Made by a program: the position numbers and the translations under genes
Notes under the pieces: model-generated
What the model was told of the DNA's origin: nothing
Seen by the model: the letters and a program-made list of their open reading frames with translations, nothing else
Database searches by the model: none
DNA from: a virus
Virus record (IMG/VR): IMGVR_UViG_3300042894_001438
Span: 1-23,616 of that record
Reading direction: 5' to 3' (one strand)
DNA length: 23,616 bases
Part shown: positions 1 through 23,616 of the stretch, piece by piece
Position numbering within the stretch: position 1 is the first letter of the stretch
Layout: each line of letters starts with the position of its first letter

Positions 1-23
1 AAAAACAACAGTTCAAATAACCC

Positions 24-52
24 TTGACCTACCATAAATACTCTGTTATACT
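24..52 (+). promoter_or_regulatory. sigma70-type promoter for the CobS-like gene
   Basis: TTGACC (24-29), 17-bp spacer, TATACT (47-52). It lies 44 bases upstream of the first start codon. A perfect dyad ATACTA-C-TAGTAT (48-60) overlaps the -10 element and the expected start site and could be an operator. Seen in sequence; activity is inferred. Confidence 0.75.
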
Positions 53-95
53 ACTAGTATTGAAATTGATTTTTAACTGAAAGGCAAATTATATT

Positions 96-1283
96 ATGAT
101 TACGCAAAGTGAAAAAGTTGCATTCGTTACCGAAGCCGCCAAACGTTTCGGTGCCATTGTAACCCGCCAACAATTGGTGACACTTTCTGAAGAGACTGGC
201 GGCAAACGTCAGTTCTGGCTTGAAGCCGACCAGTACCGAGTTGGTCGTGGCAAGTATCAATTGCCCCTCCAAGAATTTAATGTTAACATGGCTGGTCTTG
301 CACTGGTGCAATCCAATCCAGTTCCTTCTATGCCAATTACTGAACCTATCAAGGCTCCTGTCGCAAAGGCAGTAGCAAAAATGTCTTCCGTTGCACGTAT
401 GCAAGAAGGCGCAATTATTCCTAAAGTGAATTCTCTGTATGTTCCTTTTGGATTCTTTGACAACATGAAACGTATTGTTGCATCGAAGAAATTTTATCCA
501 GTATTCGTTTCTGGTCTCTCTGGTAACGGCAAGACTTTCATGGTCGAACAAGCCTGTGCCCAATTAAAAACAGAATGTCTCCGTGTGAATATTTCACCTG
601 AGACTGATGAAGATGATTTGATTGGTGGCTTCCGTTTGATTGACGGTGAGACAAAGTGGTTTGATGGTCCAGTTGTTCAAGCAATGAAGTCTGGTGCTGT
701 TTTGATTCTTGATGAAATTGACCGTGGTTCAAATAAACTAATGTGCTTGCAAGGTGTACTTGAAGGCAAAGGTTTGTTCGTTAAAAAGACTGGTGAATTT
801 GTTGAACCAGTTACAGGTTTCAACGTTATTGCTACCGCCAATACTAAAGGTAAAGGTGATGAGACTGGTCGCTACATGGCCGCTACAATTCTTGATGATG
901 CGTTCCTTGAGCGTTTTCCAATTACGGTTGAGCAAGAGTATCCAGACACTAAAGTTGAAACAAAGATTTTGACTAAGTTGTTTACCAGCCTTGGTATTGA
1001 TGACAAAGCATTTGCAGAAAATCTTGTGAAGTGGGCTGATATCATTCGTAAGACTTTCGAAGAAGGTGCTATCGATGAATTGATTTCCACTCGCCGTTTG
1101 TCTCACATTGCCGAAGCATACACTATCTTCAATGATAAGATGGAAGCAATCAAGTACTGTATCAACCGCTTTGATGCAGAAACCAAAACATCATTCCTTG
1201 ATTTGTATACCAAGATTGATGCTGGTATCGATCCTACTGCGGAAGTGACACCTGCGCCAGCAGTTGATGACGTACCGTTCTAA
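96..1283 (+). CDS. cobS-like: CobS/MoxR-like AAA+ ATPase
   Basis: A 395-residue AAA+ ATPase of the type annotated in T4-like cyanophages as 'cobaltochelatase CobS subunit'. Walker A GLSGNGKT is at residues 140-147, Walker B (LILDEID, with D206-E207) follows, then a sensor-1-like ATANTKG stretch and the DAFLERF segment typical of CobS/MoxR ATPases. Residues 1-57 form a small N-terminal domain and about 58-110 is a low-complexity A/P/V linker. The C-terminus is proline/alanine-rich and acidic. No CobN or CobT partner is in the window, so cobalamin synthesis is not implied; MoxR-like remodelling of a phage or host complex is as likely. Start ATG at 96 has AAAGG at 80-84. The gene has its own promoter (24-52) and terminator (1305-1333), so it looks monocistronic. 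Family assignment is strong; role is unknown. Confidence 0.85.
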   Translation: MITQSEKVAFVTEAAKRFGAIVTRQQLVTLSEETGGKRQFWLEADQYRVGRGKYQLPLQEFNVNMAGLALVQSNPVPSMPITEPIKAPVAKAVAKMSSVARMQEGAIIPKVNSLYVPFGFFDNMKRIVASKKFYPVFVSGLSGNGKTFMVEQACAQLKTECLRVNISPETDEDDLIGGFRLIDGETKWFDGPVVQAMKSGAVLILDEIDRGSNKLMCLQGVLEGKGLFVKKTGEFVEPVTGFNVIATANTKGKGDETGRYMAATILDDAFLERFPITVEQEYPDTKVETKILTKLFTSLGIDDKAFAENLVKWADIIRKTFEEGAIDELISTRRLSHIAEAYTIFNDKMEAIKYCINRFDAETKTSFLDLYTKIDAGIDPTAEVTPAPAVDDVPF

Positions 1284-1304
1284 ATCTCCTGGCAGTAATG
1301 CCTT

Positions 1305-1333
1305 AGAGGCTACTTGACGTAGCCTCTTTTTTT
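1305..1333 (+). terminator. intrinsic terminator after the CobS-like gene
   Basis: Perfect 9-bp stem AGAGGCTAC (1305-1313) / GTAGCCTCT (1319-1327) with loop TTGAC, followed by a run of seven T (1327-1333). The loop is also the first five bases of the next promoter's -35 element. Confidence 0.9.
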
Positions 1334-1342
1334 ATATATAAT
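1314..1342 (+). promoter_or_regulatory. sigma70-type promoter embedded in the terminator
   Basis: TTGACG (1314-1319), 17-bp spacer, TATAAT (1337-1342). The -35 hexamer is the terminator loop plus the first base of the 3' arm, and the spacer contains the T-tract. Expected start is near 1349, downstream of the hairpin. TGAGATAAT (1345-1353) overlaps the start and recurs at the promoter at 7684. Confidence 0.85.
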
Positions 1343-1374
1343 AGTGAGATAATTTTTATTAACATGGAGATATT

Positions 1375-2235
1375 ATGCAATTTGAACTTGATATTCAAAA
1401 ACTAAGAACCAAGAAACTTTTTGTCGCAACACCAATGTATGGCGGACAATGCCATGGTGCTTACACTAAAGCAATTACAGACCTTATGATTCTTTGTACC
1501 AAATATGGTATTGAGGCTAAACTGTTTTTCATCTTCAACGAATCACTAGTACAACGTGCTAGAAATTATTTGACAGATGAGTTTGTTCGTAGTGGTTACG
1601 ACCACATGATTTTTATCGATAGCGATATTCACTTTGAGCCACAAGACGTTTTGGTGATGATGCACTTTGCCGCAAGCCGTGATGACATGGATGTTGTTTG
1701 TGGACCATATCCAAAGAAAGCAATTTCTTGGGAGAAGATTAAAGTCGCAGTTGACAAAGGCTATGCAGACAAGAATCCAAATCAATTGGAAGAGTTTGTT
1801 GGTGATTTTGTTTTCAATCCCGCAGATGGCGTAACTCAATTCAGAATTGATGAGCCAATTGAAGTGAAAGAAAGCGGCACAGGTTTCATGTTGATTACCC
1901 GTGAAGCACTTCAAAAATACGACAAAGCATTCCCAACACAAAGCTACAAACCAGACCATGTGCGTACCGCAAACTTTGATGGTAGCAGAGAAATCATGGC
2001 TTACTTTGATTGCGTTATTTGTCCAGATACAAAACGTTATCTCTCAGAAGATTACATGTTCTGTCAATGGATGCGTAAAGCTGGTGGTAAAGTATGGTTG
2101 CTTCCATGGATGCGTTTGAAACATGCTGGTAGTTATATCTTTGGTGGTTCTTTGCAAGCACTTGCGGCTATTAATGCTTCACCAACCGCTGGTGATGATG
2201 TTGTGAAACGTAATGTATCTGCAAATTTGAAATGA
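1375..2235 (+). CDS. GT-A-type glycosyltransferase
   Basis: A 286-residue protein with an N-terminal strand VATPMYGG and the GT-A metal-binding motif D82-S83-D84 in FIDSDIHF, followed by the hydrophobic/aromatic pattern of family-2-like glycosyltransferases. ESGTGFMLITREAL (about residues 164-177) resembles the acceptor-side region of phage and bacterial GT2 proteins, and SEDYMFCQWMRKAGGKVW is the usual ED-box (E/D acid pair). It would transfer a sugar from an NDP-sugar to an unknown acceptor such as DNA, a virion protein or the host surface. It has its own promoter (1314-1342) and a good GGAG ribosome-binding site (1366-1369). It overlaps the next gene by ATGA. No neighbouring gene for a modified base is visible, so the acceptor is unassigned. 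Confidence 0.75.
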   Translation: MQFELDIQKLRTKKLFVATPMYGGQCHGAYTKAITDLMILCTKYGIEAKLFFIFNESLVQRARNYLTDEFVRSGYDHMIFIDSDIHFEPQDVLVMMHFAASRDDMDVVCGPYPKKAISWEKIKVAVDKGYADKNPNQLEEFVGDFVFNPADGVTQFRIDEPIEVKESGTGFMLITREALQKYDKAFPTQSYKPDHVRTANFDGSREIMAYFDCVICPDTKRYLSEDYMFCQWMRKAGGKVWLLPWMRLKHAGSYIFGGSLQALAAINASPTAGDDVVKRNVSANLK

Positions 2236-2531
2236 CAGACTATCGATATAATGAAGACAAGACTTTAGCGGAACTGAAGTCTTACATTGATGCAACATAC
2301 GGGCAACATTATTCCCGTGATAAATTCCAAGCGACAGAATTCATCATTGATGGTGGACATGGTGAAGGATTCTGTATCGGGAACGTGCTGAAATATGCAC
2401 AAAGGTATGGCAAGAAAGACGGACGTAATCGAAAAGACTTGCTAAAGATTTTACACTATGCTATAATCATGCTACACGTACATGACTTGAATGAAGGAAA
2501 ACAAAATGAAATTAAGCGAATCAACAATTAA
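2232..2531 (+). CDS. DUF3310 family protein
   Basis: A 99-residue protein carrying the DUF3310 core: an FIIDGGHGEGFCIGNVLKYAQRYG region (residues about 37-60) followed by KDGRNRKDLLKILHYAI. DUF3310 proteins are widespread in phages, are sometimes annotated as nucleotide-kinase-like, and have no established function. The start codon overlaps the glycosyltransferase stop (ATGA), suggesting translational coupling. Its last 26 bases overlap the start of the sliding clamp gene, and it contains that gene's likely promoter (2439-2467). Confidence 0.75.
   Translation: MTDYRYNEDKTLAELKSYIDATYGQHYSRDKFQATEFIIDGGHGEGFCIGNVLKYAQRYGKKDGRNRKDLLKILHYAIIMLHVHDLNEGKQNEIKRINN
2439..2467 (+). promoter_or_regulatory. 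extended -10 promoter for the sliding clamp
   Basis: TTGCTA (2439-2444), 17-bp spacer, TATAAT (2462-2467) preceded by the extended -10 TG (2459-2460). It lies inside the DUF3310 gene, 38 bases upstream of the clamp start codon. The same two hexamers with the same spacing and TG recur at 16536-16564. Confidence 0.65.
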
Positions 2532-3177
2532 CATTCTAAAAAACTTTGCTACCATTAATGCAGGTATGCAATTCAAAGAAGGTTCTGTGGTGCGAACTAT
2601 CTCCAAAGGACAGAACGTACTTGGCAAAGCAACAGTAACAGAAAACTTTGAAAAAGATTTTGTCATTTATGACTTGAATCGTTTCTTGTCTCTGTGTGGT
2701 TCTTTGACTGATCCTGAGATTGTTATCAATACCGATGCAAATAATCTCACGGTTAAATCTGGCACATCCAAAACTACATACGGACTTGCAGATGAGTCTA
2801 TGATTGTAGCACCGCCTGCAAAAGAGTTGAAGATTGAAAATGCCGAAGTGAATTTTCGATTGACAAAAGAAGACATGAGCCAAGTATTGAAGTTGTCTGG
2901 CATCTTGGGTCTTCCAAACATTGCAGTCATTGGTGATGGCGCTAGTATCTCTATTGCTACACTTGACGTTAAGAATGATGAGTCTGATAACTTCTCAATC
3001 AAAGTTGGTGAGACTGCATCTAATTTCAAAATGATTTTCAATACAGAAAACTTGAAGATGATTCCTGGAACATATGATGTAGCAATTTCATCTAAAGGTA
3101 TCTCTCACTTCAAACATGCAACCGATTCTGTTGAGTATTGGATTGCTACTGAAGCTGGCTCTAAGTACGAAGGTTAA
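2506..3177 (+). CDS. 45: DNA polymerase sliding clamp (gp45)
   Basis: A 223-residue homologue of T4 gp45 (228 aa), the trimeric ring that tethers gp43 polymerase to DNA and, in T4, also activates late transcription. The N-terminus MKLSESTINILKNFATIN and the downstream pattern (FVIYDLNRFLSLCGSL, SHFKHATDSVEYWIA) match T4-like clamps. I chose the ATG at 2506 over an in-frame ATG at 2491 because MKLS is the family's normal N-terminus and AAGGA (2494-2498) is well placed for it. Genes for the clamp loader and polymerase follow in T4 order. Three TATAAATA late promoters in this window fit a clamp-dependent late transcription system. Confidence 0.92.
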   Translation: MKLSESTINILKNFATINAGMQFKEGSVVRTISKGQNVLGKATVTENFEKDFVIYDLNRFLSLCGSLTDPEIVINTDANNLTVKSGTSKTTYGLADESMIVAPPAKELKIENAEVNFRLTKEDMSQVLKLSGILGLPNIAVIGDGASISIATLDVKNDESDNFSIKVGETASNFKMIFNTENLKMIPGTYDVAISSKGISHFKHATDSVEYWIATEAGSKYEG

Positions 3178-3181
3178 TATT

Positions 3182-3442
3182 ATGAGTAATGTGATTGTTC
3201 CATCCTCTCCAGAGGACCGTAAAAAGATTCTGGATGCACTTGTCGAAATTTCAAACTCACTCACTCGCATTGAAGCAGAACGTGATTTGATTAAAGACAT
3301 TCTTGTTTCGGTTGAAGATAAATTTGAGTTGCCTAAAAAGTACACTCGCAAACTTGCAAAGATTTATCACAAACAAAACTTCACCGAGGTACAACAAGAA
3401 CAAGACGATGTTGAAACCCTTTATGAGAGTGTGGCTAAGTAA
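3182..3442 (+). CDS. dsbA: DsbA-like double-stranded DNA-binding protein
   Basis: An 86-residue helical protein resembling T4 DsbA (89 aa), a dsDNA-binding protein implicated in late gene expression. Shared features are the region around FELPKKYTRKLAKIYHKQNF (T4: a -DGKMFNRLLALYHKDN- segment) and the acidic C-terminus ending in ETLYESVAK (T4: VELYDTVF). I start at the ATG at 3182, because upstream in-frame codons lie inside gp45. AAGG at 3170-3173 precedes it. Placement next to gene 45 fits a role in late transcription. The assignment rests on pattern similarity and length. Confidence 0.7.
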   Translation: MSNVIVPSSPEDRKKILDALVEISNSLTRIEAERDLIKDILVSVEDKFELPKKYTRKLAKIYHKQNFTEVQQEQDDVETLYESVAK

Positions 3443-3444
3443 AG

Positions 3445-5049
3445 ATGAAAACTGACTCAATTGTTGTGTTAGGCGGCGGCTCTGCCGGATGGATGACTGC
3501 CGCAACATTAATTAAAGCATTTCCAAATAAAAAAATAACAGTTGTAGAATCTGAAAATATTCCGATTATTGGTGTTGGTGAATCCACATTGGGACAAATT
3601 AGAAGGTGGACTCATTTCATAGGGTTAGATGAAAAAAGTTTTTTCCCTCATACTAATGCTTCAATTAAAATGAGTATTAAATTCACAGACTTCTATAAAA
3701 AAGATTCGGGATCATTTCATTATCCTTTTGGTGGTCCTATTTCGATAGAAAACAGAAATCCTTATCAGGATTGGCATAGAAAAAAATATTTTTATCCTGA
3801 AACTGAGGTTACAGATTTTACTGAATGTTTATTTTCAGCATCAGCACTTTATACCAATAATAAATTTTCTCTTAATTTAGATGGTAAATTAGATAATTTT
3901 AATCCTAATACAGATTACGCATATCATTTTGATGCGGTTCAATTTTCAAATTGGTTGCGAGAAAATTATTGTTTACCTAAAGGAGTCAATCATATTGTAG
4001 GTACAGTTAAAGATGTTATCACAAATGAAATGGGAATTGAAAAGTTAATTTTAGAAGATGGAACCGAAATAACATCAGATTTATTTGTAGACTGTACTGG
4101 ATTTAAAAGTATGCTTTTGGGTGAAGCACTTAAAGAACCGTTCGAATCTTATTCTGATATGCTACCCAACAATAAAGCATGGGCAACAAGAGTTCCATAT
4201 AAAAACCGTTCCGAAGAACTTGAAGGATATACAAATTGCACAGCCAGACAAAATGGATGGTGTTGGAATATTCCTCTTTGGTCTAGATTAGGAACAGGGT
4301 ATGTTTATTCCGACAAATTCGTAACTAAAGAAACTGCACTAGAAGAATTTAAAGAATATCTAATGTCAGATAAAATGACTATTCCTAGAACAAGAGAAGA
4401 TGTAGATTCTTTTGAATATAAAGAAATTGACATGAGAGTTGGAATTCACAAAAGAACATTTGTGAAAAATGTTGTTGCCATTGGACTTTCTGCTGGATTT
4501 ATTGAACCGCTTGAAAGTAATGGGTTGTTCAGCGTCCATGAATTTTTATTTAGACTTTTAGACATTTTACAACGAGATACAATTAATCAATTTGATAGAG
4601 ACATGTATAATGTTAGTGTCAAGGATTTGTTTGATGGATTTGCTAAATTTGTAGTATTACATTATGCACTATCACATAGAGATGATTCCGAATATTGGAG
4701 AGCAATACAAAATAAGTCATTCGTTGATGCTAAAACAAATGAGCCATATACCCAACACGTTACTAGAGCAGATTGTTTTTATAACATGATTTGGAGATAC
4801 ATGACCAATTGGGGACATACTACAAACGATAATGCAGGTATAACATACATTTCTACGGGAATGAATTTATTTATGGCTAACGACCAACGATTGAAATCCT
4901 ATGAACTTCATGTTAAACCGATAAATGAACTTAAATTGGAAATTGATGAAATGAATAATCTTTGGAATTATAAAAAGGCTGAATGGAAAAAAGTTGCCGA
5001 TTCTAGTCCAACAATTGAAGAATATTTAAAAACAACATTCTACTCCTAA
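3445..5049 (+). CDS. flavin-dependent tryptophan-halogenase-like enzyme
   Basis: A 534-residue FAD-dependent halogenase (PF04820 type). The FAD-binding GGGSAG is at residues 10-15. The catalytic lysine corresponding to PrnA Lys79 is K75 in ASIKMSIKF. The halogenase signature WxWxIP is W272-C-W-N-I-P277. The halide-site loop PLExxG is present as PLESNG (355-360), with Asn where PrnA-type enzymes have Thr. VirX1 of cyanophage Syn10 is a known viral member that prefers iodide, so phage carriage is not unique. Its substrate here is unknown. It needs reduced FAD, presumably from a host reductase. The gene begins two bases after dsbA and interrupts the 45-dsbA-44 cluster. Three sampled 60-base lines are 20-30% GC against about 42% in a gp44 line, and it uses AGA for Arg where gp44 favours CGT, suggesting recent acquisition. 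Confidence 0.93.
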   Translation: MKTDSIVVLGGGSAGWMTAATLIKAFPNKKITVVESENIPIIGVGESTLGQIRRWTHFIGLDEKSFFPHTNASIKMSIKFTDFYKKDSGSFHYPFGGPISIENRNPYQDWHRKKYFYPETEVTDFTECLFSASALYTNNKFSLNLDGKLDNFNPNTDYAYHFDAVQFSNWLRENYCLPKGVNHIVGTVKDVITNEMGIEKLILEDGTEITSDLFVDCTGFKSMLLGEALKEPFESYSDMLPNNKAWATRVPYKNRSEELEGYTNCTARQNGWCWNIPLWSRLGTGYVYSDKFVTKETALEEFKEYLMSDKMTIPRTREDVDSFEYKEIDMRVGIHKRTFVKNVVAIGLSAGFIEPLESNGLFSVHEFLFRLLDILQRDTINQFDRDMYNVSVKDLFDGFAKFVVLHYALSHRDDSEYWRAIQNKSFVDAKTNEPYTQHVTRADCFYNMIWRYMTNWGHTTNDNAGITYISTGMNLFMANDQRLKSYELHVKPINELKLEIDEMNNLWNYKKAEWKKVADSSPTIEEYLKTTFYS

Positions 5050-5057
5050 GTGAACTC

Positions 5058-5086
5058 TTGCATTCTAACATGCAATGTGTTAGAAT
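5058..5086 (+). promoter_or_regulatory. sigma70-type promoter for gene 44
   Basis: TTGCAT (5058-5063), 17-bp spacer, TAGAAT (5081-5086), 29 bases upstream of the gp44 start codon. The spacer and -10 are occupied by the inverted repeat listed next. Weaker than the promoters at 7684 and 15829. Confidence 0.6.
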
Positions 5087-5094
5087 ATATTTTT
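5062..5094 (+). terminator. inverted repeat / probable terminator after the halogenase
   Basis: Perfect 9-bp stem ATTCTAACA (5062-5070) / TGTTAGAAT (5078-5086), 7-base loop, then ATATTTTT. As RNA it is a plausible weak terminator for the halogenase transcript. As DNA it is a dyad inside the gene-44 promoter and could be an operator. Confidence 0.55.
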
Positions 5095-5115
5095 ATGTTA
5101 TGATAAGGTGAACAC

Positions 5116-6054
5116 ATGTTACAAGATTTCTTGTGGGTCGAAAAGTATCGACCAAAAACTGTTGAAGATACAATTCTTCCAACAGACTTAAAGGCAACAT
5201 TCCAACAATTCGTTGACCAAAAGAATGTTCCCAATCTGATTCTTACGGGCGGTCCTGGCGTTGGTAAAACTACTATCGCCAAGGCTATGCTTGAAGAACT
5301 TGGATGTAATTATATTGTTATTAATGGTTCGATGAATGGCAACATCGATACCTTGCGAAATGAAATTAAAAACTTTGCCTCAACTGTATCATTCTCTGGT
5401 GGTCGTAAATATGTTATTCTTGACGAGGCTGATTACCTTAATCCGCAATCTACTCAACCCGCATTACGGAACTTCATGGAAGAGTTTTCTGCTAATTGTG
5501 GTTTTATCCTTACTTGCAACTTTCTTAATCGTATCATCGCCCCTCTCCACAGTAGGTGCTCCGTTGTACATTTTAAGATAAACGCATCAGACAAGCCAAA
5601 ACTTGCTGGTCGTTTTATGAAACGTATGACTGGCATTCTGCAAAAAGAAAATGTAGAATTTGAAGAGAAGGTTGTTGCTGAACTTATTATGAAACACTTT
5701 CCTGATTGGAGGCGTGTTCTCAATGAACTGCAACGTTACTCTGCTACAGGTAAGATCGATACTGGAATTCTTGCAAATATCTCAAGTGACAATTTCAAGT
5801 CATTAGTTGATAGACTGAAAGCAAAAGACTTCACAGGTATGCGTAAATGGGTTGCAGAGAATCTAGACAATGAACCATCAGTATTATTCAAACGAATCTT
5901 TGATAACAGCAATGAATGTTTGAAGCCTGATTCTGTTCCACGTATGGTTCTATTGCTTGCTGATTATCAATACAAGTCTGCATTTGTTGTTGACCAAGAA
6001 ATTAACTTTGTCGCTTTCTTGACGGAAGTGATGGTTGACTGCGAATTCAAATGA
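5116..6054 (+). CDS. 44: sliding-clamp loader large subunit (gp44)
   Basis: A 312-residue AAA+ clamp-loader ATPase homologous to T4 gp44 (319 aa) and cellular RFC small subunits. Residues 7-13 (WVEKYRP) are the classic RFC N-terminal box. Walker A GGPGVGKT is at 45-52, Walker B ILDEAD at 101-106, sensor 1 around LTCNF, and the SRC arginine-finger motif at 146-148. With gp62 it opens gp45 and loads it on primed DNA. AGGTGA (5106-5111) is a good ribosome-binding site. It has its own candidate promoter (5058-5086), which keeps it expressed despite the halogenase insertion upstream. It overlaps the HNH gene by ATGA at 6051-6054. Confidence 0.95.
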   Translation: MLQDFLWVEKYRPKTVEDTILPTDLKATFQQFVDQKNVPNLILTGGPGVGKTTIAKAMLEELGCNYIVINGSMNGNIDTLRNEIKNFASTVSFSGGRKYVILDEADYLNPQSTQPALRNFMEEFSANCGFILTCNFLNRIIAPLHSRCSVVHFKINASDKPKLAGRFMKRMTGILQKENVEFEEKVVAELIMKHFPDWRRVLNELQRYSATGKIDTGILANISSDNFKSLVDRLKAKDFTGMRKWVAENLDNEPSVLFKRIFDNSNECLKPDSVPRMVLLLADYQYKSAFVVDQEINFVAFLTEVMVDCEFK

Positions 6055-6452
6055 GAAATCTTTGGGGCGAAGAAATATTAGTCGAAACAAAAATATGTAG
6101 AGACTGTAAAGAAGAAAAGCCCATAGAGCAGTTTTCAGTTAATCGAAAATTTTATAGAGAAGATTTACCCGAAAAACATTATGCAATTCGCAGACCCGCA
6201 TGTGATTCCTGTAGAAATAAAAAATTAAAAATTGGCAAAGAAAAAAAGTTTTGGCGTAGACCAATAAATCTTACGTGTCCAATATGTCACGATGAAGTTT
6301 TAGGAAGTTATGCTAGACTGGATCATAATCATCACACAGGAAAAATAAGAGGTTGGATATGCGACAATTGCAATACTGCAATAGGAAAATTGAAAGAATC
6401 TTCTGAAGTGATACAACGTGCTATGGAATGGATAAAAAATGACACCGTTTGA
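6051..6452 (+). CDS. endonuclease VII-like HNH endonuclease
   Basis: A 133-residue protein of the recombination endonuclease VII family (PF02945; T4 gp49 catalytic type). Two zinc-binding pairs are visible: C16/C19 with C51/C54, and C76/C79 with C104/C107. The His-Asn-His-type catalytic segment is RLDHNHHTGKIRGWICDNCN (residues 89-108). At this length it lacks the C-terminal dimer/junction-binding part of gp49. It may be a free-standing homing-type endonuclease rather than a Holliday-junction resolvase. It sits between genes 44 and 62, which are adjacent in T4, overlapping gp44 by 4 bases and gp62 by 14. Sampled lines are 33-37% GC with AGA-rich arginine usage, unlike gp44. Family call is strong; biological role is uncertain. 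Confidence 0.85.
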   Translation: MRNLWGEEILVETKICRDCKEEKPIEQFSVNRKFYREDLPEKHYAIRRPACDSCRNKKLKIGKEKKFWRRPINLTCPICHDEVLGSYARLDHNHHTGKIRGWICDNCNTAIGKLKESSEVIQRAMEWIKNDTV

Positions 6453-6858
6453 TTATCTAAATGCTATCAACCAATCAAAAGAAAACATGATGGTTGGTAC
6501 TGACAATGATGAACTATCCGAAAAAACGTACAATGCGTACATCGTTAATAAAGGACTATCTTACTTCTCTGACACCGTACTCTATGCAAATGAGATGAAT
6601 CTCCGTCATCTTCTGGAAAACAAACCTCAATTTTTGTATTTACTAAATACCATCAGGCCACGAAAACGCTTCAGCAAGTGGTTTAAGAATGAAGTAGTTG
6701 AAGACATTAATGTGATTTCTGAATATTTTGGCTATAGTTATGCTAAGGCTAAACAAGTGCAGAATCTTATAACGTCAGACCAACTCAATATGATGAAACA
6801 AAAAATACAAAAAGGTGGCGTGAAGTCCAAGGAGAAAAAGAATGGCGGTGAACATTGA
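6439..6858 (+). CDS. 62: clamp loader small subunit (gp62)
   Basis: A 139-residue homologue of T4 gp62 (187 aa), the non-ATPase clamp-loader subunit that completes the gp44(4)-gp62(1) complex. Family pattern seen: PFDYLNAINQSKENMM at the N-terminus, NKGLSYFSDTVLYANEMN in the middle (about residues 36-53) and LLNTIRPRKRFSKW (about 68-81). The length matches the shorter cyanophage-type gp62. The start overlaps the last 14 bases of the HNH gene, and the end overlaps RegA by 17 bases. The lysine-rich tail (KSKEKKNGG) doubles as the RegA ribosome-binding region. Confidence 0.85.
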   Translation: MTPFDYLNAINQSKENMMVGTDNDELSEKTYNAYIVNKGLSYFSDTVLYANEMNLRHLLENKPQFLYLLNTIRPRKRFSKWFKNEVVEDINVISEYFGYSYAKAKQVQNLITSDQLNMMKQKIQKGGVKSKEKKNGGEH

Positions 6859-7249
6859 AGACTTACTTGAGGTAAGATTAAAACAAGAAGACGATTTTCT
6901 TAAAGTAAAAGAAACATTAACCCGTATTGGCGTTGCATCTCGCAAAGATAAAACACTATATCAGTCATGTCACATTTTACATAAAAAAGGTAAATATTAT
7001 ATTGTACATTTTAAAGAATTGTTTGCACTAGATGGAAAAACAACAGACTTTGAAGACAACGATTTAGCAAGACGTAACACTATTGCAAATTTATTAGCTG
7101 AGTGGGGACTGATTGAGATTGTTTCTAAAAATTCATTAGAACCAATCGCACCATTGTCTCAGATTAAAATCATCTCATACAAAGAAAAAAATGAATGGTT
7201 GCTAACAGCTAAATATAATATAGGAACAAAGAAGAGAGAAGAAAATTAA
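6842..7249 (+). CDS. regA: RegA translational repressor
   Basis: A 135-residue homologue of T4 RegA (122 aa). The segment DDFLKVKETLTRIGVASR then DKTLYQSCHILHKKG and YYIVHFKEL (residues about 17-67) is nearly identical in pattern to T4 RegA. The end KNEWLLTAKYNIGTKK matches its C-terminus. In T4, RegA binds the initiation regions of early mRNAs including 45, 44 and its own to shut off translation. The position after 62 is canonical, but here gene 43 does not follow directly: about 2.3 kb of accessory genes intervene. GGAG near 6830 lies upstream of the start. The C-terminus is extended by a basic tail KKREEN. Confidence 0.93.
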   Translation: MAVNIEDLLEVRLKQEDDFLKVKETLTRIGVASRKDKTLYQSCHILHKKGKYYIVHFKELFALDGKTTDFEDNDLARRNTIANLLAEWGLIEIVSKNSLEPIAPLSQIKIISYKEKNEWLLTAKYNIGTKKREEN

Positions 7250-7687
7250 ATGGAAGAATTAGTACAATCATTAAAAGTAGTTTTAGCAAATCATTACGCA
7301 TTTTATTTGAAGGCACATTACTACCATTGGAACGTAACTGGTTCTAACTTCCCTCAGTATCATAAATTTTTAAAAGACATATATGAAGAAGTCTTTGATG
7401 ATGTTGATACTATTGCCGAACAGATTCGAACACTTGATTCATACGCACCAGGAAGTTTTAATCGATTCATTCAGCTATCACAGATTCAAGGTGACGAAAC
7501 TGTACCACCAGCAGAAGTGATGATGCAAAGACTATTGAATGATATTCCAACAATGTTGACAAGCATTCAACGTACATACGAACTTGCAGAGCAAGAGCGT
7601 TGCCACAACATAAGTAACTTCATGGCAGAACGTCAAGATGCATTTAACAAACATGCATGGATGATTAGGTCAACTATTAAGGCTTGA
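7250..7687 (+). CDS. dps-like: Dps-like ferritin (DNA-protection / iron storage)
   Basis: A 145-residue four-helix protein of the Dps/ferritin-like superfamily. The motif YHWNVTG...FPQYHKFL...YEEVFDDVDTIAEQI gives the inter-subunit ferroxidase ligands: H26, H38, D53 and E57 align by spacing (12, 15 and 4) with E. coli Dps H51, H63, D78 and E82. The position of E. coli D67 is K42, with D43 next to it, so site detail may differ. It would oxidise and store iron using peroxide, protecting DNA. The start codon immediately follows the regA stop, so it is probably cotranscribed with regA. Dps-like genes occur in some T4-like aquatic phages. The stop codon overlaps the -35 element of the next promoter. 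Confidence 0.85.
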   Translation: MEELVQSLKVVLANHYAFYLKAHYYHWNVTGSNFPQYHKFLKDIYEEVFDDVDTIAEQIRTLDSYAPGSFNRFIQLSQIQGDETVPPAEVMMQRLLNDIPTMLTSIQRTYELAEQERCHNISNFMAERQDAFNKHAWMIRSTIKA

Positions 7688-7712
7688 CAAACGTTGTATA
7701 GTATGAGATAAT
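7684..7712 (+). promoter_or_regulatory. strong sigma70-type promoter with operator-like dyad
   Basis: TTGACA (7684-7689), 17-bp spacer, GATAAT (7707-7712). The -35 contains the TGA stop of the Dps gene. A perfect palindrome TGAGATAA-TG-TTATCTCA (7704-7721) covers the -10 and the predicted start near 7719, the usual place for a repressor site. Confidence 0.8.
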
Positions 7713-7740
7713 GTTATCTCAAAACAAATTAGGAGATTCT

Positions 7741-7992
7741 ATGAAATCCATTAAAGCATTGACAGCAGTAGCATTGACTACTCTCTCCCTAGTTGCCGTT
7801 GCGGCAGACAAACCAGCAGAAAAGAAACCTGCTGACAAACCTGCACCAACAGCACCAGCACCTGCACCTTCAGCAGACTCTAAAGAGAAGCCACGTCCCA
7901 AAGTGATTACTCCAAAAGAGAAAGCCGAAAGAGCAGAGGCTAAAAAAGCAGAAGCTAAAAAGGCGGAAGCTAAACCAGAAGCTAAGAAATAA
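7741..7992 (+). CDS. small exported Ala/Lys/Pro-rich protein
   Basis: An 83-residue protein with a textbook Sec signal peptide: MKSIK, then hydrophobic ALTAVALTTLSLVAVAA, with likely cleavage near residue 22. The mature part is low complexity: a Pro/Ala/Lys section (residues 24-50) and a C-terminal AEAKK pentad repeat (about 65-83) that should be helical and TolA-like. I chose the ATG at 7741 because AGGAG (7731-7735) precedes it. An upstream in-frame ATG at 7711 lies at or before the predicted transcription start and would spoil the signal peptide. The gene is a free-standing unit with its own promoter and terminator. Function is unknown; a periplasmic or envelope role during infection is inferred only from the signal peptide. 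Confidence 0.8.
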   Translation: MKSIKALTAVALTTLSLVAVAADKPAEKKPADKPAPTAPAPAPSADSKEKPRPKVITPKEKAERAEAKKAEAKKAEAKPEAKK

Positions 7993-8008
7993 TTCTTAGT
8001 AAATTTTT
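7982..8008 (+). terminator. intrinsic terminator overlapping the exported-protein stop codon
   Basis: Stem CTAAGAA (7982-7988) / TTCTTAG (7993-7999) with loop ATAA that holds the TAA stop codon. A downstream AAATTTTTT gives the T-tract. The last codons of the gene and the terminator are the same bases. Confidence 0.7.
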
Positions 8009-8034
8009 TATCATTAATTGATGAGGTATATAAA

Positions 8035-8262
8035 ATGGCATTTGTAAATTCTAGCAAAACACAGACAGAACTCTTGGTATCGTACTTGCGTGGTACAGGT
8101 CGTGGAATCTCTGCACCCCAAGCAAAGTCTTTGTTTGGCATCAAAAACCTTCGTGCCCGTATCAGCGACTTGCGCCAAGCAGGTTTCAAGATTCGTAAGG
8201 ACATGAACACAGAAGGTAATACAACATATTTTGTTTCACGCAGAATGGTTGGACAGGCTTAA
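8035..8262 (+). CDS. helix-turn-helix (HTH_39-like) protein
   Basis: A 75-residue protein resembling small phage HTH proteins (PF14090-type): QTELLVSYLRGTGRGISAPQAKSLFG, then IKNLRARISDLRQAGFKI and a short wing ending TTYFVSRR. The helix-turn-helix spans about residues 10-50, with R39/R41 in the recognition-helix region. It is probably a DNA-binding regulator. The dyad at 7704-7721 just upstream is an obvious candidate target, but this is a guess. GAGG (8023-8026) is the ribosome-binding site. No convincing promoter is visible between the terminator and the start, so it may rely on read-through. Confidence 0.7.
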   Translation: MAFVNSSKTQTELLVSYLRGTGRGISAPQAKSLFGIKNLRARISDLRQAGFKIRKDMNTEGNTTYFVSRRMVGQA

Positions 8263-8267
8263 TCTGT

Positions 8268-8275
8268 TATAAATA
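8268..8275 (+). promoter_or_regulatory. T4-type late promoter
   Basis: A perfect TATAAATA octamer just after the HTH gene stop codon. T4 late starts fall about 5-7 bases downstream, so about 8281. This puts a leader of about 150 bases before the phasin-like gene. Confidence 0.75.
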
Positions 8276-8277
8276 AA

Positions 8278-8422
8278 CGTATCTCAGGGATGGGAACGTA
8301 AATGGCTCTTCTACCTTAGGAGCGTCTAAAGCTGGTACAACGATATGGTACCCCTGTAGCCAGTAAGCAGGATTTTAATGATACGCCTTCGGGGTATCAA
8401 ATTTTATTTTTAACTCGCTTAA
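8278..8422 (+). ncRNA. structured 5' leader of the phasin/Hsp20 late transcript
   Basis: A 172-base gene-free stretch with dense pairing potential. Stem GCTCTT (8305-8310) / AGGAGC (8318-8323) has a 7-base loop. GGTAC (8334-8338) / GTACC (8348-8352), or the alternative CTGGTAC (8332-8338) / GTA-CCAG (8356-8363) with a bulged G. CAGGG (8285-8289) can pair with CCCTG (8352-8356). CGTATC (8278-8283) is fully complementary to GATACG (8380-8385), which is also the 5' arm of the hairpin at 8379-8399. This looks like a cis-acting structured leader with mutually exclusive folds. I do not recognise a known riboswitch class, and it is not a tRNA. It has no coding capacity beyond mini-ORFs of at most 11 codons. 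Confidence 0.45.
8379..8413 (+). terminator. UUCG-capped hairpin, possible attenuator
   Basis: TGATAC (8379-8384), bulged G, CC, TTCG tetraloop (8388-8391), GG, GTATCA (8394-8399). AAATTTTATTTTT follows about three bases later. The stable C(UUCG)G loop is characteristic of bacterial terminators, but the T-run is not directly adjacent, so termination may be weak or conditional. Confidence 0.5.
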
Positions 8423-8433
8423 TAGGAGAAACT

Positions 8434-8661
8434 ATGTTACAAAACATCAATAGTGCTATCGATGCATTTCAAAGCACAAAAACGCAATTCGTCAAAACAT
8501 TCGTCACGAATGAAGAACTTGCAAAACCCCTCAATACTTTCATTGAAGCGCAAACATCTTACGCAAAGGCTGTCGCTGTAGAAGTCAATAAGTTTTATAC
8601 AACTCTTGGACTCTCTGCATACACATTTGATGCTAAGAAAGCATTTTCAAAATCTAAGTAA
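8434..8661 (+). CDS. phasin-like small helical protein
   Basis: A 75-residue, mostly helical, cysteine-free protein with a central amphipathic segment LAKPLNTFIEAQTSYAKAVA (residues about 30-49) resembling phasins, the proteins that coat polyhydroxyalkanoate granules. Phasin-family annotations are known for small proteins of aquatic phages. Here the match is by pattern and composition only. A very good ribosome-binding site (AGGAG, 8423-8427) and the late promoter at 8268 predict strong late expression together with Hsp20. If it is a phasin, it could bind host storage granules. A generic phage helical protein is the alternative. Confidence 0.5.
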   Translation: MLQNINSAIDAFQSTKTQFVKTFVTNEELAKPLNTFIEAQTSYAKAVAVEVNKFYTTLGLSAYTFDAKKAFSKSK

Positions 8662-8674
8662 GAGGAGATACAAT

Positions 8675-9175
8675 ATGGGACACACACCACTACCCGCAGT
8701 CTTTGGCGGCGCAGGATTCAAAGACTTTGATAAATTCTTTGTTGGCTTCGATGAGCAATTCAATCGACTAGCAAAAATACATGATGATGTGACTAAGAAC
8801 ATTCCTAACTACCCACCTTACAACATTCGCAAGACTGGTGACAATACTTACGTCATTGAAATTGCTGTTGCTGGTTTTGGTAAACAAGAAATCGATATCA
8901 CTTTAGAAGACAACAAATTAATTGTTGCTGGCAATACAAAAGATGATGGAGACAATTTCTTGTTCAAGGGTATTGCTAATCGTGCATTTACTCGCACGTT
9001 TGCACTTGATGACCAAATCGAAATTCAAGATGCCGCTTTGATTAATGGCATGTTGAAGATTGCTTTGGAACGAATTATTCCAGAACACAAGAAGCCTAAG
9101 AAGATTGAAGTTAAAGATGCTGAATCTAAAACTAAAAAATCATCTCAGCAATTTTTGACTGAGGATGATTTATGA
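8675..9175 (+). CDS. hsp20: Hsp20 / IbpA-type small heat-shock protein
   Basis: A 166-residue small heat-shock protein. The alpha-crystallin domain covers about residues 47-145: the start YPPYNIRKTGDNTYVIEIAVAGF, the central LEDNKLIVAG, then RAFTRTFALDDQIEIQDAALINGMLKIALER. The C-terminal lysine-rich tail (IPEHKKPKKIEVKD) has the IxI/V-type anchor. Small heat-shock genes are a known conserved accessory of T4-like cyanophages and may chaperone virion assembly. I start at 8675, where GAGGAG (8662-8667) precedes the ATG. The in-frame codon at 8606 lies within the phasin-like gene. The stop overlaps the next small ORF (ATGA). Confidence 0.92.
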   Translation: MGHTPLPAVFGGAGFKDFDKFFVGFDEQFNRLAKIHDDVTKNIPNYPPYNIRKTGDNTYVIEIAVAGFGKQEIDITLEDNKLIVAGNTKDDGDNFLFKGIANRAFTRTFALDDQIEIQDAALINGMLKIALERIIPEHKKPKKIEVKDAESKTKKSSQQFLTEDDL

Positions 9176-9255
9176 AATCATTAAAAAACTTCTTTATTGC
9201 TTTACTTGAATCTATTCAAGAAATAAAAAAACATAAAGCAGAGCGTTTTAAATAA
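9172..9255 (+). CDS. 27-codon ORF coupled to Hsp20
   Basis: A short ORF encoding MKSLKNFFIALLESIQEIKK and a basic tail HKAERFK, starting in the ATGA overlap with the Hsp20 stop and ending just before a strong terminator. The first 20 residues would form an amphipathic helix that could associate with membrane. There is no independent ribosome-binding site, so expression would rely on coupling. The position between a real stop and a real terminator favours a genuine mini-gene, but length alone cannot prove it. Confidence 0.45.
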   Translation: MKSLKNFFIALLESIQEIKKHKAERFK

Positions 9256-9259
9256 CACC

Positions 9260-9284
9260 ATGGGGGCGCAATGCCCCCATTTTT
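9260..9284 (+). terminator. intrinsic terminator after the Hsp20 unit
   Basis: Perfect 8-bp GC-rich stem ATGGGGGC (9260-9267) / GCCCCCAT (9273-9280) with loop GCAAT, followed by TTTTT (9280-9284). The strongest terminator hairpin in the window, ending the late accessory transcript. Confidence 0.9.
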
Positions 9285-9299
9285 AATTATGGAGATATT

Positions 9300-9605
9300 A
9301 TGCAAGGTGAACTTAGAATTTTAAAATTGAGTACTGGCGAGGAAGTCGTTGGTAATATTACAGAACGTACTGGCATTGCAATTTCTATTGAGAATCCATG
9401 TTTACTTGGAATCGCAATGGGACCAAATGGCAAAGCAAATCTCCAAATGCAACCAATGCTTATCTTCTCTGAACAGAAGAAGGTAGATATCAATCGTGCC
9501 AACATAATGTATGACGTTTCAGTTGCGCCTGAGATTGAAAACAAGTATAATGAGATATACGGTTCAGGAATTGTCCTACCGAAAAAACAAGGCATCATTA
9601 TTTAA
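9300..9605 (+). CDS. LSm/Sm-like small phage protein
   Basis: A 101-residue protein with a predicted N-terminal beta-barrel pattern: LRILKLSTGEEVVGNITE (residues 4-21), alternating hydrophobics through AISIENPCLLGI, then MQPMLIFSE and the Sm2-like INRANIMYDVSVAPEI. Similar short proteins in T4-like cyanophages are annotated Sm-like. It may bind RNA or act as a ring-forming adaptor; nothing in the sequence settles this. GGAG (9291-9294) precedes the ATG. The last base of its stop is the first base of the polymerase start (TAATG), implying coupled translation with gp43, whose candidate promoter lies inside this gene. Confidence 0.55.
   Translation: MQGELRILKLSTGEEVVGNITERTGIAISIENPCLLGIAMGPNGKANLQMQPMLIFSEQKKVDINRANIMYDVSVAPEIENKYNEIYGSGIVLPKKQGIII
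9523..9551 (+). promoter_or_regulatory. candidate promoter for DNA polymerase
   Basis: TTGCGC (9523-9528), 17-bp spacer, TATAAT (9546-9551), inside the LSm-like gene and 53 bases upstream of gene 43. The -10 is perfect but the -35 matches only TTG, so this is tentative. Confidence 0.35.
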
Positions 9606-12097
9606 TGAAATTTTATACGCATTTTTCTAAACTCGGTAATCACATTCTTGTTCGTGGATATAATAATGGTAAGAGGTTCAGCGATAAAGTCGAATACAAT
9701 CCAACGTTATATCTACAATCTAAAGATGGTGATTACCGAACGTTAGATGGTCAATCACTTGCGCCTGTATCGCAGGGAACAATGCGTGACGCTACTGAGT
9801 TTATGAAACGTTATGAAGACGTTGACAACTTCAAAGTATATGGCTCAACAAACTTTCCATACGTTTATATCAATGAAGCGTATCCAGGAAAAGTAGATTA
9901 TGATCCAGACCAAATTAAGATTGCGAACATCGACATTGAGGTTGGTTCTGAAAATGGTTTTCCTGAACCTGCGTCTGCGAGTGAGCCAATTACTGCAATC
10001 ACGTTTAAGATAGCAGGACACTTCTATGTGTTTGGCTGTGGTGACTATGATAACTATCGTGACGATGTAACATACATGAAGTGCCGTGATGAAAACAATC
10101 TTATCATGCGCTTCCTTGATATGTGGGAAGAAACATCACCAGACATTGTGACTGGTTGGAACATTCAATTCTTTGATATTCCATATCTGAACAATCGTAT
10201 CACAAGACTCATGGGCGACAATACTGCAAAGCGCCTATCACCATTTCGTAGAATCGGTGAACGTACAACTACGATTCACAACAAACAACAAGTAGCATTC
10301 GACTTGGTAGGTATTGCTATTCTTGATTACATTGAATTGTACAAGAAGTTTACTTACTCACAGCAAGAAAGTTTCAGTCTCAATCACATTGCGTTCCTTG
10401 AACTCGGTGAGAAGAAACTTGACTATTCTGAAGTTGAAAGTCTGCATCAGTTGTACCGAACAAACTTCCAAAAGTTTATTGAGTATAACATCCATGACGT
10501 TGAACTTGTGGATCGTATCGATGCTAAGATGCAATTAATTGATATGGCGCTGGCGCTGGCATACGATGCTAAAGTTAATTACACCGATGTGTTCACGCAA
10601 GTACGCATGTGGGATACTTTGATTCATAACGAATTGATTGAACAAAACATTGTTGTGCCACAGAATGTTCGTACACCAAAAGATGAACAATATGCTGGCG
10701 CTTATGTGAAAGACCCAATCGTTGGTATGCACGAATGGGTTGTGTCGTTTGACTTGAACTCATTGTATCCACACTTGATTATGCAGTACAATGTTTCACC
10801 TGAAACAATTGTTGAAGGTCGCCACACAAGTATCTCTATTGATAATTTGCTGGATGGTGAGTATCAGGCGCAGGGACAATATTGTATGGCAGCCAATGGA
10901 CATTATTTCAGGCGTGACAAGCAAGGCTTCTTGCCTGCTATGATGCAACGTATGTATGATGACAGGTCGCTGTACAAAAAGAAAATGATTGAGGCTCAAA
11001 AGGCTTACGAAAAAGAAACTGATAAAGAACGTAAACGTGAAATAACAAATCAGATTTCAAAGTACAAGAACTTGCAACTTGCGAAGAAAGTACAATTGAA
11101 CTCCGCCTATGGCGCACTTGGTAATCAATATTTTAGGTTCTTTGACATTCGCCAAGCAGAGGCAATCACTCTGTCTGGTCAATTGTCCATTCGATGGATT
11201 GAAATGAAGTTGAATGGTTACCTAAACAAATTATTGAAAACTAAGGATATTGATTATGTTATCGCATCGGACACGGACTCTGTATACGTTAATCTTGGTC
11301 CGCTGGTTACTATGGTCTACGGATCGAAGAGTGAAACGAAAGTTGAAACGATTGTTGATTTCGTCAACAAAGCGTGTATCGAAAAATTCGAACCATTCAT
11401 CGATAAGTCATACCAAGAACTAGCAGACTACATGAATGCATTCGACCAGAAGATGCAGATGAAGCGTGAAGTGATTGCCAACAAAGGTATCTGGACTGCA
11501 AAGAAGCGTTACATTCTAAACGTGTATGATTCTGAAGGTGTTCGATTCGCAGAGCCAAAGTTAAAAATGATGGGCATTGAAGCCGTTAAGTCTTCCACAC
11601 CAATGTCATGCCGTGAGAAGATTAAAGAGTCTTTGAAGATTGTGATGAATGGTAATGAACAAGAGTTTCAATCTTTCGTTGAAGCATTCAAACAAGAATT
11701 CAAAACTCTTCCATTTGAAGACATTGCATTTCCACGTGGTGTTAGCGAACTGTCTAAATATATGAGTAGTTCGGAACTATATTCAAAAGGCACACCTATG
11801 CATGTGCGTGGTGCGATAATGTTTAATGCGTTTCTGAAAAAGTATAAACTGACTAAGAAGTATCAACTTATTCAGGATGGTGACAAGACTAAATTCTGTT
11901 ACATGAAAGTTCCAAATCCCGTTCAAGAAAATGTATTTTCTATTCTGACAGTCTTACCGAAAGAGTTTGGTGTAGAAAAATATATCGACTACGATACGCA
12001 GTTTGATAAGGCATATCTTGAGCCATTAAAAACAATCGTAAACACAATCGGTTGGAGAACCGAACGTGCTTCCTCACTGGAGAGTTTTTTCGCATGA
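9605..12097 (+). CDS. 43: family B DNA polymerase (gp43)
   Basis: An 830-residue replicative polymerase, shorter than T4 gp43 (898 aa) and close to cyanophage versions. Exonuclease motifs: Exo I D110-I-E112, Exo II in the TGWNIQFFDIPYLNNR segment, Exo III around YNIHDVELVDRID. Polymerase motifs: A is D383-LNSLYP, B is KKVQLNSAYG (ending Y502-G503), C is SDTDS with D556 and D558. All catalytic acids are present, so both 3'-5' proofreading and synthesis should be active. It ends with the ASSLESFF tail expected to bind the sliding clamp: T4 gp43 also ends in a short hydrophobic clamp-binding peptide (inference). It overlaps the upstream gene by one base and the downstream gene by ATGA. Confidence 0.97.
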   Translation: MKFYTHFSKLGNHILVRGYNNGKRFSDKVEYNPTLYLQSKDGDYRTLDGQSLAPVSQGTMRDATEFMKRYEDVDNFKVYGSTNFPYVYINEAYPGKVDYDPDQIKIANIDIEVGSENGFPEPASASEPITAITFKIAGHFYVFGCGDYDNYRDDVTYMKCRDENNLIMRFLDMWEETSPDIVTGWNIQFFDIPYLNNRITRLMGDNTAKRLSPFRRIGERTTTIHNKQQVAFDLVGIAILDYIELYKKFTYSQQESFSLNHIAFLELGEKKLDYSEVESLHQLYRTNFQKFIEYNIHDVELVDRIDAKMQLIDMALALAYDAKVNYTDVFTQVRMWDTLIHNELIEQNIVVPQNVRTPKDEQYAGAYVKDPIVGMHEWVVSFDLNSLYPHLIMQYNVSPETIVEGRHTSISIDNLLDGEYQAQGQYCMAANGHYFRRDKQGFLPAMMQRMYDDRSLYKKKMIEAQKAYEKETDKERKREITNQISKYKNLQLAKKVQLNSAYGALGNQYFRFFDIRQAEAITLSGQLSIRWIEMKLNGYLNKLLKTKDIDYVIASDTDSVYVNLGPLVTMVYGSKSETKVETIVDFVNKACIEKFEPFIDKSYQELADYMNAFDQKMQMKREVIANKGIWTAKKRYILNVYDSEGVRFAEPKLKMMGIEAVKSSTPMSCREKIKESLKIVMNGNEQEFQSFVEAFKQEFKTLPFEDIAFPRGVSELSKYMSSSELYSKGTPMHVRGAIMFNAFLKKYKLTKKYQLIQDGDKTKFCYMKVPNPVQENVFSILTVLPKEFGVEKYIDYDTQFDKAYLEPLKTIVNTIGWRTERASSLESFFA

Positions 12098-12504
12098 CAA
12101 CAAGAAAAATACCGCAAGAGTATCTTGCATTCAGACAACAAGATGATTTTGGTTTTAGTGCAATTGATGAATCAGAAGTCAATAGAACAGTTGACCCAAC
12201 CACACTAGAAGAAACAATCATTGTACGTGAGACTATCACACAATCTTCAGAATCTTTACAAAGAGTAGAAGATAAGTTAGATCAAATGCTTGCACTATAC
12301 AACGATGGTAAGCTAGGACTAGAAGCAGACCGTGATAAAATGGAAGCTGAAGTAAAAGCAAATCTAAAAGAGTTAGAACAACTTATCATGCCTTTGCTAG
12401 TTAACTTGATGAAGAATCCAGAAAAAGAATATATCTACTGGCCTAATCGTACCGCAAAGATTCAAGAACAAATTGACAAGGTGCTTGCTTTGACAAGAGA
12501 ATAA
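12094..12504 (+). CDS. conserved phage coiled-coil protein
   Basis: A 136-residue protein I cannot assign to a function. It has an N-terminal FGFSAIDE-containing segment, a long predicted coiled coil (about residues 50-110, SSESLQRVEDKLDQMLALYN and following) and a conserved end around PEKEYIYWPNRTAKIQEQ that I associate with hypothetical proteins of T4-like cyanophages. The start at 12094 overlaps the polymerase stop (ATGA), so it is chosen over the in-frame codon at 12052 within gene 43. It is coupled to gene 43. Structural and replication-accessory roles are both open. Confidence 0.65.
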   Translation: MTTRKIPQEYLAFRQQDDFGFSAIDESEVNRTVDPTTLEETIIVRETITQSSESLQRVEDKLDQMLALYNDGKLGLEADRDKMEAEVKANLKELEQLIMPLLVNLMKNPEKEYIYWPNRTAKIQEQIDKVLALTRE

Positions 12505-12518
12505 ATGAAAGTTATATT
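12490..12518 (+). promoter_or_regulatory. promoter-like sequence abutting a start codon
   Basis: TTGACA (12490-12495), 17-bp spacer, TATATT (12513-12518). The -10 directly abuts the ATG at 12519, so initiation near 12525 would miss that start codon. It may serve uvsX about 490 bases downstream, or be fortuitous. Confidence 0.35.
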
Positions 12519-13016
12519 ATGAAAATTGGATTTCAATGTTCATCGTTTGACATGTTACACGCAGGTCACATAACGATGTTGAAGCAAGAGAAAGAATTGT
12601 GCGACTACCTAAAGGTCGCACTTCAAGTTGACCCGACAATCGACAGACCGGGAATCAAAAACAAACCTGTGCAATCTGTATATGAACGTTATGTACAATT
12701 GCAAGCGGTAAAGTATATCGATGAAATCTTGGTATACGAAAGTGAAGAAGACCTACTCAATCTCATTAAGACGCAAACGATGCACATTCGTTTTCTAAGT
12801 GAAGAATATAAGGGTAGAGATTTCACAGGAAAGCAGTTTTGTCTTGACAATGAGATAGAATTGTATTATCATGTAAGACAACACAAATATAGTTCTACGG
12901 AAATTCGTAATCGTACCTTTGAATATGAATTAGCAAAGCGTAACGAAAAATTAACGAAAGAACCGTTGGGACAATATTCACCCGATTTATTGAAAAAGTA
13001 TGGAGAAAATATATGA
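12519..13016 (+). CDS. glycerol-3-phosphate cytidylyltransferase-like nucleotidyltransferase
   Basis: A 165-residue member of the HxGH nucleotidylyltransferase superfamily (TagD/RibL/GlmU-C-like). The catalytic H14-A-G-H17 follows the first beta strand ([12 protein letters not shown]). The second signature (S/T)STEIRNR is near residues 124-130. It would couple CTP (or ATP) to a phosphorylated small molecule; TagD uses glycerol-3-phosphate, but substrate residues cannot be judged here. Located between polymerase and uvsX, it may feed glycan or cofactor chemistry rather than replication. A second, divergent HxGH-type domain occurs at the start of the protein at 18589. It overlaps uvsX by ATGA. 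The ribosome-binding site is weak. Confidence 0.8.
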
Positions 13017-14083
13017 GCAATTTTTTTACGGATTTAGTTGACCAACTGAAAGATGAAGACACAAAGATTTTATCTGAGGGTGGCGCATCTGCTGAGTATA
13101 GTGGATGCATTGATACAGGTTCATATGCATTGAATGCTGTTCTATCAGGTAGCATCTATGGTGGTGTACCTAACAACAAAGTGACTGCATTCGCTGGTGA
13201 ATCATCAACTGGCAAAACATTCTTTGTGCTTGGCATTGTCAAACAATTTCTTGATGCAAATCCTGAAGGCGGTGTTATCTACTTTGATACTGAAGCCGCA
13301 GTTACAAAACAGATGATGGAATCCCGTGGTGTTGACACTAAGCGTGTCGTTATCTCTGAGCCAGATACAATTCAAAAGTTTCGTCATACTGCATTGCAAA
13401 TCATTGAGAAGTATCAAGCACAACCAGAAGCAAAGCGCAAGCCAATGATTATGGTTCTTGACTCTCTTGGTCAGTTGTCTTCTACTAAAGAAATGGAAGA
13501 TACTGCTGAAGGCAAAGAGACTAAAGACATGACCAAGTCTGCTATTCTCAAAGCAACATTCCGTGTATTGAATTTGAAACTCGCTAAGATTGGTGTGCCA
13601 TTGCTTGTAACGAATCACGTTTATGATGTTGTTGGCGCATACATCCCAACTAAAGAAATGTCTGGTGGCTCTGGATTGAAGTACACAGCATCCACAATCA
13701 TTTACTTGTCTAAGCGTAAAGACAAAGATGGTACTGCCGTTGTTGGCAACATCGTTCGTTGCAAGTTGCAGAAGTCACGTTTGACTAAAGAAAACTCTCA
13801 AGTTGAAGTTAAGATTACGTATAGCACAGGTCTTGACAGGTACTTTGGCTTGCTTGAAATTGCAGAGAAGTATGGTATCATCAAGAAAGTATCTACACGA
13901 TATGAACTTGCTAATGGCACTAAAGTATTTGGTAAGAACATCAACGAAGAGCCAGAGAAGTATTTCACACCTGATATCTTAGCATTGATTGATGAAGCAT
14001 GTAAGAAAGAATTCTTGTATGGACAAGATGGTGTTGAGGGCGTTGTTGATGAAGAAGAGTTGGAGTTAGTCAATGAAGATTGA
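13013..14083 (+). CDS. uvsX: UvsX RecA-like recombinase
   Basis: A 356-residue RecA-family recombinase corresponding to T4 UvsX (about 390 aa). Walker A GESSTGKT is at residues 62-69 and the Walker B strand [11 protein letters not shown] lies near 145-155. The loop-2 region includes [11 protein letters not shown]. The C-terminus is very acidic ([12 protein letters not shown]), as in UvsX/RecA. It forms filaments on ssDNA for strand exchange and recombination-dependent replication. GGAG (13002-13005) gives a good ribosome-binding site. The gene overlaps the next one by 11 bases. The order 43...uvsX...41 matches T4. Confidence 0.95.
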
Positions 14084-14417
14084 AGAAACTTATGAGATTG
14101 CTGAAAGCGATATCAAATACAAAGATAAAGATGTTGTCGCAACAATCAAAATTACTGCTGGTGATTTTAAAGACACAGTATTTCATTTTGGTGAAATTAA
14201 TTTTGCCGAAGAAGAAAACCCTGACGGAACCTATTCAATTGGCTTCAACTATGATATAATAAGTGAAGAACATCAAGAACTCAAAGGCAATGATGCCTTT
14301 GAAGCATATCTTGGTGAGGTTTTAAATAACTTGCTGAAACACGCATTAGACGAAGCAGAGAAAAGGTATAAGAATGAACTTGGAACAGAAAATACTCAAA
14401 CACCTATTACTGGATGA
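14073..14417 (+). CDS. conserved hypothetical between uvsX and 41
   Basis: A 114-residue acidic protein with a predicted beta-rich N-terminal half ([24 protein letters not shown]) and a helical C-terminal half ([23 protein letters not shown]). It occupies the place of T4 gene 40, but gp40 is a membrane protein and this one has no membrane segment, so it is not equated with it. The overlaps (11 bases with uvsX, 44 bases with the helicase gene) argue that it is a real translated gene. Function unknown. Confidence 0.7.
14232..14260 (+). promoter_or_regulatory. candidate extended -10 promoter for gene 41
   Basis: TGaTATAAT (14252-14260) is a perfect extended -10; the paired -35 TATTCA (14232-14237) is poor. 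It lies 114 bases upstream of the helicase start, inside the small preceding gene. Confidence 0.3.
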
Positions 14418-15789
14418 AGAGTATACACGAAAAACATTACCATTTATTAAAGGTGAATATTTTCAAGAATCGTCAGAAAAACTTTTGTTTGATGAGATTC
14501 AAACTTATGTAAACAAGTACAATACAATGCCAACGAAAGAAGCGTTGGTCATTGAGATTGATAAGCGAGTAAACTTAACTGATGACCAGCACAAGAAAAC
14601 GATTGCACTTGTTAAAGAAATCACAATCGATCCTGAAGTATCAGACACTAAATGGTTGATTGATGCAACAGAAGACTTCTGCCAAGAGAAAGCAATCTAC
14701 AATGGCATCATGCAGAGTATTCAGATTCTGGATGACAAGAACAAGAACAATACAGAAAAACTTGATAAGGGTTCAATCCCTAAAATTCTAGCAGATGCGC
14801 TTTCAGTTTCTTTTGATAATCACATTGGTCACGATTTTATTGATGACGCAGAAACACGATATGACTTCTATCATAAAGTTGAAAAACGAATCCCATTCGA
14901 CCTCGACTATCTGAACAGAATCACTAAAGGTGGGCTTGCAGAAAAATCTTTGAACATTGTTCTTGCTGGTACTGGTGTTGGTAAATCTTTGTTCATGTGT
15001 CATTGTGCCGCAGCCAATCTGACGATGGGTAAGAACGTTCTCTATATCACAATGGAAATGGCTGAAGAACGTATTGCAGAACGTATCGATGCTAACTTGA
15101 TGAACGTTGAATTGGATAGATTGATTGGTATGCCTAAAGAAACATACTTGAAGAAAGTTGAAACTCTACGTGAGAAGACTAAGGGTAAACTAATCATCAA
15201 AGAATATCCGACCGCTAGTGCAAACGTAAATCACTTCTCGCATTTGTTGAATGAGTTGAAGCTGAAGCGTCAATTCATTCCTGATATCATTTACATTGAC
15301 TATCTGAACATTTGTTCTTCCGCACGTATGAAGATGGGTTCTTCTATTAACTCATACACATACATTAAAGCAATTGCAGAAGAATTGCGTGGGCTTGCAG
15401 TTGAACATAAAGTGCCAGTTGTATCAGCGACACAAACAACGAGAAGTGGTTACACAAACTCAGACGTTGGACTTGAAGATACTTCAGAATCGTTTGGTCT
15501 GCCAGCTACAGCAGACTTGATGTTTGCTTTGATTTCAACCGAAGAACTTGCAGAGTTGAATCAGATTATGGTCAAGCAGTTAAAGAATCGTTACAGCGAT
15601 CCAACAACAAACAAGCGGTTTGTAATTGGCGTTGACAGAGCGAAAATGAAACTGTATGATGCAGAAGAGTCAGCACAGACTAACATTTCCGATAGTGGAC
15701 AGATTGAAGAGGATAAACCCGTATTCGATAAGTCTGGTTTCGGCAAACGAATGCAGAAAAACCGAGATTTTGGTAATCTAAAGGTTTAA
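14374..15789 (+). CDS. 41: replicative DNA helicase (gp41, DnaB-like)
   Basis: A 471-residue DnaB-family helicase matching T4 gp41 (475 aa). The N-terminal helical domain covers about residues 1-150. The RecA-like motor carries Walker A GTGVGKS (199-205), the ITMEMAEERIAERID segment typical of DnaB motif H1a, Walker B in DIIYIDYLNIC (about 306-316) and the VSATQTTRSG sensor region. The hexamer unwinds the lagging strand ahead of gp43 and binds primase. It starts inside the preceding gene (44-base overlap) with AAAAGG (14362-14367) upstream. A weak hairpin and then a new promoter follow its stop. Confidence 0.95.
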   Translation: MNLEQKILKHLLLDEEYTRKTLPFIKGEYFQESSEKLLFDEIQTYVNKYNTMPTKEALVIEIDKRVNLTDDQHKKTIALVKEITIDPEVSDTKWLIDATEDFCQEKAIYNGIMQSIQILDDKNKNNTEKLDKGSIPKILADALSVSFDNHIGHDFIDDAETRYDFYHKVEKRIPFDLDYLNRITKGGLAEKSLNIVLAGTGVGKSLFMCHCAAANLTMGKNVLYITMEMAEERIAERIDANLMNVELDRLIGMPKETYLKKVETLREKTKGKLIIKEYPTASANVNHFSHLLNELKLKRQFIPDIIYIDYLNICSSARMKMGSSINSYTYIKAIAEELRGLAVEHKVPVVSATQTTRSGYTNSDVGLEDTSESFGLPATADLMFALISTEELAELNQIMVKQLKNRYSDPTTNKRFVIGVDRAKMKLYDAEESAQTNISDSGQIEEDKPVFDKSGFGKRMQKNRDFGNLKV

Positions 15790-15828
15790 TTTCATAATGT
15801 GAAATACACCCCTTTCCCTAAATATCCC

Positions 15829-15857
15829 TTGACAAGATACCATAACTGTACTATAAT
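15829..15857 (+). promoter_or_regulatory. perfect consensus sigma70 promoter
   Basis: TTGACA (15829-15834), exactly 17 bp, TATAAT (15852-15857): both hexamers are perfect matches. Transcription should start near 15864 and serve the operon 15884-17172. This is the strongest promoter in the window and is expected to be active immediately on infection. Confidence 0.9.
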
Positions 15858-15883
15858 AGATATTGTTAAGAAAGGGACTCAAC

Positions 15884-16357
15884 ATGAAACTCATTCTCAG
15901 GGCAAAAGGGGTAACCTTGACACCTAAAGAGAGAAAGATTTTAAAGATGGCTACGCATTTTTATGCAAGCCGTTTGATGAGTGATAGGTTGTCAAATACA
16001 TTAGAAATCAACGTAAACGTCATAAAAGATTTTTACGCTAAGAACAAGATACTCGGTGAAGCGTTTCCCAAAGATGATGAGCGAGGAAACAATAAACAAT
16101 TTGTAATAAATTTGGAATGGAATAAACTTGGCAAGCGTGTTTTACAATGCCTTGCACATGAAATGGTTCACGTTAAGCAGTATGCTAAAGGTGAATTAAA
16201 ATTCCATGAAAGAGGGAACTTGGTAACGTTCCAGCGAGAACAATACCAAGGTGATGAATATTGGGAATCATTATGGGAGATTGAAGCATATGGACGTGAA
16301 GTCGGACTCTATCAAAAATTTAGACCAACTCTTAAACTACTTAAGAAAGAAATTTGA
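15884..16357 (+). CDS. HExxH zinc-metalloprotease-like protein
   Basis: A 157-residue protein with H92-E-M-V-H96 in LAHEMVHVKQYAKGEL, the pattern of SprT/WSS1-like and other gluzincin-type minimal metalloproteases; the conserved WEIEAYGREVG segment after it could supply the third ligand (E). The N-terminus is basic. The ATG at 15884 is preferred: AAAGGGA (15871-15877) precedes it, and an in-frame TTG at 15863 lies at the predicted transcription start. First gene of an operon behind a consensus promoter, so probably an immediate-early product acting on a host or phage protein. The target is unknown. Confidence 0.75.
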   Translation: MKLILRAKGVTLTPKERKILKMATHFYASRLMSDRLSNTLEINVNVIKDFYAKNKILGEAFPKDDERGNNKQFVINLEWNKLGKRVLQCLAHEMVHVKQYAKGELKFHERGNLVTFQREQYQGDEYWESLWEIEAYGREVGLYQKFRPTLKLLKKEI

Positions 16358-16358
16358 A

Positions 16359-16646
16359 ATGATTAAAGTGACAGAATGGTATAACTGGATTGTACGTCAG
16401 TTTGGTGAGATTTGTGGATGGATCGGATTGATTCTAATTCATGGCTCTACAGTACCCGTAACGTACTTGGCAATTAAAGGTGAACCTACAGTATTGCCAC
16501 CGCTAAGTATGGTGATTCTAATTTGGTCGGGGCTGTTGCTATTCTTTATTCGTTCTGCTATAATGAAAGATAAGTTATACATGCTTTCAAACGGCATTGG
16601 GTTTTTCTTGCAAAGTATCATGTTAGCATTCTTGGTGTTAAAATGA
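16359..16646 (+). CDS. small three-helix membrane protein
   Basis: A 95-residue hydrophobic protein with three predicted membrane segments at about 17-38, 47-66 and 74-94, separated by a short charged hairpin (RSAIMKDKLY). It starts one base after the metalloprotease stop; the in-frame ATG at 16251 is inside the metalloprotease gene. Comparable proteins of unknown function occur in T4-like aquatic phages. Inner-membrane location is inferred. It is not recognisable as a holin, and it sits in an early, not late, operon. Confidence 0.7.
   Translation: MIKVTEWYNWIVRQFGEICGWIGLILIHGSTVPVTYLAIKGEPTVLPPLSMVILIWSGLLLFFIRSAIMKDKLYMLSNGIGFFLQSIMLAFLVLK
16536..16564 (+). promoter_or_regulatory. internal extended -10 promoter
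   Basis: TTGCTA (16536-16541), 17-bp spacer, TATAAT (16559-16564) with the TG extension (16556-16557). The hexamers, spacing and TG are identical to the sliding-clamp promoter at 2439-2467. It could drive the two small genes at 16643 and 16834 separately. Confidence 0.45.
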
Positions 16647-16840
16647 GTGTAGATAGCATTAGAGCATACAACGATAAGATGTATGACCAACTCATTCTCA
16701 ACAGAACCGAGAGAAGAATTGATGAACTACGTTTAGAAGAACGTAGAGTTAAACATCTACGTGAAGTTAGTGAAGAAGCACGTATTGAAATGAATCGTAG
16801 AATGAATCGTCCTGGACAAAATGTAGATAAATTATGCTGA
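16643..16840 (+). CDS. small charged conserved phage protein
   Basis: A 65-residue, highly charged helical protein (long RRIDELRLEERRVKHLREV stretch, residues about 23-41) ending NRPGQNVDKLC. The start overlaps the membrane-protein stop (ATGA) and the end overlaps the next gene by 7 bases, so it is locked into the operon. A coiled coil is likely over most of its length. Similar proteins are found as hypotheticals in T4-like phages. Function unknown. Confidence 0.65.
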   Translation: MSVDSIRAYNDKMYDQLILNRTERRIDELRLEERRVKHLREVSEEARIEMNRRMNRPGQNVDKLC

Positions 16841-17172
16841 TTTACACAAATCAAAAATCAAAAAAGAAAAAAACTCCTGCAAAGAAAGTTGCAGAGTATC
16901 AAAAGTGGCTTGACAATTTGCCTACTACTTCATTCTCTAAGGGCATCAAAAAGCCTAAGACAGTAGAAGCGTACAAGCCCCCAAAAGCACACATTCGTGA
17001 AACCCCCAACTATCCCAGTTTAACGACATTTGGTGACAGTTGCACTAAGCCTGTTCATGGCAAAGTTTACACTGGCAACAAGATGATTGGCATCGGCACA
17101 CTACACAAAAGCAATGCAGTACCTATTTTCTCTAGTGATGATGCAAAGGATCAAGCATCAATGCGAAGGTAA
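16834..17172 (+). CDS. conserved phage hypothetical protein
   Basis: A 112-residue basic protein without recognised domain. The first 40 residues are Lys-rich (QKSKKKKTPAKK). The C-terminal half holds a conserved-looking block, GDSCTKPVHGKVYTGNKMIG then IGTLHKSNAVPIFSSDDAKD, ending ASMRR. I recall this block from many T4-like aquatic phage hypotheticals, without known function. It is the last gene of the operon from 15884. Its TAA stop is two bases upstream of the late promoter at 17174. Confidence 0.7.
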   Translation: MLIYTNQKSKKKKTPAKKVAEYQKWLDNLPTTSFSKGIKKPKTVEAYKPPKAHIRETPNYPSLTTFGDSCTKPVHGKVYTGNKMIGIGTLHKSNAVPIFSSDDAKDQASMRR

Positions 17173-17173
17173 T

Positions 17174-17181
17174 TATAAATA
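17174..17181 (+). promoter_or_regulatory. T4-type late promoter
   Basis: Perfect TATAAATA. The 15-bp string AGGTAATTATAAATA (17167-17181) is shared with the late promoter at 18518. Initiation is expected near 17187. Confidence 0.85.
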
Positions 17182-17205
17182 GGTCTATTGCAACGACAGA
17201 CCTAT
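17179..17205 (+). promoter_or_regulatory. start-blocking hairpin in read-through mRNA
   Basis: Perfect 8-bp inverted repeat ATAGGTCT (17179-17186) / AGACCTAT (17198-17205) with an 11-base loop, ending two bases before the ATG at 17207. RNA reading through from upstream contains both arms and should hide the initiation region. RNA started at the late promoter (about 17187) lacks the 5' arm. This is the arrangement known for T4 genes e, soc and 49. Confidence 0.7.
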
Positions 17206-17206
17206 C

Positions 17207-18433
17207 ATGTTTAAATTTAAAGAATACCTTATTGAAAAGAAAAACACTCACATGGAACATGCGGAAGACGATGTTCTTAATGGTGGTGTTGAAGGAACTA
17301 GAGATAGCATAAACGCACTCAGAGCGGTGCGTGATATGCTTGCTGGACATTCCAAAAGCAAAGTTGACATTTCAGTCAAATGGGATGGTGCGCCAGCAGT
17401 CTTTGCAGGACAAGACCCAACAGACGGCAAGTTCTTTGTTGCGAAGAAGGGTGTCTTCAATAAAAATCCCAAAGTATACAAAACTCCAGCAGATATCGAT
17501 GCAGACACTTCTGGTGACTTAGCAGATAAACTCAAAGCGTGTTTGATGTATTTGCCTAAGATTAACATCAAAGGCGTCATTCAAGGCGACTTGCTATTCA
17601 CACAATCAGACTTGAAGACAGAAACAATCGAAGGTGAATCATATGTCACGTTTCACCCAAATACATTAGTGTATGCAGTACCGACAGGAAGTGAACTTGC
17701 TAAAGAGATACAAAGAGCGAAAATTGGCATTGTATGGCATACAATTTACGAAGGCGACACATTCGAAACAATGTCAGCAGTCTTTGGTAAAGACATTCTA
17801 AGCACACTTACAAAGACACCAAACGTTTGGATGACAAGTGCAGTCTATAAAGATGTGTCAGGTAAAGCTACGTTGACACAAGCAGAGACTGACAATGTGA
17901 CAGCAATTCTATCCGAAGCTGGAAAGATATTCCAAAAACTAGATGCCGCTACTCTAAACTATATCAATACAGACGAAGACTTGATTGAACGCATCAAGAC
18001 ATTCAACAATTCAAAAGTACGTCAACAGTTGAAAATCACTAACGTCAAAACGCACGTTAAAGAATTAATCACATACATAGAAGATTACTACGAGAAACAA
18101 GCCGAGGGCAAAGGTGAACGTGGTCGTGCCACTCAGATGCTAAAGAAAAGTAAAGTGCTTAGATTCTTCTCACCAAAAAACAAATCACATTTAGAAGACA
18201 TTTTCACAATGATGAATCTTTTAGCAGAAGCTAAGTTGATTTTGATTAAGAAGATGGATGAAGTCAAGACGTTGAATACTTTCTTGTTGACAAAGAAAGG
18301 TTACGAAGTGACTGGTGTTGAGGGTTATGTTGCTATCGATAAGATTAAAGGCAATGCAGTCAAGTTAGTTGACAGAATGCAATTCAGCTACGCAAACTTC
18401 TCACCTGATGTTATTAAAGGTTGGCAGAGGTAA
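17207..18433 (+). CDS. DUF6267-like late protein with ligase-like KxDG motif
   Basis: A 408-residue protein of a family (DUF6267 as I recall it) common in T4-like cyanophages. Residues 1-11 (MFKFKEYLIEK) match the T4 capsid-targeting sequence MKTYQEFIAE/A in register, with a prohead-protease-type LIE site at 8-10. K58-W-D-G61 followed by APAVF resembles motif I (KxDG) of covalent nucleotidyltransferases (DNA/RNA ligases). G127-D-L-L-F could be motif III. The C-terminal third is helical and lysine-rich. It is expressed from a late promoter and has no Shine-Dalgarno; the initiation site is guarded by a hairpin. An internal head protein with ligase or nucleotidyltransferase activity is inferred. 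A purely structural head component is the alternative. Confidence 0.7.
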   Translation: MFKFKEYLIEKKNTHMEHAEDDVLNGGVEGTRDSINALRAVRDMLAGHSKSKVDISVKWDGAPAVFAGQDPTDGKFFVAKKGVFNKNPKVYKTPADIDADTSGDLADKLKACLMYLPKINIKGVIQGDLLFTQSDLKTETIEGESYVTFHPNTLVYAVPTGSELAKEIQRAKIGIVWHTIYEGDTFETMSAVFGKDILSTLTKTPNVWMTSAVYKDVSGKATLTQAETDNVTAILSEAGKIFQKLDAATLNYINTDEDLIERIKTFNNSKVRQQLKITNVKTHVKELITYIEDYYEKQAEGKGERGRATQMLKKSKVLRFFSPKNKSHLEDIFTMMNLLAEAKLILIKKMDEVKTLNTFLLTKKGYEVTGVEGYVAIDKIKGNAVKLVDRMQFSYANFSPDVIKGWQR

Positions 18434-18517
18434 TAAGGTTTAAATTGAAACCGGACACCTTTATGTATACATCGGGTAACTATATTTAATGGTACAAATG
18501 CACTAAATTCAGGTAAT

Positions 18518-18525
18518 TATAAATA
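18518..18525 (+). promoter_or_regulatory. T4-type late promoter
   Basis: Perfect TATAAATA in the 155-base gap before the gene at 18589, with initiation expected near 18531 and a leader of about 58 bases. The rest of the gap holds a small hairpin GGTTT/AAACC (near 18438-18452) and the palindrome ATGTATACAT (18463-18472), with no T-tract terminator or ORF. Confidence 0.85.
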
Positions 18526-18588
18526 AAGTATAACACAGTTAGGCTACGGCAAACCTGTACAGATAAGTCTACGGAAAACTCTAAAACT

Positions 18589-21339
18589 ATGAAAACATTC
18601 AAGGCTTCTTTAACAGAAGCAACAAAATCGCAAGTTGTAGTCTCATTTGGGCGCATGAACCCAATGACAAACGGCCACGAAAAACTTGCCGACAAAATCA
18701 AAGCAGAAGCAAAAAAGCGTAACGCTGATGCTAAACTGTATCTATCGCACAGCACAAATCCAAAAAAAGATCCACTAGACTTTAAGACTAAAGTTAAGTT
18801 TGCAAAGAAAGCATTTGGACCAATGGTTCAAAATTCTGTTGCAAGAACAATCATCGAAGTTGCTAAAGAACTTACTGGCAAGTATGATGATTTAATTGTT
18901 GTTGTCGGTAGTGATAGAATACCTGAGTTCAAGGCTTTACTTAATAAGTACAATGGAAAAGATTTTACTTTTAAAACTATTGAAGTTGTCTCAGCAGGCG
19001 AACGTGATCCGGATGCAGAGGGTGTCTCTGGTATGTCAGGTTCTAAAATGCGTGGGTTTGTTACATCGGATGACTTCAATAGTTTTAAACAAGGTGTGCC
19101 ATCAAAATTATCTGACTCGGATGCCAAAGCATTGTTTGATGCAGTTAAAAGGGGAATGAATTTGAAAGAAGAATTAGAACAACAAGACGAAGCGGTTCTT
19201 GGCTATGCACAACGTAGACAAAGAGCGCAACAATTCAAACGAATTCAAAAGCGTTTAGTGAGAGCAAGAGCATTACAAGCAAAACGTTTTGCTGATCCTA
19301 AGAGATTAAAAAGAAGAGCCGCTAAGATGGCATATCAATTCTTCAGAGGTCGCCTTGCTGGTGGTAAGAACTATGCAGACTTGAGTACTGGAGAGAAAAT
19401 CACAGTAGACACAAGATTACAGAAGATGTTGCCTGCAATCAGAAAGTTTGCAGTACGTTTAGTGCCAGCCGCTAGAAGTAAAGAGATTATGCGTAAACAA
19501 AGCATGATGATGCGAAAAGAAGATTTGAATCATATGTTTGCAGACTTCATTGTTGAAAAGCCAACTCTACCGCAAGACAAAGATGTTGCGAAGAAAGACG
19601 GAACGCAACCTAAAAAGTATTACACTGGTTTAGATAAAGATACGAAAGACGCTAGAGCATCACACTTTGCAAGAACTGGACCAAAATCAGATTCTGATAA
19701 GAGTGCATACAAAGATGCGCCTGGTGACAAAGAAGCTAGAGAAAAAGGTATGCAACAATCAAAGCATACACTCAAGTTCAAACAGATGTATGGTGAAGCA
19801 GTAAAGACACCAGAGGTCAGAAAAGAAATTTCTAGATTAGATCAATTGGTTCGTTTGGGATTAGCAGACACTAAATCTCTTGCAGTCATTAAACGTTCTG
19901 TTGAGAAATTAAAATCTGGCGATATGTTAAATCCGTCAGAGCGCAATGTCACAAATGACTTGTTGACAACGTTACTTGATATGGTAACTTCAAGCGATGC
20001 ATTGTTTAGAATGACAAAGACGCAGTTACAAAAAGAATCTATTGATGAAGCCGCATACAAAGGCAACATTGGTGCAATGGAGATGATGAAGTTCTTCCAA
20101 GTTGCAACACCACAAGAAAAAGAAAAACTCAAAAAACTTATTGCAGATAAAAATCAATCAGCCGCTTGGAAAATGATTCAAGACGTTACTGGTATGAAAC
20201 TCATGGGCGAAGAAGATGAGTACGATGATAGCGACTATGATGAGACTGATGGTCTTTCAATGGCGCAAATCGAAGTGTCTAACATGATTCAAGATGCAGA
20301 AGAATTGCTTGACATGATGGAACAAATGGACGAAGAGCCAGATGCTTGGGTTCTATCTAAGATTACTAAGGCTGCCGATTACGTTTCAACAGTACGTGAT
20401 TACTTAGAATTCGAAGGCGACTTTGATTATCAAGATGATGACGAAGAAGGTAATGGCGAAGATGACGATGGTGAATTTACTGGTGCAGAATTGGACATGT
20501 ATGCAAGTGAAATGGAACCAGATGAGTTTGGTGACGCATACGAAGAATTCAAGCCAATCTTAGAAGAAATCGAAGGCTTGAAAAAGAAATCAGAAAAGTC
20601 TGGCATTGCTTACAGTATTCTCAAAGCAGTTTACGACAGAGGCATGGCGGCTTGGCAAGGTGGGCATCGTCCTGGAACAACACCACAACAATGGGCATTT
20701 GCTAGAGTGAATTCATTCATCACAAAAGGTTCTGGCACTTGGGGTAAAGCAGATAAAGATTTAGCGGCTAAAGTAAATAAGAATGAAGAGTTCTCTAAAT
20801 TCGCTGAAGCATTAGAGTGGGGCACAGATGCGATGCGTCAAAAGTATGCCGCAGACACACCTGGTCAACCAACAGATGTTCAAGTTGCCGCACATCAAAC
20901 AGAAGATGCATGTTGCGATGATTGCTTAGAAGAAGGTTCAGACGGCAGTACATGTTGGGATGGATACAAACAAGTTGGAACTAAGATGAAGAACGGCAAG
21001 AGTGTTCCAAATTGCGTTCCAGCTAACGAAGAAGTTGCAGAAGAAGTTGATTGGGAACAAGTTGTCAACGAAGCAGAATATCAAGGTAAGTCTGTTAAGT
21101 TGAATGATCCATTCAGAACACCTGATGGTCCAAAGAAGTTTGGTGTATACACTATGGGACCAAATGGTAAAGTTGTTGTCGTTCGATTTGGTGATCCCAA
21201 TATGGAAATCAAACGTGACGATCCTGAACGTAGAGCAAGTTTCAGAGCAAGACATGGTTGCGATAATCCTGGACCAAAGTGGAAAGCAAACTACTGGTCG
21301 TGTTATCAATGGCGTGCTGGTTCTAACGTAGATAGTTAA
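18589..21339 (+). CDS. modular late protein with N-terminal nucleotidyltransferase domain
   Basis: A 916-residue protein of the type annotated 'cytidylyltransferase' in cyanophages. Residues 1-11 (MKTFKASLTEA) match the T4 capsid-targeting sequence, with the protease-like site LTE/A at 8-11. Residues about 15-200 are a nucleotidyltransferase fold: first strand VVVSFGRMNP, the T27-N-G-H30 variant of HxGH, and SGSKMR near 150 as the second signature. Then come a very basic segment (about 205-330), a KPTLPQDKD...KYYTGLDKDTKDARASHF module, a helical region, an acidic stretch, a GIAYSILKAVYDRGMAAWQG module, a Cys-rich CWDGYKQVG module (about 789) and a terminal IKRDDPERRASFRARHGC domain. Candidate cleavage sites xxE/A occur at E201, E403, E487, E740 and E828, near module borders. 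It is transcribed from the late promoter at 18518. Confidence 0.75.
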   Translation: MKTFKASLTEATKSQVVVSFGRMNPMTNGHEKLADKIKAEAKKRNADAKLYLSHSTNPKKDPLDFKTKVKFAKKAFGPMVQNSVARTIIEVAKELTGKYDDLIVVVGSDRIPEFKALLNKYNGKDFTFKTIEVVSAGERDPDAEGVSGMSGSKMRGFVTSDDFNSFKQGVPSKLSDSDAKALFDAVKRGMNLKEELEQQDEAVLGYAQRRQRAQQFKRIQKRLVRARALQAKRFADPKRLKRRAAKMAYQFFRGRLAGGKNYADLSTGEKITVDTRLQKMLPAIRKFAVRLVPAARSKEIMRKQSMMMRKEDLNHMFADFIVEKPTLPQDKDVAKKDGTQPKKYYTGLDKDTKDARASHFARTGPKSDSDKSAYKDAPGDKEAREKGMQQSKHTLKFKQMYGEAVKTPEVRKEISRLDQLVRLGLADTKSLAVIKRSVEKLKSGDMLNPSERNVTNDLLTTLLDMVTSSDALFRMTKTQLQKESIDEAAYKGNIGAMEMMKFFQVATPQEKEKLKKLIADKNQSAAWKMIQDVTGMKLMGEEDEYDDSDYDETDGLSMAQIEVSNMIQDAEELLDMMEQMDEEPDAWVLSKITKAADYVSTVRDYLEFEGDFDYQDDDEEGNGEDDDGEFTGAELDMYASEMEPDEFGDAYEEFKPILEEIEGLKKKSEKSGIAYSILKAVYDRGMAAWQGGHRPGTTPQQWAFARVNSFITKGSGTWGKADKDLAAKVNKNEEFSKFAEALEWGTDAMRQKYAADTPGQPTDVQVAAHQTEDACCDDCLEEGSDGSTCWDGYKQVGTKMKNGKSVPNCVPANEEVAEEVDWEQVVNEAEYQGKSVKLNDPFRTPDGPKKFGVYTMGPNGKVVVVRFGDPNMEIKRDDPERRASFRARHGCDNPGPKWKANYWSCYQWRAGSNVDS

Positions 21340-21355
21340 TAAGAGAGAGATACAA

Positions 21356-23533
21356 ATGACTGATAAAAATATACAAGAAGCAGAAGTTGGTTCAGGCACA
21401 AAAATTTCAGATGTAAAGCAATCTGAGAAACGTGCCCAATTGACATTGAAGTCAATTCAATTGCGTTTAAAGCAAGAGAAAGAACGTGCCGCACTTCAAC
21501 AACAAAAGAAATCTTTGCGTGTCAAAGAAGACATTGGTGAATCATTTAGTCCATCTCAGATTGCCGCTTTGAAAGCAGAGTACTCTAAGATTAATACAGT
21601 TGATCCATCAAGTGACACATACAAGAAATTAATTGCTATGCTTGATAGATTAGATTTGAAATCTTTACAATCTCTTGCTGGCGCTGAAATCAAGTTTGTG
21701 TCTAAACTCGCACAGAATCGTGTCGCTAGAAAAAACATGAAAGAAGAAGTGCAACTTGACGAATTATCAAACGAGAAACTAGCAGACTACAAAAAGAAAG
21801 CTGGCGCTGATGCAACGGCTGCCGACAAAGCAGGCGACACTAAAAAGGGTAACAAGCGTTTCTCTGGCATTATGAAAGCAACCAGAAAGCAATTCGACAA
21901 TGACTCAAAGAAAAGTGTGTCAGAGGCTTCACAAAGAGTTGACTCACTTGTGACTGACGCATTAAAAGTGATGCAAGGCTCAGAATTAAAAGATGCTGTG
22001 CAAGCACTAAAGACTGTGCTTGGAGATAGAGAATACAATGACCGCCGTGGCCACTACAATTTCTATGTCAAACAATTGGTTGATATGTATGGTAAGAAAA
22101 CAAACGAAGAGTTGTCGCCAAAACAAAAAGCACTAGACAAGAACAAGAACGGCAAGATTGATGGTTCTGATTTAGCAAAGTTGCGTGGTGAAGAATTATC
22201 AGCAAAACAAAAAGCGTTAGATAAGAACAATAATGGCAAGATTGATGGTAGCGACTTAGCGCATCTACGTAGCAAAAAGAAACAACCACAAGGTGCTGAC
22301 TTTGCCGCACAAAGACGCAAAGAAAGAATGGCGTCAAATGGTCGTATGGATGAAGAGTCTATCAATGAAACAGGTGGACCAAAAGTTTTTCAGAAAGACA
22401 ACAAGCACATTGAAAAATATTCTGATGATAAATTTTGGTTATATGTTGACAATAAAAAGACTAAAGAATTTTCATCTTTAGAAATGGCAAAGGCTGCCGC
22501 ACTTAAAGAACATTTCGACTTGCAAGAAAAGTCTGACTACGAAGTTTATCACAAAGACTATTCTGGTGCAGTACAGACAGCTATCAAGCAAGCAGAGAAG
22601 CGTGGCTATGAAGTAGACATGGATGATTGGCACGACAAAGTTGCTACTGGTCCTAAGAAGCCATCGTCTGGTAAAACAAATTCATTCTCAATCAATTTGA
22701 TGAAAGATGGCAAACCATCTAAGAAGAAATTGCAAATGCAAGTGTACAACATGGACAATCAAAAGTATGAATTGAACATGTACATTGAATCTGTAGAAGA
22801 AGCGGCATCACCTGCACAGCAAGCCGCTATTGCTATTGCGATGAAGAAGGCTGGTAAGAAGCCAAAAGACATGAAAGAGAGTGACGCATACGACAAAGAC
22901 GTTAAGCCAAGCGACAAGCCACATGATAAAGATGCGGCCGCCAAACGTGCAAAGCTAGCCGCATTAGCCGCTAGAAAGAAAATGGCTGAAGGTCTAATGG
23001 ATAAGATTAAAGCTATCAAGCGTGGTATGCAAGCTAGAGATAAAGCAGATGACCATTGGGACAAAGCTGGCGACCCAAAGAATCCTGAAGCGAAAAAGGA
23101 TTTGAAGAAAGCAGTTCGCTATACTAATCTTTTAAATAAAGAAGAGAATGGACCAACACTTAATCCAGTTACAAAGCATGTCACTAAAGGTGAATTGTCT
23201 AAGACTGGCATCTCAAAGTGGTTGGCTCAGTCTATGAAAAAAGAAGAGAAAGTTCCTGAGTTTAAGTCTGGCGGTCCAGAATTAGCTAAGAAGTTTAATA
23301 AGTCATTCAAAGCATTGGGCGTTGACGCTAAAGTTAAAATCAAAACAGTTGGTAACGTTTCTGTCAATGAAGAAGAGATTGTAGAAGCTAAAAAGAAGTC
23401 ATGGAAAGACATGAGAAAAAAGACAAAGAATGAAGAAGTGCCTGACAAGGCCACAGTTAAAAAGGGTGATGCATTGACTGGTAAAAGAGAACCAATCGAA
23501 ATCAATCCTGAATTGAAAGACATGGCAAAATAA
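21356..23533 (+). CDS. modular head-associated protein with EF-hand-like repeats
   Basis: A 725-residue, Lys/Ala/Glu-rich late protein related in style to the preceding one. The N-terminus MTDKNIQEAEVG has an IQE/A protease-like site at residues 6-9. A module LDELSNEKLADYKKKAG...RFSGIMKATRKQF (about 126-180) is one I associate with putative prohead/head proteins of T4-like aquatic phages. Two tandem 28-residue repeats follow, each with a DKNxNGKIDGSD loop (D261-D272 and D289-D300). Further [IVL]xE-type sites recur (LDEL, VSEA, INET, VEEA, IVEA), often just before a new module. The ribosome-binding site is GAGAGAGA upstream of 21356. Function is unknown; I infer a scaffold or internal head polyprotein processed by the prohead protease. 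Confidence 0.6.
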   Translation: MTDKNIQEAEVGSGTKISDVKQSEKRAQLTLKSIQLRLKQEKERAALQQQKKSLRVKEDIGESFSPSQIAALKAEYSKINTVDPSSDTYKKLIAMLDRLDLKSLQSLAGAEIKFVSKLAQNRVARKNMKEEVQLDELSNEKLADYKKKAGADATAADKAGDTKKGNKRFSGIMKATRKQFDNDSKKSVSEASQRVDSLVTDALKVMQGSELKDAVQALKTVLGDREYNDRRGHYNFYVKQLVDMYGKKTNEELSPKQKALDKNKNGKIDGSDLAKLRGEELSAKQKALDKNNNGKIDGSDLAHLRSKKKQPQGADFAAQRRKERMASNGRMDEESINETGGPKVFQKDNKHIEKYSDDKFWLYVDNKKTKEFSSLEMAKAAALKEHFDLQEKSDYEVYHKDYSGAVQTAIKQAEKRGYEVDMDDWHDKVATGPKKPSSGKTNSFSINLMKDGKPSKKKLQMQVYNMDNQKYELNMYIESVEEAASPAQQAAIAIAMKKAGKKPKDMKESDAYDKDVKPSDKPHDKDAAAKRAKLAALAARKKMAEGLMDKIKAIKRGMQARDKADDHWDKAGDPKNPEAKKDLKKAVRYTNLLNKEENGPTLNPVTKHVTKGELSKTGISKWLAQSMKKEEKVPEFKSGGPELAKKFNKSFKALGVDAKVKIKTVGNVSVNEEEIVEAKKKSWKDMRKKTKNEEVPDKATVKKGDALTGKREPIEINPELKDMAK
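22106..22273 (+). repeat. tandem 84-bp repeat encoding EF-hand-like loops
   Basis: Two units (22106-22189, 22190-22273) encoding EELSxKQKALDKNxNGKIDG followed by SDLAxLR. Codons differ synonymously between copies, so this is an established duplication maintained at protein level. Each loop has Asp/Asn at EF-hand/dockerin positions 1, 3, 5, 9 and 12. Confidence 0.85.
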
Positions 23534-23534
23534 C

Positions 23535-23616
23535 ATGACGAACGAATTGCCACAAATCTATTGTGACATGGACCAAGTGCTAGTCAACTTTATAGGCGGT
23601 GCAAATAAAGCATTGT
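23535..23616 (+). CDS. HAD-superfamily 5'(3')-nucleotidase-like protein (partial)
   Basis: The start of a gene that continues past the right edge; 27 codons are visible. Residues IYCDMDQVLVNFIGGANKAL contain the HAD motif I DxDxV (D11-M-D13-Q-V), with the DMDxVLVNF form typical of phage and bacterial 5'(3')-deoxyribonucleotidases. The first aspartate would be the nucleophile. It starts one base after the preceding stop codon. Without the rest, the subfamily is provisional. Confidence 0.7.
   Translation, partial: MTNELPQIYCDMDQVLVNFIGGANKAL

Follow-up and report, generated by a model that had tools for sequence, protein, structure and literature searches.

Results

A halogenase gene in the replication cluster

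The window (the whole 23,616-nt stretch of DNA that was analysed, a 23.6-kb virus record) is a fragment of a T4-like phage that carries a flavin-dependent halogenase (FDH) gene between dsbA and gene 44, in the order 45-dsbA-halogenase-44-endonuclease VII-like-62-regA-Dps-like-(...)-43 (Table 1). A profile search matched residues 6-428 of its product to PF04820 (E 4e-106, 356 bits, cut-off 21), and PHROG 2928, annotated as 'tryptophan halogenase', matched it with E 2e-143. The protein also has the three motifs by which FDHs are defined, GxGxxG, WxWxIP and Fx.Px.Sx.G (PMC8407142). Lys75 is invariant in 67/67 rows of the phage clade described below and in 112 of 113 cellular rows, and Glu357 of the PLE motif is invariant across the 67 phage-clade rows. 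Profile, motifs, lysine and glutamate together identify the product as an FDH (PF04820, variant A), and the complete gene with K75, WCWNIP and PLESNG that the original prediction had placed between dsbA and gene 44 is present as stated. Reading frames are intact in all full-length halogenase copies, and dN/dS values of 0.09-0.14 between the halogenases of carriers at the dsbA-44 site indicate that the protein is being maintained by purifying selection.

Table 1. Coordinates of the halogenase gene, its motifs and its flanking features in the window
Feature	Position	Strand	Description	Basis
Gene 45	2509..3177	+	Sliding clamp; start of the 45-dsbA-halogenase run	PHROG 223
dsbA	3182..3442	+	Left flank; its stop codon is the end of the alignment with close empty relatives	PF11126, E 4e-14
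2-nt gap	3443..3444	+	AG, dsbA stop to halogenase ATG	Sequence comparison with carriers
FDH ORF	3445..5049	+	ATG to TAA, 534 aa, without internal stop	
GxGxxG codons	3472..3489	+	Dinucleotide-binding motif, GGGSAG, residues 10-15	Translation
Lys75 codon	3667..3669	+	Catalytic lysine, PrnA Lys79 equivalent	Alignment
WxWxIP codons	4258..4275	+	WCWNIP, residues 272-277	Alignment
Fx.Px.Sx.G codons	4498..4524	+	Tunnel/halide-loop motif, FIEPLESNG, residues 352-360, including Glu357	Alignment
Asn359 codon	4519..4521	+	Phage-clade residue at the cellular Thr position	Alignment
Promoter-like element	5058..5086	+	TTGCAT-17 nt-TAGAAT, upstream of gene 44	Consensus match only
Gene 44	5116..6054	+	Clamp loader; right flank	PHROG 168, E 2e-120

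The halogenase would be read together with gene 45 and dsbA, in the window by translational coupling (TAA-AG-ATG); the carriers L002 and L003/L004/L006 have AT-rich leaders with AAGG in place of the 2-nt gap. The promoter-like element upstream of gene 44 came to light only through comparison of relatives and is kept in 29/29 loci checked, carriers and non-carriers together, while a promoter and terminator scan of positions 2400-6200 returned 11 promoter-like sites against 14.4 expected by chance. The insertion leaves this putative element intact downstream of the halogenase. The window has no Rfam matches and no tRNAs. None of 13 related contigs, a number of which are fragments, has the photosystem marker PF00124 (psbA/psbD), and nothing therefore supports a cyanobacterial host.

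Base composition and codon usage

At 32.0%, the GC content of the halogenase gene differs by -6.3 points from that of the remaining window sequence (38.3%), and its GC3 is 0.206, compared with about 0.33-0.39 in genes 45, 44, 43, 41, 62 and uvsX. Its codon usage departs furthest of all window genes (z 11.1), followed by an endonuclease-VII-like ORF at 6051-6452 (z 5.0). The original prediction of a low-GC, AGA-rich gene was right in direction and in the arginine codons, 16 of 21 of which are AGA, and overstated the extent, since 500-nt windows inside the gene have 29-33% GC rather than 20-30%. That prediction also took low GC as a sign of recent gain, which we reject as proof because in 50 of 60 other phage loci, too, the halogenase has a lower GC content than the DNA around it (mean over the 60 loci -3.0 points), among which the window's deficit lies at the 17th percentile. 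We accordingly treat base composition as weak support for a foreign origin.

The dsbA-gene 44 junction in relatives

Halogenase, gene 44 and dsbA served as queries to collect relatives, and junctions were counted where dsbA was at least 90% identical. Among the distinct close-relative junctions, 53 are empty and four, with the window excluded, hold the halogenase; one apparent further insert (L271) turned out to be an empty junction in which gene 44 is frameshifted. The empty junction that had been predicted for related phages is thereby found, and the gene is far from being a fixture of this locus. At empty junctions the dsbA stop is followed by about 65 nt leading to gene 44, and this clean intergenic sequence is common to all of them, none of which retains any trace of a halogenase. 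The window is 98.6% identical over 3.4 kb to the empty relatives L082/L083, in an alignment that ends exactly at the dsbA stop and resumes at or just past the halogenase stop. Close relatives therefore show an unoccupied site whose flanks are collinear with the window as far as the point of insertion, as expected of a recently exchanged accessory gene.

A second contrast is closer still. Over the 2,784 nt that lead up to the site, L002, which has the gene, and L304, which lacks it, share 99.86% identity. On the gene-44 side, over about 120 nt, L002 is 98.2% identical to L083 versus 93.4% to L304, a hint from that short stretch that its halogenase may have come together with the gene-44-side flank. 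Beyond the window itself, the halogenase occupies the same junction in four contigs from four differently numbered IMG/VR datasets.

The halogenase and backbone trees were both built by quick searches without bootstraps. In the backbone tree (DUF3310, gene 45, dsbA and gene 44) the carriers are scattered (4/65 rows), and well-supported branches force at least three changes of presence or absence. All halogenases at the site fall into a single clade (support 100) with three allele groups that lie pS 0.26-0.32 apart, one of them made up of L003, L004 and L006; the carrier backbones differ by pS 0.26-0.42 for the window versus L002/L004. Carriers have three different 5' leaders, and the 3' ends of the insert are alike. 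At least three phage sub-lineages carry this one halogenase lineage at the site, and each of them has a close relative that lacks the gene. The state changes and the empty sites together indicate that the halogenase is mobile cargo. Of the recent gain that had been proposed, the gain (or gain and loss) of an accessory gene stands on the empty junctions, and the recency does not, because allele groups this far apart indicate that the gene has been at the dsbA-44 site for some time.

The search for a donor came up empty: among copies at other sites, even the nearest (L005) is only about 70% identical. The record of the relative L109 has two halogenases elsewhere, of which one falls in a distant clade and was dismissed as the source, and the other is broken into two matches. 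The comparison revealed no mechanism of insertion.

A phage clade of halogenases and its halide-loop asparagine

The best PDB match of the window halogenase is VirX1 (6qgm, E 2.8e-102). We modelled the protein with AlphaFold2 from 21 aligned sequences (mean pLDDT 85.7, pTM 0.86). Of the superpositions listed for this model, the one on VirX1 is the longest and tightest (1.9 A over 511 residues); by Z score (about 44-46) the model places VirX1 roughly level with PrnA-, RebH-, PyrH- and SttH-type enzymes. In the halogenase tree, the window enzyme falls with VirX1 inside a phage clade of 58 rows (support 100) that has one non-viral row, L179. VirX1, S-CREM1 and the second copy of S-RIM44 form a sub-clade (support 99), and the window enzyme falls elsewhere. 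Kinship with VirX1 is therefore borne out at the level of the phage clade by PDB match, tree and superposition.

Searched in shortened forms, the Trp4 tryptophan-binding motif of groups A or B (PMC8269204) is absent from the window protein and from all 67 phage-clade rows, and present in 11 of 113 cellular rows. The label 'tryptophan halogenase', in the sense of PrnA, RebH or PyrH, is unsupported for a protein that lacks this motif. Its absence and the tightest superposition being on VirX1 suggest that the substrate is probably not free tryptophan and is some other aromatic, either a host metabolite or an aromatic side chain.

The original prediction drew attention to an asparagine in place of the halide-loop threonine. 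Asn359 is there as described; it is no peculiarity of this enzyme, since 59 of 67 phage-clade enzymes share it (Thr in seven, Ser in one), in a sample that over-represents the window's relatives, the scan having been run with window peptides. The 113 cellular relatives have Thr in 111, Ser in one and Ala in one, and Asn in none. The pattern takes two changes on the halogenase tree, and we read Asn359 from these alignments as the mark of a large phage clade. Among isolates, Thr occupies the loop position in VirX1, S-CREM1, the second S-RIM44 enzyme and Sf-FP1, and Asn in Sf-CH11, S-B64, the partner halogenase of VirX1 in Syn10 and the first S-RIM44 enzyme. VirX1 prefers iodide (PMC8407142). Because VirX1 itself has Thr, that preference cannot be tied to the Asn residue, which gives no reason to transfer it to the window enzyme. 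The halide loop (residues 349-361) is modelled at pLDDT below 50, and we therefore make no structural claim on Asn359.

Genomic settings of related halogenases

In most isolates examined, the genes around the related halogenase are structural, tail-fibre or neck genes, often accompanied by 2OG-Fe(II) oxygenases, and freshwater-type viral contigs have the same association. Other settings include a place beside gene 46 and upstream of gene 45 (S-B64), a place beside psbA (S-MbCM6), the tRNA/talC region (Syn1) and a place beside DNA ligase (Campylobacter phage CP21). The family thus occurs in many genomic places, and the replication-region site is unusual and has precedent.

The cyanophages Syn10, S-RIM44 and P-RSM6 have two overlapping halogenase-like genes in tandem (L162:4488-7593, L163:4512-7623 and L333:1925-5081). 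In the Syn10 and S-RIM44 pairs, the halide-loop residue is Asn in one enzyme and Thr in its partner. The non-viral member of the clade (L179:4986-6587, 51% identical, PLESNG) lies in a bacterial MAG contig among chromosomal-type genes (AMP-ligase-like, RND-pump-like), which suggests either a phage-to-bacterium transfer or a binning effect.

Discussion

We propose that this gene probably encodes a working FADH2-dependent halogenase of a large aquatic-phage FDH clade to which VirX1 also belongs, carried as mobile cargo at the dsbA-gene 44 junction in a genus of T4-like phages. By analogy with the family, a flavin reductase, presumably the host's, would supply FADH2, the enzyme would make hypohalous acid beside FAD, and Lys75 with Glu357 at the tunnel end would pass the halogen to an electron-rich ring. 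Phage halogenases had been described by 2010 (PMC2984593) and have been reviewed since (PMC10452541, PMC8407142), with halogenases in 20 of 153 cyanophage genomes surveyed (PMC10452541). New here are the insertion site, the near-isogenic presence and absence, and the count that marks Asn as a phage-clade residue.

The simplest history would be a single insertion from another phage at the dsbA-gene 44 junction, followed by spread and loss among relatives through homologous recombination in the conserved dsbA and gene 44 flanks; we assign no direction to any one of these transfers or losses. A halogenase already at the site in the ancestor of the genus and deleted by most relatives would also account for a single clade of site halogenases, for insert 3' ends that are alike in all carriers, and for allele distances similar to those of the carrier backbones, as under vertical descent among carriers. 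We judge such an ancestral residence unlikely, because the carriers are so scattered that three gains suffice where many more losses would be needed, and because the empty sites are uniformly clean. That a halogenase of another phage was misjoined to the replication cluster during assembly might be suspected on the grounds that all sequences are metagenome contigs, several under 8 kb. The recurrence of one junction in the window and in contigs of four datasets, in three allele groups that differ this much, makes an artefact of that kind extremely improbable.

What the enzyme does for the phage admits more than one answer. Its targets may be aromatic side chains on the structural proteins of the phage; it would then belong to one functional set with 2OG-Fe(II) oxygenases and tail-fibre genes, and the replication site would be a neutral landing place. 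The company that its relatives keep in viral contigs and isolates favours such virion decoration, as do the large substrates that VirX1 takes through an open active site (PMC8407142) and a 2OG-Fe(II) oxygenase at the regA junction of the close relative L108. We nevertheless find this doubtful, given that the window gene stands alone, away from the late cassette, in a gene 45-dsbA run expected to be early or middle, and that near-identical phages without the gene do not need it for making virions. A non-catalytic or decaying passenger that drifts and confers nothing would fit the patchy presence and the low codon adaptation; with intact frames, invariant catalytic residues and the dN/dS values given above, it is very hard to credit. 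A bolder scenario, which we consider quite unlikely, holds that the Thr-to-Asn change defines a large phage-specific clade with altered halide or substrate use, and that in the window's genus the enzyme left the late structural cassette for the replication operon, would act early on a host metabolite, and would be kept in coexisting carriers and non-carriers by fluctuating selection.

Our preferred reading, of a working enzyme as mobile cargo, can be set beside systems already described. VirX1 of cyanophage Syn10, for which we draw on reviews, is likewise a phage FDH with the same motifs, about 36-37% identical over the full length, and shares with the window enzyme a phage-only clade. The window enzyme differs in lying outside the VirX1 sub-clade and in having Asn rather than Thr in the loop, and its gene is in a replication operon, whereas that of VirX1 is beside tail genes. 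The closest isolates are the Synechococcus phages Sf-CH11 and S-B64/S-H35 (47.6% and 44.0% identity), both with the loop Asn. S-B64 also has its halogenase in the replication region, although at another junction and in another tree branch, and Sf-CH11, unlike the window, has it in a structural/2OG-oxygenase cassette. PrnA, RebH, PyrH and SttH share the fold and the catalytic motifs with the window enzyme, yet form a separate clade with Thr in the cellular halide loop and differ from it in the matter of Trp4.

The halogenase also resembles the free-standing homing endonucleases of T4-like phages and their hot spots, in that HNH, GIY-YIG and other small ORFs come and go at the gene-44 junctions of relatives; the halogenase itself is not an endonuclease. 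Homing endonucleases carry flanking DNA along by co-conversion of flanks (PMC2988022), and by analogy we raise the hypothesis that homing-type nucleases may have helped to move the halogenase.

A wild pair of phages 99.86% identical beside the site that differ by a gene under purifying selection is a natural presence/absence contrast, one that could link the halogenase with a particular host, season or chemical product. The Asn shared across the clade, in turn, poses a single-residue question common to the window enzyme and VirX1.

More generally, relatives have hot spots at the junctions that flank gene 44, with HNH (L117) and GIY-YIG (L329) genes and leader-bearing proteins (L110, L125). At the dsbA-44 junction itself, the more distant L110, L112, L116, L125-L127 and L329 encode a protein of 115-128 aa that bears a twin-arginine-like leader (RRxFF/KRSFLRGAG) and matches nothing in Pfam. 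Between genes 44 and 62, almost every sub-lineage has a small ORF of its own, or none at all (L082, L085, L089, L106, L107 and L125 compared). The endonuclease-VII-like ORF is found there in the window (6051-6452), L083, L095 and L103, and the other ORFs encode 143-239 aa, have no Pfam matches and are in some cases nuclease-like by eye. At the regA junction, where the window has its Dps-like gene, the oxygenase of L108 (L108:2231-2848, PF13759, E 4e-20) is another enzyme of the usual late cassette within the replication cluster, and L118 has a similar ORF between regA and orf8035. Two further families are repeatedly neighbours of halogenases in viral contigs, a small membrane-like one of about 94 aa in 20 loci (for example L018:5052-5333), which has no match, and a 240-aa protein (PHROG 7084, weak DUF6065) in 15 loci (for example L017:8962-9684).

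Follow-up and report, generated by a model that had tools for sequence, protein, structure and literature searches.

Modular proteins with T4-type targeting peptides and predicted internal prohead protease sites as probable head cargo of a T4-like phage

Results

Genes and modules of the locus

The window, i.e., the whole 23,616-nucleotide stretch of the viral record IMGVR_UViG_3300042894_001438, is best explained as DNA of a T4-like phage, kin of the marine isolates HTVC008M and Melnitz. It encodes a DUF6267 protein followed by two long modular proteins of 916 and 725 aa (Table 1). The first-pass annotation of this DNA had placed the two modular proteins at 19150–23500; the pair of ORFs is real, but the true start of the first ORF lies 561 bases earlier. 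The 916-aa protein is composed, in order, of a putative capsid-targeting sequence (CTS), an NMNAT-like nucleotidyltransferase (NTase), a QRRxRA module, a module ending with MYGE, a GNIG module, DUF5824, and a C-terminal EYQGK module. With NTase, DUF5824, and others on one phage-encoded chain, it resembles polyvalent proteins in its domain organisation. No peptidase was detected in the 916-aa or 725-aa protein by the Pfam scan, and large parts of them match no family.

Table 1. Features of the DUF6267–modular protein locus (positions in the window; the slash marks the predicted cut; canonical context, [LIMV]xE/A).
Feature	Position	Strand	Evidence
TATAAATA, T4-type late-promoter core, 33 bases upstream of DUF6267 start	17174..17181	+	
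DUF6267 protein, 408 aa, predicted ligase-like fold, CTS-like N-terminus MFKFKEYLIE/K	17207..18433	+	PF19782, 362 bits
CTS-like targeting peptide of DUF6267 protein, residues 1–10	17207..17236	+	
TATAAATA, T4-type late-promoter core, 71 bases upstream of 916-aa gene start	18518..18525	+	
916-aa modular protein	18589..21339	+	ORF and profile matches
CTS-like peptide MKTFKASLTE of 916-aa protein, predicted cut after E10	18589..18618	+	Compared with T4 ipI, ipII, ipIII
Nucleotidyltransferase module, residues 11–201, ending at weak site E201 (QDE/A)	18619..19191	+	
E403 (YGE/A), not conserved	19795..19797	+	0/26 contexts canonical
E487 (IDE/A), predicted internal cut	20047..20049	+	13/18 contexts [LIMV]xE/A, 18/18 [LIMV]xE
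DUF5824 domain, residues 664–724 of 916-aa protein	20578..20760	+	PF19141, 69.3 bits (cut-off 25)
E740 (FAE/A), E/A kept, Phe at P3	20806..20808	+	2/21 contexts canonical
E828 (VNE/A), predicted internal cut 5' of 88-residue C-terminal module	21070..21072	+	20/23 contexts canonical
725-aa modular protein, N-terminal site IQE/A (E8), EF-hand/dockerin-like repeats	21356..23533	+	
E190 (VSE/A) of 725-aa protein, predicted internal cut	21923..21925	+	4/4 contexts canonical
E482 (VEE/A) of 725-aa protein, predicted internal cut before SPAQQAAIA module	22799..22801	+	11/20 contexts canonical
E677 (IVE/A) of 725-aa protein, possible internal cut	23384..23386	+	9/21 contexts canonical

The NTase module matched the cytidyltransferase profile phrog_3041 (E 2.8e-83), whereas it scored 16.1 bits in Pfam against PF01467, under the cut-off of 21, so the assignment to the superfamily was drawn from the phage profile. 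Residues 27–30 of the 916-aa protein (TNGH) fit [HT]xGH, which we take to be the motif of the NMNAT-like cytidylyltransferase superfamily (PF01467). KWDG (58–61) of the DUF6267 protein is shared by all 19 sequences of the alignment; KxDG is presumably the nucleotidyl-lysine motif of ATP-dependent RNA/DNA ligases. Comparison of the DUF6267 model by VIA-align gave a best Z of 9.1 over 183 residues, and among the 50 matches listed all were RNA, tRNA, or DNA ligases; Foldseek returned no match with E < 0.001. The motif and the model suggest that the protein is ligase-like. The open-licence papers contained nothing on DUF6267.

The TATAAATA motif, presumably the T4 late-promoter core, occurred in three copies in the window, none of them on the minus strand, and was located within 120 bases upstream of 35 of 45 distinct NTase genes versus 64 of 1073 other genes. 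Late transcription of the DUF6267 and 916-aa genes is predicted from the copies that precede them.

Predicted N-terminal targeting peptides

The start of the 916-aa protein, MKTFKASLTE/A, resembles those of T4 ipI (MKTFKEF...ITE/A) and ipII/ipIII (MKTYQEFIAE/A). The accessible part of a T4 review (PMC9026906), beyond which the open-licence literature yielded nothing on capsid targeting in cyanophages, gives residues 4, 7, 8, and 10 as the CTS determinants of IPIII. The DUF6267 protein (MFKFKEYLIE) agrees at all of them (aromatic 4, hydrophobic/aromatic 7, hydrophobic 8, Glu 10) and the 916-aa protein at positions 4, 8, and 10, with Ser, neither aromatic nor hydrophobic, at 7. The shorter leader of the 725-aa protein, MTDKNIQE/A, ends in a gp21-type site and does not fit the CTS template. 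Only M1, F4, and E10 were invariant among the first 10 residues in the alignment of 19 DUF6267 sequences, and residues 1–14 of the window's DUF6267 protein were modelled with pLDDT < 50.

The exact-spacing template M..[FY]..[FYLIMHW][LIMVF].E opened 20 of 1307 non-redundant ORFs, versus 0.89 expected from its internal rate; in the NTase/DUF6267 loci it opened 21 of 1140 ORFs and in the gp21 loci 0 of 298. This template replaced a looser N-terminal motif ([LIM]xEA anywhere in the first 26 residues), rejected because it also caught unrelated genes: it matched 9 of 264 T4 ORFs, five of them encoding head core/internal proteins (ipI, ipII, ipIII, gp68, and gp22). At the C-termini the CTS was not enriched (0/128 cargo proteins; 4/617 others, 3.3 expected). 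About half of the NTase relatives begin directly at the enzyme domain, with neither a CTS nor an upstream in-frame ATG. The HTVC008M NTase (MKTLKELLRKK) is devoid of a cut-site, as are those of Cr30, PHA46, and Callisto.

Predicted cut-sites in the two modular proteins

The first-pass annotation had proposed that both are polyproteins of the head, to be split near their module edges by a gp21-type protease. The sites it listed are all present: E201 (QDE/A), E403 (YGE/A), E487 (IDE/A), E740 (FAE/A), and E828 (VNE/A) in the 916-aa protein and E8 (IQE/A), E190 (VSE/A), E482 (VEE/A), and E677 (IVE/A) in the 725-aa protein. It missed E10 (LTE/A) of the former and with it the key feature, namely that both proteins open with a gp21-type site. 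As to the location near module edges, four of the five sites listed in the 916-aa protein, all but E828, fall in stretches with pLDDT < 50 in the AlphaFold2 model; E10 also lies in such a stretch and the EA pairs at E40 and E382 lie outside. The model alone is weak evidence for site placement, since 30 of 63 other Glu residues fall in these stretches too. Counts of EA pairs were at chance level: the 916-aa protein has 8, against 6.5 after shuffling (P 0.31), and the 725-aa protein 5, against 5.6 (P 0.67). Requiring a hydrophobic/aromatic P3 left 5 pairs in the former (1.7 shuffled, P 0.026) and 4 in the latter (1.25 shuffled, P 0.037); these P values are uncorrected, and five patterns were tried. 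As the EA counts are at chance, the case rests on the protein family and not on these two members.

Conservation of each site was scored as the share of its homologous contexts with canonical [LIMV]xE/A. In addition to the values in Table 1, canonical contexts were found in 11 of 21 for E10 and 7 of 32 for E201 of the 916-aa protein and in 19 of 21 for E8 of the 725-aa protein. Judged by sequence conservation, the well-supported predicted cut-sites are E487 and E828 in the 916-aa protein together with E8, E190, and E482 in the 725-aa protein; E201, E740, and E677 are weaker candidates, and E403, canonical in none of its contexts, was ruled out. The SPAQQAAIA module following E482 exists in a stand-alone form in the Melnitz phage, and the 88-residue module following E828 stands alone behind a CTS in the cases L070 and L071.

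As a separate observation, E403 closes a recurring KFKxM[YF]GE motif with CTS-like spacing, present 13 times in 128 modular proteins and 0 times in 617 others.

Sites at module borders across the protein family

In 128 representatives of the related modular proteins, counted without the first 15 residues of each, there were 124 internal [LI]xE/A sites versus 43 in shuffled sequences (2.9-fold). Neither the reversed motif (43 vs. 44 shuffled) nor the D-for-E control [LIMV]xDA (72 vs. 76) was enriched. Other proteins of the same contigs showed no enrichment of the site (75 vs. 67 shuffled). After clustering of similar contexts the enrichment was smaller (68 [LI]xE/A vs. 28 reversed). The [LIMV]xE/E motif was likewise enriched (198 vs. 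79 shuffled), which means that acidic linkers contribute to the signal. Among 34 distinct contexts of the propeptide site in the clade's own MCP, 31 read F[LM]xE, and 21 of these 31 have Ala at P1'.

Sites were found near 18.4% of 1106 module borders (6.6% expected). In pairs of borders a site occupied the same aligned offset in both partners 62 times versus 0.24 expected; for the control motifs (reversed, D, K, and S) this count was 0 to 1. These data bear on the explanation that the motif belongs to acidic, alanine-rich linkers of recombining modules that no protease cuts, the N-terminal likeness to the T4 CTS being convergence. The enrichment of [LIMV]xE/E, the EA counts in the 916-aa and 725-aa proteins, and the many other Glu residues in low-confidence stretches of the model would agree with such linkers, but the lack of enrichment of the reversed, D-for-E, S-for-E, and K-for-E controls at borders and of the sites in other contig proteins, the excess of the N-terminal template, and the late promoters upstream make it most improbable.

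Several modules were found in two forms: on their own, preceded by a CTS, and inside a longer chain, where the preceding site ends at the same residue. The residues agreed in 9 of 10 contexts for L070, 6 of 7 for L071, 4 of 4 for L056, 3 of 4 for L058, and 4 of 6 each for L024, L031, and L035. Agreement was low for L105 (1/6), L111 (1/7), L147 (1/6), L029 (593 aa; 1/10), and L033 (1/5), and absent for L084 (0/3), L036 (0/2), L010, L011, and L017 (0/1 each), L125 (0/7), and L001 (0/5). L093 was discarded as a stand-alone case, being a truncated DNA polymerase ORF. The joint of the DUF6267–NTase fusions L119 and L124 carries MKESFI[KR]E/A, similar to a swallowed CTS.

Such joints and the stand-alone CTS-bearing modules could mean that gp21 removes a genuine CTS but leaves the internal sites uncut, as relics of fused CTS-bearing genes, the cargo remaining full-length and multidomain; T4 internal proteins lose chiefly terminal propeptides as well. 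We consider this rather unlikely. The CTS aromatic is gone from most internal sites (F/Y at P7 kept in 18 of 199), yet [LIMV]xE/A is retained, a pattern that fits selection for cleavage rather than for targeting; an acidic stretch lies upstream of 114 of the 199 sites, and the sites persist behind unrelated upstream sequence.

Orthologues in virions and the prohead protease

In three cyanophages, S-SM1, S-SCSM1, and S-CREM2, orthologues of the NTase are reported among the proteins of purified virions, and each begins with a CTS (MKKFSAFLNE/A, MKSFLQFLKE/A, and MKNFSSFLTE/A, respectively). Virion proteomics lists can include contaminants: both the S-SCSM1 paper and the S-CREM2 paper allow for carry-over, and in the S-SCSM1 record the translational repressor is also labelled as a virion protein. 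Another reading is that the proteins are not head cargo but soluble late enzymes, active in NAD synthesis and nucleic-acid repair, that are carried along in virion preparations. The CTS on all three NTases named in the virion proteomes, the virion label on seven of the nine consecutive S-SCSM1 genes 89–97, and the lack of a CTS in the window's other cytidylyltransferase-like gene, located among replication genes, speak against co-purification, which we hold to be quite improbable.

The search for a gp21 homologue, suggested in the first-pass annotation, revealed no protease gene in the 23.6-kb fragment, with a family model that was also silent in all control genomes. Among the complete relatives, Melnitz-2, HTVC008M, S-SCSM1, and S-CREM2 have an annotated protease (gp21) gene.

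Discussion

The DUF6267, 916-aa, and 725-aa proteins are probably late-expressed head cargo, the first two targeted by a CTS, and cut by a gp21-type prohead protease. The central idea of the first-pass annotation is thus well supported by the CTS, the late promoters, the published virion detection of orthologues, the enrichment of sites at borders, and the dual-form modules; the sites are uneven, however, and E403 fails. We infer the following course of events. The N-terminal CTS of the DUF6267 and 916-aa proteins would dock each in the prohead core and would be removed by the prohead protease (gp21) during head maturation. The same protease would cut [LIMV]xE/A sites in the linkers between modules, so that the long chains would yield separate small proteins, namely the NMNAT-like nucleotidyltransferase and a number of short modules. 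These products may remain with the DNA, pass into the next host, and act ahead of phage gene expression.

The predicted cargo polyproteins of this phage are best read as a variation on the T4 internal-protein system. They share with T4 IPI, IPII, IPIII, and Alt the short N-terminal peptide with aromatic 4, hydrophobic 8, and Glu 10 before Ala, the late promoter core, the gp21-type sites, and, through orthologues of the window NTase, reported presence in virions. Alt is cut at both ends according to the available text of PMC5694885. T4 internal proteins are mostly single-product, whereas the window proteins join several enzymes or modules in a chain with multiple internal sites, and no sequence kinship was seen between the mature parts of the two groups. 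Multiple gp21-type sites per chain are also found in T4 gp22, gp67, and gp68, which gp21 cuts into several fragments, but these scaffolds are largely degraded and lost, whereas the window sites lie between conserved domains; in the complete relatives, gp22 homologues are encoded by genes of their own.

Polyvalent proteins of phages and conjugative elements are, like the window proteins, long multidomain enzyme chains, predicted to be packaged and injected and in some cases proposed to be processed; the accessible text of PMC5512222 ascribes the processing to their own peptidase domains and does not name CTS or gp21-type sites. The ejected internal head proteins of phiKZ and SPN3US resemble the window proteins in that their propeptides are cut after a Glu-ending motif by a gp21-related protease. 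They differ in their long propeptides and, in SPN3US, the AxE motif, and the accessible text of PMC7411985 does not describe a chain of modules with sites in between.

More tentatively, and with somewhat less than even confidence, we propose that Kyanoviridae-type and related T4-like phages may possess a modular 'head polyprotein' system, in which any small module or enzyme preceded by a CTS or by an EEVE[LI]DE/A linker would be packaged, set free by the prohead protease, and injected. The kit would comprise the NMNAT-like enzyme (NAD supply), a virion RNA/DNA ligase (DUF6267), and polynucleotide-kinase- and nucleotidase-like proteins, and might serve nucleic-acid repair and counter-defence before transcription starts. 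The virion proteome studies did not settle why NMNAT-like enzymes recur in cyanophage virions; the presence of a T4-type targeting peptide offers a plausible explanation. Such a peptide predicts, from sequence alone, other injected unknown proteins of these phages. If true, the processing of polyproteins by the prohead protease would put head maturation to a new use, the delivery of several enzymes in the form of a single gene product.

Gene Content, N-Terminal Peptides, and Late Promoters

The 23.6-kb IMG/VR virus record carries T4-type replication genes (clamp, clamp loader, RegA, DNA polymerase, UvsX, and gp41 helicase), followed by the three genes that open the table. Judged by the 916-aa protein, the closest annotated phages are Pelagibacter phage HTVC008M and the Methylophilales phages Melnitz, in both of which the cluster is likewise placed after gp41. 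An NMNAT-like nucleotidyltransferase (NTase; phrog_3041, E 2.8e-83) opens the 916-aa protein, which besides DUF5824 holds several further modules without names. In the 725-aa protein, EF-hand/dockerin-like repeats were matched at about residues 258–304, every match lying under the family cut-off, and DxDxDGD stretches resembling them recur in relatives.

Features of the window and its proteins (canonical, [LIMV]xE/A, with the slash marking the predicted cut; counts are canonical/distinct homologous contexts)
Feature	Position	Remarks
DUF6267 protein gene	17207-18433	window end, after replication genes
916-aa protein gene	18589-21339	after DUF6267 gene
725-aa protein gene	21356-23533	after 916-aa gene
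Tryptophan-halogenase-like gene (phrog_2928)	3445-5049	between clamp and clamp-loader genes
Second cytidylyltransferase-like gene (phrog_7878)	12519-13016	amid replication genes
Two EF-hand/dockerin-like repeats, 725-aa protein	22127-22267	DKNKNGKIDGSDL, DKNNNGKIDGSDL
DUF5824, 916-aa protein	residues 664-724	
Sites, 916-aa protein	E10	11/21
	E201	7/32
	E403	0/26
	E487	13/18
	E740	2/21; FxE/A conserved
	E828	20/23
Sites, 725-aa protein	E8	19/21
	E190	4/4
	E482	11/20
	E677	9/21

T4 ipI begins with MKTFKEFTSTTTPVSTITE/A, and ipII and ipIII with MKTYQEFIAE/A. Targeting of T4 IPIII is described as dependent on residues 4 and 7, and its processing on residues 8 and 10 (PMC9026906). The window NTase matches these determinants at 4, 8, and 10, with Ser at 7, and the DUF6267 protein (MFKFKEYLIE/K) matches at all four; among residues 1–10 of 19 DUF6267 sequences, only M1, F4, and E10 are invariant. 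A template of this capsid-targeting sequence (CTS) with exact spacing was present at the start of 20 of 1307 ORFs (a non-redundant set from 225 loci) against 0.89 expected from the internal rate. The ORFs bearing it varied in kind, including DUF6267, a P-loop kinase (locus L051), an NT5C-type nucleotidase (L066), and a polynucleotide-kinase-like protein (L077). By source, the template occurred in 21 of 1140 ORFs from NTase/DUF6267 loci, a set that also takes in loci L001 and L002, and in 0 of 298 from loci of gp21, the T4 prohead protease.

The NTases of P-SSM2 (MKSFSQFLTE/T) and S-CREM1 (MKRYTNFLSE/A) both begin with the template. No template was found at the N-termini of the Cr30, PHA46, and Callisto NTases, no site in that of HTVC008M, and no CTS-type extension on the window's second cytidylyltransferase-like protein. 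About half of the NTase relatives lack the CTS, and a late promoter nonetheless precedes most NTase genes. Such NTases may be targeted by another module, for which the KFKxM[YF]GE motif is a candidate, or may be left unpackaged.

In T4 itself (NC_000866), gp61.1 (18966-19130; 54 aa, of unknown function) starts with a near-perfect CTS, MKTFKEFIKE/D, and on this sequence may be an overlooked internal head protein. S-SCSM1 gp93 (locus L236, 10508-10717; 69 aa, labelled virion protein) has a CTS-like C-terminal end, TFKEFLEYIE; a general search for C-terminal CTS-like sequences revealed no enrichment.

The T4 late-promoter core, TATAAATA, has three copies in the window, and two of these immediately precede the DUF6267 and NTase genes. 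It lay at most 120 bases upstream of 35 of the 45 distinct NTase genes versus 64 of the 1073 remaining genes, and also preceded DUF6267 genes (20/51), other strict-CTS genes (6/18), and other cargo genes (11/123).

In published proteomics, the NTase is reported among the virion proteins of S-SM1 (PMC3037559), S-SCSM1 (PMC9602691), and S-CREM2 (PMC10665884), and 3 of 3 of these NTases have a CTS-type N-terminus (MKKFSAFLNE/A, MKSFLQFLKE/A, and MKNFSSFLTE/A, respectively). The S-SCSM1 record labels seven of the nine consecutive genes 89–97 as virion proteins, two of them (89 and 91) with an N-terminal xxE/A tag; its translational repressor carries the label too. Carry-over is left open in the S-SCSM1 and S-CREM2 reports (PMC9602691, PMC10665884).

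Internal Sites in the Modular Proteins

All xxE/A sites listed in the first-pass annotation, which had read the two long proteins as head-localised polyproteins cut near module edges, are present in them; E10 of the 916-aa protein (MKTFKASLTE/A) had been overlooked. Within the two proteins, E/A pairs occurred at chance (8 versus 6.5, P 0.31; 5 versus 5.6, P 0.67), and mild enrichment was seen only in the subset with a hydrophobic or aromatic P3 residue (P 0.026 and 0.037, uncorrected, five patterns having been tried). The predicted model of the 916-aa protein was poor overall (pLDDT 65, pTM 0.29), with a beads-on-a-string look; stretches with pLDDT below 50 contain E10, E201, E403, E487, and E740, and also 30 of the 63 other Glu residues, whereas E828 lies outside them.

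Iterated BLAST from both window proteins gave 420 relatives, reduced to 128 representatives. With the first 15 residues excluded, these contained 124 internal [LI]xE/A sites versus 43 after shuffling (z 14), EEVE[LI]DE/A being typical, compared with 75 versus 67 in a set of 388 further proteins from these contigs. The excess over chance is thus a property of the family and not of the E/A pairs in the two window proteins alone. Control motifs were flat in the representatives (reversed AEx[LI], 43 versus 44; [LIMV]xDA, 72 versus 76), and the forward/reverse ratio was 68 to 28 once similar contexts were clustered. Since [LIMV]xE/E was enriched as well (198 versus 79 in the representatives, 185 versus 119 in the other proteins), acidic linkers contribute.

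Across the family, sites were enriched near module edges: [LIMV]xE/A lay within -10 to +8 of 18.4% of 1106 distinct borders (homology starts with unrelated upstream sequence) versus 6.6% expected. Of 960 pairs, 62 shared a site at one and the same aligned offset in both partners (0.24 expected), compared with 0 or 1 for each of the reversed, D, K, and S variants of the motif. As a yardstick, the propeptide of the major capsid protein in related contigs ends in F[LM]xE in 31 of 34 distinct contexts, 21 of the 31 with Ala at P1' (the other three contexts are YLAE/A, YLQE/A, and MLSE/V). Ala at P1' is therefore favoured and non-obligatory, which agrees with LIE/K of DUF6267.

In loci L070 (MLTFTQFIAE/AEYQGKK) and L071 (MLKFSDYVRE/ATYQGKK), the C-terminal module that follows E828 (AEYQGK...) has a gene of its own, and its internal copies have the site at the same residue in 9/10 and 6/7 contexts, respectively. 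Same-residue sites were also found for stand-alone modules of L056 (4/4), L058 (3/4), L024, L031, and L035 (4/6 each), and L060 (8/18), the first module of the 725-aa protein (7/9), Melnitz AMSPAQQAA (5/10), and the NTases of L097/L126 compared with the DUF6267-NTase fusions of L119/L124 (2/2). The same comparison yielded no match for L084 (0/3), L036 (0/2), L010, L011, and L017 (0/1 each), L125 (0/7), and L001 (0/5), a single one for L105 (1/6), L111 (1/7), L147 (1/6), L029 (593 aa; 1/10), and L033 (1/5), and 0 or 1 for a few additional modules. Cutting of the stand-alone and internal forms would give identical mature N-termini. The fusions (L119, 8674-12813; L124, 10001-14155) combine DUF6267 and NTase in a single ORF (about 1380 aa), and their joint, MKESFI[KR]E/A, resembles a swallowed, still cleavable CTS.

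DUF6267 as a Ligase-Like Protein

The DUF6267 model (pLDDT 81) is disordered over residues 1–14 and folded thereafter. All 50 VIA-align matches listed were RNA, tRNA, or DNA ligases (best Z 9.1, rmsd 3.8 over 183 residues; 8.5 for T4 Rnl1 and 8.0 for Rnl2), and KWDG is invariant. Because Foldseek gave no match below E 0.001 with this model, the ligase reading is graded below proof. The modelled fold is a strong lead that DUF6267, of unknown function in Pfam, is a ligase-superfamily enzyme.

Proposed Packaged Cargo

The simplest account is that proteins of the window type form a late, CTS-targeted cargo set, some members long and modular, which the prohead protease would split into separate pieces that travel into the next host. 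That the CTS targets these proteins is the firmer half of this account and very probable; internal cutting of the modular proteins is less firm, albeit reasonably likely. The CTS and gp21 are already known from T4, whose Alt protein is trimmed at either end (PMC5694885). For multi-enzyme chains that are packaged, the closest existing concept is that of polyvalent proteins, whose processing is attributed to their own peptidases (PMC5512222), unlike the prohead-protease reading preferred here. Our searches of open-licence PMC papers turned up no description of these proteins as CTS-bearing, and none of cargo polyproteins cut by the prohead protease. Such cargo would be useful before phage gene expression, the NTase possibly for NAD supply and the ligase-like protein for end repair.
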